The notes under the pieces: generated by a model
Seen by the model: the letters and a program-made list of their open reading frames with translations, nothing else
Told to the model about the DNA's origin: nothing
The model's database searches: none
Part shown: positions 1 to 64,000 of the stretch, in pieces
How the letters are laid out: the number at the start of each line of letters is the position of its first letter
Numbering within the stretch: the stretch's first letter is position 1
From: Octadecabacter arcticus 238
Lineage (GTDB): Bacteria > Pseudomonadota > Alphaproteobacteria > Rhodobacterales > Rhodobacteraceae
Length of the DNA stretch: 64,000 nt
Direction: 5' to 3'
Assembly (NCBI RefSeq): GCF_000155735.2
Contig: NC_020908.1
Location: forward strand, 1,803,001-1,867,000
Made by a program: the position numbers and the translations under genes

Positions 1-382
1 TGTCCGCGCTTGCCCGCATCAGAAGATTATAGATCTCGCGTTTGTTCTGATATGCGATGTCAGCAATCTGCTTTGGCAAGGTGAAGACCAGATGGAAATA
101 CCGCACAGGCAGCAGTTCAACCTCACGTGCCGCAAGCCATATCTTCGCTGCACCCACCTGGCATTTTGGGCAGTGACGGTTGCGGCATGAGTTGTAGGCG
201 ATATGCTCATGCGCGCAGTCGGCGCAGCGCGCGACATGACCGCCAAGCGCCGCGGTTCGACAGCGCTCAATCGCACTCATGACTTTGAACTGGTTCAGGC
301 TGATGTGTCCTGCGTTTGCGGCACGCCAAGCAGCACCATGGTCACGGAAGATATCCGCGACCTCCAGTGATCGACTGGGCAT
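1..382 (-). CDS. IS91 family transposase, N-terminal part
   Basis: Roughly 127 N-terminal residues of the transposase are present; the rest lies before base 1. By comparison with the longer copies, this part carries the cysteine-rich zinc-binding region (CADC, then NRHCPKCQ) that precedes the HUH nuclease core. It is transcribed downstream of the recombinase gene at 398-1303. Whether this copy is intact cannot be judged from the window. Confidence 0.85.
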   Translation of the reverse strand, partial: MPSRSLEVADIFRDHGAAWRAANAGHISLNQFKVMSAIERCRTAALGGHVARCADCAHEHIAYNSCRNRHCPKCQVGAAKIWLAAREVELLPVRYFHLVFTLPKQIADIAYQNKREIYNLLMRASAD

Positions 383-397
383 GGTGGCCTATGAAGG

Positions 398-1303
398 CTA
401 AGGCTTGCCCTTCTTCCGCTTGGCTCCATTCAGATCATCCAGCGGACTGTCCACTGCCGCAATCATGCCCGTGGCAACGCTGGCATAGCGCGCAGTAGTT
501 GTCAGTTTGGAATGCCCGAGCAAGGCTTGGATCACCCGGATATCGACGCCGCGCTCCAACAGATGGGTTGCAAAACTGTGCCTCAACGTGTGCAGCGTGA
601 CCGGTTTGGTGATCCCGGCTTCCCGCGCGGTCTCTTTAAATAGCCGCGATATCTGTCGCGCTGAGAGGTGTTTGCCGCGATAGCCGGGAAAGAGGACCCG
701 CTCGGGTGCAGGAACATCCTTGTCCTGACCGGTCGGCCGTTCTTTCCACCAGTCGCGCAGCAGGCTCAAAATATCGACAGGCAGCATGACGATGCGATCC
801 TTGCGCCCCTTCGATTGCACGATGCGGATGATTTCCTGATCGCTATCGATATCACCAACTTTGAGCCGCACGACCTCGCCCGCACGCATCCCGCAGCCAT
901 AAGCCAGCGACAACATCACGCGCGCCTTCAGGCTCGGAGCCATAGCCAGAATGCGTTTAATCTCCTTTTTGCTCAGCACCAGTGGCACTTTCACCGGTTC
1001 CTTCAAATGGAAGATCTCGGCCACAAGATCATGCCGTCGAAGGGTCACGCGGAGCAGAAACTTGACCCCTGTCATCGTTTGGTTTCGGGTGCAGATGCTG
1101 ACGCCGCTCTCGATCAGGTGTTGTTGGAAATACTTCACATCGTCTGGCGTGGCCGTCTCTGGCGAGCGCCCTAACCAAGCCGCAAAACGCTTACAGGCGC
1201 GCAGGTGACTACTCTGTGATGCAGGGCCGAGATTGCGCCCTGACATATCGGAAATCATGCGCGCACGAAGGGGCGTCGTTGGTGTCGATTGTTGAATGTT
1301 CAT
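398..1303 (-). CDS. Tyrosine recombinase of IS91-type element (copy A)
   Basis: This is a phage-integrase-family site-specific recombinase of about 301 residues. An N-terminal SAM-like domain precedes a catalytic domain with the arginine motif GCGMRAGEV, the lysine-bearing strand QSKGRKDR, the H-x-x-R box TLRHSFATHLL, the later histidine in LLGHSKL and the nucleophilic tyrosine in TTARYASV. All catalytic residues are present. The ATG at 1303 is chosen over an in-frame start 48 bases upstream because a purine-rich site precedes it and the protein then begins MNIQQ, as in the other copies. It presumably assists movement of the element together with the HUH transposase. Confidence 0.9.
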   Translation of the reverse strand: MNIQQSTPTTPLRARMISDMSGRNLGPASQSSHLRACKRFAAWLGRSPETATPDDVKYFQQHLIESGVSICTRNQTMTGVKFLLRVTLRRHDLVAEIFHLKEPVKVPLVLSKKEIKRILAMAPSLKARVMLSLAYGCGMRAGEVVRLKVGDIDSDQEIIRIVQSKGRKDRIVMLPVDILSLLRDWWKERPTGQDKDVPAPERVLFPGYRGKHLSARQISRLFKETAREAGITKPVTLHTLRHSFATHLLERGVDIRVIQALLGHSKLTTTARYASVATGMIAAVDSPLDDLNGAKRKKGKP

Positions 1304-1436
1304 CGGAATATCCTCTGTCAATCGAGGCAAAATCACCTCGACCAACAGCACACACCCAAAATCTAGAATCGCGCAACAAATCCCTGTTAAGCCCTACACC
1401 CGCAGCAAGCGCCCCTATCGCGGAGCGATTTAGTGC

Positions 1437-1697
1437 CTGAGCCCTTAACTGCGGATGCTATGGTGTGTTCGAATGTCGGCTCTCATGACAATCTAGTAAT
1501 TTGAACAATCAGATGTTGTACAGCATGGGTTGTGCGACAAGGTTGGCCAATGGCAGGCCCTTAAGAAATCAATCGCGGTGCTTGCAGCGCAGTAGCGCTC
1601 GCGCGGTGAATAGCCCAAAGTGTCTGTATGCTATGGATTTGATAGACGCTCGTTTCAGGGTCTACAAAAAATTCAGATAAAAACGAAATGACAATTG
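1437..1697. other. Intergenic region next to IS91 copy A
   Basis: About 260 bases lie between the IS terminus and the PNPOx-like gene. No convincing gene or RNA was seen. The promoter of the downstream gene probably lies here, but I cannot point to clear boxes. Confidence 0.4.
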
Positions 1698-2252
1698 ATG
1701 AGTGGTCCAAATGATCTGCAGGCCCTACTTGATGAAGCATGGCGCCACTTGACACGCGGTGTGGCCGACAGCCGCTCACCAGCGCGATATCCCACGTTTG
1801 CAACCGTCGCACCGGATGGAATACCCGAAGCGCGGACTGTGGCGCTGCGCGGTGCCTCCCGCTCCCAATCTTTGCTTGAAGTCCACACGGATATCGCGAC
1901 GTCCAAAGTCAACGCACTGCAACACAATCCAAAAGCCGCTTTTCACGTTTGGGTGCCGCGCGCACTTTTGCAAATTCGGATCACAACATGCGTGGATATC
2001 CAGACCGGGACTGATATCGACCAGCAATGGGATCGCATACCCGAAGGGTCGCGGGTTTCTTATGGCACACAGCCGACACCGGGCACCCCCATTTCAGATG
2101 TATATGCCTATGACAAACCAAGTGAGCGTGACCGTTTTGCCGTTTTAAGATGCACTGTGTTGACGATCGACCTCGTGCATCTTGGGGAACGCCATCGACG
2201 CGCTGAATTTAGACATGAAAATGAATGGGCAGGTACGTGGCTGGCGCCGTGA
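1698..2252 (+). CDS. Pyridoxamine 5'-phosphate oxidase-like FMN-binding protein
   Basis: The 184-residue product resembles the PNPOx-related split-barrel flavoproteins of the Alr4036 type. The beginning (PTFATVAPDGIPEARTV) fits the first FMN-binding strand of the fold, followed by a conserved arginine/threonine region. These proteins bind FMN or another flavin and are usually of unknown substrate; this one is shorter than true PdxH and lacks an obvious PLP-binding C-terminus. The ATG at 1698 is preferred over the TTG directly before it. It stands alone, convergent with the minus-strand DUF4149 gene. Family assignment is good; the reaction is unknown. Confidence 0.75.
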   Translation: MSGPNDLQALLDEAWRHLTRGVADSRSPARYPTFATVAPDGIPEARTVALRGASRSQSLLEVHTDIATSKVNALQHNPKAAFHVWVPRALLQIRITTCVDIQTGTDIDQQWDRIPEGSRVSYGTQPTPGTPISDVYAYDKPSERDRFAVLRCTVLTIDLVHLGERHRRAEFRHENEWAGTWLAP

Positions 2253-2280
2253 TCGAAAAAACCCAGATGTGTTGCGGATT

Positions 2281-2676
2281 TCAGCCATTCGCCAAACGCA
2301 CCACGACGTACGCGGCAGCACCAATATGAACCAACGTCAGCATAACGGACGCGCCGTGCAGTGCGTTGAACCGTTGTTTCTGTTTTGCGTCCGTTGCAGC
2401 GTTGATCATCGGCATCAGAACTTGACGCGCTAAAATGGTCGTTACCGAAATGGACACCAAAATTACGGCTGATATTGGATCACTTGAAAACGAGGTAACC
2501 GCAGCGATTGCTGACGTCACCAGAACGAAGATGTAAAAATGCGGGAACGCTTTTCGAATGAGTGCGCTGGCCGTGTCCGCAGGCAAGCTCGAGAATAAAA
2601 ACGCAGCGAATGCGAAGGAATATAAAGTCATTCCGCCAAACAAAAGCGATGTGACTAAGAGAGCATATGTGATCAT
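2281..2676 (-). CDS. DUF4149-like small membrane protein
   Basis: This 131-residue protein has four hydrophobic stretches (roughly residues 1-30, 42-62, 67-85 and 105-128), consistent with a four-helix inner-membrane protein of the DUF4149 kind. Its start overlaps the stop of the upstream UbiG-like methyltransferase gene by four bases, so the two are probably translated together. No catalytic motif is visible. A function in membrane or quinone biology would be only a guess from the neighbour. Confidence 0.6.
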   Translation of the reverse strand: MITYALLVTSLLFGGMTLYSFAFAAFLFSSLPADTASALIRKAFPHFYIFVLVTSAIAAVTSFSSDPISAVILVSISVTTILARQVLMPMINAATDAKQKQRFNALHGASVMLTLVHIGAAAYVVVRLANG

Positions 2677-3392
2677 TTCGCCACCTGCGGCAAACGGGCA
2701 ATCCCCATGTAAATAACTGTTTTGATTGGCAGCTGCCCAAACGTGATATCACCATGCCTGTTCAACCCACGTGGCCCCAGCCCAGTTTGTGGACCGCAAA
2801 CAAGACCTGCCTTGGACAACGCATCGCGTAATTCCCGCGGCTTGATGAACATCGCGGGATCGTGCGTTCCTTTTGGCAATAGTCGCAGGACATCTTCGGC
2901 AACCGTAATCGCCGCCAGTCGTGCGATAACATTGCGATTTATCGTGTCATATAAAAACATCCCGCCCGGCTTTAGCACGCGAGCGACTTCGGCCAAAACT
3001 TTGGCACGGTCGGTGACATGTTCCAACACATCGACACAAACCACAGCATCAAAGTGATCGTCGGGATAGGGCAGGTTTTCCCCCACGCCGACATCATATT
3101 TTATCGTTTGATCCATCTGTTTTGCACGCGCGGTTGAGGCGGCAATGGCCTGCGCGGCGGGATCAATTCCTGTGACCTGTGCCCCATTGTTTGTCAGCGC
3201 CTCGGCCATAAAACCACCGGCACACCCCAAATCCAGCACGGTCTTTTTGGTCCAATCGATATGGCGGTTGAACCATGCCAATCGACCCGGCACCAAGTTT
3301 TTCAACGTTCGCACCCAACGGATATCGTCAGACCACCAATTGGCGGCAACATCATCGTAAATCGCAAGATTGTTGCGCTGCTTAATTGGCAT
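2673..3392 (-). CDS. UbiG-like class I SAM-dependent methyltransferase
   Basis: The protein (about 239 residues) carries the class I methyltransferase core: motif I VLDLGCAGGFMAEAL near residue 55, an acidic end of strand 2 (TGIDPAAQ), motif II around VVCVDVLEHV and a post-motif LKPGGMFLYDTINR. The order and spacing match UbiG, which O-methylates ubiquinone precursors. The C-terminal part (GLGPRGLNRHGDITFG) also suits quinone methylases. The ATG at 3392 is preferred to an in-frame GTG at 3407 because GGAG lies nine bases before it. Whether it makes ubiquinone or another lipid-like quinone product cannot be settled. It is translationally coupled to the small membrane protein downstream. Confidence 0.75.
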   Translation of the reverse strand: MPIKQRNNLAIYDDVAANWWSDDIRWVRTLKNLVPGRLAWFNRHIDWTKKTVLDLGCAGGFMAEALTNNGAQVTGIDPAAQAIAASTARAKQMDQTIKYDVGVGENLPYPDDHFDAVVCVDVLEHVTDRAKVLAEVARVLKPGGMFLYDTINRNVIARLAAITVAEDVLRLLPKGTHDPAMFIKPRELRDALSKAGLVCGPQTGLGPRGLNRHGDITFGQLPIKTVIYMGIARLPQVAK

Positions 3393-3588
3393 AGTGCTTT
3401 GCTCCACTCAGGGCTGCGATTGTTCGTTGAAATGTAAGGTAGCCGTACCCTAATTCGAGTCCAGTCATCCTGACGATACGTCGCAATCCGCACGGCATTA
3501 ACTAAGCTAGGAATGGGTGGGAAACGCCCGAACTATAGAGTTAACGTTATAGCTGTCCGACAGCCCCTTTTGAGACAAGGAGACCAAG

Positions 3589-3900
3589 ACGATCCACGCA
3601 TATGCGATATTCATCATTACGTTTTTCGCCACGCAGCCCTCGCCCTCGACACATCGTTCCAATCCATCAACGGCGACGTTTTCGATTACACAATGGGGCG
3701 GCCAGCTCATGCAAACGGTACAAACCGCATCTATGGTTGCCTTTTCGGGGCAATACCGCGATCTGCAACAAGAGATCGGGTTTGCGCCAAGGTGAAATTT
3801 TAACAAAGCCCTGATTGATCAGAACGGGAACACGGTCGAAACTTACGGATCGCAAGTATCGCCCATGTCGCCCGCCATCACACGTGAGATCAAAGCGTAG
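3589..3900 (+). pseudogene. Decayed small protein gene (ACG at start position, in-frame TGA)
   Basis: An AAGGAG ribosome-binding site lies six bases before an ACG that sits exactly where an ATG would be expected. The frame is then open for about 65 codons up to a TGA, and open again for 33 codons after it, ending at TAG 3900. The segments read naturally (for example SMVAFSGQYRDLQQEIGFAPR before the TGA and ALIDQNGNTVETYGSQ after it). This pattern suggests a gene of about 103 codons that lost its start and gained a stop. I do not recognise the family; the hydrophobic beginning could be a signal peptide. Confidence 0.35.
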
Positions 3901-3934
3901 CTAGACGAATAGCGGCCAAAAAATCAGCCAAACG

Positions 3935-4486
3935 TCAATTCAGCGTGCTCATCACGACAACCATAACCAGTGAATATAACGCGATTCCGCCACCGATCAG
4001 AAAGAATAACCAGTTTTTTTTTGTTACCGTTACCGTTGCCGTCGCAATCGAGCGCATCTGATAAATCAGGTTCGGCCATGTGTAAGATACAAAATCGCCC
4101 TGCGTGAACACAGCTTTGATGCGCCCTTCGTCATCGACCACAGGCAGGCAGCGAAAGCGTTCATTGGACATAATTCTTAGCCAGTCAATCATGTCATCGG
4201 TTTCACGGGCCAAGCGCGGATTTCCGGTCATCAGATCGGACAGCAGCATTTTTTGCGCATCCTTTTTTTTCGCGACCAGTTTGTTCATCACGTCACGCTC
4301 GGTCACGACGCCAATGACTTTTTGATCACCATCAACGACGATGACGGAACCATAGTTTTTAGCGGCGATCTGCGTGACTGCGTCGAAAACGGAGGTCTCT
4401 GGCGAACATGTAAGGGGTCGTTGTTTGGATTGATATTCGGGACGATCCATAAGGCGGCTGCCGGGACGATCTGCTGGGCTAGGCAT
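3935..4486 (-). CDS. CBS-domain protein with C-terminal membrane helix
   Basis: Two CBS motifs occupy residues 20-140 (GSVIVVDGDQKVIGVVTERD and CLPVVDDEGRIKAVFTQGD), the paired adenosyl-nucleotide-sensing Bateman fold. A single transmembrane segment follows near residues 158-178 (WLFFLIGGGIALYSLVMVV). The domain would face the cytoplasm and probably senses adenine nucleotides or energy state, with an unknown partner. The gene begins only 28 bases from the end of the IS630 copy at 4516-5704, so its native promoter has been displaced. Start uncertain: an internal methionine at residue 13 is an alternative. Confidence 0.75.
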   Translation of the reverse strand: MPSPADRPGSRLMDRPEYQSKQRPLTCSPETSVFDAVTQIAAKNYGSVIVVDGDQKVIGVVTERDVMNKLVAKKKDAQKMLLSDLMTGNPRLARETDDMIDWLRIMSNERFRCLPVVDDEGRIKAVFTQGDFVSYTWPNLIYQMRSIATATVTVTKKNWLFFLIGGGIALYSLVMVVVMSTLN

Positions 4487-4515
4487 AACTGAAGTTCTTT
4501 TTTAAATTATTTATA

Positions 4516-5704
4516 CTCCTGCGCCTGAATTGACCTGAGTTCCCCCCTCAAATCACTTTATATTTCTTGAGCGATATGACGCGGAAGTTGTCGGTGACGG
4601 TGTCGCGGAACTCTGGCCATTTTTCTGGCAGGGTCTTGCGGAAGAAGTCGAAAATGGCCTCTGTGAATTGGTTGAACGTTGCATAGTGCCGATTGTGGGT
4701 GACCCATTTGTGCATAACACCCCAAAGACGCTCGATCGGGTTGAGGTGCGGGGCATATGCTGGCAAGAAATGCAACTTCACCCGACGTTCTGGGCTGTCC
4801 AGCCATGGCTGTAGCATCTTGGCATGATGATAGCGGGCATTGTCGACAAAGACGTGGATGGCCGTCTTGGTTTGGTTGTTGCGTTCCAACTTTTCCAGCA
4901 TCTGTCGGGTTGTCTGGGCATTGATCTTCTCGCCTTCTACAAAGGTGACCTGGAAAGTCTCAAGGTCAAGCGCGCCCTGAATGTTGAGCCGCTTGCGCCC
5001 TGATGTCGCCTTCAGGGCCGTCTTTTGTCCCTTGGGGAACCAACCATGGGCGGGGCGGCTCTGGTGTTCGGGGTGGACAGCGTCCGAAAAGACAACCATC
5101 TCATCTGCGGCCAACCCGTTCATCAGGGCCTCATATTTGGCAATAAACGCAGCCTGCTTGGCTTCATCGGCCTGTGCAGGCAGTAATTGTGGTTTCTTAT
5201 ACGCGAACCCCAGGCGGCGCATCAGCTTGGCGGCTCCCGACGTGCTGTAGTTTTGGTCGCACTCGGCTAGAACATAGGCACAGACCTCATCTACGTTCTG
5301 GGCCGGATGTTCGGTAAAATTGGCTTTCAGCACCTGCTCTTGCAGGACGGACAAGTGGCCCTGACGCTGGCTGTAGTTCTTCAAGCCGAAAAATGACAGC
5401 CCCGCTCCGGCAAAGACAAATCGCCATTCCGTTAAAACTGTCGGGCTGATATCCAATATCCGGCAGACCGTTTCAGCGTCTTCTCCTGCGTCCAGAAGAA
5501 GGAACGCTCGCGCACGTTTCCAAACAAGGGCATCAACTTTGCGGCGGCGGCAAAGCGCTTCGAGTGCTATGCGTTGCTCGTCGGATAAGGAGACTGTTTT
5601 GTATTGCTTGCTCATACGCTCAAAATAAAGACCGGTGCGTCTGTGACCATGCGGCGAACTAAATCGCAGGCCCCGAAGTCGTCAGGTCAATTCAGGCGCA
5701 GGAG
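4516..5704 (-). mobile_element. IS630 family element, copy 1 (intact)
   Basis: Perfect 23-bp inverted repeats at 4516-4538 and 5682-5704 (starting CTCCTGCGCCTG) enclose a full-length transposase. The element is flanked on both sides by TA (4514-4515 and 5705-5706), the usual IS630 target duplication. It is 1189 bp long. The same element, shortened by 23 bp, is at 13779-14944. Confidence 0.95.
4548..5615 (-). CDS. IS630 family transposase
   Basis: The 355-residue protein has an N-terminal helix-turn-helix region (residues 1-110) and a DDE catalytic domain: VVFSDAVHPEH near residue 175, HVFVDNARYHHAK near 255 and the acidic residue in PHLNPIERLW near 292. These fit the D-D-E of IS630/Tc1 transposases. 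It is full length with no frameshift, so this copy could supply transposase in trans to the damaged copy at 13.8 kb. Confidence 0.93.
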   Translation of the reverse strand: MSKQYKTVSLSDEQRIALEALCRRRKVDALVWKRARAFLLLDAGEDAETVCRILDISPTVLTEWRFVFAGAGLSFFGLKNYSQRQGHLSVLQEQVLKANFTEHPAQNVDEVCAYVLAECDQNYSTSGAAKLMRRLGFAYKKPQLLPAQADEAKQAAFIAKYEALMNGLAADEMVVFSDAVHPEHQSRPAHGWFPKGQKTALKATSGRKRLNIQGALDLETFQVTFVEGEKINAQTTRQMLEKLERNNQTKTAIHVFVDNARYHHAKMLQPWLDSPERRVKLHFLPAYAPHLNPIERLWGVMHKWVTHNRHYATFNQFTEAIFDFFRKTLPEKWPEFRDTVTDNFRVISLKKYKVI

Positions 5705-5905
5705 TAAATATAATAATTAGGGCTTTAACGCCTAAAGGCGACTTTGAACCTACCTCATACCCTTATCGTGGTGCAAACAGTCGCGGATGTGAACCATCTC
5801 GAGCGTATCAGCGCACCTTGGAAAATGCCGCGGCGTGCCCCGCCACGGGGTTGAACTCATCGTGTTCAGGACCATCATCTTCGTGGACCCAAAAGGAAAT
5901 TCAAC

Positions 5906-7123
5906 ATGTTGGACGTCATAATGACCCGTAGCGCGGCGCTTGGCGCAATGCAGGCTTTCGTACCGGCGATGGGAAAGAAGTACGAAAACGGGCGTAATTA
6001 CGATCATGGTGCGGGTCAGCACACTGCGGTGTCCGTCCTGTCGCCCTACATTTGTCGCCGTTTATTGTGCGAACGTGAAGTTGTCGCCGCCGCCCTTGCC
6101 GTCCACGGGCCCGATGATGCGCGCGCCTTTATAGAAGAAGTGGTCTGGCGTGGGTATTTCAAAGGCTGGCTTGAACGACGCCCTCAGGTTTGGGCCAGCT
6201 ATGTTTCAGGGCTGAACGCGGACCTTGAATCACTGAAGCGCGACCGACAGCTGCGCCGCGATGTCGAGCTTGCTGAGACGGGGCAATCCGGACTGGGTTA
6301 TTTCGACACTTGGGCACACGAGCTGGTAAATACAGGTTATCTGCACAATCACGCGCGTATGTGGTTCGCATCGATCTGGATATTCACCCTTGGCCTGCCA
6401 TGGCGGTTGGGGGCCGATTTTTTCTATCGCCATTTGCTGGACGGAGACGCGGCGGCGAACACGTTGAACTGGCGGTGGGCGGCGGGGCTGCATACGCGCG
6501 GCAAACCCTATCCAGCCCGCGCCGAAAACATCGCCACGTTTACGGGCGGGCGGTTTAATCCACGAGATCTTGATTTGGCCAAAGTTACTAAAGGCTTGGA
6601 GGCCACCGAACCTGACGGTTTGCCAAATGTTTTACCCCTGCGCGACATGCACGCGCTCTGCACCGGTGTTCCAACCGCATTGTTAATCACGGACGAAGAT
6701 TGCCGGATCGAGGACTTTGATTTGTCCGGTTTTGACATCTGCGCCACGGCGACGTTGTCGTGCACGTACCTGCGCTCGCCGCGCGATGTGCCCGAAAGGG
6801 TCAGCACGGCTGAGCGAGTTGCATTGGCCGACGCCGCCGCACGACTTGGTGTTAGCCCAACACACCTTAGGGCCGATGATCCGCGAGATTTAGTCGATTG
6901 GGCCGTTGGCATTGGCACCAAACAAATTTTTACTCCGTATGTGACACGCGGGCCATTGCACGACTGGTTAACGCGAGCAAAGCCACTCCTCGAAGATCAC
7001 GGCATCACGTTATGTGAAAAGCGTCGCGTTTGGGATGAGGCGATATGGCCGCATGCTACAGCGGGGTTTTTCAAAGTTAGGAAAAAGATCCCACAGATTT
7101 TGCAAGAGACAGGACTGGTATGA
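5906..7123 (+). CDS. Photolyase/cryptochrome-like FAD protein, domains apparently permuted
   Basis: Residues 1-220 match the FAD-binding helical domain of DNA photolyases: SVLSPYICRRLL, FIEEVVWRGYFKGW, then TGYLHNHARMWFASIWIF and LLDGDAAANTLNWRWAAG, which contact FAD in that family. The C-terminal part (about 235-405) looks like the alpha/beta Rossmann domain normally found at the N-terminus, with strands LLITDEDC and FDICATATLS and a closing segment (RRVWDEAIWPHATAGFF). The order is therefore reversed relative to ordinary photolyases. It opens a cluster and its stop overlaps the next start by four bases. Repair, signalling or another flavin function is open. The ATG at 5906 follows AAAGGA. 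Confidence 0.8.
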   Translation: MLDVIMTRSAALGAMQAFVPAMGKKYENGRNYDHGAGQHTAVSVLSPYICRRLLCEREVVAAALAVHGPDDARAFIEEVVWRGYFKGWLERRPQVWASYVSGLNADLESLKRDRQLRRDVELAETGQSGLGYFDTWAHELVNTGYLHNHARMWFASIWIFTLGLPWRLGADFFYRHLLDGDAAANTLNWRWAAGLHTRGKPYPARAENIATFTGGRFNPRDLDLAKVTKGLEATEPDGLPNVLPLRDMHALCTGVPTALLITDEDCRIEDFDLSGFDICATATLSCTYLRSPRDVPERVSTAERVALADAAARLGVSPTHLRADDPRDLVDWAVGIGTKQIFTPYVTRGPLHDWLTRAKPLLEDHGITLCEKRRVWDEAIWPHATAGFFKVRKKIPQILQETGLV

Positions 7124-8055
7124 CGGACATTATTATCATTGGAGCAGGCATCGCAGGCTTGGCCTGTGCGCGTCGGCTGAACGATGCGGGCCGGAATGTG
7201 ATCGTAGTCGACAAGGGACGCGGAATTGGTGGGCGTGTCGCCACACGGCGTGCTGGGGATATGCGGTTTGATCACGGCGCACCGCACGTAAGTGCAACAG
7301 GAGGCGAATTTGCCAATGTGCTTTGCCGCTTAGGTGATTACAAGCACGCCGCCTCGTGGGTCGATACTGCTGGGGAGACTTGGAGCGTGGGAACCCCCGG
7401 CATGTCCGCAATCCCCAAAGGAATGGCAGCAGGATTGGACGTGCGGCTTGGCACTTCGGTTCACGCGGTTGTGCTAAACGGGTCGGGTTGGGATGTGCAG
7501 TGCGACGAGCAGAAATTTGCGGCCGACCGTGTTGTGATAACCGTGCCCGCGCCGCAGGCCGCTGGCCTTTTGGGGCCGCAGCATCCGCTGATGGCGGAGA
7601 TCGCAGGCGTTGAAATGTCGCCTGGTTTGACGTTAATGGCGGCTATATCCGGCAATGTGCCAACCGCGCGTCCGGGCAAGGCGCACGATCCGCTGAGTTC
7701 GATCATTCAAGACTGCAGCAAACCGGGCAGGCCAGACATTGACGGCTCCGCATGGGTGGCGCAGGCAGGGCTGGCGTTTAGTCATGCTCATCTCGAGGAA
7801 GACCGACCGGACGTAGCAGCGCGCATGGTGCTGTTTTTGTGTGATCGTCTTGGGGTCACACCGGACCGCGTCACCCACGCAGTCGCCCATCGGTGGCGAT
7901 ATTCGCGGGTTGCCAACCCATTGGGCCAACCCTTTGCTCGCATGCCAGATGCCACTTTGTACCTTGGAGGCGATTGGTGCGTTGGCCCACTGATTGAGGA
8001 CGCATGGACCAGCGGTACCGCTATCGCCGATGATCTGTTGACGCGCACACTATGA
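7120..8055 (+). CDS. Renalase-like NAD(P)/FAD-dependent oxidoreductase
   Basis: The 311-residue protein starts with a Rossmann dinucleotide-binding motif (IIIGAGIAGLACARRL) followed by the flavin motif GRGIGGRVATRR and RFDHGAPH, typical of renalase-like FAD amine oxidase relatives. The C-terminal FAD contact YLGGDWCVGPLIEDAWTSG is also present, so the protein is complete. No signal peptide is seen; it should be cytoplasmic. Both ends overlap the neighbours by four bases, which implies tight co-translation with the photolyase-like protein and the membrane methyltransferase-like protein. The substrate is unknown. Confidence 0.8.
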   Translation: MTDIIIIGAGIAGLACARRLNDAGRNVIVVDKGRGIGGRVATRRAGDMRFDHGAPHVSATGGEFANVLCRLGDYKHAASWVDTAGETWSVGTPGMSAIPKGMAAGLDVRLGTSVHAVVLNGSGWDVQCDEQKFAADRVVITVPAPQAAGLLGPQHPLMAEIAGVEMSPGLTLMAAISGNVPTARPGKAHDPLSSIIQDCSKPGRPDIDGSAWVAQAGLAFSHAHLEEDRPDVAARMVLFLCDRLGVTPDRVTHAVAHRWRYSRVANPLGQPFARMPDATLYLGGDWCVGPLIEDAWTSGTAIADDLLTRTL

Positions 8056-8873
8056 TGCAGGACCCGCGTATTGCGCGCCTTGTGGCCTTGATCCTAACCG
8101 CGATCAGACCGCCTGCGGGGACGGCGCGCATCGCGTTGGCGTTGGGAATGGGATTTGTGTGCCACGTCACGTTTGCCATCGCTATTCTGGCAATGATTGC
8201 CGCCATGTTTTTTGGCCTGAGCGAAAGCTTTGGAACCGTGCCATGGCCGTGGGCTGCGTTGGCGAACCTGGCGTTGATTGTACAATTCCCGCTTGTTCAT
8301 TCCATTTTGTTGACAAAGCGCGGTGGCAGTTTGCTGTCCAAACTCGTCCCCGGCCCACATGGTCGCACACTAGCGACGACAACCTACGCCATCATCGCCT
8401 CCGTGCAGTTGTTGGCATTGTTTGCACTCTGGACGCCTTCAGGGATCGTGTGGTGGCGTGCGGATGGTGCTGCGTTCTGGCTGCTTACGACCGCCTACGC
8501 AGCCAGTTGGCTTTTGCTAACAAAGGCCAGTTTTGACGCAGGCGCCGAGGTTCAGTCCGGCGCGCTTGGCTGGATGTCATTGCTGGGTCGCATTCGACCC
8601 GTGTTTCCCGATATGCCAAACCTAGGGCTGTTTCGTCTGATCCGTCAGCCGATCTATGTCGCCTTTGCGCTGACGCTCTGGACTGTTCCTGTCTGGACAC
8701 CGGATCAATTGGTGCTGGCCGTGATCTACACTGCTTACTGCCTGTTTGCGCCTCGTTTGAAAGAACGTCGGTTTGCTGCGCGCTATGGCACGGAATTTCA
8801 AACCTACCGCGCTGAAGTTCCCTATGTCGTCCCACACCGAACCTCGACTGAAACAGGTCGAGACACGCAGTAG
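8052..8873 (+). CDS. Membrane protein of the isoprenylcysteine methyltransferase/NnrU/MddA fold
   Basis: The 273-residue protein contains five or six hydrophobic segments (about residues 30-55, 68-90, 108-135, 140-165, 205-230). The C-terminal pattern RLIRQPIYVAFALTLW followed by YCLFAPRLKERRF and YRAEVPYVVP resembles the cofactor-binding end of ICMT-like membrane methyltransferases, including methanethiol S-methyltransferase. The middle motif with LVHSILLTKRGG also suits the MddA/NnrU group. It would methylate a small or lipid-like substrate with SAM at the inner membrane, but the substrate cannot be told. It is coupled to the oxidoreductase by a four-base overlap. Confidence 0.65.
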   Translation: MMQDPRIARLVALILTAIRPPAGTARIALALGMGFVCHVTFAIAILAMIAAMFFGLSESFGTVPWPWAALANLALIVQFPLVHSILLTKRGGSLLSKLVPGPHGRTLATTTYAIIASVQLLALFALWTPSGIVWWRADGAAFWLLTTAYAASWLLLTKASFDAGAEVQSGALGWMSLLGRIRPVFPDMPNLGLFRLIRQPIYVAFALTLWTVPVWTPDQLVLAVIYTAYCLFAPRLKERRFAARYGTEFQTYRAEVPYVVPHRTSTETGRDTQ

Positions 8874-8940
8874 CGGCGGATTGACGCGATTAACGTCCAG
8901 CGCATGATCTGGGGCGTACCTATTACAAAGGAGATCGTTA

Positions 8941-9491
8941 TGGATTTTGAAAACAACACAAAGACCCTGCTGCTGGTCGAGGATGATGATGCGTTTCGGT
9001 CGCGTCTAGGTACCGCGTTGCAAAAAAGAGGGTTTAACATTACGTCTGCCTCAAGCGTTGCCGAGGGTCTGAGTGCGGTCCGCATGAATGCACCGGAATA
9101 TGCAGTCATTGACCTTAGGTTGCAGGATGGAAGCGGGTTGGACGTCGTTGAGGCGCTAGAACAACAACGCCCTGATGCGCGCGCGATCATTCTGACGGGG
9201 TACGGCAATATTCAGACTGCCGTCGCAGCAACGCGTCTTGGGGCCATCGACTATATGACTAAGCCCGCCACAGCCGACGAGATTGTCGATACGCTCATGG
9301 CCCCAAACGGCACACGGCCACCGGCACCAGATGCGCCCATTTCACCCGACGATGCACGGTTTGAACACATCGAACAGGTCTTTCACGAGGCGGGCGAAAA
9401 CGTTTCAGAGACCGCGCGGCTTTTGCAGATGCACCGTCGAACATTGCAGCGCATTTTGAGCCGTCATAAAGTCGTCAAAGATGCAGCGTAA
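8941..9491 (+). CDS. RegA/ActR/PrrA-type redox response regulator
   Basis: The 183-residue product has a receiver domain (LLLVEDDDAF acidic pocket, phospho-acceptor Asp in VIDLRLQDGSG, Thr in ILTGYGN, Lys in YMTKPA), a proline-rich linker, and a C-terminal Fis-type helix-turn-helix (SETARLLQMHRRTLQRIL) nearly identical in pattern to RegA/PrrA. Those regulators control photosynthesis, respiration and carbon fixation genes with the sensor kinase RegB. No regB or senC lies nearby, so this is an orphan. The ATG at 8941 follows AAAGGAGA, which decides it against an upstream in-frame start at 8904. Confidence 0.85.
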
Positions 9492-9933
9492 CGACAATGA
9501 TGTGATCGCAATTCGGAGCAATCCGGAGAATAGTAGTGCAGACCAAACGTTTAAAAAAGGGCCGACCATCTACTTTGACGGGTCGTGTCCGCTGTGTTCG
9601 ATTGAAATAGATCATTATGCGTCTCGCGTGGGTGGCGACAAACTGGGCTTTGTCGATGTATCCCGCAACGATGCCCGACTTGGCGCTGATCTTACGTCTG
9701 ATACGGCGATGCGTCGGTTCCATGTTCGCCGATCGGATGGCTCACTCGTCTCTGGAGCACGGGCATTTATCGAGGTCTGGGAGACGCTACCGGGGTGGCA
9801 GTGGGCCGCCAGTGTGGCCAAGATCCGCGGAGTATTGCCGGTGCTTGAGATCGGGTATCGCGCTTTTCTGCCGATCCGTCCTTTCATATCAAAGGTTATG
9901 GGGCGCTTCAGTGCGCACAAGGTTTCTAAGTGA
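9481..9933 (+). CDS. DCC family (DUF393) thiol-disulfide protein
   Basis: The 150-residue protein has the family signature IYFDGSCPLCSIEIDHY near residue 30, giving the Cys-x-x-Cys pair and the D-C-C pattern for which the family is named, and a later RSDGSLVSGARAF segment. DCC proteins have a thioredoxin-like fold with unknown redox partners. The gene overlaps the regulator by 11 bases. Its place behind a flavoprotein pair and a redox regulator supports a role in thiol or light/oxygen stress, but that is inference. Confidence 0.8.
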   Translation: MQRNDNDVIAIRSNPENSSADQTFKKGPTIYFDGSCPLCSIEIDHYASRVGGDKLGFVDVSRNDARLGADLTSDTAMRRFHVRRSDGSLVSGARAFIEVWETLPGWQWAASVAKIRGVLPVLEIGYRAFLPIRPFISKVMGRFSAHKVSK

Positions 9934-9991
9934 ACTGGATCAAAGCGATGGCACGTATACTGTCCAAGTGGTGATCTGACGACATAACTCC

Positions 9992-10288
9992 TTAGTCGTG
10001 TTCGCCGTCACGGCTTCGCCCCAACCCGCTCATAAACAGGTGTGGCTTTGAGGCTGCCGCAGTGTACGTCGCCACGGTGACAGCCGCTGCGGCTATCAAG
10101 ACAGCATGTCCAAGAACGCTGATCGCCAACACCGTATAACTGCCAAGGGCGATGCCGAAACTGACGGCCCACATCAACCCCAATGCTTGCAAAACAAGGT
10201 GCCGTCTTTTGGTGTCCGGTATATGACGCAGGGGGCTTACGTCGGCATTGAATATGAAATTCCATCCGAAGAAGATCAGCTGTCTCAT
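9992..10288 (-). CDS. Small two-helix membrane protein
   Basis: The 98-residue protein has hydrophobic spans at about residues 33-55 and 58-80 and a charged C-terminus. It converges on the DCC gene. No family is recognised. Codon use and composition resemble the neighbouring real genes, which supports it being expressed. Confidence 0.5.
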   Translation of the reverse strand: MRQLIFFGWNFIFNADVSPLRHIPDTKRRHLVLQALGLMWAVSFGIALGSYTVLAISVLGHAVLIAAAAVTVATYTAAASKPHLFMSGLGRSRDGEHD

Positions 10289-10416
10289 CGTGCAGTTCCT
10301 CGCGTAAATTTGAAAAATGTCTGGCGAGCTAACAAATGTCGGCGTCCGCGTATTTCCAGCAATACCTTATCTGCTTTTGCGCTCATGTGCGACTGCGCTG
10401 GTCGCCGCACCGGCAA

Positions 10417-10728
10417 TCATTTGCCGCGCCAGATCAATGACTGGCGATTAAGTATATGCAGATCGGCGCGGCCTGCCATAATATCTTCGCACAATTGCAC
10501 AGCGCGAACGGCCTGATCGCGAGAAAGATGTTTGTATGCTGGACGCGCGAGGTTTTCATACCAGACACCATTGCTCACAGTGTCCAAAACGATGCATTGG
10601 AAGCAATGATCATATAGCACAGGCCAGTTAGTGTCAGACGTGCGCGCCATCTGTGGCAGGACTTCTTTGGTCAGAACAAGATAGCGGCTGACGAGGTCGG
10701 CGGTGCGGCATTCGGGTTGGTTCACCAC
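10417..10728 (-). CDS. Hypothetical soluble protein
   Basis: The 103-residue protein has a plausible globular composition with a central segment WPVLYDHCFQCIVLD and a helical C-terminus. No domain is recognised. It lies between small minus-strand genes in the chromosomal block ahead of the IS pile-up. The amino-acid mix and absence of stop-rich alternatives suggest a real gene. Confidence 0.5.
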   Translation of the reverse strand: MVNQPECRTADLVSRYLVLTKEVLPQMARTSDTNWPVLYDHCFQCIVLDTVSNGVWYENLARPAYKHLSRDQAVRAVQLCEDIMAGRADLHILNRQSLIWRGK

Positions 10729-10777
10729 TAAACCTTTCCGGTTAAGATAAGTTGCCGCTGATTGTTGATGATCACAG

Positions 10778-10969
10778 TTACAGCAGTTTTCTGAGTTTAC
10801 AGCGTTGCGAATGCAGATGTTCCCAACTCATAATTTCTGAGATCACGGCGTCAATATCGCATATATTTTCTGGGCCGAATGCAAGCAAATGTTGTCCCAC
10901 CCAATCGTTAAGGTCACACAGCTTAATGGGTACAAATAAGCCAGGCTGGTTGTTGCGAGGACCATGCAA
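10778..10969 (-). CDS. Possible small hypothetical protein
   Basis: The reading frame of 63 residues (with a segment LNDWVGQHLLAFGPENICD) may be a short gene or a 3' remnant. No ribosome-binding site or family supports it. It lies in a 500-base zone that otherwise holds little before the topoisomerase-like remnant at 11232. Confidence 0.25.
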   Translation of the reverse strand: MHGPRNNQPGLFVPIKLCDLNDWVGQHLLAFGPENICDIDAVISEIMSWEHLHSQRCKLRKLL

Positions 10970-11231
10970 ACTGATGCCAATAGTATTGGCCGGATTAAAA
11001 AGAGATCATTCATGAACCTGCGACTAAAGTCCGTTTTGTCCGCAGAGCGACGTATTAGCCAACCAAAATGCTGCAAGATGCACTAATGTCCGCAATGACG
11101 GGCCGCACTGCAGCATCCTGAGGTGGACGTGAACGGCAGGTTAGGGCCGAAAATGACAACGAAAACTGACTTGATCTAAGTGCAGTCACTGTCCGGTGCC
11201 GTGGAGGCTCGACTGGCCCGACCATCATTTT

Positions 11232-11385
11232 TCACTCCCCCCCTTTGACGGCTTGCTTTTTTTCTTTTTGATAAAGGCAGAAAGTGCTGCGCGATCCGCA
11301 AGGGTGGCTTCTGACAGATCGATATTTGCGTCACTAGCAATTTTACGCGCAAAAGAAAGTTGGGCGGCACTTGGACTGCTTAGGC
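11232..11385 (-). pseudogene. C-terminal remnant resembling topoisomerase/DUF3072 tail
   Basis: Reading the minus strand into the IS30 end gives about 50 residues ending in a stop at 11232, with segments PSAAQLSFARKIA and ATLADRAALSAFIKKKK. Similar tails occur at the C-terminus of some plasmid- or integrative-element-borne DNA topoisomerases and in DUF3072 proteins. The frame is cut by the IS30 left end, and the rest of the gene is not found on the other side of the element. So this is a truncated remnant. Identification rests on pattern memory and needs a database search. Confidence 0.4.
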
Positions 11386-12459
11386 TCAAGTTTCAAATGC
11401 AACACTCAGAGCCCTTTGGGCATAGGATGTTGTGATGGACATACGAAGCAAGCACCTCAGCAGCGAGGACCGTGGCGTGATATTAGCCGAGCATAATAGG
11501 GGCAGCAGTCAGCGGTTGATCGGCCAGCTTTTGCATCGCCCGGCGAGCACGATCTGCCGTGAGCTGGCGCGAGGTCGGCAGGAAGACGGCAGCTATTGCC
11601 CGCAAGCGGCGCGGCAGGCCTATGATGCCCGGCGTGCGCGCTGCCGCCGCGAGCGCAAGCTTGTGGAGGGGAGCGATCTTTATCGTTTTGTTCATGGCAA
11701 GCTCGTACATCTGCACTGGTCGCCTGAGCAGATTGCGCAGAGACTGCGTCTCATGAAGCCTGATGATCCATCCGCCCATGTGAGCCATGAGACCATCTAT
11801 GCCGCGATTTACGCGCAGCCACGTGGTGGGCTGAAGGCGGCGATGATCGAGGCGTTGCGTCAAGCGAAGCCTAAGCGTGGGCTCAAGCGCAGGACAGCGG
11901 CGGGCAGTGCTATGGTCCCGGAATCATTGCGCATTATCAATCGCCCTGAAGAGATCGAAGCGCGACTGGTACCAGGCCATTGGGAGGGCGACCTCATCAA
12001 GGGCGCATTCAATCGCTCGTCAGTGGGGACCTTGGTCGAGCGCAAGACACGCTTTGTCATTCTTTGCAAAATGGACGGCAATGGGGCCGAGGCCGCGCTC
12101 GACAGCTTCACCCGCCAGATGAGACGACTACCCGCTGCTTTGCGCAAGAGCATGACCTACGACCGCGGCTCCGAAATGGCCTGCCACCCCGAACTCGCCA
12201 GACGGTTGAAGATCGATATCTGGTTCTGCGATCCGCATGCGCCTTGGCAGCGTGGCAGCAACGAGAACACCAACGGACTGCTGCGTCAGTACATGCCCAA
12301 AGGAACTGACCTGAACGGTGCAAGCCAAACATGGCTGAACGACGTTGCAAACCTGATGAACAACCGCCCGAGAAAAACTCTCGGTTGGAGAACACCCGCT
12401 GAAGCCATGGCCGACGAAATCGCGGCCTTCAAATCAACCGTTGCACTTGATGTTTGAAT
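11384..12459 (+). mobile_element. IS30 family element
   Basis: An intact IS30-type transposase is bounded by imperfect inverted repeats: the left end near 11384-11403 and the right end near 12440-12459 share a TCAA...TCAA.TGCAAC pattern when compared head to head. Ends are accurate to a few bases; I see no convincing target duplication. It truncates the topoisomerase-like remnant on its left and the hypothetical gene on its right. Confidence 0.8.
11435..12457 (+). CDS. IS30 family transposase
   Basis: The protein of about 340 residues begins with the IS30 helix-turn-helix (KHLSSEDRGVILAEH, then IGQLLHRPASTICREL) and carries the DDE core (GHWEGDLIKG near residue 182, TYDRGSEM near 239, and GSNENTNGLLRQYMPKG for the final acidic residue). 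Full length with no frameshift. The ATG at 11435 directly follows an in-frame GTG. Confidence 0.93.
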   Translation: MDIRSKHLSSEDRGVILAEHNRGSSQRLIGQLLHRPASTICRELARGRQEDGSYCPQAARQAYDARRARCRRERKLVEGSDLYRFVHGKLVHLHWSPEQIAQRLRLMKPDDPSAHVSHETIYAAIYAQPRGGLKAAMIEALRQAKPKRGLKRRTAAGSAMVPESLRIINRPEEIEARLVPGHWEGDLIKGAFNRSSVGTLVERKTRFVILCKMDGNGAEAALDSFTRQMRRLPAALRKSMTYDRGSEMACHPELARRLKIDIWFCDPHAPWQRGSNENTNGLLRQYMPKGTDLNGASQTWLNDVANLMNNRPRKTLGWRTPAEAMADEIAAFKSTVALDV

Positions 12460-13791
12460 CCAAGCATTGGCGAAATCTTTGAACTTAGCCAAAGGCTCCA
12501 AGGAAAAAACACCGCTTACAAATGGGCCCTCCGAGACGTAAAATTTAACCAACTTTGGTCGGCATATGGTGGCCGAGATGCCACCGGTAAGCTTAAGAAA
12601 TATGCGCGGATCTACAAGAAAAAATGGCAAGATTTCCTTCAGTCCACGTTAGCTCATGAGGGTAAAAGTACCAGATTGAATCTTTGGAATCTAGCTCCAA
12701 CAGATGATCTAGTCGCGTTTCTGATTGAGGCTGAACAGTTTGATGAAGCAGTCGCCGTAACTGAGGCCATGCTCATCGGATTCGAAGCAGGTGTTCAGCA
12801 CCTCAACTTACCATCAGAGTATTTGCCCTTGAAGGCTGAGGATCAAACCAATGTTTCTGGTCGAATGTTGCTTTCGTACTTTTTCGTGCCTGACAAGGTT
12901 GCAAGATTAAAAGCAGCCAAAGAAATTTCAAATTTGTTGTTGGATGAAGGCAATTTCCGTAACTTGTACTTGGAGAAGCTAGGCACTCTTCTTTATGAAG
13001 CGGATATTTGCGACTTCCTATCAGTATTGAAATTGAGTGACCCAGTACCTTTCTCCGAGTCTGAAATTCGTTCGGTCTTAAGGCACCCATCTGTCTTGTC
13101 TGAGTATATTCTTGAAACTTTAGGATTTAGTCCCCAGTTCGAAAATTTAGAGTACTCAGAGTTTTCAAATGGCGATCTGAGGCCCTCGGAGAGGATGGAA
13201 CGATCCAAAAATGGGGTCCCTAATATTTGGAGCATGCAAATACACCGCTTATCCCGCGCCTGCGGCCTTAGGCTTGACCTTCGGATTGCGGCCGAGTGGG
13301 AAGAACTAACCAAGCGCAAGCCATTTCTTTTTTTCAATCACACTGACTACATAAGCGAAAAATATCACAGCCTAGACAATGTGAGTTGTTCGCTTTCTTG
13401 GAACTGTGAAAGCGCGATTGTCTCTGCGTACCTACGAACTATTGGGTACTGCTTTGTGAAGGGGATTTTGGACAGCGCGAACTTAGCGGAATATATCGTT
13501 CCTGCCCTGCCGTTTGGTGAGCCATTGTCGGACATTTCCCCCAGTCAGCGTCCTGATTTTTGGCCTGACTTTGGCAACCTAAATATGTCAGGCTCAGAAC
13601 TAAGTGATGCCGTTTTGCAGCATTTCTTGAACGAATGGAAGCTTCCCAGTGAAGTCCCGCTATTTGCCAGTGGACCGCTTCGGTCTGATGAACGCGGAAT
13701 TGATATCGATTGGGAATGTATGGTCGTTTCAGAGGAAGACCATCAGGGACAGCTAACCGAGCTTTTTGGTCATATATACTCCTGCGCCTGA
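12454..13791 (+). CDS. Unrecognised protein, 5' end lost to IS30, 3' end altered by IS630
   Basis: The frame opens within the IS30 right terminus (TTG) and runs 445 codons, so the native N-terminus is probably missing. Composition and the lower GC of this gene differ from the neighbours. The protein is soluble, mixed alpha/beta or helical, with segments such as KLKKYARIYKKKWQDF, HTDYISEKYHSLDNV and SAYLRTIGYCFVKG. I recognise no family or motif. The last three residues come from the IS630 end; removing that element with one TA copy restores a stop at 14963-14965, five bases before a TTG that could start the next gene. A role in defence is possible for an accessory locus but unsupported. Confidence 0.6.
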   Translation: MNPSIGEIFELSQRLQGKNTAYKWALRDVKFNQLWSAYGGRDATGKLKKYARIYKKKWQDFLQSTLAHEGKSTRLNLWNLAPTDDLVAFLIEAEQFDEAVAVTEAMLIGFEAGVQHLNLPSEYLPLKAEDQTNVSGRMLLSYFFVPDKVARLKAAKEISNLLLDEGNFRNLYLEKLGTLLYEADICDFLSVLKLSDPVPFSESEIRSVLRHPSVLSEYILETLGFSPQFENLEYSEFSNGDLRPSERMERSKNGVPNIWSMQIHRLSRACGLRLDLRIAAEWEELTKRKPFLFFNHTDYISEKYHSLDNVSCSLSWNCESAIVSAYLRTIGYCFVKGILDSANLAEYIVPALPFGEPLSDISPSQRPDFWPDFGNLNMSGSELSDAVLQHFLNEWKLPSEVPLFASGPLRSDERGIDIDWECMVVSEEDHQGQLTELFGHIYSCA

Positions 13792-14944
13792 ATTGACCTG
13801 ACGATTTTGGGCCTGCGATTCACTTCGTCGCATGGCCAAAGGCGGTTCAGTCTGTATTTTGAGTTTATGAGCAAGCAGTACAAAACAGTCTCCTTATCCG
13901 ACGAGCAGCGCATAGCACTTGAAGCGCTTTGCCGCCGCCGCAAAGTTGACGCCCTTGTTTGGAAACGGGCGCGCGCGTTTCTTCTTTTGGACGCAGGAGA
14001 AGACGCCGGAACGGTTTGCCGGATTTTGGATATTGGCCCGACAGTTTTGACGGAGTGGCGATTTGCCTTTGCCGGTGCGGGACTATCGTTTTTCGGTCTG
14101 AAGGACTACAGCCAGCGTCAGGGTCATTTGTCCGTCGTGCAAGAGCAGGCGGTGAGAGCCCATTTCACCGCGCAGCCTGCCCGCAATGCCGATGAGGTCT
14201 GTGCCTATGTTCTAGCCGAGTGCGACCAAAACTACAGCACGTCGGGAGCCGCCAAGCTGATGCGCCGCCTGGGGTTCGCGTATAAGAAACCACAATTACT
14301 GCCTGCACAGGCCGATGAAGCCAAGCAGACTGCGTTTATTGCCAAATATGAGGCCCTGATGAACGGGTTGGCCGCAGATGAGATGGTTGTCTTTTCGGAC
14401 GCTGTCCACCCCGAACACCAGAGCCGCCCCGCCCATGGTTGGTTCCCCAAGGGACAAAAGACGGCCCTGAAGGCGACATCAGGGCGCGCTTGACCTTGAG
14501 ACTTTCCAGTTCACCTTTGTGGAAGGCGAGAAGATCAATGCCCAGACAACCCGACAGATGCTGGAAAAGTTGGAACGCAACAACCAAACCAAGACGGCCA
14601 TCCACGTCTTTGTCGACAATGCCCGCTATCATCATGCCAAGATACTACAGCCATGGCTGGACAGCCCAGAACGTCGGGTGAAGTTGCATTTCTTGCCAGC
14701 ATATGCCCCGCACCTCAACCCGATCGAGCGTCTTTGGGGTGTTATGCACAAATGGGTCACCCACAATCGGCACTATGCAACGTTCAACCAATTCACAGAG
14801 GCCATTTTCGACTTCTTCCGCAAGACCCTGCCAGAAAAATGGCCAGAGTTCCGCGACACCGTCACCGACAACTTCCGCGTCATATCGCTCAAGGAATACA
14901 AAGTGATTTGAGGGGAAAACCTCAGGTCAATTCAGGCGCGGGAG
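13779..14944 (+). mobile_element. IS630 family element, copy 2 (internally deleted)
   Basis: The same element as 4516-5704 lies here in the opposite orientation, with TA at 13777-13778 and 14945-14946 and inverted repeats that differ by one base. It is 1166 bp long, exactly 23 bp shorter than copy 1. It interrupts the end of the preceding hypothetical gene. Confidence 0.95.
13867..14911 (+). pseudogene. IS630 transposase broken by a 23-bp deletion
   Basis: The first part (13867-14493) follows copy 1 to ATSGR and then ends; the rest (14519-14911) continues in another frame. Compared with copy 1, a 23-bp segment is missing at about 14487, between two copies of the 9-mer TCAGGGCGC, leaving one copy. 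The deletion shifts the frame ahead of the second catalytic aspartate region, so no active transposase can be made. Confidence 0.9.
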
Positions 14945-15285
14945 TATAATCAGAACAGGCGGTAATAAATTGGTCGAGAGAGTTATCCCTCGAGGAACTG
15001 GTCGCTGGCAAGCAGAGCTCTGTATGCGTGGCTATCTTGAACCGAAATTTAATATCAATGGCTTTTCGCACATTGGTCAACCCTTCGCCGACAAAGTAGC
15101 GTTCATGTTTGATCGCGAACCAATCGCTTACTGGAAATTTTGGCTCGAAGAGTGGTTTCCTGCGCGGCTAAGAGGATGCGGTTCAAATTTTGCCGTGGCT
15201 ACATGCTGTTCGACTAATGATCTTGAGATAATTTCGAACGCTGTAGGCAGTGACCTCTATTTAGTAGTGAGACTAAAAGTTTCGG

Positions 15286-16640
15286 GGCTCTTCTCCGCTT
15301 TGTTGAGTTATTCTAGGATTTCAAATAGAACATAGATTGATTATCTGGGATGGATGATTGTCTAATTTTGAGTTTGAAGTATTCGGTATCCCTGATGCCC
15401 CTGGCTCGTTTGCGGATCATTCCTATACTGACATTACCAGCCTCTATCCTGGCGCTTGTCAGCTTGTGTTTCGCGTAGTTGCATATGCCCACACAATGTT
15501 TTCTTAGGGATTTTGCGAACTTTTTCAGATAGAGCATGTGTGACTGATCTGCGATCAGGCACCAATTTTCCAGTTGCTCTGACATCCCCTCAAATGATGG
15601 GGCGCTCCACAGAGCCTGAAGCTGTTCTTTTAAGACGTAAAGCGTATTCAGGTTGCTATTGCTCTCCAGCAACGTTTGCAGCTTGTTACTTTGTTTTTCA
15701 TTCAACTTATCCGCATTTTTGAGCAACAGATAATGCGTGCCCTTCATCAACTCTTTACCACTTGGATCGGCCTTCCTGAACTCAAGGCGACGCTGATTAT
15801 GGATAGCCTTGCTGTAGTTTTTCATGACGTGGAAACGGTCAAATACGATGTCGGCCATCGGCAAGGACTCCCTGACAGCCTTTTGGTAGGCAGGCCCCAT
15901 ATCCATCGACACGGCCTTTATTTTATGGGCTGTATCTGGCCGCAGCTGTTTCAAAAACCTTGAAAAAACTTCGGCAGTTCGACCGGCTTCCACCCAGATC
16001 AGATGCCCTCCGACCATATCGTAGACCACCGTCATATAGTCATGACCTTTCGCCCGGGCCACTTCATCGACACCAATGTATTCCAAGCCAGCAAGCTGTG
16101 CGGGATCAAGCGCAGGGAGCGTTTCCATCAGGTATGCCTTGTCGATATTCTTTACCGTCTCCCATCGTATACCTAAATGCCTGGAGACAGCCAGAATGGA
16201 TAAATGACGGCACAATCCACTGATAAGATGGCAAAATCGATGGGTGAAACGGCACCCTTTATCAACAAAAGGACACGCCTCAATGCGGCGCTCACCCTTG
16301 CTAATAAAAACCTGCGCTAGCTCAATCTCAATCACACAAGGATACCCAAAAAACGGGATGTCGTTTACTTGTCGGCGAATATGTTGGTTGATGCTACCCT
16401 TCTTGCCGGTTGCAGGGTCTATAGCGCTCCTGCGGGCATCCCGACTGCACTGAACAATAACCTTCGCACCGTCTTCAGCCAGCTCAATTTCATTTACACG
16501 TTGCCCCTTCAGGCGTAAAATATGTTGCGAGATGTCGATGGTCATATACCTGCCCTATGTAAAGTTGTCAGAAACCTAACATATCAACAGGTTACTTGAT
16601 GGTCAGCATCTTTTCTTACTCAACAAAGCGGAGAAGAGCC
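15286..16640 (-). mobile_element. ISL3 family element with 8-bp target duplication
   Basis: Inverted repeats beginning GGCTCTTCTCCGCTTTGTTG are present at both ends (left from 15286, right ending 16640). The flanks are identical 8-mers AGTTTCGG at 15278-15285 and 16641-16648, the size expected for ISL3. The element is 1355 bp, carries one transposase, and splits the small gene described at 14970. Confidence 0.95.
15313..16545 (-). CDS. ISL3 family transposase
   Basis: The 410-residue protein shows the ISL3 pattern: an N-terminal zinc-binding/HTH region, then the DDE domain with YIGVDEVARAKGHDY near residue 155, SMDMGPAYQKAV near 215 and IVFDRFHVMKNYSKAI just after it, which is the DRFH signature of the family. 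Full length, no frameshift. It lies on the minus strand within its element. Confidence 0.92.
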   Translation of the reverse strand: MTIDISQHILRLKGQRVNEIELAEDGAKVIVQCSRDARRSAIDPATGKKGSINQHIRRQVNDIPFFGYPCVIEIELAQVFISKGERRIEACPFVDKGCRFTHRFCHLISGLCRHLSILAVSRHLGIRWETVKNIDKAYLMETLPALDPAQLAGLEYIGVDEVARAKGHDYMTVVYDMVGGHLIWVEAGRTAEVFSRFLKQLRPDTAHKIKAVSMDMGPAYQKAVRESLPMADIVFDRFHVMKNYSKAIHNQRRLEFRKADPSGKELMKGTHYLLLKNADKLNEKQSNKLQTLLESNSNLNTLYVLKEQLQALWSAPSFEGMSEQLENWCLIADQSHMLYLKKFAKSLRKHCVGICNYAKHKLTSARIEAGNVSIGMIRKRARGIRDTEYFKLKIRQSSIPDNQSMFYLKS

Positions 16641-16734
16641 AGTTTCGGGTCAAAAATTTACTTCTAGCAAAGTCCAACAGGGAGAGTATTTTGCATCAAA
16701 AAAGATCTATGAGTGGCAAAGCGCAAGAAAATGA

Positions 16735-17145
16735 GAAGCCTACCGCAACATTGACCTGCGTCGGCTTTAGGGAAGCTGCGTTACGGCAATGATCAATGGG
16801 ATGAACGGCAGCTAAGGGCCGGAAGTGTCGATACCCGCAAGCAGGATTAGGCCACCTTTTTATGCGCAAGCAGTTGGGTCAAGACATCGCTGACAATTTC
16901 TAACGACCGGACCCGCGCAGCGTGATCGTGGATCATATCTGTTGGGGTCGTGATTTCAATGTACCCGATGCTTTAGCTTTGGCCTTGAATGTAGTTACCT
17001 CAAACGAACCAACCATCCAGCTCCTGCAAGTCACACAACTTAGTCATACCTAGTGTCCCGCCAAGTATACGCAAACTTTTAAAGTGCTTTCGGAAAGACA
17101 CCAGACGCATTAGGCACGACTATCTTCGCAATTCTGGGGCATGTC
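16735..17145. other. Gene-poor stretch with a decayed fragment
   Basis: About 410 bases lack an intact gene. Near 16807-16822 is an AACGGCAGCTAAGGGCC motif resembling the short repeats near 11130 and 35310. A possible minus-strand gene remnant ends at 16847. Confidence 0.4.
16847..16965 (-). pseudogene. Possible 3' remnant of an unidentified gene
   Basis: A minus-strand frame of about 38 codons ends at a stop at 16847 and reads as a natural-looking helical tail (TTPTDMIHDHAARVRSLEI). Upstream of it, frames are broken by several stops. It may be the end of a gene whose 5' part has decayed. The family is not recognised and confidence is low. Confidence 0.25.
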
Positions 17146-17691
17146 ATGGCGCAAAAAGCTACCATCTACAAAGTTGAGCTTTCCGTCTCCGATATGGATC
17201 GCCATTATTATGAGACGCACAAACTAACTGTGGCAAAACATCCCTCGGAGACGGATGAAAGACTGATGGTGCGTATCCTCGCCTTTTCCCTGAATGCCCA
17301 TGAGCAACTGGAAATGACCAAGGGTCTTTCAACGGATGATGAGCCGGACATTTGGCAGAAAAGCCTGAGTGGCGAGCTGGAATTGTGGGTGGCTCTGGGC
17401 CTTCCGAGCGAGAAGGTTGTGCGTCAGTCCTGTGGCAAAGCCAGCAAGGTGATCGTCTATAGTTACGGTGGCAGGACCGCTAAGATGTGGTGGGAAAAGC
17501 TCAAAAACAACACTACTCGTTTTGATAATCTTCAGGTCATGAATTTTTCGCAAGAAGAGACCCGTGATCTTGGCGAGCTGGCAAATCGCTCGATGAAGGT
17601 GCAGGTAAATATTCAGGATGGCGAAGTCATGGTCGGCGTAGACGATCGCATCGTCTACGTGACCCCGATCGAATGGAAAAATGCCGCGTAG
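17146..17691 (+). CDS. yaeQ: YaeQ family protein
   Basis: The 181-residue protein matches YaeQ throughout: it begins MAQKATIYKVELSVSDMDRH, has the conserved HPSETDERLMVRILAF motif, and ends with a strand-rich region (EWKNAA). YaeQ has a restriction-endonuclease-like fold of the PD-(D/E)xK type; its role is not settled, though E. coli YaeQ was linked to rfaH-related suppression. The length is normal for the family. It is monocistronic or loosely followed by the exonuclease gene 160 bases downstream. Confidence 0.9.
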   Translation: MAQKATIYKVELSVSDMDRHYYETHKLTVAKHPSETDERLMVRILAFSLNAHEQLEMTKGLSTDDEPDIWQKSLSGELELWVALGLPSEKVVRQSCGKASKVIVYSYGGRTAKMWWEKLKNNTTRFDNLQVMNFSQEETRDLGELANRSMKVQVNIQDGEVMVGVDDRIVYVTPIEWKNAA

Positions 17692-17853
17692 TTGAATTGT
17701 CTGTACAGTATCCAAAGAAATGAAATGCTTTGTGACGCCCCACATTCATTAGATCTGACGTGCAAAAGATCGCGACGGACAAGATGCATCGCAGCGCGGG
17801 GTAAGATAGTTTCACAAGCGTAGGACAGCGAATGATGGACGTGTTGAACAGAT

Positions 17854-18450
17854 TTGGACATCTCAAGACGCCCCGCCGGGCCTTTTCGTTTTATCGCATT
17901 GGACGTCGAAACAGCGGGTAAAACGATCGCCGGCATATGCCAGATCGGGCTTTGCTTTGTCAGCAACACAGGGGCTGTTCAGACCTATTCAGTATTGATC
18001 GAACCCGAGGAACCATTTGAGCCGTTCAACACCGAACTGCATGGGATTTCAGCCGATACTGTTGAGGGCGCCGGAACATTTCCAGAGGTCTATGCGGCTT
18101 TGTTTGACCTTTTGAACACACACAGCCTCGTTCAGCACAGCACATTTGATGAAAAGGCCTTAACATCCGCTTGCGCGCGGTATGGCTTGCCAATGATAAC
18201 GTCACATTGGACCAACAGCGTCACAGTTGCCCGTCAGGCATGGCCCGCGTTGAAAGGAGCCGGCGGGCATGGTCTTGCAAATCTCAAAAAGCACCTTGGG
18301 CTTGAGTTTCATCACCATGACGCTGGGGAAGACGCGCGTGCCTCAGCCACAGTCATATTGAGGGCAGAAGACGTTCTAGGCATGCCGTTGTCCCACCTCA
18401 CTATCAATCGCCAGCTGGCGTTTCAGTTTGAAAACCGCTCAGGGGACTAG
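17854..18450 (+). CDS. DnaQ-like 3'-5' exonuclease
   Basis: The 198-residue product carries the DEDD exonuclease motifs: Exo I FIALDVETAG near residue 13, Exo II around LVQHSTFDEKAL near residue 90, and Exo III HHHDAGEDARASA near 150, giving the DEDDh type. It is much shorter than a full polymerase III epsilon subunit and lacks BRCT or other domains. It could act on DNA or RNA ends. The start is a TTG at 17854; the nearby ATGATG at 17832 is out of frame, so either TTG is used or the N-terminus has shifted. Confidence 0.8.
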   Translation: MDISRRPAGPFRFIALDVETAGKTIAGICQIGLCFVSNTGAVQTYSVLIEPEEPFEPFNTELHGISADTVEGAGTFPEVYAALFDLLNTHSLVQHSTFDEKALTSACARYGLPMITSHWTNSVTVARQAWPALKGAGGHGLANLKKHLGLEFHHHDAGEDARASATVILRAEDVLGMPLSHLTINRQLAFQFENRSGD

Positions 18451-18609
18451 CCGCGAATGGCCGGATTGGCGAAACTGCACTGAAGCATTTAAGTAGATTG
18501 TTAAGGTGCGGCTTGGGCTGTTTGTTGCAGTCGTTTGTGCTTGTTAGCGAAACGTTGTCCATCGATGTCTTGACGCCCTTAAGTCCATGAAATATGAACC
18601 ATATTGTAA

Positions 18610-18660
18610 GCGGGCGTTGTGTAATGATTAAGACCCCAGTTTTCCAAACTGGAGTTCTGA
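18610..18660 (+). tRNA. tRNA-Gly(UCC)-like 5' half, probable attachment-site scar
   Basis: The sequence starts GCGGGCG as a tRNA-Gly acceptor strand, passes a D-arm-like stretch, and has an anticodon stem-loop CCAGT-TTTCCAA-ACTGG with anticodon TCC at 18643-18645. After the anticodon stem the T-arm and 3' acceptor strand are not recognisable, so this is not a functional tRNA gene. It lies 120 bases before an integrase gene, and integrases of this class often use tRNA genes as attachment sites. I did not find the matching 3' half in the window. Confidence 0.45.
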
Positions 18661-18778
18661 GTTTTCCTGACATTCTTTTTCATTCCTAGTCATTCAATTC
18701 ATTGACTTATATCGTTCCTGCTGATGGACTGAGTATCACCGACATTCAGTTCATTTCCGACAAAAAGCAGACAAAGAA

Positions 18779-19855
18779 ATGCCAAAGCTTTCCGAGACTT
18801 TTGCGAGCAGACTTCCCAATGCGCGGGCCGGTACAGACAAGTACTGGGATGCTGAAATCAAAGGGCTGGTGCTCTTTGTGGGGAAGCGCTCGAAGACCTG
18901 GTACTTTCAGAAGGACGTTGGCGGCCAGACCAAGCGTATTCTGATTGGCCGGTTTCCCATCATCTCAGCGCAAGCTGCACGTCAGACGGCGCTTGGTTTT
19001 GCCTTGGAGATGGGCAGAGGGGCAGGGAAGGCGGCTCAGATTGGCGCGCCCACCTTGGAAGCCGCAATGGAAGTGTATCTGGCACGTCCAAAGCTGCGTT
19101 CTGAGACCAACAAGGTCGGGATGCGGGCCCAGCTTACGCTTCATCTGAAAGACTGGATGCGCCTGCCCCTGGACGAGATCAGCAAGGCGATGACAGTACG
19201 CCGTCATCACGACATGGCTGGATCGCCGTCAGCCGCCAATCATGTGCTTCGCAGCTTTCGCGCCATCTATAACCATGCTCGCCGGACTGGTGATCTGCCG
19301 GAATGCCCAACGATGGCAATCGAGTGGTTTGAAGATAAGCCGGACGGGCGGATTATTGAGAACCTGAAGCACTGGCGGAAGACGATTGATGATCTGCCCA
19401 ACCCGATCCATCGAGTATTCTACGAGCTGCTCTTGTTTACCGGCCTTCGCAAAACTGAAGTGTTCACTTTGAAGTGGGAACAAATACTTGAAGACCGGAT
19501 CCATCTGCCAATGACGAAGAATGGCCGGAGCTTCGACCTTCCGATCTCGCAGCTGCACCATGAGATTTTGGCACCGCTTCGCCCTCTGAGCAGCGACTGG
19601 GTATTCCCATCACCAAAATCAGAGACAGGTCACATCACGAGGCCGGTAAGGCTCAAGTATAATCCGCATATGCATCGCCGAACATTCGCGACGGTTGCGA
19701 TGGAAGCAGGCGTGCTGGAGGAAATCGTAGGGCGGCTGCTCAATCACACGCCGCTGTCGATCACGGGGCAGAGATATACGCGGCCGTCGTTGGATGCGTT
19801 GCGTCCGTCGATGGAGATTGCATGTGAGGAAATATTGAATCGCATCAACAGCTGA
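18779..19855 (+). CDS. Tyrosine integrase of small integrative element
   Basis: The 358-residue integrase has an N-terminal arm-binding region (WYFQKDVGGQTKRILIGRFP), a core-binding domain, and a catalytic domain with arginine in FTGLRKTEVFTL, lysine strand PMTKNGRSF, the H-x-x-R box HMHRRTFATVA, a histidine/asparagine region LLNHTPLSI and nucleophile tyrosine in GQRYTRP. This is the P4-like class that inserts into tRNA genes. It lies just downstream of the tRNA-Gly-like scar and upstream of an AlpA-type and a primase-like gene. Confidence 0.9.
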   Translation: MPKLSETFASRLPNARAGTDKYWDAEIKGLVLFVGKRSKTWYFQKDVGGQTKRILIGRFPIISAQAARQTALGFALEMGRGAGKAAQIGAPTLEAAMEVYLARPKLRSETNKVGMRAQLTLHLKDWMRLPLDEISKAMTVRRHHDMAGSPSAANHVLRSFRAIYNHARRTGDLPECPTMAIEWFEDKPDGRIIENLKHWRKTIDDLPNPIHRVFYELLLFTGLRKTEVFTLKWEQILEDRIHLPMTKNGRSFDLPISQLHHEILAPLRPLSSDWVFPSPKSETGHITRPVRLKYNPHMHRRTFATVAMEAGVLEEIVGRLLNHTPLSITGQRYTRPSLDALRPSMEIACEEILNRINS

Positions 19856-20582
19856 TAGGTTTTGGATAAACGGGAAATCTTGCGATGCATATGGTATGTG
19901 GTAAATTAATAGATCTAAAATGACGTTCTTGGAGTGCCAGTCATAAATAAGGCAAAGCTAAAGATTCCACACCGCCGGCACACTGACGAGTTTTACGAAG
20001 TTGCTGACCAAATAGAAGAGGTTCTTGCGCCACATTTTCCTGATGTTATTCGGCGGCAGCTACAGCACCGGACCTATTCCTTTATGGACGACTACCGCGA
20101 CTTTGAGGCCGACTTCTGGTCTAGAGAAGGCCAAATCCCAGTCATCGAGACGATACAGCGACAGCTGGTATCAATTAGTCGTTCGTTCGATTCTCTGCCG
20201 CAAGTGATAATGAATGAGTTGGAAGCTATGGCAGACGAGCATGGAGAAAACGCGAAGGAGGCATTCCTGAGGACAACTACGAGAGATTTTCTCTTTAAGT
20301 CTGAACTGCCGGGCCCGGACGCTGCGACAGCCTTAAAGGCGCTGCGAGCCTTATCAGACCATCATGAGAAATTAGCCGAAGTTTTCGAGAAAGTGAGGCG
20401 ATCCCTGCCAAGTGGAATGCCCACGAGGAACCGTCCCGGCGATGCCTACGCCGTCATTTATGCGTCAATTTGCATGTGCCGGGAGGACGGCGCCATCAAC
20501 GTTCCAAAAGCGGTCAAAGAGACAGGACCCTTCTTCCGACTGCTGTCCGATCTCTTCCAATTGTTTGGCATCACTACATCAG

Positions 20583-21983
20583 GAGTTATGGTGGAATTTG
20601 GGTGATGGCGTGATTTGAAAGGCGGCGTATTGTGGCAGGTGTCAAAGCCGGCCAGAACCTCACAAGGAGCAATACGCCTATGAAGAACGATACACAGATC
20701 CTGCCGTTCCACCAATCGGAAACGATCGTAGATCCGTTGACAGAGCTTGCACGGGAGGGTGCCCGCCGGATGTTGGCGGAAGCGCTGAAAGCCGAAGCTG
20801 ATGCATTTGTCGCCAGCTTTGCAGATGAACAGCTGGAGGATGGCCGCCAGCGGATTGTGCGGCATGGATTTGGCCCTGAACGGCAGATCCAGACCGGCAT
20901 TGGTTCTCTGGATGTCCAGCGGCCCAAGGTGCGCGACCGGCTGGCAACACCTGATCCGTCCAAAAAAATCCGCTTTACATCGAACATACTGCCGAAATGG
21001 GCGCGCCGCTCGGTAAGCTTAGATGCCTTGTTGCCGGTGCTTTATCTGAAAGGCATTTCAACGGGTGATTTTCAAGAAGCGCTGTCAGCCATTATGGGCA
21101 CCGACGCGCCGAACCTTTCGCCAAGCGTCATTTCGCGACTGACGGCTGGATGGCAGGCACAATATGACACCTGGACCCGGCGTGATCTCTCTGCTCGTCA
21201 CTATGTCTACATCTGGGCCGATGGCGTCTATCTTCAGGCCCGGATGGAAGAAAATGCCGAATGCATGCTGGTGATCATCGGTGCAACACCGGAGGGCAAG
21301 AAAGAATTGATCGGCTTTCAGGTCGGTCTGCGGGAGAGCGCACAGAGTTGGCATGAGTTACTGACCGACATAAAAAGTCGTGGGTTGTCCGTTGCACCGG
21401 AAATTGCGGTTGGTGACGGGGCCATGGGGTTTTGGAACGCGCTGGACAGGGCATTTCCAGGCACAAAACACCAACGGTGTTGGGTGCATAAGGTGAAGAA
21501 TGTTCTGAATTGTTTTCCCAAGCAGATGGCACCGGCTGTGAAGTCAGATCTGGATAACATCCAGCACGCAGGGACGCGCAAAGAAGCAGAAGCGGCGCTG
21601 GCAGTGTTCTCTGAGAAATATGAGGTCAAATATCCAAAGGGCGTTGCATGTCTAATCAAGGATCAAGACGCGATGCTCGCATTCTTTGATTTTCCGGCGG
21701 AACATTGGGGCCATCTACGCACTTCAAACCCTATAGAAAGCGTGTTTGCCACCGTCCGACACAGAACGGTTCGTACCAAAGGCGCACTGTCGCAAAAAAC
21801 TGCAAAGCTGATGGTTTTTACCCTCATTCAGGCCGCATCAAAGAAATGGTTGAGGCTCAAGGGTAGAAACCAGTTGCCAAAAGTCATCGATGGCATCAAA
21901 TTCAACGACGGTGTCGAAGTGACCGGTGACACCGAAAACCACGCCGCCTAATGATGCGCGTCACCCAAATTCAAGCATAGCTC
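20583..21983 (+). mobile_element. IS256 family element with 9-bp target duplication
   Basis: Inverted repeats of about 23 bp with three or four mismatches (starting GAGTTATGG at left and, read inward, GAGCTATGC at right, both ending AATTTGGGTGA) bound the element. The 9-mer CTACATCAG at 20574-20582 is repeated at 21984-21992. Length is 1401 bp with one transposase. The target is the hypothetical gene of the integrative element. Confidence 0.95.
20680..21951 (+). CDS. IS256 family (Mutator-like) transposase
   Basis: About 423 residues, with the IS256 pattern: N-terminal region ending GIGSLDVQRPKVRDR, then the DDE domain including YIWADGVYLQARMEE, VGDGAMGFWNAL followed by HQRCWVHKVKNVLNC, and a C-terminal TSNPIESVFATVRHR box holding the glutamate. 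Full length. The ATG at 20680 is preferred over an in-frame start 48 bases upstream since it aligns with usual family starts. Confidence 0.93.
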   Translation: MKNDTQILPFHQSETIVDPLTELAREGARRMLAEALKAEADAFVASFADEQLEDGRQRIVRHGFGPERQIQTGIGSLDVQRPKVRDRLATPDPSKKIRFTSNILPKWARRSVSLDALLPVLYLKGISTGDFQEALSAIMGTDAPNLSPSVISRLTAGWQAQYDTWTRRDLSARHYVYIWADGVYLQARMEENAECMLVIIGATPEGKKELIGFQVGLRESAQSWHELLTDIKSRGLSVAPEIAVGDGAMGFWNALDRAFPGTKHQRCWVHKVKNVLNCFPKQMAPAVKSDLDNIQHAGTRKEAEAALAVFSEKYEVKYPKGVACLIKDQDAMLAFFDFPAEHWGHLRTSNPIESVFATVRHRTVRTKGALSQKTAKLMVFTLIQAASKKWLRLKGRNQLPKVIDGIKFNDGVEVTGDTENHAA

Positions 21984-22121
21984 CTACATCAGTTGAGGGT
22001 GCCTACAAAGGATGGGTCAAGAATGTCGAAGACAAATACGATAATTTTGATTTGATGCAGATATGATTACATAGGCAATACACGCCATCTTTGTCTCATC
22101 ACAGACAAGGAGAAGAGTTCA

Positions 22122-22334
22122 ATGGAACCCGTGTACATGACACCCCCTCAGGCCGCAGAATATACCGGTCTGAGCGAGAGCTACCTCGCAAAACTGCGCA
22201 TGACGACAGTCTACGGATCTGGGCCAAACTTCATAAGGCTTGGGCTTCGTGCGATCCGCTACCGTCGCGCTGATCTTGATGATTGGATGGTGTCCAAAAC
22301 GGTTGTCACTCAAGCCGCTAAGCGGATCAACTGA
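22122..22334 (+). CDS. AlpA/excisionase-like DNA-binding protein
   Basis: The 70-residue protein has a MerR-like winged-helix pattern (MTPPQAAEYTGLSESYLAKLR, then an IRYRRADLDDWM wing), typical of AlpA or Xis-type regulators in prophage satellites and integrative islands. Such proteins activate the integrase or promote excision. The ATG follows GAGAAGAG. Its stop overlaps the start of the ATPase gene, so the two form an operon. Confidence 0.8.
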   Translation: MEPVYMTPPQAAEYTGLSESYLAKLRMTTVYGSGPNFIRLGLRAIRYRRADLDDWMVSKTVVTQAAKRIN

Positions 22335-24118
22335 TGACGGATATTGTACAAGATCTCGTCCAATCGCCCATTGAAACTACCAGTAGTCCAGACAGTGCAA
22401 CTTCCGGAAAACGCACTTCTCAAACCGCATTTGCAAACGCTGAGTTTGTTCCGAGGAAACAAGCCTCTTCCGTTGCCAAGAAGGGTGACCCTATAACCCC
22501 TTTGGGTCACAACGCCGGAAACTACTACCTCATTCCACCAAGTGGACAGTTGCGGAAGTTTAGCGCTGAGTCTCTGGAGAGTGGAAGGGGCGTCAAATCG
22601 CTTCTTGTTGGTCAAGGTCCTGACGTTGAAGCTTGGTGCATAGAACGGTTTTTGACACAAAATGACAGCTGGAACCCGAAAGCAGCAGGTCTCTGGATCA
22701 TCGAGAGGTGCAATGAAAAGGGTGTGTTCGATCCGGATCGCGCTGACTTTAGGTCGGTTGGGGTGTGGCGAGATCGACATGGTCTAGCAGTAGCTCATTG
22801 TGGCAATTGTCAGTTTTTGTCGGATGGCTCAGTTGATCTATTACAAAGCAGCTCAATCGGAGCAATCATGGTCGGCGCGGGGGCCATTGATCCACCTAGC
22901 TTCGTCAGTATTTCGGCAAACTTACGACTAGACTTGCTCAACAGAATTCGGGAGCTTTGGGGTTGGAAGCAAAACACGGATGCTGACAATTGGCTCGGCT
23001 GGGTCGCTGCGGCCTGCCTAGGAGGGTTTCCTGAATGGCGCTCACATCTCTATGTCCATGGAAGTCGCGGTAGCGGCAAATCAAAGCTACTCGAATTGGC
23101 AGGAGCTCTACTTGGCGATCTGGCTGGTGAAGTCATAAACGATGCAACGGAAGCTGGCTTGCGGCAGTCCAGAAATAATGAGGCGCGACCATTACTCATC
23201 GATGAGTTCGAGCCAGACGAGAATACTCGCAATGCCAGTCGGCAGGATGGTATGCTGGCACTGTTTCGACGCATGTCAGGCGGCAAGGGCGGAAGGATAT
23301 CTAGGGGCGGCGCAGATCATGCATCAAAGTCGTTCCGAATGCTCGGTGCTGCCTATGTAAGTTCGATAAATCACATCCAATTTGAACCGCAGGACGGTTC
23401 GCGGTTTGTCGTGCTGGGATTGTTGCCTATTCCACGTCCGACGGCGCCTATAGGGACGAAGGACAAGCTAACAGAGGTGTTCGAGCTCTGTCGGAAGATG
23501 TCGCCACAGTTTCGCGGTAGAATGCTTGAACAAAGTGAGCGTTGGGACAGAACGCAGGGGGCGATTTCCATAAAAGCAAAATCGATGGGTGCTGATAGCC
23601 GGCAAGCAGACACCGCGTCGACCATACTGACGGGATTAGACCTTTTCCTTTTCGACGGCGAAATCAATGAGGTCCGTCTGGAGGGTCTGGGTGAGACGAT
23701 GATGGCCATGATATCTGCCGCGGGCGGCGATGATGAGCGTTCAGAGGGACTAGATGCTCTGGACTTTCTGTTATGCTCATCTCTCAATCTTGATCACGGC
23801 CTAAAGCGGACGGTGAGAGAGTTGCTGGATGCAGCTCTTAGCGGGTCTGATGACGGAGAAGTCTTCAAACCAGAGGCCGCCTTGGCGCGTCACGGGATCT
23901 ACATTTACGCAGACAAGAAGGCATTCGCCGTTCGATCTGGTCAGATGTCTCCAGCTGCAATGCTCTATGCAAATACGAAATGGCGTAAGGGCGCACATGT
24001 CTCAGCGTTACTGAAAATCAACGGCATTGAGAAGTCTGCATCAGCGGTGCGGTTTGGACGGCGAGGACAGCAACGAGTACTGACTGTTCCAGCTTCTCTC
24101 ATTTCTGGCGAGGATTGA
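22334..24118 (+). CDS. Primase/helicase-like P-loop ATPase of integrative element
   Basis: The 594-residue protein has an N-terminal region without recognised motifs, then a P-loop ATPase core: Walker A HGSRGSGKSKLLELAG near residue 245 and a Walker B-like PLLIDEFEPDE near residue 289. The middle (WLGWVAAACLGGFPEWRSH) resembles the DUF927/D5-like helicase architecture of P4-type satellites and integrative islands. It likely drives replication or maintenance of the element. There is no obvious primase catalytic box that I can place. It is coupled to the AlpA-like gene and ends before a long gene-free stretch. Confidence 0.65.
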   Translation: MTDIVQDLVQSPIETTSSPDSATSGKRTSQTAFANAEFVPRKQASSVAKKGDPITPLGHNAGNYYLIPPSGQLRKFSAESLESGRGVKSLLVGQGPDVEAWCIERFLTQNDSWNPKAAGLWIIERCNEKGVFDPDRADFRSVGVWRDRHGLAVAHCGNCQFLSDGSVDLLQSSSIGAIMVGAGAIDPPSFVSISANLRLDLLNRIRELWGWKQNTDADNWLGWVAAACLGGFPEWRSHLYVHGSRGSGKSKLLELAGALLGDLAGEVINDATEAGLRQSRNNEARPLLIDEFEPDENTRNASRQDGMLALFRRMSGGKGGRISRGGADHASKSFRMLGAAYVSSINHIQFEPQDGSRFVVLGLLPIPRPTAPIGTKDKLTEVFELCRKMSPQFRGRMLEQSERWDRTQGAISIKAKSMGADSRQADTASTILTGLDLFLFDGEINEVRLEGLGETMMAMISAAGGDDERSEGLDALDFLLCSSLNLDHGLKRTVRELLDAALSGSDDGEVFKPEAALARHGIYIYADKKAFAVRSGQMSPAAMLYANTKWRKGAHVSALLKINGIEKSASAVRFGRRGQQRVLTVPASLISGED

Positions 24119-24316
24119 GATCGCATAGCCGGTGTCCCACCTTTGGATTACTGTCACATGTAACGCGTTGAAAAGAATGGGGGATGTTCGAGATGGTGGG
24201 GTGTGACACGCGAGCCCCCAACCACCTTCCTCAACTATGACCCTCTATTCATTAACTGAATATACTTTTCATAATTAGTGTAACAGTTGCGAAGGTGTAG
24301 AGATAACAGGATACTA

Positions 24317-24340
24317 GCTGGGACAGAAACCTGTCCCAGC
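24317..24340. other. Perfect 10-bp stem hairpin with AAAC loop
   Basis: GCTGGGACAG and CTGTCCCAGC pair exactly around a four-base loop. No T-tract follows on either strand, so a simple intrinsic terminator is unlikely. It lies 200 bases after the ATPase stop. Confidence 0.5.
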
Positions 24341-24740
24341 GGCGTCACACTCTACAGATATGATCGGCAACTATCAGGCCATAGCGCAGTACTGGCGGGA
24401 GGGGTGGGTCAAATCGCTCCAGGCTCTTCATGGCGCAGACCCACTACACCCCCACGCGCAGATTTTATTTCCCGGTAAGAGTTAGTATTTGGTGCATGAC
24501 GACAGTTACTCCTTCGCGGATAAGGGCGTTGAGTGATTGTAACGGGTATCGGATTTAAACTGTTTAATTTCAGTAGCTTAAGTGCAGGCTCTTAGGGAGC
24601 TTCTCACGACCATGCCTTTTTAGCCAAAGTTCAAATCGTTTTTCCCGAAAGGTGTAATTATGGCCGTAAAAACTTCTGTTCAAAGCTAATTAGTAGGGGC
24701 TGCTTTTTGGCCCCAACCGGCCGTTCAACCATAAAAGACA

Positions 24741-24791
24741 ATGCTGCGGCGCGGCCCGTCATTGCAGCCATTCGTGCAGAGCGCAGCATTT
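24741..24791. repeat. Short intergenic repeat, family 2
   Basis: Most positions match 30611-30662, including the GCGGCCCG block and the TCGTGCA..GCGCAGCATTT end. It lies upstream of the HisA-like gene. A related sequence appears on the opposite strand near 11098-11140. Confidence 0.5.
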
Positions 24792-24976
24792 AATCAGAAT
24801 CAACCGTCGGTGTGCAGACGGACCAAAACTTCCGTCCTCGAACCATTTCGGTAGGGTTTTCCCATTCTGTCTTAATTCGTGCGAGACTGGTCGCATCTTC
24901 TCGCGATTGGGAGCCGAACCGCTGCTACGCTTGATAAGCACCCAAGACTCGAACACCGATTAAAAGGAAGTTTGCC

Positions 24977-25720
24977 ATGATCCTCTATCCAATGATTGAA
25001 CTGCTTGATGGCCGATGTGTTAGCCTATTTCGCGGTCGTACTGAGGAGCCCCAGATCTGGCACCTCGATCCAGTAGAAAAAGCGAAGAGTTTCGTCGGAG
25101 CTGGCGCGCAATGGCTACATATCACTGATTTTGATGCTATGTCGGGTGATGAACGTAACGCTGATCTCATCCGCGAGATCATTCTTACGGCAGGCATTCA
25201 AGTGCAATTGGGTGGTGGCTTTCGAAGCTTGGAACGCATCGCTTACTGGATCGACCAAGGTGTTGGGCGCATCGTTGTCGGCACTCTGGCCTTGCTTCAG
25301 TCCGACATCGTTAAAGAGGCCGCAAAGCTTTTTCCCGATCAGATCGTGCTCGCGGTTGATGTTTATGAGGGGTTCGTAGTTAGCGATGGTTGGCGAGAGA
25401 AAAGTTCCTTTACGCCTTCAGCATTTCTCAAAGCATTTGAAAATGTTCCTTTCGCGGCGATTATCGTGACCGATATTGATGCAGACATTGGTGATGCTGA
25501 GGACAGTGTTGCCTTGATCACGCAACTCGCTAGCGAAACGCGGACACCGGTGATCGCAAGAGGACTGGCGCGAACGCTTGATGACCTGTCGCGACTGAAA
25601 TACGTGCCGTTTGTCTCAGGGGTCTTGATTGGACGTGCCTTGTTTGATCGCAGCATCGATATCGAGGCAGCGCTGGAGGTTTTCAAGCCTGATGGAGAAG
25701 GTCAGGCGAAATTCATCTGA
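24977..25720 (+). CDS. HisA-like TIM-barrel protein (divergent paralogue)
   Basis: The 247-residue protein has the HisA/HisF architecture: it begins MILYPMIELLDGRCVSLFRG, has HITDFDAM, the phosphate-binding QLGGGFRSL and the second catalytic region AVDVYEGFVV. In true HisA the first catalytic aspartate is at position 8 (AIDLLDG); here position 8 is glutamate. The second phosphate loop, normally S-GG, reads ARGLARTLDD. These changes suggest a function other than ProFAR isomerisation. It is not near other his genes. AAAAGGAAG precedes the ATG. Confidence 0.8.
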   Translation: MILYPMIELLDGRCVSLFRGRTEEPQIWHLDPVEKAKSFVGAGAQWLHITDFDAMSGDERNADLIREIILTAGIQVQLGGGFRSLERIAYWIDQGVGRIVVGTLALLQSDIVKEAAKLFPDQIVLAVDVYEGFVVSDGWREKSSFTPSAFLKAFENVPFAAIIVTDIDADIGDAEDSVALITQLASETRTPVIARGLARTLDDLSRLKYVPFVSGVLIGRALFDRSIDIEAALEVFKPDGEGQAKFI

Positions 25721-26177
25721 GGTGATTTTGGCGGCTTGACGACTTGTTGCAGGATCAGCCTTCATACGTTTAAAACCCCAATGTATGAGCTTCTTTTCAT
25801 GCCGCAAACGGCCCAAAGCCGACACTCATCAGCAATTATGCCTGCTGCGTTGCGGCAGCAGTTTCCGGGTCTTTGACCTCAACTGATAACGAGCGGATAT
25901 CAACATTTACCCAAGGTTTCTTTTAGGTCAAATTTGTTTATCGTGCAAAATAATCAAAGGAGATCACCCTGTGGCGGAAGATCCAAATCCAAATGCAATG
26001 AAGGATGTCGAAGCCGTTCGCAGGCTACTGACGAACGCAGTTCGCTTGAAGCGAGAAGATATCGCAAATGCGTGTAGGATTGTAAACATACAGGGAACCC
26101 CCTCTTTTTTTGGCATGATCTAAGGTGCGATTATTGCGCGAAGCTGGCGATATGGCTGGCGCGATATGAGGATTTTG

Positions 26178-26546
26178 ATGATGAACAAGACTAGGCGTGG
26201 CCGAGGTTCCAAATACACGGATGATTTCAAGCGACAGCTTGTAGCGGAAAGCCACACTGCTGGCGTGAGTGTTCCAATGGTTGCCAAGAAGCACGGTGTG
26301 GGCACCAACCGGATTTATGCATGGCGCAGCGATGGGCGGTTTCAGCCTGACAAATCAGATATAGGCCAGTTCACCCCCGTAGAGATTGCCGATGCGGGTA
26401 TGGTGGACACGCCTGCGTCATCCGGCACCAGCATCTTACCTGTCCCCCATATTGAGATCACACTTGAGAACGGTCGCAAGCTGAGCGTGAGCGACGGGGT
26501 TGATGCTGGCTTTGTGCTGGAACTGGCGCGAGGACTTGCAGCATGA
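26178..26546 (+). CDS. tnpA: IS66 TnpA accessory protein
   Basis: About 122 residues with an HTH transposase pattern ([40 protein letters not shown] split over the first half) and a strand-rich C-terminal half. It is required with TnpB and TnpC for IS66 movement. The ATG at 26178 is preferred (an ATG at 26166 is an alternative). Its end overlaps tnpB by four bases. Confidence 0.85.
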
Positions 26547-26890
26547 TCCCTGTTTTGGGGGATGCGAAGATCTGGCTTGCCGCAGGAGTTACGGATATGC
26601 GGCGCGGCTTCAACGGGCTGGCGGCGCAGACCGCGCAGGTTCTTGCAGCTGACCCTTACGCGGGGCATCTATTTTTGTTCCGTGGCCGTCGTGGCGATCA
26701 GATCAAGATGATCTGGTGGGATGGTCAGGGCGCGTGCCTGTTTACCAAACGGCTTGAACGTGGACGGTTCGTATGGCCCTCAGTCAAGGAAGGTAAAGTC
26801 AGCCTAAGCCGCGCACAGCTTGCGATGCTGATGGAAGGCATAGACTGGCGTATTCTCAAGAAGACATGGCGTCCAAGTATGGTTGGATAG
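26543..26890 (+). CDS. tnpB: IS66 TnpB (Orf2) accessory protein
   Basis: The 115-residue protein is the highly conserved IS66 Orf2: it contains [19 protein letters not shown], then [20 protein letters not shown] and [17 protein letters not shown]. The exact role is not known, but all IS66 elements of this group need it. It is coupled to tnpA by a four-base overlap. Confidence 0.93.
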
Positions 26891-26959
26891 CTGTATGTTT
26901 TATAGGACTTCTTGCCTTTGTGGGATTCCCATGATGCCCGAGATTTGGTATGTAATGGC

Positions 26960-28654
26960 ATGAGTAAGACCCCTCCAAATCTGACTAATCTGCCCCCTGA
27001 AGTACAGGCATACGTTGCCGCGCAAACAGCGGAATTGTCAGAGCTGAAGCAAGCGTTTCTCGGGTCATCCCTTGGCCATGCGACGGTACAAAAACGCCTC
27101 AAGGATGAGATGGCATCAGTGGACGCCGCCCTGAGTGCCGAGCGCACCGCTCATGCGCGGGCCATCCAGAACCGAGACACCATCATCGCCGATCTGCGCC
27201 TGCAACTCCACGGTCACAACAAGCACCGCTTTGGCTCAAAGTCGGAAAGCAGTGCACAGCTGGCGCTTGAGTTGATCCTTGAAGAACTTGAGATCGAACA
27301 AGCCGTTGAGACAGATGATGAACCCTCTGACGCTGAGGCCAAGCCGCCCCGCACACCGCGCAAGCGCAAACCTTTCCCAAAGGGGCTGAAGCGTGTCCAA
27401 AAGACCATCACCCCCAGTGATGCTTGCACCGACTGTGGCGGCAGCTTCAAAGTGCTTGGAACGGATGTGATGGAGGAGTTGGAATATGTCCCGGGACATT
27501 ACATCGTGAACCAAATTGGCCGCCCGCGTCTGGCCTGCACCTGTTGTGAGGCCGTTGTTCAGGCTGAGATGCCAAGCCGACCCATTCCGAAGAGCTTTGT
27601 CGGCCCCGCGCTGATGGCCCACATCCTGTGCTGTAAATACGGCTATCATCTGCCGCTGTATCGCCAGAGCCAGATGTTTGCCAACGAGGGCATTGATCTG
27701 AGTGGATCGCTCATGGCGGGATGGGTCGGCAAATGCACCAAACTGCTGGAGCGCGTCTCAGATGCAATCCGCGATCACGTCTTTGAGGCGCAGGCGATCT
27801 TCATGGATGACACAACGGTCAAGCTGCTCCAGAAGGGCAATGGCAAAGGAAAGAATAAGACCAAAACCGCGCGACTGTGGGTCTATGCCCGAAAAGAAGA
27901 CACTTGGGCCAGCGGAGCTCCACCTGCGGTGTGGTACCAGTTCTCCACCAGCCGTGAGGCGGAGCATCCCAGCAAGCATCTCGAAAGCTATGAAGGCTAC
28001 GCCCATGCGGATGCCTATGCTGGGTATAATGACGCCTACCGCACGGGGCGGGTCAAAGAGATGGCATGCATGGCCCATGTGCGGCGTGAGTTCTTTGACC
28101 TTTATGAAAGCACAAAGCTGCCCGTGGCGGGCGAAGCCGTGCTGCGGATTAAAAAGCTCTATGATGTTGAGACACAAGCGCGGTTCCTGCCCCCTGCGGA
28201 ACGCGTGGCCCTGCGTCAGGAATACGCCAAGCCGATCTTTGATGACCTGGAAGTCTGGCTTAAAGAGCAACTGGGCAAGATCTCTAGCAAGACGCCGCTG
28301 GCCAAGGCGATCAAATATGCACTGGCGCGCCTGCCAAAGGCACGGCCCTATCTTGATCACGGCTTTCTTGAGCTGGACAACAACACAGCCGAGCGCGCAG
28401 TGCGCCCTGTGGCCGTGGGACGCAAAAACTATCTCTTCATGGGATCAGAAGCAGGCGGCAAATCTGCAGCAATTGCTTATACGTTGATAGAGACCGCCAA
28501 GATGAACAAAGTGAATCCCGAAGCCTGGCTCGCATGGGTGCTGGAACGCATCCAGGACCATCAAGCAAACCGTATCAACGATCTCATGCCGTGGGCCTAT
28601 CAGGACATGATCGATGCTAAAAACGCCGAGGCCAAGGCAAAAGACGCAGCTTGA
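26960..28654 (+). CDS. tnpC: IS66 family transposase TnpC
   Basis: About 564 residues from the ATG at 26960 (an in-frame start 48 bases upstream is less likely). Features: an N-terminal coiled coil (residues 25-85), a zinc-binding region with CTDCGG and CTCCEAV, and a DDE domain with IFMDDTTVKLLQ near residue 285, YAHADAYAGYND near 355 and a C-terminal FLELDNNTAERAVRP carrying the last acidic residues. Full length and presumably active. Confidence 0.93.
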   Translation: MSKTPPNLTNLPPEVQAYVAAQTAELSELKQAFLGSSLGHATVQKRLKDEMASVDAALSAERTAHARAIQNRDTIIADLRLQLHGHNKHRFGSKSESSAQLALELILEELEIEQAVETDDEPSDAEAKPPRTPRKRKPFPKGLKRVQKTITPSDACTDCGGSFKVLGTDVMEELEYVPGHYIVNQIGRPRLACTCCEAVVQAEMPSRPIPKSFVGPALMAHILCCKYGYHLPLYRQSQMFANEGIDLSGSLMAGWVGKCTKLLERVSDAIRDHVFEAQAIFMDDTTVKLLQKGNGKGKNKTKTARLWVYARKEDTWASGAPPAVWYQFSTSREAEHPSKHLESYEGYAHADAYAGYNDAYRTGRVKEMACMAHVRREFFDLYESTKLPVAGEAVLRIKKLYDVETQARFLPPAERVALRQEYAKPIFDDLEVWLKEQLGKISSKTPLAKAIKYALARLPKARPYLDHGFLELDNNTAERAVRPVAVGRKNYLFMGSEAGGKSAAIAYTLIETAKMNKVNPEAWLAWVLERIQDHQANRINDLMPWAYQDMIDAKNAEAKAKDAA

Positions 28655-29030
28655 TCAAGGGCAGCGTTGATGCTTACGTAGGATTCGCATTTATGAGTTA
28701 TCTGGCTGTGACTACGAAGACCCTATCGAACGACGATTGTGGCAGGCGGTAACCGCTTATGAGGAAACTCTTAGAGAGAAGCACGGTCGCAAACAACAAG
28801 CCAGCTACACCCGTCGAAAAATCGCGGCCAAGGGGGTTCTACAGACCTTGACGGATTGGGCACTGGATCCAAAAGTAACTCCTGGTTTCGAGGCCTTGGT
28901 GGCTGCCAATGCAGCTAAATTTACTGGGGAATACGTCGTGGTCGAATATGCCGACAGATTTTCTGCAGAAGCTGTGCAAGCTGCTCAATCTAAGCTCAAA
29001 GCCTATGGTGTTGAAGTCACCACGTCTTAA

Positions 29031-29268
29031 AACAAACGGCCCTTTCCGGACTTTGACTGGCCATCGCATGCCGCGCTGCAGTTTCCCGGCAGCAGACATT
29101 AACTGGTCATCTAATTTTTCCATCCACAAGCTGCTCTCTATGTGCAGTTGCACGACCCGCACACTGCATGTTAACCGAGTCACAGCCATTCTTGGGTATG
29201 CTGCTCAGGTGTCGGTTAGGGCTGGCTCGGTGATTGCACACCTTTCCAGCCTGAACAGGGACGGCCAT
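29031..29268. other. Short spacer between split gene and IS3
   Basis: About 240 bases. I see no gene and no clear regulatory site. Confidence 0.35.
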
Positions 29269-29316
29269 TGAACCAGACCGAGTTTACCGGAGAGCATAAA
29301 GCTTGGAAGGTAAGTC

Positions 29317-29649
29317 ATGACAAAAGGAAATTCAGGGAACCGTTTTTCGACAGAAGTGCGTGCGCGCGCAGTGCGTTTGGCGCTTGAGAATGAAGCGGAT
29401 TATCGGACGCGATCTGAGTGCTTCAGATCGATTTCGAAGAAGATAGGATGTAGCCCCGAAACGCTTCGGGACTGGGTCAACAAGCAGGCGGTTGAAACCG
29501 GTGATCGGGAAGGTTTGACACAGTCTGAGCGCGCGCAGATGAAAGAGCTTCAGCGCGAGATCCGTGAGCTGCGCCAGGCCAATGACATTCTTCGTAAGGC
29601 GTCAGCTTTTTTCGCGGCGGCGGACCTCGACCGCCTATGGAAGAGATGA
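29317..29649 (+). CDS. IS3 family OrfA (HTH protein)
   Basis: The 110-residue protein has the IS3 OrfA helix-turn-helix (FSTEVRARAVRLALENE, then IGCSPETLRDWVNKQ) and a leucine-zipper-like coiled coil in QREIRELRQANDILRKASAFF. It overlaps orfB by 13 bases, and a slippery TTTTTTC at 29607 sits near its end. Confidence 0.92.
   Translation: MTKGNSGNRFSTEVRARAVRLALENEADYRTRSECFRSISKKIGCSPETLRDWVNKQAVETGDREGLTQSERAQMKELQREIRELRQANDILRKASAFFAAADLDRLWKR
29607..29613 (+). promoter_or_regulatory. Probable -1 frameshift heptamer TTTTTTC
   Basis: The zero-frame codons are TTT TTC, preceded by T, so slipping one base back keeps pairing. The -1 frame is then open from 29610 into orfB without a stop, giving an OrfAB fusion transposase. 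This is the standard control in IS3 elements. Confidence 0.7.
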
Positions 29650-30548
29650 TCATGTTCATAGACGACCATCGTGAGCATCTTGGCGTCGAGGCGATTTGCA
29701 AGGTTTTGCCGATCGCGCCATCCACATATTACCACCACAAATCGATTGAGCTTGATCCTGAGAAGGCCTCTGCCCGCGCAAAGCGCGATACCTTCTTAAT
29801 GACCAAGATCCACATCTACTGGGAGAAGAGCAGGAAGCGATATGGGGCCGTGAAAATCTGGCATGACTTGCTCGACGAGGGCACTGTAGTCGCCCGTTGC
29901 ACGGTTGTTCGCCTCATGAAAAGCATGGGAATACAGGGAATTACACGCGGTGATGTGACAACCACGAAGAGTAACCCTGCCTTGCCGTGCCCTGAAGACA
30001 AGGTGAACCGAAAGTTCAAGGCACCAGCACCAAACATCTTGTGGGTTGCTGACTTTACCTACGTCAGAACCGCCGTCGGCTTTGTATATGTCGCGTTCAT
30101 CATTGATGTCTTCGCGCGCTACATCGTTGGCTGGAAGGTCTCTTCCTCTCCCAATGCCCAGATGGTGCTCGATGCTCTGGATCAAGCGCTAGCTGCGCGT
30201 CAACCAGATCCAAAGACCCTTATTCATCATAGCGACAGAGGCGTTCAATACTTGTCGATCAAATACACAGAGCGCCTTGAAGAAGCCAAAATCGATCCGT
30301 CAGTCGGCAGCGTTGGTGACAGCTACGACAACGCGATGGCCGAGACAATCAACGGTCTCTACAAGGCTGAGGTCATCGAGCATGAGGGCCCGTGGCAAGG
30401 CAAAAAAGACGTCGAATTTGCAACGCTCGATTGGGTTCACTGGTTCAATCACGAACGCCGTTTTGGACCCATCGGATACATCGCTCCAGCACAAGCAGAA
30501 AGGAACTTCTATGACAGCCTGAACACTGTTACTATAGCTGCAGAATAG
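29637..30548 (+). CDS. IS3 family OrfB (DDE integrase domain)
   Basis: The 303-residue protein holds an N-terminal HTH-like part (YGAVKIWHDLLDEG, VARCTVVRLMKSMGI) and the rve integrase core: ILWVADFTYVRTAVGF near 131, IHHSDRGVQYLSI near 190 and a glutamate in DNAMAETINGLYKAE. Full length. Expressed mainly as OrfAB through the upstream slippery site. Confidence 0.93.
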   Translation: MEEMIMFIDDHREHLGVEAICKVLPIAPSTYYHHKSIELDPEKASARAKRDTFLMTKIHIYWEKSRKRYGAVKIWHDLLDEGTVVARCTVVRLMKSMGIQGITRGDVTTTKSNPALPCPEDKVNRKFKAPAPNILWVADFTYVRTAVGFVYVAFIIDVFARYIVGWKVSSSPNAQMVLDALDQALAARQPDPKTLIHHSDRGVQYLSIKYTERLEEAKIDPSVGSVGDSYDNAMAETINGLYKAEVIEHEGPWQGKKDVEFATLDWVHWFNHERRFGPIGYIAPAQAERNFYDSLNTVTIAAE

Positions 30549-30610
30549 GAACTAAACCGTCTCCGGTAAACCCGGTCTGGTTCACATTGCTGTCGTTCAC
30601 GTCCACCTCA

Positions 30611-30662
30611 GGATGCTGCTGTGCGGCCCGCCGAAGCGGCCACTCGTGCATCGCGCAGCATT
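30611..30662. repeat. Short intergenic repeat, family 2
   Basis: This lies just behind the IS3 element and shares its main blocks with 24741-24791. The adjoining CAGCATCCTGAGGTGGACG pattern (opposite strand) also matches the region near 11112. Confidence 0.45.
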
Positions 30663-30701
30663 TCGTCGGCTAAAACATCGATCAGCGGACTAAATTTACC
30701 C

Positions 30702-31577
30702 TCACACAGCGTCCCAACGCCTCAACATCCAGTACCACTGTTCTGGATCAACCATGATCCGCGCAGATAGGCTGTCATTGAAAGCATGGGTCATTGTAAT
30801 GCTGTCGGTGTGTGGGATTGGGGCTTCGAAATCCACGTTGAACGCGTTCCCGTCTTCAGTGCGGATACCATAGGCTGGTATCATGGGTAGGTCGTACTTG
30901 AGTGCAAGCTGGGCCGCAGAGAGAGATGTTAGAGCATCATACCCAAGGAAAGGTATTCGCACACCCTCCGAATACTTCTCATCTAATAAGATTGAGATAA
31001 TACCGCCGCCCCGCAAATGGCGCACAAGAGCCTTGGTTCCCACGCGGCCAGTTGCCAAAATTGGCTTCCCCCCTGCTTCAATCCCCGCAAAAATGCGGCG
31101 TTCGTAATGGCGGTTTTTGTTTGGTCGATACACAGCTCCGCTTTCAAGTCCCTGCATTTTGATAACTGCGCGAACAGCTTCCCATTGGCCAAAGTGGCCA
31201 GAAACAATGATCGCTCCCTTGCCAGCCGCTTGAGCCTCTTTCAGGGCAACAAGACCAGGGCCTGAGGCGTTGAATTTGTGGTGTTGGGTTTGAAACTCAG
31301 CGTCGTGATAGATCTCAAAGAGCGTCCGCCCCATTTGCATGCCCATTTTTTGACCAAGCTTAGCGCGCGCACTGCGCTTCACACCGGGAAAAACCCGTTT
31401 GGCTTCACGGTCAAACCGGCGTCTTGCTGGCGGAAACCAACGCATAATCACACCGAATGTCGTTCCTAACCCACGTGACCGCAAATCAAAGGCGCGCCAT
31501 CGAAGAACAGTCAAAGCCGACCACAAAGGGAAGTATCTGACGTGATGTAAAACTGATTTTAGAGATGTGGAAAGCAT
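30702..31577 (-). CDS. LpxL/HtrB-like lysophospholipid acyltransferase
   Basis: The 291-residue protein belongs to the LPLAT superfamily of lipid A late acyltransferases. It shows the catalytic H-x4-E box GHFGQWEAVRA near residue 126, the second block VYRPNKNRHYERRI, and GGIISILLDEKYSEG with the downstream IPFLGYDA substrate pocket. One N-terminal hydrophobic region (about residues 12-28) would anchor it to the inner membrane. It may acylate lipid A or a related lipid such as an ornithine lipid. It is monocistronic here. Confidence 0.85.
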   Translation of the reverse strand: MLSTSLKSVLHHVRYFPLWSALTVLRWRAFDLRSRGLGTTFGVIMRWFPPARRRFDREAKRVFPGVKRSARAKLGQKMGMQMGRTLFEIYHDAEFQTQHHKFNASGPGLVALKEAQAAGKGAIIVSGHFGQWEAVRAVIKMQGLESGAVYRPNKNRHYERRIFAGIEAGGKPILATGRVGTKALVRHLRGGGIISILLDEKYSEGVRIPFLGYDALTSLSAAQLALKYDLPMIPAYGIRTEDGNAFNVDFEAPIPHTDSITMTHAFNDSLSARIMVDPEQWYWMLRRWDAV

Positions 31578-31970
31578 GGCTCTATATGAACGGCTTAAAC
31601 GGCAATACCAATTGAAAACACAGTAACTTTAACACAGCAAATGAACTTACTCTTCCAACACACTAACTCAACACAAACTTCCAACACAGTGTTTTAGGTT
31701 GTTGTCAAAAACACTGTCTTACTGGTCAGTGGAGTTGCGCACGTAAACCCAGCTTTGGCACTGGCTATATTTGTTGCTTGCTGCCTATTTTTGGTTGCCC
31801 CTTGGCATGTGGGCAGTGCTTGGTGCTAACGGCCCTAACCGGACCTTGAGGCAACGCGCAGCGAACGGCAGCTACGAGCCAAGTGACAGTTTTCTGCAGA
31901 GCGGCGAATGGCCGCTCTGCAAGGCTGGCCGAGCGAAAACGGCAGACACTTTTACGCCGATAGCTTGAAG
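31578..31970. other. Gene-free stretch with a long perfect hairpin
   Basis: About 390 bases. It holds an AACGGCCCTAACCGG/AACGGCAGC-type repeat motif near 31830-31875 and a perfect hairpin at 31896-31920. No coding sequence is supported. Confidence 0.4.
31896..31920. other. Perfect 10-bp stem hairpin between convergent ends
   Basis: GCAGAGCGGC and GCCGCTCTGC pair exactly around GAATG. No T-tract follows, so it is probably part of a dispersed intergenic repeat and not a classical terminator. Confidence 0.5.
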
Positions 31971-33152
31971 CTATGCTAATTGTTTGACGCGCATTTCATC
32001 CAAAATCGCTCCAAATTCCTGAAGATCAAAACCCTCAGCAAGGGCACGCGCAAACAGCGCTTGCTGGGTTTCAGGTGCAAGCCCGCCTTTGGGGGGATCG
32101 CGGTCCAAATTGGTCGGAAATGAATACCCTTCTGCAGACGCAGCAATTGCAGCCTTTAGGTCTGAAACGCCCAATGTGCTGTTCTGGTGTGCGGCCATCG
32201 CATGGGGATACAGCAATTTGCACATCTCCTCACGGTCTACAGTTTCCATGGCACGCCCGAACGCAGACGACACCTGCAACAAGTTGGCCATGCGGTGAAC
32301 GTCACTGCTCGTATTTGCGCCGGCCGCATGAAAAAGTGCTGGGTTGAAAAATAGGGCATCCCCTTTCGCCAGTGGCAATTGAATGCAACGCTCTTCAAAC
32401 AGCGCCCTAAAATCGTCCCGTCGCCACGCGGCATAACCTGCGCGGTAAAGTTGCGAGAACGGCAAAAGCTTTGTTGGGCCACTTTCAACTGGCATGTCAC
32501 AATGTGCGACGGCACCTTGCAGCGTCAGAGCAGGCGAAAGGTCGTGAACATGCGCGGGATATTCCGCACTAATTTCGGCCGTTTGAAAGCCGAGGTGATA
32601 GTCTCTGTGGGCTTGCTGTGCCGCACCGCCTGGATGAACCAGATTGATCTGAGCTGTCATTTGATAGTTTGGGCCAAGCCATGCCTCGCACGCCGCAGCG
32701 ATGGATGTATTGGCGAAATATCGTAAAAATACATCCGGAGCCTCTTCGCACAGTTTTTGCAAGGAGTTCCATATCCTGTCATTGGACCCAGATGCCGCGA
32801 AATGGTCACCTCCACCGCCACTTGCCAGTTTTTCTGTTGCAATAATTTGCTCGTAGATTGCTGTGGCCTCGTCAAGAACGGTAGTGTCCGCGTACGCCCC
32901 ACGTAAAACCAGAACGCCTGCACCCGCCTGAAGAACACGCGCCCATTCAGCCATAATTGTCTGGCGCCGCTCTTTGTCCTCAAGCGATGGACGCAATCTG
33001 GCCATGTCATAAATTGGGGTATTCTTTTGGACGTCGTCTGCGTTCGGAACGGTTGATGCGTTTGCAGTTTGATCAATAAGCAGAGTGAATGCGTTCAGAT
33101 CACATTCGGCGTTATCAAAGTATCCTGCATCAGTTTCGATATGGTTCATCAT
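31971..33152 (-). CDS. Phytanoyl-CoA dioxygenase (PhyH) family protein
   Basis: About 393 residues with the Fe(II)/2-oxoglutarate dioxygenase pattern: the iron-binding H-x-D in AQQAHRDYHLGF, a distal histidine in FFNPALFHAAGANTSSDVHR with the 2-oxoglutarate-binding arginine, and a long C-terminal helical tail. It is soluble and cytoplasmic. The ATG at 33152 follows GGGAGAGATT, so the longer in-frame upstream opening is not used. It is divergent from a LacI regulator, with overlapping control regions, which suggests induction by a carbohydrate-like or small-molecule substrate. The substrate is unknown. Confidence 0.8.
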   Translation of the reverse strand: MMNHIETDAGYFDNAECDLNAFTLLIDQTANASTVPNADDVQKNTPIYDMARLRPSLEDKERRQTIMAEWARVLQAGAGVLVLRGAYADTTVLDEATAIYEQIIATEKLASGGGGDHFAASGSNDRIWNSLQKLCEEAPDVFLRYFANTSIAAACEAWLGPNYQMTAQINLVHPGGAAQQAHRDYHLGFQTAEISAEYPAHVHDLSPALTLQGAVAHCDMPVESGPTKLLPFSQLYRAGYAAWRRDDFRALFEERCIQLPLAKGDALFFNPALFHAAGANTSSDVHRMANLLQVSSAFGRAMETVDREEMCKLLYPHAMAAHQNSTLGVSDLKAAIAASAEGYSFPTNLDRDPPKGGLAPETQQALFARALAEGFDLQEFGAILDEMRVKQLA

Positions 33153-33184
33153 TGAATCTCTCCCTGTGTTGCCCTCAATGTGCA

Positions 33185-33203
33185 CCAATGAAACCTTGAT
33201 TGG
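33185..33203. promoter_or_regulatory. Possible LacI-type operator between PhyH and LacI genes
   Basis: CCAAT at the left and ATTGG at the right, nine bases apart, form an inverted repeat in the 80-base space between the divergent starts. The centre is not the usual CG pair, so this is tentative. Confidence 0.25.
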
Positions 33204-33232
33204 CTCACCAAAAGACATCAGAAACACATCAA

Positions 33233-34267
33233 ATGACGCATCGTTTTCCACTTAAAGAAATTGCGAGACAGTCAGGTCTCAGCACCGCGACGGTTGACCG
33301 TGCGATAAACAATCGCGCGAACGTCAGCCCGCAAACCAAGGCACGTGTTGCCGCAGCCATTTCCGAACTTGAAGGACAAGAGGTGCAATTGACCGCCCGT
33401 GGGCGACGTCTGTTTTTTGATTTTGTCATCGAAGCGCCAACGCGCTTTAGCCGTGAAGTACAGCAGGCCGCTGAACAGGTTTTACCACGTATCGGGAGCG
33501 CCGTGTGCCGTCCAAGGTTCCAAGCGCAGGAGATTATGAGCGAAGACGATGTCACCGTGGCTTTGTCGCGCATCGCCAAACGTGGCAGCCATGGCGTGTG
33601 CATCAAAGCGCGTGATCTGCCGGCAATTAGGGCGGCGGTGGATCAATTGATCGCATCAGGCATTCCTGTGGTCACGTTGGTTACTGACCTGACCACGACG
33701 AAGCGCATTGCCTATGTCGGCCTTGATAATCAAAGCGCAGGTCGCACGGCGGCCTATTTGATTGCGAAAACAGTCGGCGACAGTGCAGGAACAGTCCTGA
33801 CCTCAAGAAGTAATGATCATTTTTTGGGGGAGGAAGAGCGAGAAGTGGCGTTCAATGCGACCCTGACCCGACTGTGTCCAAACCTGCGCATCATTGATGC
33901 AAGTGGGGGCAGCGGCGTGCATTTTGAAACATCGCGTATCATGCAAAGTATTGTCACAGGTCTGGACCAAATGCGTGCCGTATATTCGATGGGCGGCGGC
34001 AACACGGCTATTTTGAATGCCCTCGAACAGAACGGGTCACTGCCTGATATTTATGTGGCCCACGATCTGGACAACGACAACAGACGGTTAATCGAAGATG
34101 GCCGTCTCAGTTTTGTTCTGCACCATGACCTTCGCGTTGATTTACAAAACGTGTTCCAAGCCTTCTTGCATCATCACAAGCTTACGCCCGCTCCGCTTTA
34201 CACCACAATGTCTCCTATTCAGGTCGTTACGCCCGAGAATATTCCACCTCACAGCAGACGTCTTTAG
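33233..34267 (+). CDS. LacI family transcriptional regulator
   Basis: The protein of about 344 residues has a canonical LacI HTH (PLKEIARQSGLSTATVDRAINNRANVS) and hinge helix, followed by a periplasmic-binding-protein-like sensor domain (IPVVTLVTDL, AYVGLDNQSAGRTAA, DLDNDNRRLI). This is the sugar-responsive subgroup with a TVDR recognition helix. The start at 33233 is chosen because the product then begins directly before the HTH. It probably controls the divergent PhyH gene and formerly a Gfo/Idh oxidoreductase gene downstream, of which only a stub remains. Confidence 0.88.
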   Translation: MTHRFPLKEIARQSGLSTATVDRAINNRANVSPQTKARVAAAISELEGQEVQLTARGRRLFFDFVIEAPTRFSREVQQAAEQVLPRIGSAVCRPRFQAQEIMSEDDVTVALSRIAKRGSHGVCIKARDLPAIRAAVDQLIASGIPVVTLVTDLTTTKRIAYVGLDNQSAGRTAAYLIAKTVGDSAGTVLTSRSNDHFLGEEEREVAFNATLTRLCPNLRIIDASGGSGVHFETSRIMQSIVTGLDQMRAVYSMGGGNTAILNALEQNGSLPDIYVAHDLDNDNRRLIEDGRLSFVLHHDLRVDLQNVFQAFLHHHKLTPAPLYTTMSPIQVVTPENIPPHSRRL

Positions 34268-34291
34268 AAATAGACACTTGAGCGAGTTGAT

Positions 34292-34354
34292 ATGCTTCGC
34301 CTCGGTATCATCGGCATGGGGGCTGAGATGACCACTGCATTCTTTTTCCTGTGA
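34292..34354 (+). pseudogene. N-terminal stub of a Gfo/Idh/MocA-like oxidoreductase
   Basis: An ATG behind GAGCGAG opens MLRLGIIGMGAEMTT, which matches the dinucleotide-binding start of Gfo/Idh/MocA oxidoreductases, then loses homology and stops at 34354. Such genes are common next to LacI regulators and PhyH-type enzymes in roseobacters, so a pathway gene appears to have been deleted here. Confidence 0.5.
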
Positions 34355-34401
34355 TCAAACCCGACTTTGGTAATTAACTTAAATCAAGATAGGCCTACTG
34401 A

Positions 34402-35136
34402 ATGCTAGATAATTTTTTACCTGAAATTGGACCGTGGGTGGTTTGTGCCATCACGGTTTTCATTGGCACACTTATTCAACGGTTGTCGGGCGCAGGTTAT
34501 GGGATGTTTGCCGCACCTGTTATGGCGCTTGTCGCCCCAGAATGGGTGCCCGGAACGGTTATCCTTGTTGGGTTCATCATTGGCTCAGGCGCTATGCTTA
34601 ACACTCGAGATTCCGTCGAATGGAAAGACTTGCCACCCGGCTTTGCAGGTCGAATTTTGGGTACAAGCATTGCCGCCTACATCGCCACGGCTGTTGTCGG
34701 GACCGATGCCTTGGCAATCATTGTGGGTCTTGTTGTGTTGTTTGCAGTCAGCCTGACACTGTTTGGTACAACATTTCCGATTTCCAAACCCTCTCTCTTT
34801 ATTGCTGGTGGAGTTGGCGGCGTCATGGGAACACTCACAGGCATCGGTGCGCCCCCAATGGCGATCCTCTATTCCAACGTTGAAGCGCGAAGATCAGCCG
34901 CGACACAGAACGCTTTCTATGGTTTTGGCACCCTAATCTCAATAGTGGCGCTTTCGGTCGCCGGGGTTCTCACCCTGCCACAACTCGCGTTTGCGGCCTC
35001 GCTCGCACCGCTAGTACCAGTAGCTTTGAGGACGTCGCGACCTTTAGCAACTCGTTTTGAGCGCGGTGCAATTCGGCCATGGGCGCTTGGGCTGGCGACC
35101 GTGTCAGCATTGGCGTTGCTCGCACGCAGTCTGTAA
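34402..35136 (+). CDS. TauE/SafE family sulfite/anion exporter
   Basis: The 244-residue protein has about eight hydrophobic segments and the internal duplication typical of TauE/SafE (first half SGAGYGMFAAPVMALVAP, second half GGVGGVMGTLTGIGAPPMAI). Members export sulfite, sulfoacetate or related anions. No sulfonate catabolism gene lies next to it, so the substrate stays open. ATG at 34402. Complete. Confidence 0.85.
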   Translation: MLDNFLPEIGPWVVCAITVFIGTLIQRLSGAGYGMFAAPVMALVAPEWVPGTVILVGFIIGSGAMLNTRDSVEWKDLPPGFAGRILGTSIAAYIATAVVGTDALAIIVGLVVLFAVSLTLFGTTFPISKPSLFIAGGVGGVMGTLTGIGAPPMAILYSNVEARRSAATQNAFYGFGTLISIVALSVAGVLTLPQLAFAASLAPLVPVALRTSRPLATRFERGAIRPWALGLATVSALALLARSL

Positions 35137-35183
35137 ACAGCAAGCCAATAGCGGCCCTTGGCGCATCGGAAGCGAAAAGGCGC

Positions 35184-35285
35184 TGAGTCTGCACAGCAGA
35201 CCTCTATGCAAAGCGCAGCGAAGGTCCGCAATCCGCCCTTCATGTAGAAATGTGCATGGCGCAGCATTTGTCACGAACGGCCCTT
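35184..35285 (-). repeat. Dispersed intergenic repeat, family 1
   Basis: On the minus strand this reads (A)TGCTGCGCCATGCACATT, then an AAGGGCGGATTGCGGACC block and TTCGCTGCGCTTTGCATA. It matches 46139-46240 and partly 52628-52692. It sits next to IS91 copy C, whereas 46139 sits next to copy B. Confidence 0.7.
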
Positions 35286-35464
35286 AGGGGACCTTCGACC
35301 GGCCCGCAGCGAACGGCAGGTCTGGGCCCGAGCACTAAATCGCTTCGCGATAGGGGCGCTTGTTTTGGGCGTTGCGCTGAGGTGGGATTTGTTTCGCTTT
35401 TTGTGATGTTGGGTGTGTGCTGTTGGTCGAGGTGATTTTGCCTCGATTGACAGAGGGTTTTCCC

Positions 35465-36379
35465 ATGAACATTCAACAACCGACACCAATGACGCCCCTT
35501 CGTGCGCGCATGATCGCGGATATGTCAGGGCGCAATCTCGGCCCTGCGTCCCAGTCCAGCCACCTGCGCGCCTGCAAGCGTTTTGCGGCTTGGCTCGGGC
35601 GGTCTCCGGAGACTGCCACGCCAGACGATGTGAAGTATTTCCAGCAGTATTTGGTCGAGAGCGGCGTCAGCATTTGCACGCGAAACCAGACGATGACTGG
35701 CGTCAAGTTTCTGTTCCGCGTGACCCTGAGACGTCATGATCTCGTGGCTGAGATTTTTCACCTTAAAGAACCGGTAAAGATACCGCTGGTTCTCAGCAAG
35801 AAGGAGATCAAGCGCATCTTGGCCATGGCCCCCAGTCTTAAGGCACGGGTGATGTTGTCGCTGGCCTATGGCTGTGGGATGCGCGCAGGCGAAGTTGTGC
35901 GGCTCAAGGTCGGCGATATTGATAGCGATCAGGAGATCATCCGCATCGTGCAATCGAAGGGGCGCAAGGATCGCAACGTCATGCTGCCGTCCGATATCTT
36001 GGGCCTGTTGCGTCAGTGGTGGAAAGAGCGCCCCACCGGTCAGGATAGAGATGTTCCTGCACCCGAGCGGAACCTGTTTCCCGGCTATCGCAGCAAGCAC
36101 CTTTCGTCGCGACAGATATCGCGGCTGTTCAAACAGACTGCGCAGGAAGCTGGGATCACAAAACCTGTTACGTTGCATACACTTCGTCATTCTTTCGCGA
36201 CCCATTTACTGGAACGCGGCGTCGATATCCGGGTGATCCAAGCCTTGCTCGGGCATTCCAAACTGACAACTACTGCGCGCTATGCCAGTGTTGCCACCGG
36301 CATGATTGCGGCGGTGGACAGTCCGCTGGATGATCTGAATGGGGCCAAGCGCAAGAAGGGGAAGCCTAAGCCTTCATAG
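35465..36379 (+). CDS. Tyrosine recombinase of IS91-type element (copy C)
   Basis: About 304 residues, closely similar to the copy A and B proteins but with scattered substitutions (for example TPMTPLRARM and the C-terminal KGKPKPS). The catalytic set is complete: GCGMRAGEV, TLRHSFATHLL, LLGHSKL and TTARYASV. It stops seven bases before the transposase start, so the two genes are co-transcribed. ATG 35465 follows GAGGG. Confidence 0.9.
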   Translation: MNIQQPTPMTPLRARMIADMSGRNLGPASQSSHLRACKRFAAWLGRSPETATPDDVKYFQQYLVESGVSICTRNQTMTGVKFLFRVTLRRHDLVAEIFHLKEPVKIPLVLSKKEIKRILAMAPSLKARVMLSLAYGCGMRAGEVVRLKVGDIDSDQEIIRIVQSKGRKDRNVMLPSDILGLLRQWWKERPTGQDRDVPAPERNLFPGYRSKHLSSRQISRLFKQTAQEAGITKPVTLHTLRHSFATHLLERGVDIRVIQALLGHSKLTTTARYASVATGMIAAVDSPLDDLNGAKRKKGKPKPS

Positions 36380-36385
36380 GCCGTC

Positions 36386-37594
36386 ATGCCCGATTCATCA
36401 CTGGAGGTTGCGGATATTTTCCGCGCCCATGGTGCTGCTTGGCGTGCGGCAAACAAGGGGCACATCAGCCTGAACCAGTTCAAAGTCATGAGTGCGATTG
36501 AGCGTTGCCGCACGGCGGCGCTTGGCGGACATGTCGCGCGCTGCGCCGACTGCACACACGAGCACATCGCCTATAACTCATGCCGCAATCGTCACTGCCC
36601 AAAATGTCAGGCTGGTGCAGCCAAGACATGGCTGGCAGCACGTGAGGCCGAGCTGCTGCCCGTGCGGTATTTCCATCTGGTCTTCACACTGCCCAAGCAG
36701 ATTGCCGACATCGCGCATCAGAACAAACGCGAGATCTATAATCTGCTGATGCGGGCAAGTGCGGACACGGTTATCAAGATTGCTGCTGATCCGAAGCATC
36801 TGGGTGCCAAGGTTGGTATCACGTCGGTTTTGCACACTTGGGGCTCGGCTATGACCCATCACCCCCATGTCCATATGATCGTCCCGGGCGGTGGCCTGTC
36901 TACGGATGGTTCAAAATGGATCAGCTCCCGCAAGAACTTCTTCCTGTCCGTCCGAGTTCTGTCCCGTCTATATCGCCGTCTCATTGTGGAAGGCCTGACC
37001 AAGCTGCACAAAACCGGGAAGCTGCAATTCTTCGGTGAACATGCGGGCCTTATTGATCGGAATACCTTCGACGCATTTCTCAAACCCCTGCGCCAAATCG
37101 ACTGGGTCGTTTACGCCAAAGAACCCTTCGCCGGGCCCAAATCCGTGTTGACCTATCTGTCGCGCTACACGCACAGGGTGGCAATATCCAACAGCCGTTT
37201 GATCCGTTTCGATGCGCGCAGCGTCACCTTCCGCGTCAAAGACTACCGTCTTAAAGGCGCGGGTCGCCACACCACCATGACGCTGGCGACGTCAGAGTTC
37301 ATCCGCAGGTTCCTGATCCACGTTTTGCCCAGAGGCCAGCACCGCATCCGACATTATGGGTTCTATGGGAATAGCAACCGCGCGGCCAATATCGCGCGGA
37401 TCCGGCAACTGCTGGGGGCCATAACCCCTCACAAGGAGCACGATAAAGGAAACACCATCAACGATGCAGATGACCCTCCTCGTGTTCTGGCTCTGCCTTG
37501 CCCATGTTGTGGCGGGCAATTGATAATCGTCGACACAATCGCACCCGCCCAGCACCCCAGAGCGCCGCCAAAAACACACAGGGCTGCAGCATGA
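36386..37594 (+). CDS. IS91 family transposase (copy C, full length)
   Basis: 402 residues. N-terminal zinc-binding cluster (CADCTHEHIAYNSCRNRHC), HUH nuclease motif MTHHPHVHMIVPGGG, and a tyrosine region LSRYTHRVAISNSRLI. A C-terminal Cys-x-x-Cys (LPCPCCGGQL) ends the protein. This copy shows what copy B has lost. Such enzymes move by rolling-circle transposition without target duplication. Confidence 0.93.
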   Translation: MPDSSLEVADIFRAHGAAWRAANKGHISLNQFKVMSAIERCRTAALGGHVARCADCTHEHIAYNSCRNRHCPKCQAGAAKTWLAAREAELLPVRYFHLVFTLPKQIADIAHQNKREIYNLLMRASADTVIKIAADPKHLGAKVGITSVLHTWGSAMTHHPHVHMIVPGGGLSTDGSKWISSRKNFFLSVRVLSRLYRRLIVEGLTKLHKTGKLQFFGEHAGLIDRNTFDAFLKPLRQIDWVVYAKEPFAGPKSVLTYLSRYTHRVAISNSRLIRFDARSVTFRVKDYRLKGAGRHTTMTLATSEFIRRFLIHVLPRGQHRIRHYGFYGNSNRAANIARIRQLLGAITPHKEHDKGNTINDADDPPRVLALPCPCCGGQLIIVDTIAPAQHPRAPPKTHRAAA

Positions 37595-37994
37595 CGCGCG
37601 CACCACACATTACGAACAACACTCTCAGTCGTTCGCTATATCTCCTGCGAACCAATCGGCATGCTTTGATCAAGCGATCAGTGTGGCAAAACATGGTGAC
37701 GCCGACAAAATACCGTGAGTTTCAACCAACAGCAGGCAAAACCGGCGCTGCGCTTAACTCAATGCGCCCCGCCAAACTGGCCTGTCAGCTCCGGGCGAAA
37801 ACACACGCAATGCGCAAATCCCCATAGCAACAATCGATCCACCCAGACCAACCCCGCGATTTCCCGCTTGAGCGCTTCTCCGACGCCAGGCAATGTTCCG
37901 CGTCACCCAAACCTCGCGCGTGGCGTCCGAGAAACCTACACCGCAGGCGGCGTTTATTTGGCGGGATACGGCGATGTCTGCATTCGAAACTACG

Positions 37995-38750
37995 CTAAGC
38001 TTTCGTATCATCGGGCAATTCGAAATTCAGATTGTCCCAGAACTCACTTGCGTTCCGACGCTGAATTTTTTCGAGGCCCTCCCAATCGAAACCTGCACCA
38101 TTCAAAGCAAGGTGAAGCTGATTAACTGCACATTTCGCGTGCTGGATCGCGCGGTTTTCCATTCCGAGCATGAAGCTGATCTGTGTGCCGTTTCGAGTGC
38201 TGTCCGTAAGGTTGTGAGCAATGAAATTATCTCTAAATGGTCGAAGATGATCCTTGATGAGCAGACGTTCGGCACGACCTACAACCTTCTGCGCGACGCG
38301 CACTCTGCGATACACGAGCTGCTCTTCTTTACGACCTCGCTCGTCGCTGTACTTCTTACAGTGATCGGCCAGCAACTTTCTGATTTCGGGGTCATCTTCC
38401 GGAGTCAATCTGCGCGGCTCGCCCTGATTTGCATGGTAACGGTATGTTTCGCGTGCGACTTTGCGAACTGTCTTCTTGTTTGAAATCGCGCGAATAACTG
38501 TATGCAGACTGACACGATCATTCGCCGCTTTGTCAAACAAGGAACACGCACGAACAACAGAGAAATATAGCAACGTGTTTTGCAAATCTTTAAACGCAAG
38601 CGCAGCGTAGGAACGGGGTATTTGACCGACGAGACGCGATGAGTAGACCACGTGCCGCGTGTTCTCGTTGGCAGCTTTAGCCGCAATCACCAGATCAGTC
38701 AGTTTGTTCGTGTAATGTTTCGCCAGTTCAATCTGATCATCTTCTGCCAT
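37995..38750 (-). CDS. HEPN-like (AbiU2-like) hypothetical protein
   Basis: The 251-residue protein is helical and contains RPFRDNFIAHNL near residue 178, matching the R-x4-6-H motif of HEPN ribonucleases, with a preceding arginine-rich helix. AbiU2-type abortive-infection proteins have this look, often with no enzyme partner. No antitoxin-like gene is next to it: IS91 copy C ends 53 bases beyond its stop. Whether it cleaves RNA is unproven. Complete frame, ATG with AGGAAA upstream. Confidence 0.5.
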   Translation of the reverse strand: MAEDDQIELAKHYTNKLTDLVIAAKAANENTRHVVYSSRLVGQIPRSYAALAFKDLQNTLLYFSVVRACSLFDKAANDRVSLHTVIRAISNKKTVRKVARETYRYHANQGEPRRLTPEDDPEIRKLLADHCKKYSDERGRKEEQLVYRRVRVAQKVVGRAERLLIKDHLRPFRDNFIAHNLTDSTRNGTQISFMLGMENRAIQHAKCAVNQLHLALNGAGFDWEGLEKIQRRNASEFWDNLNFELPDDTKA

Positions 38751-39335
38751 CGCTCTTCACCTGCATTTCCTTTAACGCCGTTGTATCAGTTCGTTCATCC
38801 TCAGTTCAGAGTTGTGCCAGATAAAATTGGGATGAGCCGCCGCATCATTATCGATGCAACGCACCCAAACATTCCTACTACTTGAAGGAATTTGCTACAG
38901 TTAGATTAGACTATTTTGTCCTGCTTAACAGACCTTCGCTCACCCTGTCGCGAAAGTCCGGTTCCCGCCCTTTGTGGCAGAATTTAACGTGTAATCTTGA
39001 AGTGTTTGGGTCCTTTGCGAGCCTTTCCCTCACAGGGGAAATGCACACCCCGTTAGATTCAAAACAGGTATTATTATTTGCTCTGGAGATATGGTTCTTG
39101 TTGTTGTTTTTGGTGAAGTGACCAAGCTCGCGGTAGCAACGGCTTTGTTGTTGCACAAATCAGGTTGAGGTGAGGTTTGGCCTTTCCGAGCAACATTTGC
39201 GTTGGTCGCTCCGGTTTCTAAGGAGTTGTGGGCCTGAATTGATCCTTTGTGGGGTTTGCATAGGCCACGCGAATGCTGCATCCGGCGGTCATTGGAGTTG
39301 GTTTCTGCTTCTGTCACAATCGTTGAGGTGAAATT
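38751..39335. other. Gene-free stretch
   Basis: About 585 bases with several short open frames on both strands and no recognisable product. A GGCTTTGTTGTTGCACAAATC sequence near 39139 resembles terminal repeats of some IS5-like elements, but no transposase fragment accompanies it. Confidence 0.35.
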
Positions 39336-40406
39336 TTGGACATAGTCGTTATTGGTGCAGGCCTGTCTGGGCTGACGGCAGCAGCAATACTTTGCGATGC
39401 TGGCGCCAAGGTTCAAGTCCTCGAGGCCAGCACGCACATCGGGGGCCGAATTCGCGCGCTGCGTGATCCTGTCAGCCAGCACGCTCTTGCCGATCTCGGC
39501 CCGACCTGGGTTTGGCCAAAGTATCAACCCGTAGCCGCGCGATGGCTCGAAAAACTTGGTTTGTCGACTTTCGAACAATTTAACGAAGGGGATGCCGTGA
39601 TCCTTGGATACGGTCCGGCTCCGGTTCGCCAGCCTATGCCTGGGCAGGATGGTATGGTTCGCATCGTCGGCGGTCCGACGGCCTTGATTGAAGCCCTCGC
39701 CAACCGAATTGGTGATGCTAACATTCGGACATCGGTTTCGGTCACTGGAATTTCTGAGGTTGGAGAAAAACAAATCGCCGTTCAGCTTGGTTCAGGTGAA
39801 GTCGTCATCGCGCAAAAGGTGATTGTCGCGGTTCCGCTTCGGGTCGCCGCCTTGACCTTTAACCTTCCTTGGGCGCCATCGGACCTAATCGATGCAATGC
39901 TCAGCACACCAACCTGGATGGCTACTCACGCCAAAGCCGTGGTCCTTTATGAGCGCCCTTTCTGGCGAGACGCTGGGCTGTCCGGTAGGATTGCAAGTCG
40001 CAGCGGGCCGCTGATCGAGGCGCACGACCATACTGGCGTCGACCTCACTTCTGCAGCGATATTTGGTTTTGTCAGTTGGTCGCCGGAACAACGGCGAAAC
40101 GACCCTGAAGGTCTCAGGCAGGCCATTTTGGATCAGCTTTCCGAATGTTTTGGAAAAGCGGCGCTATGTCCCACAAAGCTTGTCGTTGAAGACTGGGCAG
40201 CGAACCCTCGTATCGTGACAGACTTGGACGTCTCCCACCCCGCCGCCCATCCTGACGTCGGCCCCGCCGTGCTCAGACAACCGCATCTCGATGGCCGAGT
40301 TCGGTTCGCTGTGTCGGAGGTATCGGAATTGAGCCCTGGTCTAATTGAGGGCGCACTTGCGATTGGCGAGAGCGTAGCTGCGGAAGTGTTTGGAACGAGA
40401 GCTTAG
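39336..40406 (+). CDS. Flavin-containing amine oxidase family protein
   Basis: The 356-residue protein begins with an FAD-binding Rossmann motif (VVIGAGLSGLTAAAILCDAG), the amine-oxidase GGRIRALRD loop, and a C-terminal FAD contact region (RFAVSEVSELSPGLIEGALAIGES, split). This is the monoamine oxidase/phytoene-desaturase-like flavoprotein superfamily. It is somewhat short for a monoamine oxidase, and the stop lies directly at the IS3 remnant, so the last residues may have been altered. Start TTG at 39336 directly precedes the motif; substrate unknown. Confidence 0.82.
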   Translation: MDIVVIGAGLSGLTAAAILCDAGAKVQVLEASTHIGGRIRALRDPVSQHALADLGPTWVWPKYQPVAARWLEKLGLSTFEQFNEGDAVILGYGPAPVRQPMPGQDGMVRIVGGPTALIEALANRIGDANIRTSVSVTGISEVGEKQIAVQLGSGEVVIAQKVIVAVPLRVAALTFNLPWAPSDLIDAMLSTPTWMATHAKAVVLYERPFWRDAGLSGRIASRSGPLIEAHDHTGVDLTSAAIFGFVSWSPEQRRNDPEGLRQAILDQLSECFGKAALCPTKLVVEDWAANPRIVTDLDVSHPAAHPDVGPAVLRQPHLDGRVRFAVSEVSELSPGLIEGALAIGESVAAEVFGTRA

Positions 40407-40530
40407 TGGACCAGCCACGGTTTAGTGCCGCCCCAAGTGCTCGCTTGAACCACCTTCCGTTCGAAAGTGACAGGGCTTTCCCAACCCAGTGCTGAGTGGA
40501 GGCGACGCGGGTTGTAAAAGCCGTTGATGG
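40407..40530 (-). pseudogene. 3' remnant of an IS3 family OrfB
   Basis: The minus strand reads a typical IS3 transposase tail (NGFYNPRRLHSALGWESP, then FERK) ending in a stop next to the amine oxidase gene. The terminal sequence read inward (TGGACCAGCCACGGTTTAGT) matches the left end of the IS3 element at 63367 except at three positions, so both belong to closely related elements. The remainder of this element is missing. Confidence 0.75.
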
Positions 40531-41048
40531 GCTTTTTTGCACAAATCCCACCACTAGGATTCACCACAAAAATCCACCGTTATAGCTGCTCATATCCGCC
40601 AGCTACGAAGATGGATTCACAATATGAATCCCGTCAGTCCTTTCGTGCGACAAGGCCAATCAGGTGCAAAACATGCTTGTCCCGAACTGCTAAAATCTTG
40701 TGCTTAGCGGTTAGATGTTGGGCTAGTTAGGGCAGGGGGCTCACTGCCCCATTGCAGTGCGGCATTCGACAACAAGGGCGGAAACCGGACCTTCGCTGCA
40801 GTCTGCATGAGTGACCGCTCAGCCGGACAAAGTGAGCTTTCGCTGCGGGCGCATCAATGGCAGGTTCCAGAATAATGAAACTAATTGCCTTGAGGTCGAC
40901 GACCAGAAACTAGACGGTCTTAGTCGACCGTCAATCCAACTTTTTACCTGTGAAAATTTACTCCAAAAAATGTAAATCTCTTATCGTTTATCGGCGACGA
41001 ATGGGTCTGGCCTGCAAACTTCCATCTGCAGGCCATGACGGCGGTCGT
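40531..41048. other. Gene-free stretch downstream of groEL
   Basis: About 520 bases. GGATTCA-CAATA-TGAATCC forms a 7-bp hairpin at 40613-40631. A GAACAACAAGGGCGGAAACC-like block at 40755-40800 resembles other short intergenic repeats. No gene is supported. Confidence 0.35.
41009..41034 (-). terminator. Hairpin just downstream of groEL
   Basis: GGCCTGCA and TGCAGGCC pair around a 10-base loop, starting 15 bases after the groEL stop on the minus strand. No T-tract follows, so termination or mRNA protection is only likely. Confidence 0.4.
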
Positions 41049-42698
<1,650 letters not shown>

Positions 42699-42727
42699 TT
42701 AAAAATATGGAAAAAGAGGTGCGAGGT

Positions 42728-43015
42728 TCAGGCCATGATGCCAAGAATGTCGCTCTCCTTCATAATCATCAGTTCTTCGCCGTCGATCTTAATTTCAGTA
42801 CCGGACCACTTTCCGAACAAAATTTTGTCGCCAGCTTTGACGTCCATTGCGATGCGTGCGCCTGCGTCGTCTTTTGCGCCAGCACCGACTGAAACAACTT
42901 CACCTTCTTGAGGTTTTTCTTTTGCGTTGTCGGGGATGATAAGGCCGCCTGCAGTCTTTTCGTCACCGTCGATGCGGCGAACCAAGACACGGTCATGTAG
43001 GGGGGTAAACGACAT
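42728..43015 (-). CDS. groES: Co-chaperonin GroES
   Basis: The 95-residue protein begins [15 protein letters not shown] and has the mobile loop ([17 protein letters not shown]) and the C-terminal [12 protein letters not shown], all typical of GroES. It caps the GroEL ring. First gene of the operon, with a CIRCE operator 54 bases upstream of its ATG. Confidence 0.97.
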
Positions 43016-43068
43016 GGAAATGTTCCTTCTGAAGATTTCCGGGAATGGGTGGCATGCTTAGAGACTCA

Positions 43069-43095
43069 TTGGCACTCGCCACACCTGAGTGCCGA
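43069..43095 (-). promoter_or_regulatory. CIRCE operator (HrcA binding site) of groESL
   Basis: TTGGCACTC-N9-GAGTGCCGA is a near-perfect CIRCE inverted repeat. It lies upstream of groES in the expected place and implies heat-shock control by HrcA. Confidence 0.92.
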
Positions 43096-43494
43096 TGTAT
43101 GAGAATTGGGCACATCGAAATGCGGTTACAATGGGTCGCCGAATTTTATTTCTTCTTGGCGACTTATTAGAAAATTGCGCGCCCCAATGTCCAATCTGAC
43201 AGTCTTACTTTACCTTCATCTCCGCTATCGCCACCCTGAGCTTAATGGCGTGTACAACTTTGGCACTGTGCTGGGTCGCGATCAGCGGCTAAAAAATTTC
43301 GCGGCGTGAAGGCGTTGTGTTGTCATCAGCATATGCAGCCTGTCAGACGTCAGCGCCTATGGGTCCAAATAGGGTAATTTGATAAGAGAGTGTTCTGGGC
43401 TAGTCGTCAAAGCCGTTATTGGCTGCAATGCAGAAAAACTGCAAAACCGGCTCTCTCCTGCCGTTCGCCGCGATGTTCACGAATGACCGCTCTG
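43096..43494. other. Stretch between groESL and IS91 copy B
   Basis: About 400 bases with one 40-codon frame at 43187-43309 that lacks support as a gene. No structure recognised. Confidence 0.35.
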
Positions 43495-43841
43495 GTGTAG
43501 GTTTCTCGGACGCCACGCGCGAGGTTTGGGTGACGCGGAACATTGCCTGGCGTCGGAGAAGCGCTCAAGCGGGAAATCGCGGGGTTGGTCTGGGTGGATC
43601 GATTGTTGCTATGGGGATTTGCGCAATGCGTGTGTTTTCGCCCGGAGCTGACAGGCCAGTTTGGCGGGGCGCATTGAGTTAAGCGCAGCGCCAGTTTTGC
43701 CTGCTGTTGGTTGAAACTCACGGTATTTTGTCGGCGTCACCATGTTTTGCCACGCTGATCGCTTGATCAAAGCATGCCGATTGGTTCGCAGGAGATATAG
43801 CGAGCGGCCGAGGGTGTCGTTCGTGATGTGCGGTGCGCGCG

Positions 43842-45081
43842 TCATGCAGCAGCCCTTTGTGTTTTTGGCGGCGCTCTGGGATGTTGGGCTGGTGCGATTG
43901 TGTCGACGATTATCAACTGCCCGCCACAACATGGGCAAGGCAGAGCAAGAACACGAGGAGGTTCATCTGCATCGTTGATGGTGTTGCCTTTATCGTGCTC
44001 CTTGTGAGGGGTTTTGGCCCCCAGCAGTTGCCGGATCCGCGCGATATTGGCCGTGCGGTTGCTATTCCCATAGAACCCATAATGTCGGATGCGGTGCTGG
44101 CCTCTGGGCAGCACGTGGATCAGGAACCGGCGAATGAACTCATTTGTGGATCAGGAACCGGCGAATGAACTCATTTGTGGATAAGGACATGGTCGTGTGG
44201 CGGCCCGCACCTTTGAGGCGATAGTCCTTGGCGCGGAAGGTGACGTTTTGCGCATCGAAACGGATCAACCGGCTGTTTGAAATGGCAATCCGATGTGTGT
44301 AGCGCGATAGGTATGCCAGCACCGCTTTTGGCCCGGTGAAGGGTTCTTTGGCGTAGACCACCCATTCGATTTTACGCAGCGGTTGCAGGAAAGTGTCAAA
44401 GACATTTCGATCTGCAAGGTTTGTGAGATCGCCGAAGAATTGCAGTTTCCCGGCCTTATGCAGCTTGGCCAGCCCTTCCAGAATGAGCCGCCGATACAAG
44501 CGGGATAGAACGTGGACAGACAGGAAGAAGTTCTTGCGGCAGGCGATCCATTTTGAACCATCTGTCGAAAGCCCTCCCCCCGGCACGATCATATGGACAT
44601 GGGGGTGGTGGGTCATCGCCGAGCCCCAAGTGTGAAGGACCGACGTTATGCCAACCTTTGCCCCCAGATGTTTAGGATCAGCGGCGATTCTGACCACAGT
44701 GTCCGCGCTTGCCCGCATCAGAAGATTATAGATCTCGCGTTTGTTCTGATATGCGATGTCAGCAATCTGCTTTGGCAAGGTGAAGACCAGATGGAAATAC
44801 CGCACAGGCAGCAGTTCAGCCTCACGTGCCGCAAGCCATATCTTCGCTGCACCCGCCTGGCATTTTGGGCAGTGACGGTTGCGGCATGAGTTGTAGGCGA
44901 TATGCTCATGCGCGCAGTCGGCGCAGCGCGCGACATGACCGCCAAGCGCCGCGGTTCGACAGCGCTCAATCGCACTCATGACTTTGAACTGGTTCAGGCT
45001 GATGTGTCCTGCGTTTGCGGCACGCCAAGCAGCACCATGGTCACGGAAGATATCCGCGACCTCCAGTGATCGACTGGGCAT
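43842..45081 (-). pseudogene. IS91 transposase broken by a 31-bp tandem duplication
   Basis: The frame from 45081 follows copy C for 311 residues to RRFLIH and then stops; the remaining part (MLPRGQHRIRHYGF onward, to 43842) continues in another frame. The break coincides exactly with a duplication of 31 bp at 44117-44178, which is not a multiple of three. The protein would lose its C-terminal region including the zinc knuckle. Confidence 0.9.
44117..44178. repeat. 31-bp perfect tandem duplication in IS91 copy B
   Basis: Unit one is 44117-44147, unit two 44148-44178; both begin GGATCAGGAACCGGCG. Copy C has one unit at the corresponding place. Confidence 0.95.
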
Positions 45082-45096
45082 GGTGGCCTATGAAGG

Positions 45097-46002
45097 CTAA
45101 GGCTTGCCCTTCTTCCGCTTGGCTCCATTCAGATCATCCAGCGGACTGTCCACTGCCGCAATCATGCCCGTGGCAACGCTGGCATAGCGCGCAGTAGTTG
45201 TCAGTTTGGAATGCCCGAGCAAGGCTTGGATCACCCGGATATCGACGCCGCGCTCCAACAGATGGGTTGCAAAACTGTGCCTCAACGTGTGCAGCGTGAC
45301 CGGTTTGGTGATCCCGGCTTCCCGCGCGGTCTCTTTAAATAGCCGCGATATCTGTCGCGCTGAGAGGTGTTTGCCGCGATAGCCGGGAAAGAGGACCCGC
45401 TCGGGTGCAGGAACATCCTTGTCCTGACCGGTCGGCCGTTCTTTCCACCAGTCGCGCAGCAGGCTCAAAATATCGACAGGCAGCATGACGATGCGATCCT
45501 TGCGCCCCTTCGATTGCACGATGCGGATGATTTCCTGATCGCTATCGATATCACCAACTTTGAGCCGCACGACCTCGCCCGCACGCATCCCGCAGCCATA
45601 AGCCAGCGACAACATCACGCGCGCCTTCAGGCTCGGAGCCATAGCCAGAATGCGTTTAATCTCCTTTTTGCTCAGCACCAGTGGCACTTTCACCGGTTCC
45701 TTCAAATGGAAGATCTCGGCCACAAGATCATGCCGTCGAAGGGTCACGCGGAGCAGAAACTTGACCCCTGTCATCGTTTGGTTTCGGGTGCAGATGCTGA
45801 CGCCGCTCTCGATCAGGTGTTGTTGGAAATACTTCACATCGTCTGGCGTGGCCGTCTCTGGCGAGCGCCCTAACCAAGCCGCAAAACGCTTACAGGCGCG
45901 CAGGTGACTACTCTGTGATGCAGGGCCGAGATTGCGCCCTGACATATCGGAAATCATGCGCGCACGAAGGGGCGTCGTTGGTGTCGATTGTTGAATGTTC
46001 AT
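45097..46002 (-). CDS. Tyrosine recombinase of IS91-type element (copy B)
   Basis: The 301-residue protein is identical in sequence to the copy A recombinase (398-1303), with the full catalytic set GCGMRAGEV, TLRHSFATHLL, LLGHSKL, TTARYASV. Start chosen as for copy A. The gene precedes the broken transposase, so copy B could still supply recombinase. Confidence 0.92.
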   Translation of the reverse strand: MNIQQSTPTTPLRARMISDMSGRNLGPASQSSHLRACKRFAAWLGRSPETATPDDVKYFQQHLIESGVSICTRNQTMTGVKFLLRVTLRRHDLVAEIFHLKEPVKVPLVLSKKEIKRILAMAPSLKARVMLSLAYGCGMRAGEVVRLKVGDIDSDQEIIRIVQSKGRKDRIVMLPVDILSLLRDWWKERPTGQDKDVPAPERVLFPGYRGKHLSARQISRLFKETAREAGITKPVTLHTLRHSFATHLLERGVDIRVIQALLGHSKLTTTARYASVATGMIAAVDSPLDDLNGAKRKKGKP

Positions 46003-46138
46003 CGGAATATCCTCTGTCAATCGAGGCAAAATCACCTCGACCAACAGCACACACCCAAAATCTAGAATCGCGCAACAAATCCCTGTTAAGCCCTACACCC
46101 GCAGCAAGCGCCCCTATCGCGGAGCGATTTAGTGCTCG

Positions 46139-46240
46139 GGCCGTTAGTTACAGATGCTGCGCCACGCACATTTCGACATGAAGGGCGGATTGCCGACATT
46201 CGCTGCGCTTTGCATAGAGGTCCGCTTCGTGGGACACACG
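46139..46240 (+). repeat. Dispersed intergenic repeat, family 1
   Basis: GATGCTGCGCCACGCACATT, a following AAGGGCGGATTGCCGAC block and CTTTGCATAGAGGTC match 35184-35285 on the opposite strand and, in part, 52628-52692. It lies directly next to IS91 copy B. Confidence 0.7.
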
Positions 46241-46370
46241 GCCCTTCGCCAGAGTTCGCTCGAGCTTATTTTCAAATGATTGTCGTCTCACTTTCTGCCA
46301 GAGCCTGACCTTGAGCCAACGTCCTTATGAACCAGCGTAAATTAAACATTGGGCGTTTATCGCACATGTT

Positions 46371-46820
46371 TCACCAGCTGTTGTATCCCAGATATTTCCC
46401 CGACATCTCAACTTTGACGCGGTCGCCTTTAGGGTTTTCGACGCGGGTAACGGACATATCAAAATCAATCGCAGACATGATGCCGTCACCAAATTTCTCC
46501 TGAATCAGCGCCTTGAGGGTCGGCCCATAAACACCAACGATTTCATAGAAACGGTAGATGCAGGGATCGGTCGGCACCGCCTGTTCCCAAATCTTGGTCG
46601 GGCTTTCGGACAGCACGCTTTCTGCTTCTTGTGGCAGGCCGATTGTGCTGACCATTAAAGCCGCTTGCTTGGGCGGAAAGGCGTTCATGCCCATCGCCGC
46701 AGAATGGGTCCAGACTGGCGACATACCAATTTTTTCGGCAATGCCTTCCCATGTCATCCCAGCGGTTTTCTTGGCCGAAAGTATCATTGCTGTGACGTCT
46801 TCTTTGGTCATGTCGCTCAT
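46371..46820 (-). CDS. cynS: Cyanate hydratase (cyanase)
   Basis: The 149-residue protein is CynS: an N-terminal helical HTH-like domain (LSAKKTAGMTWEGIAEKIGM) and the C-terminal catalytic domain with active-site arginine and glutamate in IYRFYEIVGVYGPTLK and serine in IMSAIDFDM. It decomposes cyanate with bicarbonate to ammonia and CO2 in a decamer. It is last in the minus-strand cluster with an NTF2-like protein and an ABC transporter, so the cluster most likely takes up and degrades cyanate. Confidence 0.95.
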   Translation of the reverse strand: MSDMTKEDVTAMILSAKKTAGMTWEGIAEKIGMSPVWTHSAAMGMNAFPPKQAALMVSTIGLPQEAESVLSESPTKIWEQAVPTDPCIYRFYEIVGVYGPTLKALIQEKFGDGIMSAIDFDMSVTRVENPKGDRVKVEMSGKYLGYNSW

Positions 46821-46864
46821 CTGTGGGGTGTCCTTTGTGCTTGTTAGAATTTGAGGATCTCAGG

Positions 46865-47344
46865 TTACAAACCAAGTGCTGTCAGGCCCGGGTGATCGTC
46901 AGGCCGTGGCCCCAGGCTTGGCCAATGAAACAGGCGGTCGCTTTCGGAAATTGGCACGCCGTTGATCGAGGCGTGGCGCTGCGCCATGTAGCCAGCCGCA
47001 TCAAACGCCCAGTTCTCGTTGCCATGGGCGCGAAACCATTGGCCCGCATCGTTTTGATATTCATAGCAAAACCGCACCGCGATCCTGTCTTCGCCATAGG
47101 CCCAGATTTCCTTGATCAGGCGATAATCAGCCTCAGACGCCCATTTGGCGGTCAAAAATGCCTCAACCTCGTCGCGGCCATTCAAGAATTCTGACCGATT
47201 GCGCCACTGCGTGTCGGGAGTATAGGCCAATGCAACCTTGGCCGGATCACGACTGTTCCAAGCATTTTCGGCCATCCGCACCTTTTGGACTGCGTCATCA
47301 TAGCTAAAGGGCGGGACGGGTTGCCGCGGCGTGTTAGTGGTCAT
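46865..47344 (-). CDS. NTF2-like (DUF1348) protein
   Basis: The 159-residue protein has the SnoaL/NTF2-like pattern of DUF1348: [41 protein letters not shown], and [15 protein letters not shown]. It is a cone-shaped barrel without known activity. It is coupled to the ABC ATPase by a four-base overlap and is followed by cynS after 44 bases. Its link with cyanate metabolism is inferred from position. Confidence 0.8.
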
Positions 47345-48240
47345 GTCCTAACCGCTTGCAATAGCGGCGTATCGCTTGCCGCATCTTCTGTCTTATCAAT
47401 TCGGATCGTCTCTGGCGTATGCGCCGCACCGTCCTCGCTTAGCTGTCCGGCAAGTTCGGCTGACCGTTTTCCAAGGAACTGCACCAGATGGTTGCGGATC
47501 GCATAGTAATTGGGGTTCTCGACGATCTCGGTGCGCGTGCGCGGCCTTGGAATGGTGATCTCGACGCTTTCTGCAACCCGCGCCAATGGGCCGTTTGTCA
47601 TCAACAAAATACGATCTGCAAGAAGGATCGCCTCATCGATGTCGTGGGTGATCATGAAAACGGTCTGGTCCGTTCCGCTCCAGACCTTCAACAGCTCTTC
47701 CTGGATTGTACCGCGCGTCAACGCATCAAGCGCGCCGAAAGGTTCATCCAGCAACAACAGCTTTGGTTCGTTTGCAAACGCGCGGGCAATCGACACGCGC
47801 TGGCGCATTCCACCTGACAATTGGCTGGGCTTGCGGTAGATGGCATCGCCGGACAATCCGACTTTGTCCAAAAACGCAATCGAATGGTCTTCGACCTGCT
47901 GTTTGGTCCAGTGGGGGAACCGCGCCGCCACCCCGAATGTCACGTTCTTTAAAGCGGTTAGCCACGGCAGCAGGGAATAGTTCTGAAACACCACACCACG
48001 GTCAAGGCTTGGACCGGACAGCGCATAGCCGTCCATTTTGACCACGCCTGACGTTGGTTCTGCCAGACCAGCAAGGATGTTCATAATGGTTGATTTGCCG
48101 CAGCCCGAATGGCCAAGGATGCAAACAAATTCACCCTTTTCGATCCCGAAGCTGGCGTTTTCGAACACGGTGAATTCACCACCTTTTCCGTCAGGATATT
48201 TTTGCGTCAGCCGTTCGATGCTGAGAAATGAAGATGCCAT
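47341..48240 (-). CDS. ABC transporter ATPase, nitrate/cyanate type
   Basis: The 299-residue protein has Walker [14 protein letters not shown] near residue 40, the Q-loop [11 protein letters not shown], signature [14 protein letters not shown], and Walker [16 protein letters not shown], followed by [15 protein letters not shown]. It fits the NrtD/SsuB/TauB group of anion importers. The C-terminal extension of about 60 residues is unlike a plain SsuB. It energises the permease directly upstream. Confidence 0.92.
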
Positions 48241-48249
48241 GGGCCTGCC

Positions 48250-49086
48250 CTATTCAACGTAGGCGACGCGCCGCTGCAGCAGGCCAAAGGCCGCATCCAG
48301 CAACATGCCGACAACGCCGATCATGAGAATTGAAAAGATGACTGAGGTCAGGTCGAGGTTGTTCCACTCGTTCCAGACATAATAGCCGATGCCGGTCCCC
48401 CCGACGAGCATTTCTGCCGCCACAATGACCAACCACGCAATCCCGATGGAAATCCGCATCCCCGTAACAATCGTTGGCGCAGCAGCAGGAAGGATTACGG
48501 TGAACGCTGTTTTGAGAGCCCCCAATTCATGGGTGCGGGCCACATTGACCCAGTCCTCACGCACGCCCGCCACACCAAACGCCGTGTTGATCAACATCGG
48601 CCAGATCGAACAGATGAAGATCACAAAGATCGCCGACGCCTCTGAATCTTGAATAATAAACAGGGCAAGCGGCATCCAGGCGAGCGGCGAAATCGGCCGC
48701 AGAACCTGAATGAACGGGTTCAACGCTTTGTGCGCCACCGACGACATGCCAATCAGAAACCCAAGCGGGATCGCAATGAACGCTGCCAGAAAATAGCCCG
48801 TAAGAACGCGGTAGATCGAATAGCCGATCTGGATACCAATCCCCTTGTCGTTAGGGCCAGCATCGTAAAACGGGTTTGATAATTCCTGCCATGCCTTGAC
48901 CAAAACCTGACTGGGGGGCGGCACGCCAGCTTTGGCAGTGCCCGCACCTGTCAGAAGTTCGTATTCGGTCAGCTCTCCGGTGTTGAGCTCCTGTGGGGAA
49001 ATCGAGAGCTCCCACACAAGCAGACTCACCAAGAGCAAGACAATTGACCAAATTGCGGCCCGTTTGTTTTCTGACAGCATGTCCAT
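48250..49086 (-). CDS. ABC transporter permease, nitrate/cyanate type
   Basis: The 278-residue protein has about six transmembrane segments and the inner-membrane ABC permease loop (PAAAPTIVTGMRISIGIAWLV), with FLIGMSSVAHKALNPFIQ before it, as in NrtB/CynB-like permeases. Its start overlaps the stop of the binding-protein gene. Confidence 0.9.
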   Translation of the reverse strand: MDMLSENKRAAIWSIVLLLVSLLVWELSISPQELNTGELTEYELLTGAGTAKAGVPPPSQVLVKAWQELSNPFYDAGPNDKGIGIQIGYSIYRVLTGYFLAAFIAIPLGFLIGMSSVAHKALNPFIQVLRPISPLAWMPLALFIIQDSEASAIFVIFICSIWPMLINTAFGVAGVREDWVNVARTHELGALKTAFTVILPAAAPTIVTGMRISIGIAWLVIVAAEMLVGGTGIGYYVWNEWNNLDLTSVIFSILMIGVVGMLLDAAFGLLQRRVAYVE

Positions 49087-50459
49087 CAGTCTGCTTTGAT
49101 CGCAAAGCTGTCGATGTAGGCTTCGGGTTCGTTGTAATCAAACGTTTTGCCCATGATCATGTGCGATTTGTAGTTTTCCGCCGGTGCATCATAGCCAAGG
49201 TCGGTCATGACCTTGCGTGCGTCAGACGCAAGAAAGACCTGTTCGGCCACACCTTTGTAATCAACATCGCCCTCAATATAGCCCCAGCGTTTCATCTGCG
49301 TCAGGATCCACACGCCCATAGATTGCCACGGGAACGGGTCAAAATCGATCCGATCCGGCACACGCTGCACCTCGCCCAGACCATCCGCGTAGGTCCCCGT
49401 TAGGACCTGCTGGATCACTGTAACCGGCTGGTTGAGGTAGTTGGTCGGGGCAATCGCCTCCGATATCTCAACGCGGTTGTCGGGGTTGGACGCATATTGC
49501 GTTGCGTCAATGATCGACTTGAGCAACGCGCCGTAGGTATTTGGTAATTCGGTCGCGAAAGACAAAGGCGCAGCAAAGGCACAGCATGGATGACCCTCCC
49601 AGATTTCTTTGGTCAGGATGTGGATGAACCCAATGCCTTCATAAACTGCACGCTGGTTGAACGGATCAGGCGACAAATAACCATCAAGGTTGCCTGCACG
49701 CAAGTTCGCGACCATTTCAGGCGGTGGCACAACCCGGATCTGGATATCGACATCCGGGTCCAGACCGAACTCGGCCACATAGTAGCGCAGCAGGAAGTTG
49801 TGCATGGAATATTCAAACGGCACACCAAAGGTGAAGCCCTTCCACTGCTTTGGGTCGCGTTTGTCCATGTGTTGGTTTGCCAAAACAATCGCCTGACCAT
49901 TGATGTTTTCAATGGCTGGCATGATGTAGGGCTCAGCCACCGAACCGGCACCCAGCGTCATCGCCAGCGGCATCGGTGTCAGCATGTGGGAAGCGTCATA
50001 TTCACCCGACAGGGACTTGTCGCGGGCGACTGCCCAACCCGCAGTCTTGATGACCTTTGCGTTCAAACCGTAGCGTTCATAAAAACCCAAAGGCTCAGCC
50101 ATGATGATCGGCGTGGCGCAGGTGATAGGGACAAATCCGATGTTGAGGTCAGTTTTTTCCGGTGGCCCAAGGTTGTCGAGGATACGCGCCTTCGCCTCAT
50201 TCATCGGGAACACAGACGCAAGGGCTGCGGCGGCGGTCGTGCCACCCACCATCCCCATGAAAGACCGACGGCCAATATCGCTATGTCCGAAGACTGACCG
50301 CACAATCGCGCTTTCGACGGCTTGTTCCAGCATCTCTTCGCTGGACATATGCGTGGCGACGGGTGCTGGTGACGACTTGCAGCTGTCGCAAGGGCAGCTT
50401 TGACCGTGACGTAAATCGGTGTCCTTTGAGAACGGATTTCCAAGACTTTTAACTGTCAT
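49086..50459 (-). CDS. Substrate-binding protein, nitrate/cyanate type (Tat signal)
   Basis: About 457 residues. A cysteine-rich N-terminus (QSCPCDSCKSS) precedes a twin-arginine signal (IGRRSFMGMVGGTTAAAAL near residues 62-80). The mature part has the NrtA/NMT1-like pattern (DLNIGFVPITCATPIIMAEPLGFY; GEYDASHMLTPMP). It would bind cyanate or nitrate-like anions in the periplasm. The ATG at 50459 follows GGAGG, and an in-frame ATG 12 bases upstream overlaps that site, so it is not used. Confidence 0.88.
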   Translation of the reverse strand: MTVKSLGNPFSKDTDLRHGQSCPCDSCKSSPAPVATHMSSEEMLEQAVESAIVRSVFGHSDIGRRSFMGMVGGTTAAAALASVFPMNEAKARILDNLGPPEKTDLNIGFVPITCATPIIMAEPLGFYERYGLNAKVIKTAGWAVARDKSLSGEYDASHMLTPMPLAMTLGAGSVAEPYIMPAIENINGQAIVLANQHMDKRDPKQWKGFTFGVPFEYSMHNFLLRYYVAEFGLDPDVDIQIRVVPPPEMVANLRAGNLDGYLSPDPFNQRAVYEGIGFIHILTKEIWEGHPCCAFAAPLSFATELPNTYGALLKSIIDATQYASNPDNRVEISEAIAPTNYLNQPVTVIQQVLTGTYADGLGEVQRVPDRIDFDPFPWQSMGVWILTQMKRWGYIEGDVDYKGVAEQVFLASDARKVMTDLGYDAPAENYKSHMIMGKTFDYNEPEAYIDSFAIKAD

Positions 50460-50590
50460 AATGACCTCCATGGTTTGATTTGAACCAAGGGTGACACGGG
50501 CGTTTTGCGTCCTTAAGTGCGGTTAACAAAGTGTCTAAAATCAGCAATATACTGAAAATATTGACTAAAAAATGTGCACAATACACGATA

Positions 50591-50607
50591 TTTCGTAATT
50601 TACGAAA
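50591..50607. promoter_or_regulatory. Palindrome TTTCGTAA-T-TTACGAAA, likely operator
   Basis: A perfect 8-bp inverted repeat with one central base lies in the divergent space between the transporter operon and the regulator gene. A further CGTAAG half-site follows. It probably binds the neighbouring Fis-type regulator. Confidence 0.6.
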
Positions 50608-50650
50608 CCTCGTAAGTGCATTGGCATCCGGTTTCCGGTCACATCACTGC

Positions 50651-52498
50651 ATGGCCCTTGATTCTGACATTTCCCTCACCCTCGAACATCAACCACTTGC
50701 GAGCCTTGTGATCGATGCCCACCACAGGGACATCGCGTCGCATAATTCGGAAGCCGCGCGCCTGTTTGGTTCAAACCTTACGGCGGCGTCGCTCGACACG
50801 GCGCTGCAATCACCGGCAGTCGACATGGCTGTCTTTCTTGAGGCCGTGCTGCATTTTGGGCGCTACACCACAGCCACCCTCACCTTTGAGAGGGTCGATG
50901 GCAGTCCGCTGCGATTGCAGACCTTCGGAACGATCGTTTCGGATGCACATGTGATGCTGAGCTTCCTTGATCTGGACGCGCAAGAATGGCGCAACCAAAT
51001 CGCCGAAAAAGACGCCCACCACCGCGCTGGTTTGATGCAATGGCAGAACATCCACGGTTTCTTCCGCGAAATGGAGGCGCAGAACCACCTGATACTTGAG
51101 GCCGCGGGAGAAGGCATCTACGGGATCAACGCCGAAGGCAAAGCCACATTCGTCAACCGCGCCGCACAAGAGATGCTGGGCTGGAATGCCGAAGACCTGA
51201 TCGGGCGGGATTTGCACCAGATCATCCACCATCACCACTTGAACGGCGAACATTTTCGCGCACAGGATTGTCCGATCTACGCATCGTTCCGGCGTGACAA
51301 AACCGTGCGGGTCGATGATGACGCGTTCTGGCGCAAGGACGGCAAACCGATTATGGTCGAATACGTCTCTACCCCAATCTATGATCACGACGTGCTGGCT
51401 GGGGCGGTTGTGATCTTTCGCGACGTGACCGAGCGCAAGGAAAACGAAAAAAAACTTCACCGTGCACTGGAAGAAGTGGAAAAACTTCGGTTCCAATTGG
51501 AACAAGAGAACGATTTTCTGCTGACCGAGATACGCAATTTCAGGTCTCATGCAGGAATCATCGGGCAATCGGCCTCGATCCGCAATCTCAACACGCAGAT
51601 TGATCTGGTCGCCGACACCCAAACAAATGTCCTGATTTCGGGTGCTTCGGGGACGGGCAAAGCCCTGACAGTCAGCGCCATTCACGAGGCAAGCAACCGA
51701 CGCAAAAGGCCATTGGTGCGGGTGAATTGTTCTGACATTCCCACCCAAAGCCTCGAGGCGGAAATGTTCGGCTACCGGCGCGGGGCATTTCGCGGCGCCG
51801 TGCGTGACACCACCGGCAAGCTTGCGCTGGCCAACAACGGCACATTGCACCTCGATGAGGTCTCCGATCTGCCCAAGGCGTTTCAGGCCAAGCTGATTGC
51901 GGTGATCCAGGACGGGGCTTTCAGACGTATCGGCGATGCATATGACACCCCCGTGTCCCTCAGGATCGTTTCAACAACGGCCCGTGACCTCGCCATCGAA
52001 GTCCGCACCGAACGCTTTCGCCAAGACCTTTATTTCGAACTCAGCGTTCTTCCTATTCAATGCGATGCCTTGAAAGACCGCCCCGACGATATCCCGTTTT
52101 TGGCTCAACATTTTCTGGATCGTGCCTCCAGCAGACTGCGCGTGTCACCCACGCGGTTATCAAAGGCGAATATCCAAGCGCTCCTGACCTACACATGGCC
52201 CGGCAATGTGCGTGAACTGGAAAATGTGATTGAACGCGCGGCGATTTTGGCAAAGGGCGGCAAGCTGCGTCTCGAATTTCAACCGGGCACTGCCAGTAAA
52301 GCCAAGCATAGCGATGACATCATGTCTGTCTCTGACCTGAAACGACTTGAACGTGATAATCTCATCCGGTGCCTGCGTCGATCGCAAGGCAGAGTTTCCG
52401 GCGCAACAGGTGCTGCCCGTCTTTTGGAGATCGCACCGACGACAGTCTATTCAAGGATCAAAGCGCTCTGCGTGACCCAAACAGATTGGAGCGCTTAG
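50651..52498 (+). CDS. PAS / AAA+ / Fis-type regulator with altered GAFTGA motif
   Basis: About 615 residues from the ATG at 50651 (a GTG 120 bases upstream is open but would run through the palindrome). A PAS-like domain spans about residues 10-110 and a second 150-260 (LEAAGEGIYGINAEGKATFV), followed by a coiled linker and an AAA+ domain: Walker A SGASGTGKALTVSAI near 335 and Walker B-like LHLDEVSDLPK. The motif GAFTGA reads GAFRGA. The C-terminus is a Fis-type HTH (GRVSGATGAARLLEI). It probably controls the divergent cyanate genes. Confidence 0.85.
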   Translation: MALDSDISLTLEHQPLASLVIDAHHRDIASHNSEAARLFGSNLTAASLDTALQSPAVDMAVFLEAVLHFGRYTTATLTFERVDGSPLRLQTFGTIVSDAHVMLSFLDLDAQEWRNQIAEKDAHHRAGLMQWQNIHGFFREMEAQNHLILEAAGEGIYGINAEGKATFVNRAAQEMLGWNAEDLIGRDLHQIIHHHHLNGEHFRAQDCPIYASFRRDKTVRVDDDAFWRKDGKPIMVEYVSTPIYDHDVLAGAVVIFRDVTERKENEKKLHRALEEVEKLRFQLEQENDFLLTEIRNFRSHAGIIGQSASIRNLNTQIDLVADTQTNVLISGASGTGKALTVSAIHEASNRRKRPLVRVNCSDIPTQSLEAEMFGYRRGAFRGAVRDTTGKLALANNGTLHLDEVSDLPKAFQAKLIAVIQDGAFRRIGDAYDTPVSLRIVSTTARDLAIEVRTERFRQDLYFELSVLPIQCDALKDRPDDIPFLAQHFLDRASSRLRVSPTRLSKANIQALLTYTWPGNVRELENVIERAAILAKGGKLRLEFQPGTASKAKHSDDIMSVSDLKRLERDNLIRCLRRSQGRVSGATGAARLLEIAPTTVYSRIKALCVTQTDWSA

Positions 52499-53034
52499 TT
52501 TTCAATGACTGCTCTGAAGCCGCGGTTGCTCAGAAATGCTGCAGCTGCAAGTTGATTGCGCTTTGCCGACTAGGACCCAAAGTTGACCTTTTCTGCAGAA
52601 AGTACCAAATTTCGGTTTGGGCCGATAGTGACAGATGCTGCGCCATGCACATTCCTACATTAAGGGTGGATTGCGGACCTTCGCTGCAGGCGCGCGGTCT
52701 CAAGGGCGATCCAGCGAAAGCTGCCATTCATTGAGAGGTCGAAACCAAGAATGCTGCAATCGATCTAAAGGCAGCTCCGGAGCCCAAAGTGCGCGACGCT
52801 CGAAAGGCTGCTTTGCGGTTCTTGAAGGATGCCATCCCGCGGACGTCAATCGTTTGAGAACACGGCGAATGGCTGCACCTAGGCCACTTTACCGCTTTAC
52901 TATTTCGCAGCGAATGCCTGACATCAAGAAGCTGGCAAAGTGATTACTTACGGCGCACCAACGAGCGCCTCAATCATCAGCACTCTTTCTTCAAATGACA
53001 ATTGGGAGAACAAAGGCGACTTTAAAACAGGGAC
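52499..53034. other. Gene-free stretch between regulator and coxI
   Basis: About 536 bases. It holds a copy of repeat family 1 at 52628-52692. No gene is supported, though short frames exist. Confidence 0.4.
52628..52692 (+). repeat. Dispersed intergenic repeat, family 1 (partial)
   Basis: GATGCTGCGCCATGCACATT, then TAAGGGTGGATTGCGGACC and TTCGCTGC match the copies at 35184 and 46139, after which homology ends. Confidence 0.65.
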
Positions 53035-54024
53035 CTAAACGGACATTTGAGCAGTTTGATAGGCCTGATGAGCCTCAACGACCACTTGTTGGTCGTACGC
53101 AAATGCCTGCGCGACTTCGGCCAGTGCCGAGACTGCAATTAGGTCGGCATTGCGCAGCGATGGCACAAGGCCAATTGGCCCCCTGATACGCTGTTGATTC
53201 CGATCTGAGACGCCAATGTCAGCCAACTGGGCAAGTCGGGCCGCGTGGGTTCTCTGGCTTCCTAAAGCGCCGACAAATCCGGCAGTGGTCGCCAGCGCTG
53301 CGACAAGGAACGCGGGTTCCCAATCGTGATCGTGGAACAGCGTTATAAAGCCGCTGGTCTGATCTAGGTTCAGATTTGTAATGCTATTGCGCGAAGTCAC
53401 ATGCGTTGGGGGGACTTTGCAGTAGGCCGTGACCGCCATCAGATCATCCATGTCAGGGGAAAAGCCAGTCACATCAAATCCGATGGCATTTGCAACTTTG
53501 GCTGTAGCGCGAAAAATAGCGCCACGCCCAGCAAGTGTCAGGGCCACCTTGGGTTGATAAACGATCGTGATCGCAGCAGGAACAGCCGGACCTGTTTGTG
53601 ATGCGGGATAGAAGATTAGCGTTGCGGGTGTACGAACCAACAGCGCCTCATAGGCTGCAACCAGCGCTGCTTTGTCGGGAGCAGGGTCGATCCATACTGA
53701 TAACGCCCCACCACATGGCAAGGTCAAATCGTGGAAAGGCGAACCATCACCGTAACGCAACAACCGCGCTGTTCCTACTGCCAGGCAGTCAAGCGCCTGA
53801 AGCAATATATCCTGATCGATGCAGCCATTTGACATATAACCGGTCATCTCGCCCGTGTCCGCCACAACGGCCAATGACCCGACATCACGCGCGCTGCCGC
53901 CTTTGATATCCACAGAGGTAATCAAGACAAAACGCTGCCCCGTTCGGATATAAGCTGCAACCTGCGCCAGAACATCAACAGCGTGGTCTTGGTATGTTAT
54001 GTGATTATCCAACCTTCTCGGCAT
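53035..54024 (-). CDS. coxI: CoxI-type XdhC family protein
   Basis: About 329 residues of XdhC/CoxI type: an N-terminal XdhC domain (LITSVDIKGGSARDVGSLA, then YMSNGCIDQDILLQAL) and a C-terminal Rossmann domain. XdhC-type proteins bind molybdenum cofactor and deliver it, sulfurated, to molybdenum hydroxylases. The ATG at 54024 overlaps coxG by 20 bases. It is last in the cox cluster. Distinction of coxI from coxF rests on position relative to coxG. Confidence 0.82.
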   Translation of the reverse strand: MPRRLDNHITYQDHAVDVLAQVAAYIRTGQRFVLITSVDIKGGSARDVGSLAVVADTGEMTGYMSNGCIDQDILLQALDCLAVGTARLLRYGDGSPFHDLTLPCGGALSVWIDPAPDKAALVAAYEALLVRTPATLIFYPASQTGPAVPAAITIVYQPKVALTLAGRGAIFRATAKVANAIGFDVTGFSPDMDDLMAVTAYCKVPPTHVTSRNSITNLNLDQTSGFITLFHDHDWEPAFLVAALATTAGFVGALGSQRTHAARLAQLADIGVSDRNQQRIRGPIGLVPSLRNADLIAVSALAEVAQAFAYDQQVVVEAHQAYQTAQMSV

Positions 54025-54457
54025 CCAACACATCGGCAAAGTTCTTGAAGAATTTCGCCGCAAGCTTTTTTGAAGTGCTCTGAATTAGCCGGCTCCCGAG
54101 TTGCGCCAGCTTACCGCCGATTTGCGCCTTGGCCTCATAGGTCAAGATCGTGGTGTCACCGTCAGCAACCAACGTCACATCTGCTCCTCCTTTGGCGTGG
54201 CCTGCCGCGCCGCCATTGCCTTGACCTGTCAGGGAAAAAGCATCAGGCGCGCCGCTTTTGTCCAGCTGAACGTTACCACTGAACCGCGCCTTTACCGGCC
54301 CAACCTTCAGCAAGATCTTTGCCTCCAGTTCAGTATCTGAGTGTTGGATAAGTTCTTCACACCCAGGGATGCACTGGCGCAGAATTTCAGGGTCGTTCAA
54401 GGCCTCATAAACGCGGGCCATTGGCGCATTGATGGTAATTTCGTCTTTGAGTTCCAT
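54005..54457 (-). CDS. coxG: CoxG, SRPBCC-fold protein of CO dehydrogenase cluster
   Basis: The 150-residue protein is a START/SRPBCC protein: it begins MELKDEITINAPMARVYEALNDP, then IPGCEELIQHSD and KVGPVKARFSGNVQLDKS. CoxG is thought to anchor CO dehydrogenase at the membrane in CO oxidisers. It lies between the MocA-like gene and coxI, as in other cox clusters. Confidence 0.92.
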   Translation of the reverse strand: MELKDEITINAPMARVYEALNDPEILRQCIPGCEELIQHSDTELEAKILLKVGPVKARFSGNVQLDKSGAPDAFSLTGQGNGGAAGHAKGGADVTLVADGDTTILTYEAKAQIGGKLAQLGSRLIQSTSKKLAAKFFKNFADVLDAEKVG

Positions 54458-54567
54458 AGTTTTTCTTTCCTAACAGCAGGGGGATTTGATGGACGCAAGC
54501 GTTTCGGCTTGCGCAGGAGTGAGGGCCCATTTTTGACAACAGCGCCGAAAGTAGGTGCGTAACCTTT

Positions 54568-55179
54568 TCATGTCATGGCCCTCTGTGATGTCATTTGTTC
54601 AAAAGCCGTAAACGCGGCGGGCGTGTCGATGTCGTTGAAGAAGCCGGGTTGCGGCATCGGGATATGTTGGGCTAGTTCAGGATTGGCGCGTGTTAAATTT
54701 CCACAACCAGGATTAGCCTGATTGACCAGTAATCGGGCGCGCATTGCGCAAGGTACTACGATAGGATTGCCGCGGGTGGAATCTTGGAAAGGAATCGAAA
54801 TTTTTTGAACATCTGCCGCCAAATGCGCCGCAATTAACGCGCGCAAATCGTCCGCCGTGAGTTGTGGCTGGTCGCCAAGCCCGATGAGATGATGCTGCGC
54901 ATCGGGTGCTTCAAGAAGCCCTGCACGGACCGAAAACGGCTGTCCCGCCTCATATTCTGCATTGCGTACAAACTGGATTGGCAGACCTGCCAGCGCTACC
55001 TTGATCCTATCGGCTTCAAAACCTGTGACCACGCATACCTGACCGTCCACAGCAGCAAGGTAGGTTTCAACGACGTGACGGATCATCGGCTTGCCGCCGA
55101 CCGGCAACAACAACTTGTTTTGCGCTTCCATGCGGCGCGACAGGCCCGCGGCCAATATGATTGCCCCAAAGCTATCCAT
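54568..55179 (-). CDS. MocA-like molybdenum cofactor nucleotidyltransferase
   Basis: The protein of about 203 residues has the nucleotidyltransferase start GAIILAAGLSRRMEAQNKLLLPV, with the G-x-G/R motif, a GLGDQPQLTADDL acid pair and CGN. It resembles MocA, which makes molybdopterin cytosine dinucleotide, the cofactor of CO dehydrogenase. The ATG at 55179 overlaps the coxF stop; the TTG nine bases earlier is less likely. Context and fold agree. Confidence 0.85.
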   Translation of the reverse strand: MDSFGAIILAAGLSRRMEAQNKLLLPVGGKPMIRHVVETYLAAVDGQVCVVTGFEADRIKVALAGLPIQFVRNAEYEAGQPFSVRAGLLEAPDAQHHLIGLGDQPQLTADDLRALIAAHLAADVQKISIPFQDSTRGNPIVVPCAMRARLLVNQANPGCGNLTRANPELAQHIPMPQPGFFNDIDTPAAFTAFEQMTSQRAMT

Positions 55180-55951
55180 TTTGCGCAACCTTCGCCAAGA
55201 GATCTCGTTTGACCTGTGTCAGTTCAGCAAGGATTGACAGCGCGATCTCAGCAGGCGTCACCGCCCCAATATTCAACCCAGCGGGCGCGCAGACAGCGGC
55301 GATCGCTGCGGGATCTGTGCCCGCAGCGACCAGCTTTTTGGACAGGCTGGCAAACTTCTTGGTACTGCCAACAAAGGCTACATAATCGACCGCATCGGCT
55401 AACCCCGTCTTCAGCGCTGCAAGATCACCTTGTCCTTGCGTTGCAATCACAAGATACCGTCCGCGAACGGGCAATCGCGGGGCCAAAGGCGCGTCCGCAC
55501 TTGCTGTGGCCACAGCCCACCCAAACTGCGGAGCAAGCTCTTTTAGCTTTTCAGCAACAGGAGATTCTCCGAAGATTAGCAAGTCAGGCGTTGGGAGATA
55601 GGGCTCGATAAAGATGTCGATCGTGCCTTTGGACGGGCATCCGTTGCGCGCAAAGCGGACACCATCAACTGCATCGCCTGCGCGCACACCTTTTTCCATC
55701 AGGTTCTCTTCCGGCGCAACCGAGATAAATTGCGGCTGTCCTGTCGCATAGGCCCGCAAGGTCGCGTCCTTGATCGCACTGCGCACGCAGCCGCCACCAA
55801 GCCAGCCTTCAAGGATGGTTCCATCTTCACGGAGCAACGCCTTTGCACCGGGCTTGGCCGAAGTGGTGCCTGCGGTGCGCACAATAGTGGCGACTGCGAA
55901 ACAGTCTTCGCCCACCTGTAGTCCGTGGTCCATGATATGTTTGGGTGTCAT
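55172..55951 (-). CDS. coxF: CoxF-type XdhC family protein
   Basis: About 259 residues. An XdhC-type N-terminal part (FAVATIVRTAGTTSAKPGAKAL, then GWLGGGCVRSAIKDA) and a Rossmann C-terminal part (PDLLIFGESPVAEKLKELA). It assists copper/molybdenum centre maturation of CO dehydrogenase together with coxD and coxE. The start ATG overlaps the coxE stop by four bases. Confidence 0.85.
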   Translation of the reverse strand: MTPKHIMDHGLQVGEDCFAVATIVRTAGTTSAKPGAKALLREDGTILEGWLGGGCVRSAIKDATLRAYATGQPQFISVAPEENLMEKGVRAGDAVDGVRFARNGCPSKGTIDIFIEPYLPTPDLLIFGESPVAEKLKELAPQFGWAVATASADAPLAPRLPVRGRYLVIATQGQGDLAALKTGLADAVDYVAFVGSTKKFASLSKKLVAAGTDPAAIAAVCAPAGLNIGAVTPAEIALSILAELTQVKRDLLAKVAQNG

Positions 55952-57129
55952 AGCCGCGTCAGCTTTGATTCGAGGGCAGCCAAGTCGCCTAGTGTGTTTG
56001 CAGCTCGGAAAAGATCCAGATGTGGCAGGGCTCCAGCCATTGCGCGGGCGGTTGGTTCGTAGTCGTCCCAACCTTTCAGCGGGTTGAGCCAGATAACCTT
56101 GCAGCCACGTTTCCTCAGCCGGATGAGGGCGCCTGAAATACCATCTGGTGATGCTGTGTCATAGCCGTCTGACAAGATCATCACGACCGTGCGATTATCG
56201 ACAAAGCGGCGCCCATAAGTGCTTGCAAAGGTATGGAGACTGTCCGCAATTTTGGAGCCGCCTGCGAAACCTTCGGCCAGCAATGACAATCGGGCCAGCG
56301 CACGCAACGCATCTTTGTCGCGCAATGCTTCTGTGATCCGCACAAGCCGAGTGTGAAAGAGATAGGCGTCAGCGCGGGCATCTGCCCGCATCAGCCCTGC
56401 GAGGAACGCTAGAAAAACGCGGGAATAGATGGTCATTGATCCCGACACGTCACAGATTGCTGTGATCCGTAGGGTACGGTCTGGGCGTTGGCGTTTGGGG
56501 AGCGCGAAGGGTTCGCCACCGGTGGCAAGGCTTTGCCGCATAACTTTGCGAAAGTGGATTTGATCCCCTTTGCGCGCAGCTTTCCGGCGACGTGAGCGCC
56601 GATCCCGCAGGGCAGCACCAAGGCGCAGGGCGATCTTTTCAGCCTCGGCGATATCGGTGGGCCGGACAAGATCGCGCAGGTCTTTCTTGAACAGGTTAGT
56701 GACATCCGTCGCGACCAATTGGCCCTCACCATCGCTTTCCGCTTCACCATCACCACCATCAGGAGCACTGACGTCGCCTGCGCCACTGATGGCCTCTTCA
56801 CTCGCCTCGCGACTGGAATGCACGTTTTCGCTTCGACTTGGGGTCGCTGTAGCAGTCACGCGCGTTTTGACCCGCCCGCCATTCATCCAAAAGCTGTTAA
56901 ACAACCCATCAAATTGTGCGGCTTCATCGGCGCAGCCAGTAAACACTGATTTCAGGGCGCGGCGCGCATCATGTGGGTTGGTGGCGTTGATATGGGTCAA
57001 GGCATCCAGCGCAATGCCCGTTTCGCCCACACCAAGTCGTAAGCCATTGTCGCGCAGATGTGCCACGAACCCTGCCATACGGGCGGCGGGGCCGGGATCG
57101 CGAGCGGCAAATTTGGTCACACGTGTCAT
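55948..57129 (-). CDS. coxE: CoxE, von Willebrand factor A domain protein
   Basis: About 393 residues. The C-terminal VWA domain has a MIDAS-like site DVSGSMTIYSRVFLAF and later threonine/aspartate positions (MILSDGYDTASPDG). The N-terminal half is charged and helical. CoxE works with the MoxR-type CoxD ATPase to build the [CuSMoO2] centre of CO dehydrogenase. The ATG at 57129 overlaps the coxD stop. Confidence 0.9.
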   Translation of the reverse strand: MTRVTKFAARDPGPAARMAGFVAHLRDNGLRLGVGETGIALDALTHINATNPHDARRALKSVFTGCADEAAQFDGLFNSFWMNGGRVKTRVTATATPSRSENVHSSREASEEAISGAGDVSAPDGGDGEAESDGEGQLVATDVTNLFKKDLRDLVRPTDIAEAEKIALRLGAALRDRRSRRRKAARKGDQIHFRKVMRQSLATGGEPFALPKRQRPDRTLRITAICDVSGSMTIYSRVFLAFLAGLMRADARADAYLFHTRLVRITEALRDKDALRALARLSLLAEGFAGGSKIADSLHTFASTYGRRFVDNRTVVMILSDGYDTASPDGISGALIRLRKRGCKVIWLNPLKGWDDYEPTARAMAGALPHLDLFRAANTLGDLAALESKLTRL

Positions 57130-58001
57130 GCGGCTTTGCCTGCTAAACGTTGCGCGATTTCTGTGGGAATCGCGTCGCGGTCTGTTTGTGTTTTCAGCAG
57201 GGTTGTCAGCGTTGCCTGCAAAACCGTCGGATCTTCTGTCAGATCGGCCACGCCAAGACCCATCAAGGCGGCTGCGAAGTCCAACATCTCGGCAATACCG
57301 GGCTTCTTCTCCAGCTCTTGTTTGCGTAAGGCCTGCACAAAACCGACGATCTGCGCACAAAGCCGGTCTGTGATGTCGGGATAGCGCGTCACCAAAATAG
57401 AAAGTTCTGTTTCCAGATCGGGATATGGCACATGGGCATAAAGGCAGCGCCGCCGCAGCGCATCGCTGAGGTCTCGGGTGCCGTTTGCGGTCAGAATTAC
57501 CATGGGCCGCGTCGTTGCAGTAATCGTACCCATTTCTGGAATCGTCACCTGAAATTCAGACAGAATTTCAAGCAAGTATGCTTCAAATTCTTCATCTGCG
57601 CGGTCAATTTCGTCGATCAGCAAGACCGGTGCTTTGTCTTGGCGGATCGCCTTCAACAGGGGGCGTTCGAGCAGAAATTCATCAGAAAATATCCGTGCTT
57701 CAACAGTCTTACCTGTCTCGCCATCCTCAGATGCTGCACGGATCGCCAAAAGCTGGCGTTGGTAATTCCATTCGTAGATCGCTTGCGCTGCATCCAATCC
57801 TTCGTAGCACTGCAATCGGATCAATTGCGTCTCTTGTACAGCCGCCAAGACCCGCGCGACCTCTGTCTTGCCGACGCCCGCGGCGCCTTCCACCAGCAAA
57901 GGCCGCCCAAGCGACAGCGATAAGTGCAGCGCCATCGCGAGATCACCAGAGGCAATGTAGCCTTGTTCGGCCATAGCCGTTTGTAGCGTTGTCCAAGTCA
58001 T
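57126..58001 (-). CDS. coxD: CoxD, MoxR-type AAA+ ATPase
   Basis: About 291 residues of MoxR AAA+ type: Walker A LVEGAAGVGKTEVARVLA, Walker B VLLIDEIDRADEEFEA, sensor I LTANGTRDLSDALRRRC with arginine finger. CoxD is an ATP-dependent chaperone that assembles the bimetallic centre. The ATG at 58001 (rather than one 42 bases upstream) gives the usual start. Confidence 0.92.
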   Translation of the reverse strand: MTWTTLQTAMAEQGYIASGDLAMALHLSLSLGRPLLVEGAAGVGKTEVARVLAAVQETQLIRLQCYEGLDAAQAIYEWNYQRQLLAIRAASEDGETGKTVEARIFSDEFLLERPLLKAIRQDKAPVLLIDEIDRADEEFEAYLLEILSEFQVTIPEMGTITATTRPMVILTANGTRDLSDALRRRCLYAHVPYPDLETELSILVTRYPDITDRLCAQIVGFVQALRKQELEKKPGIAEMLDFAAALMGLGVADLTEDPTVLQATLTTLLKTQTDRDAIPTEIAQRLAGKAA

Positions 58002-58051
58002 CTGTATCCTCCCGTAGGGCGGGCCGCTTAACACGGCCCGCACCTAGCCAT

Positions 58052-60478
58052 TTAGTCGTGCATGCCAAGATTGTTGGCTGTCTGCCAAATGCGCCAATGG
58101 TCATGGGGCATATTGGTGTGACGGTTGCCAAAGGGCCGGAACGCATCTTGCACAGCATTCGAGAAGCAAGGCACGCCACCAACATGCGGGCTTTCGCCCA
58201 CGCCTTTCGCCCCGATCGGGTGGTGCGGGCTAGGCGTGACGGTAAAGTCCGTCTCATAATTCGGGACCTCCCAAGCCGTCGGTAGGAAGAAATCCATCAA
58301 CGTGGCGGTCTTGACGTTGCCCATGTCGTCATAAGCAATCTCTTGCCCCAAGGCGACAGCAAGGGCTTCGGTCAAGCCACCATGGATTTGCCCTTCGATC
58401 ACCATCGGGTTGATCCGCGTGCCGCAGTCATCCAGCGCATAAAAACGGCGAATTTCAGGGACACCTGTATCAACGTCGATGTCCATGACGCAGACATAGG
58501 CCCCAAACGGATAAGTCATGTTGGGCGGATCGTAGTAGCTGACCGCTTCCAGACCCGGCTCTAGCCCCGGAATGGCCTGATTATAGGCGGCGTAGGCGAT
58601 TTCCTTCATCGTCTTGAACCGCTCGGGCACGCCTTTGACGACGAACCGATCAACGTCGAATTCCACGTCGTTATCATGGACCTCAAGCAAGTAGGCTGCG
58701 ATCATCTGTGCTTTGGCACGGATCTTGCGACCCGCCATTGCTGCGGCTGCACCCGCAACCGGAGTAGAACGTGACCCATAGGTGCCCAGACCGTAAGGCG
58801 CGGTATCAGTATCGCCTTCCTCAATCGTGATGCTTTCGGCGGACAGGCCAATCTCGGTCGCGAGAATTTGTGCGAAGGTTGTGGCGTGGCCCTGCCCCTG
58901 AGAGATTGTGCCCAACCGCGCCACAGCCGACCCCGTTGGGTGGATGCGGATTTCGCAGCTGTCGAACATGCCCATCCCAAGGATGTCGCAGTTCTTGACT
59001 GGCCCGGCACCGACGATCTCGGTAAAGAAAGACAGACCGATACCCATCACCTTACGGGTTTCGCCGCGCTTGAACGCTTCAACCCGTTCGGCCTGCTCAG
59101 CGCGTAGCCCTTTGTAGTCGACGGCCTTCAGCGCCTTGTCCCACGCGGTTTGATAGTCGCCGGAGTCGTATTCCCAACCCAACGCAGCCGTATAAGGAAA
59201 CTGTTCCTTCTTGATGAAGTTGATCGAACGCAGCTCTGCCGGGTCCATGTTCAACTCAATCGCGAGGACTTCGATCATGCGTTCGATAAAGTACACAGCT
59301 TCGGTTACACGGAACGAACAGCGATATGAGACACCGCCGGGCGCTTTATTTGTGTAGACGCCATCGACGCCCAGATAGGCGACGGGGATGTCATAAGACC
59401 CAGTGCAGATGTTCATAAAACCCGCCGGGAATTTGGTCGGGTCTGCGCAAGCGTCAAAGGCACCGTGGTCGGCGGTCACGTGGCAATGCAGGCCAGTGAT
59501 CTTGCCCTCTTTAGTGGCGCTGATCTTGCCCTTCATCCAATAGTCGCGGGCGAAGGCCGTGGACATCAGGTTTTCCATCCGGTCCTCGACCCATTTCACC
59601 GGCACACCTGTGACGATGGAGGCGACGATGGAACAGATATAGCCGGGGTAAACTCCGACTTTGTTGCCGAACCCGCCGCCAATGTCGGGCGAGACGACGC
59701 GAATATTATGTTCTTCAATCCCGGACAAAAGCGACGCGACTGTGCGCACGACATGCGGCGCTTGAAACGTACCCCAAAGGGTCAGCTTGCCGTTCACCTT
59801 ATCCATTGAAGCGACAGAGCCGCAGGTTTCCAGCGGACAAGGATGGGTCCGATGGTAATACATTTCGGCTTCTGCGACGACGGCGGCATTGTCGATGACC
59901 TGATTGGTGGCTTCTTCCTCGCCGGCTTCCCATGTAAATATGTGGTTGGGGTGCTTGCGGGGGCCGTGGGCACCGTTGGGGATCGAGCCGTCATCGGCCA
60001 CCAGATCCTCCCGTAGAACCACGTCGGATTGCAGCGACTTGAACGGGTCGACGATTACCTCAAGTTCTTCGTAGTCCACTTCGACCAGTTCCACCGCATC
60101 GGCGGCGACGTAGCGGTCAGAGGCCACGACGAACGCAACTTCTTGGCCTTGGAAAAGCACTTTGCCGTCGGCCAGTACCATCTGCTTGTCGCCAGCCAGC
60201 GTTGGCATCCAGTGCAGGCCAAGCGGTTCGAGGTCTTTGGCCGTCAGAACAGCCGTTACACCGGGCAAGGCCATGGCCGCGTCGATGTTAATCGACTTGA
60301 TCCGAGCGTGCGCATAGGGCGAGCGCACAAAATCGCCGTGAAGCATCCCAGGCAGCTTGATGTCATCGACGTAGTTGCCCTTGCCTTGGGTAAAGCGTGC
60401 ATCTTCGACCCGTTTGCGTGAACAGCCCAAGCCTTTCAGGCCAGCGACCCGTTCTTCGCGTGAAATTTCGTCTTTCAT
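58052..60478 (-). CDS. coxL: Aerobic CO dehydrogenase large subunit (form I)
   Basis: The 808-residue protein is the molybdopterin-binding subunit. The active-site loop that defines form I (AYxCSFR) reads SYRCSFR ([17 protein letters not shown], near residue 380), so the copper-binding cysteine is present. Other blocks: [35 protein letters not shown], and the C-terminal [18 protein letters not shown] near 755. It oxidises CO with water at the [CuSMoO2] centre, at the inner face of the membrane. It overlaps coxS by four bases. Confidence 0.95.
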
Positions 60479-60969
60479 TGTGCCGCCTCCTTAGCTGCAT
60501 TCATTTCAGACGCGGCTGAGAGAATGGATTTAACGATGTTCTGATAGCCTGTGCAGCGGCAGATGTTGCCGGCAATTCCAAAGCGGACGTCTGCTTCGGT
60601 TGGGTTCGGGTTTTCTTCTAGCAGCTTGGCCGCACGGGTGATCATACCGGGTGTGCAAAAACCGCATTGAAGGCCGTGGTGCTCTTTGAAATTCTCTTGC
60701 AAGACGTGCAATGCATCCGGGTTGCCGAGCCCCTCGATGGTGGTAACCTCAGCGCCGTTAGCTTGCGCCACAAAGACGGTGCAGGATTTTACGGATTTGC
60801 CGTTCATCGTCACCGTACAAGCACCACAATGTGAGGTTTCGCACCCCACGTGTGGACCTGTAATGTTGAGCTTTTCACGCAGCGCGTAGATCAGGAGCTC
60901 GCGCGGTTCAGCAAGGAATTCGTGATCCTCGCCATTCACGTTCAGTTTGACGTGCATCTTGTTTGACAT
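60475..60969 (-). CDS. coxS: CO dehydrogenase small subunit, 2Fe-2S protein
   Basis: About 164 residues carrying two iron-sulfur clusters: an N-terminal plant-type [2Fe-2S] site ([11 protein letters not shown], with a further cysteine) and a C-terminal CxxC pair (CGFCTPGMI ... CRCTGYQNI). It passes electrons from CoxL to CoxM. The ATG at 60969 follows GGGAGG, which decides it against a longer frame. Coupled to coxL. Confidence 0.94.
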
Positions 60970-60982
60970 GTGTGTTCCTCCC

Positions 60983-61837
60983 TTATGCCCGTGACCATGC
61001 GCGCGCGATGGCACGGCCAAGAACGATGCCAGCGGCGTGGCGTTTGAATGCGACCGGGCCGCGGTTGTCTTCTGTTGGATCGATATCACTCAGCATGGCG
61101 GTGACGGCGGCTTTCACTGAAGCCTCATCGCAAGCCGTACCGATCAACGCTGCGCCAGCGGCTTCGGACCAGATCGGCGTATCGCTAAGGTTAGTCATCG
61201 CAATGGATGCCGCACCGACTTTGCCGCCCTCTTTAGAAATCTGCACAGCGGCAGCAGCGGTGGCGTAGTCGCCGATTTTGCGCTTTTGCTTTTCGTAAGC
61301 AAACCCACCTATGGGCGCTGCAAAGCTAACAGCGATCAGCACTTCATCATCTTCGCGGTCAGTCATATAGGCCGCTTCGTAGAAATCGCGCGCGTCGACG
61401 ATGCGATCACCGTCTGAGCCAACGAGATGAAACTGAGCGTTTAAGCATTGCATCAGGCCGGGCATATCGTTTCCGGGGTCGCCGTTTGCGACGTTACCAC
61501 CAATGGTACCCATATAACGCACCTGAGGGTCGGCAATTTGCAGCGCCGCTTCTTTCATGATAGGTGCGGCCTTTTCAAGTTCGGTAGAGTTGATGATCTC
61601 GTGCTGCGTTATCATCGCACCGATCTTTACGGTGCCACCAGCTATGGAGATCCCGTTCAGACCTTCAATGGCTTGCAAATCGATAAGATGCGGCACCTCC
61701 GCCATCCGCAACTTCATCATAGGGATCAGGCTGTGCCCCCCCGCGATCACCCGCGCATCATCCCCATGTTCTTTAAGCAGGGCAATTACACCTGCCATGT
61801 CTGTCGGCCTGTAGTACTCAAACGCCGCTGGTATCAT
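60983..61837 (-). CDS. coxM: CO dehydrogenase FAD-binding medium subunit
   Basis: The 284-residue protein has FAD-binding motifs [13 protein letters not shown] near residue 32 and [14 protein letters not shown] near residue 111, both standard for CoxM and related molybdenum hydroxylase subunits. It takes electrons to the quinone pool. First structural gene of the operon; upstream lies the GAAATG array at 61919. Confidence 0.94.
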
Positions 61838-61918
61838 TGCTTCGCCTCCCGTTTCCGCAATTATGTGTCAGGAGGCAAGATTGTACGCAGCGGCATGCCA
61901 AAGCTTGCGCTATTCAAT

Positions 61919-61966
61919 GAAATGATCCGGATTTATCACGAAATGCGCCTAAGGCTGCACGAAATG
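61919..61966 (-). promoter_or_regulatory. Three GAAATG direct repeats, 21-bp period, upstream of coxM
   Basis: GAAATG occurs at 61919-61924, 61940-61945 and 61961-61966; the last two extend to CACGAAATGCG. LytTR-type regulators bind short direct repeats about two helical turns apart, so this is a good candidate binding array for the CoxC-like protein encoded just upstream. The repeats lie 82-129 bases from the coxM start. Confidence 0.6.
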
Positions 61967-61973
61967 CGAAAGC

Positions 61974-63095
61974 CTAAAGGCCAAGGGCGTCGCGCACGCT
62001 TTTGAGATGTGAGCGGCTTACTGGAACAGGAGGCAAATCCGCCTCGGCAAAACGGCAAACCCCAGTGTCTTTGAGCCGTTCAAAGTGGTTGACCTGCGTT
62101 GGGTTCACCAAATAACTGCGATGGGTCCTGATGAACCCGGCGATTTCCAACCGCTTGATCGCTTCGGTGATCGGCCAAGAGCAAAAAAGCTTCGCGTCTT
62201 TGGTATAGACGGTGGTGTAATGTCCTTCAGCCCGCACAAAAGCGACCTGAGAGGGGTCGATCAATTGCGTGACGCCGTTACGCTCGCACGGGATGCGGAT
62301 GGCGGAGGGCGCCGGATTTTCACCAAGTGCGCCTGCTTTCGGGAGTTGCGCCTCAAAGGGTTCTTGTGCGGCAACAGGCGCGGTGGGTGCAAAGAATGTG
62401 ACCCCCATCCAGAGGAACGCGCCGAAGATGACAAAGCTTGACAAGATGACGCCCATTGCAAGCGTTTCATTGCTCATCGCCGGGCCAAACTCATTCAGCG
62501 TCGGAACAGCGACAAAGTTAGTGCCTGCCATGGCGACAAAATGAACAGCACTAACGGCAGCACCAAAGCATAACGTCCCCAACAAAATATTGCGATTGCT
62601 GCGTCGGCCATAAGCAATCCAGAACGCAGCCATACAGAGCCCCACAGCCGAAACGACGGCCAGCAGGATTCCAAAAGGCGTATAGACAGCGCGGCACAAT
62701 TGAAGGCCGGCCATACCGACATAATGCATTGCCAGAATTCCAAATCCGACCAACGCACCTGCCGCAGACAAAGTGACAGGCGTCCGTTCGCGAAAGTGCA
62801 GTAAGAGCAAAGCCATTCCCACAATAAGGATCGCCAGCAAAGCGGACGCGAGCGTTATCGCCGCATCATAATAAAATAGGACAGGCATCTGAATCCCGAG
62901 CATCGCCACGAAATGCATCGACCAAATACCACCGCCCAAAGCGACGGCTGACATTGCAATCGACACCTTGCGACGCAGAACGCTTTGCTTGGAAAGGTCC
63001 TTGGACAGCGTCAAACCCGTAAAGCCCGCGACAATGGCAACCATTATCGAAGCGATGACAAGTGCAGTGTTATGGCTAAAGTCTAGGAACTCCAT
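61974..63095 (-). CDS. coxC: CoxC-like MHYT / LytTR regulator
   Basis: About 373 residues. The membrane half (residues 10-230) has several helices with MHYT-type motifs (SMHFVAMLG, MHYVGMAG, VHFVAMAG), thought to hold a metal that senses CO, NO or O2. The C-terminal third is a LytTR DNA-binding domain (QVAFVRAEGHYTTVYTKDAKL, IRTHRSYLVNPTQVNHFERL). CoxC and CoxH of carboxidotrophs share this architecture. The ATG at 63095 is preferred over 63128 by hydrophobic start pattern. It precedes coxM on the same strand. Confidence 0.88.
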   Translation of the reverse strand: MEFLDFSHNTALVIASIMVAIVAGFTGLTLSKDLSKQSVLRRKVSIAMSAVALGGGIWSMHFVAMLGIQMPVLFYYDAAITLASALLAILIVGMALLLLHFRERTPVTLSAAGALVGFGILAMHYVGMAGLQLCRAVYTPFGILLAVVSAVGLCMAAFWIAYGRRSNRNILLGTLCFGAAVSAVHFVAMAGTNFVAVPTLNEFGPAMSNETLAMGVILSSFVIFGAFLWMGVTFFAPTAPVAAQEPFEAQLPKAGALGENPAPSAIRIPCERNGVTQLIDPSQVAFVRAEGHYTTVYTKDAKLFCSWPITEAIKRLEIAGFIRTHRSYLVNPTQVNHFERLKDTGVCRFAEADLPPVPVSRSHLKSVRDALGL

Positions 63096-63429
63096 CCTGT
63101 TTGATGACACAAAATTCATACAAATCAACCCATAAGATTGATATCGAGTTCAGTCCAAAGTCAGTAAAGCTGCGAGCCAACTGCCGCCCAAACGTCGAGA
63201 TGAACACCCTGCCACCCAACAAAAAAAAGTGATTAAGCTGCACAACTGCCCAGATTTTAGGAAATCCTGTGTAGTCTTCACCTACAAAAACGATGCCGAG
63301 AGTGACCTGCTTTTTCAGCACGAAGGTCGAACTCATTACACAGCCGCAATGTCTGAATTGGCAATCTGGTCTTGCCACGGTTTAGTTCCGGTCTCTTTCG
63401 AGCAATGTTTGCTATGAAGGAGATAAGGA

Positions 63430-63705
63430 ATGGCAAAGAGATACACAGACGAGTTTCGGCGTGATGCAGTACGCATCGCGATCAGCAGCGGTTTAACGCG
63501 ACCGCAGGTTTCATCAGATTTAGGTGTTGGCCTTTCGACGCTAAACAAGTGGGTTCAGAAACATCAGCATGAGGATCTGATGTCTGGGCCGCACGATGAC
63601 GTCGAGAAAGAGAACACCCGTCTTCGTAAAGAACTCCGGTTGGTGCGTGAGGAGAGGGAAGTGCTAAAAAAAGCGGCGATCTTTTTTGCAGGCCAAAGTC
63701 GGTGA
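63430..63705 (+). CDS. IS3 family OrfA
   Basis: The 91-residue protein has the HTH (YTDEFRRDAVRIAISSG, DLGVGLSTLNKWVQKH) and coiled coil (NTRLRKELRLVREEREVLKKAA) of IS3-group OrfA. ATG follows AAGGAGATAAGGA, a strong site. It overlaps orfB in the -1 frame. Confidence 0.92.
   Translation: MAKRYTDEFRRDAVRIAISSGLTRPQVSSDLGVGLSTLNKWVQKHQHEDLMSGPHDDVEKENTRLRKELRLVREEREVLKKAAIFFAGQSR
63666..63672 (+). promoter_or_regulatory. A7 slippery run for -1 frameshift into orfB
   Basis: Seven adenines followed by G; zero-frame codons are AAA AAA GCG. After a one-base slip the frame is open into orfB (63702 onward) with no stop. Confidence 0.7.
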
Positions 63706-64000
63706 GGTTCGCCTTTATCGACGCCTGGAAAGAAGTTTGGTCAGTAGAGTTTCTCTGCCGGATTATGCAGGTCACATCGCGTGGGTTTCGCGCTTGGCGG
63801 AAGCGGCCGATGAGCCAGCGCCAACGTGATGATATGGTGCTTTTGGCCCACATCCGTGAGCAACATCGCCTCAGTTTACAAAGCTATGGGCGACCCCGCA
63901 TGACCGAAGAGCTACAGGAATTGGGGCTGCGGGTTGGGCACCGTCGCGTGGGCCGTTTGATGCGTGAGAATGGCATCAAGACCATCAGAACCCAGAAATA
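63702..64000 (+). CDS. IS3 family OrfB, N-terminal part
   Basis: The frame opens before GTG 63702 and gives the usual OrfB start (VRFAFIDAWKEVWSVEFLCR, then SYGRPRMTEELQELG and RVGRLMRENGIK). The DDE core lies beyond the window. It is made mainly as an OrfAB fusion. Confidence 0.88.
   Translation, partial: MRFAFIDAWKEVWSVEFLCRIMQVTSRGFRAWRKRPMSQRQRDDMVLLAHIREQHRLSLQSYGRPRMTEELQELGLRVGHRRVGRLMRENGIKTIRTQK

Follow-up and report, generated by a model that had tools for sequence, protein, structure and literature searches.

The window, by which we mean the whole 64,000-nucleotide stretch of Octadecabacter arcticus 238 DNA analysed here, encodes a 405-residue protein that we assign, with a probability of about 0.93, to the NewPHL class, as a light-driven cyclobutane pyrimidine dimer (CPD) photolyase that has an N-terminal FAD domain for catalysis, a tryptophan dyad, a C-terminal Z-domain as a cap and a single-stranded substrate. 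The gene adds one more sequence to an established class; its unusual domain order, noticed from the raw sequence, is real and traceable to a published group of enzymes, yet it has already been described. The class matters for the origins of photolyases and cryptochromes, because the enzyme of Dinoroseobacter shibae is called ancestral in PMC8948257. With the present member comes a polar marine example, whose genome carries two intact copies and a probable remnant.

Table 1. Features at and around the photolyase gene, in window positions
Feature	Position	Strand	Basis or conservation
IS630-type element, its end 200 bases upstream of the NewPHL start codon	4512-5706		DDE_3 transposase 4548-5615, strand -
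Putative Shine-Dalgarno-like AGGA, 8 bases 5' of the ATG	5894..5897	+	inferred from sequence
Probable NewPHL-class photolyase gene, 405 aa	5906..7123	+	ORF, Pfam, relatives, model
N-terminal FAD-binding catalytic domain, residues 1-238	5906..6619	+	
E78 to W81 (E. coli E274, W277)	6137..6148	+	both 127/127
N148 to M152 (E. coli N341, M345)	6347..6361	+	N 127/127, M 126/127
W166 (E. coli W359, middle Trp of the electron chain)	6401..6403	+	127/127
N185, W189, W191 (E. coli N378, W382, W384)	6458..6478	+	126/127, 127/127, 127/127
Linker, residues 239-254	6620..6667	+	model without regular secondary structure there
C-terminal Rossmann-like Z-domain, residues 255-405	6668..7120	+	
FAD/NAD(P)-binding amine-oxidase-like protein, start overlapping the NewPHL stop by four bases (ATGA)	7120..8055	+	PF01593, PF13450
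MddA-like membrane methyltransferase, overlapping the stop of the amine-oxidase-like gene	8052..8873	+	NCBIfam MddA, 82.7 bits, cut-off 270

Domain order and class assignment

The sole Pfam domain above its cut-off in the protein is the photolyase FAD domain PF03441, at residues 75-206. Pfam did not detect the antenna domain PF00875 in this protein, and none lies ahead of the FAD domain. The NCBIfam photolyase and cryptochrome models match far under their cut-offs, and through their C-terminal parts only, which, together with the position of the Pfam domain, places the FAD half first. In the predicted model, residues 1..237 match the FAD half of photolyases. Pfam and the structure model therefore confirm the order claimed in the earlier note, with the FAD half ahead of a Rossmann-like half. 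Its further claim, that the second half resembles the usual N-terminal domain of photolyases, holds by fold, as judged from the model of the C-terminal half and a structure search. Neither an unrelated fold for residues 235-405 nor an N-terminal half without FAD-contacting geometry was found. The novelty that the note implied was not borne out, since the architecture is already published for NewPHL as an "inverted domain topology" in PMC13274461.

The protein resembles the NewPHL enzymes in having its FAD-binding catalytic domain at the N-terminus with no antenna domain ahead, an alpha/beta (Z-) domain at the C-terminus (model and structure search), a full-length sequence relation to the short photolyase of D. 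shibae and, at the level of sequence, a tryptophan dyad in place of the triad. Over residues 7-399 it is 46% identical (E 3e-95) to the short photolyase found in a genome identified as D. shibae DFL 12, the source species of a characterised NewPHL (A8LJA9). Stretches of two further contigs of that genome are 100% identical to DFL 12 plasmids at equal coordinates, and one of the stretches recurs in plasmids of other species. The class was reportedly described by Emmerich et al. in 2020 (Nucleic Acids Res 48:12845), with D. shibae A8LJA9 and Methylobacterium mesophilicum M7YZC8 among its members. PMC9426592 gives an N-terminal FAD domain and a C-terminal Z-domain, with single-strand CPD photolyases in both species.

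Origin of the C-terminal domain and spread of the class

The C-terminal domain could have been recruited separately as a HUP-type domain, rather than being a displaced photolyase antenna domain. The HUP-type fold is common to universal stress proteins and N-type ATP pyrophosphatases. Such a recruitment concerns the origin of the Z-domain and not membership of the NewPHL class, and we regard it as somewhat unlikely. When the C-terminal half was folded and searched alone, photolyases made up 39 of the 50 matches listed, with alignments of 148 residues where stress proteins reached 114; photolyases and cryptochromes accounted for all five Foldseek matches at E <= 0.001. Weak matches to PF00875 were limited to three of the 72 Z-domains, with E no better than 0.011, and, in any part of the protein, to two of the 119 other full-length relatives, with E no better than 0.015. 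A profile comparison of Z-domains with N-domains gave P values of 0.0021-0.038, depending on the set (0.0021, 0.025 and 0.017 for the enlarged sets, varying with the Z set), against 0.37-0.57 for reversed controls in local mode.

The hhalign comparison of 72 Z-domains with 11 N-domains provided no sequence proof of a permutation. The Z profile matched 12 sequences of solved structures, with no photolyase among them; the four strongest, with E from 9e-4 to 0.0023, came from ETV6 fusion constructs, in which repeats add up and no single stretch passes. None of the 49 solved-structure sequences that match the window protein at E <= 10 covers the C-terminal half, since all matches stop at or before residue 292 and most of them by residue 220, and a search of the organism's own genome with PF00875 listed neither NewPHL copy. 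On the modelled fold, shared descent of the Z-domain and the photolyase antenna domain is the likelier, albeit unproven, case. A circular permutation of a photolyase would fit the fold, with a weak signal in sequence.

Matches to the query at E 0.001, ordinary photolyases included, occur in 347 of 395 genomes of the family. Full-length matches of the short type are present in at least 131 of the 395, at no fewer than 140 places, a lower bound in that partial matches and one at 35% were left out and at most four candidates were scored per genome. Two or more short-type copies occur in at least eight of the genomes. Moreover, at least four of the 395 carry one copy at least 59% and another at most 48% identical to the window protein, so a changed role is possible for one of the copies. 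In a midpoint-rooted FastTree tree of 127 sequences, the window protein lies outside the D. shibae clade, and the smallest group that unites the two comprises 125 of these sequences. The clades differ at few positions, none of which belongs to the listed active-site residues. It is conceivable, though rather improbable, that the window clade, which is about half identical to the D. shibae type and sometimes shares a genome with it, has a distinct job, for instance acting on a different nucleic acid or working together with the flavin oxidoreductase and MddA-like proteins encoded downstream, and that the Z-domain derives from an antenna domain by trimming, the class being a true domain permutation of photolyase.

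Active site and proposed mechanism

Residues were matched by aligning the window protein with E. coli photolyase (1dnp), and conservation was counted over 127 sequences, that of the window included. R30 aligns with E. coli R226 and, like E78, W81, N148, W166, D179, D181, W189 and W191, is invariant (127/127), while M152 and N185 are each kept in 126. The E. coli positions so matched (R226, E274, W277, N341, M345, W359, N378, W382 and W384) are known functional sites of CPD photolyases. None of the 127 sequences has tryptophan at column 112, the counterpart of E. coli W306, and columns 106-119 hold six tryptophans in total across the set. The outer tryptophan is thus absent and the inner two, W189 and W166, are kept, which fits the mere dyad that PMC8948257 gives for the D. 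shibae NewPHL.

Judging from fold and residues, FAD would be bound by the N-terminal helical domain. Following the known mechanism of CPD photolyases, blue light would excite the reduced FAD, which would inject an electron into the pyrimidine dimer and split it, while E78, W81, N148, M152 and W191 would hold the dimer. With the third tryptophan absent from the sequence, a two-residue chain from W189 to W166 would keep the FAD reduced. The Z-domain, which has the antenna-domain fold on the model, probably caps the FAD site and is not a full antenna domain; in NewPHL enzymes the C-terminal domain reportedly seals this site (Emmerich et al. 2020). Most likely, then, the window protein is a CPD photolyase driven by light, and the analogy with the D. 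shibae and M. mesophilicum enzymes makes single-stranded DNA its probable substrate.

Photolyases have turned into cryptochromes repeatedly, and the genome holds PF03441 genes at six places, including the window gene, so that others would be able to carry out repair. However, we set aside a cryptochrome-type light sensor without DNA repair as very improbable, because the CPD-site residues are kept, invariant or nearly so over the 127 sequences. In addition, the predicted model has no signalling extension after the C-terminal domain, and CPD repair is reported for relatives in PMC13274461 and PMC9426592. Least probable of all is that the gene has decayed or lost its function in this genome rich in transposons. 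The transposase element just upstream of the start codon and a partial third copy in the genome could speak for this, but the frame is intact, the active-site residues are retained and a dN/dS of 0.11-0.14 indicates purifying selection.

Genomic setting and comparison with known systems

The overlaps, and the recurrence of related genes beside NewPHL relatives in other genomes, suggest that the photolyase gene forms a cluster with those of the amine-oxidase-like FAD protein and the MddA-like enzyme. Among 147 loci where NewPHL was matched, the FAD protein is found in 27, the MddA-like gene in 24 and a UbiG-like methyltransferase in 16. The window is itself one of these loci, some of them are duplicates, and many have flanks of only 1.5 kb. 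In several genomes the UbiG-like methyltransferase comes next, after the FAD protein and MddA-like genes. The window continues with an ActR/PrrA/RegA-like redox response regulator (239 bits, cut-off 250) and then a DCC1-like thiol-disulfide protein (8904-9933), and both also lie near NewPHL copies in the loci L118, L120 and L121. On the minus strand at 10417-10728, a frame of 103 residues without Pfam or NCBIfam match has counterparts beside NewPHL relatives in 7 of the 147 loci, the Z-domain remnant included.

The upstream IS630-type element shares about 94.5% identity with each of two copies in the locus L117, and a further copy of its transposase starts near 13807 in the window. The six PF03441 places of the genome comprise the window gene, a copy 81% identical to it, a 473-residue photolyase, two photolyase-like genes of 532 residues and a similar gene broken by a transposase. 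At L117:3626-6458 (minus strand), an IS630-type transposase frame splits a photolyase-like gene and separates its PF00875 part from its PF03441 part. The two 532-residue relatives of this gene, which lie elsewhere in the genome, are intact. A Z-domain without an FAD domain is encoded at C1:1746794-1747300 (L117:6776-7324, minus strand), in a frame of 183 residues that is 61% identical to residues 235-402, adjoins a Sel1-repeat frame and lies between transposase copies. It is probably the remnant of a third NewPHL copy.

Prochlorococcus Phr7 is described, in PMC9426592, as an N-terminal FAD domain with a C-terminal Z-domain and is tied there to the NewPHL enzymes; by this description it is like the window protein, Phr7 being cyanobacterial. 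The same paper gives cyanobacterial Phr4 plus Phr5, and Phr6, an FAD domain first and a photolyase domain second, hence the order of the window protein but with a second domain recognised as a photolyase domain, and contrasts Phr7 as being without Fe-S cysteines. In the Loktanella locus L051 (about 6001-7196), separate but overlapping frames encode the FAD part and the Z-domain, with the break close to the linker. This split could be a sequencing error. Two examples of it as a Phr4/Phr5-like division were considered, and they reduce to one case, since the second genome (G396) has the same 269117-base contig as L051.

Xu et al. in 2021 reportedly described Fe-S short photolyase-like proteins, some of which have four conserved cysteines for an Fe-S cluster. 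Such a protein was rejected here: no four-cysteine set is conserved among the 127 sequences, and cysteine occurs in at least 60 of them at two columns only, at one of which the window protein has tyrosine. A DASH cryptochrome was likewise rejected (TIGR02765, 71.2 bits, cut-off 317, over profile positions 230-400 only), as was a canonical class I photolyase, which has a PF00875 domain ahead of the FAD domain.

Compared with the class I and III CPD photolyases (1dnp, 1owl and 4u63), the window protein has the same FAD-domain fold and active-site residues, and their antenna-domain fold matches its other half, but the domain order is opposite and its second half has no sequence match at the family cut-off. 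It differs from the D. shibae NewPHL in belonging to another clade, in a two-residue insertion (E235-P236) and in R51, which replaces a histidine in most of its clade. With the NewPHL class as a whole it shares the N-terminal FAD domain, the C-terminal alpha/beta domain, a length of about 400 residues, the tryptophan dyad and the CPD-site residues.
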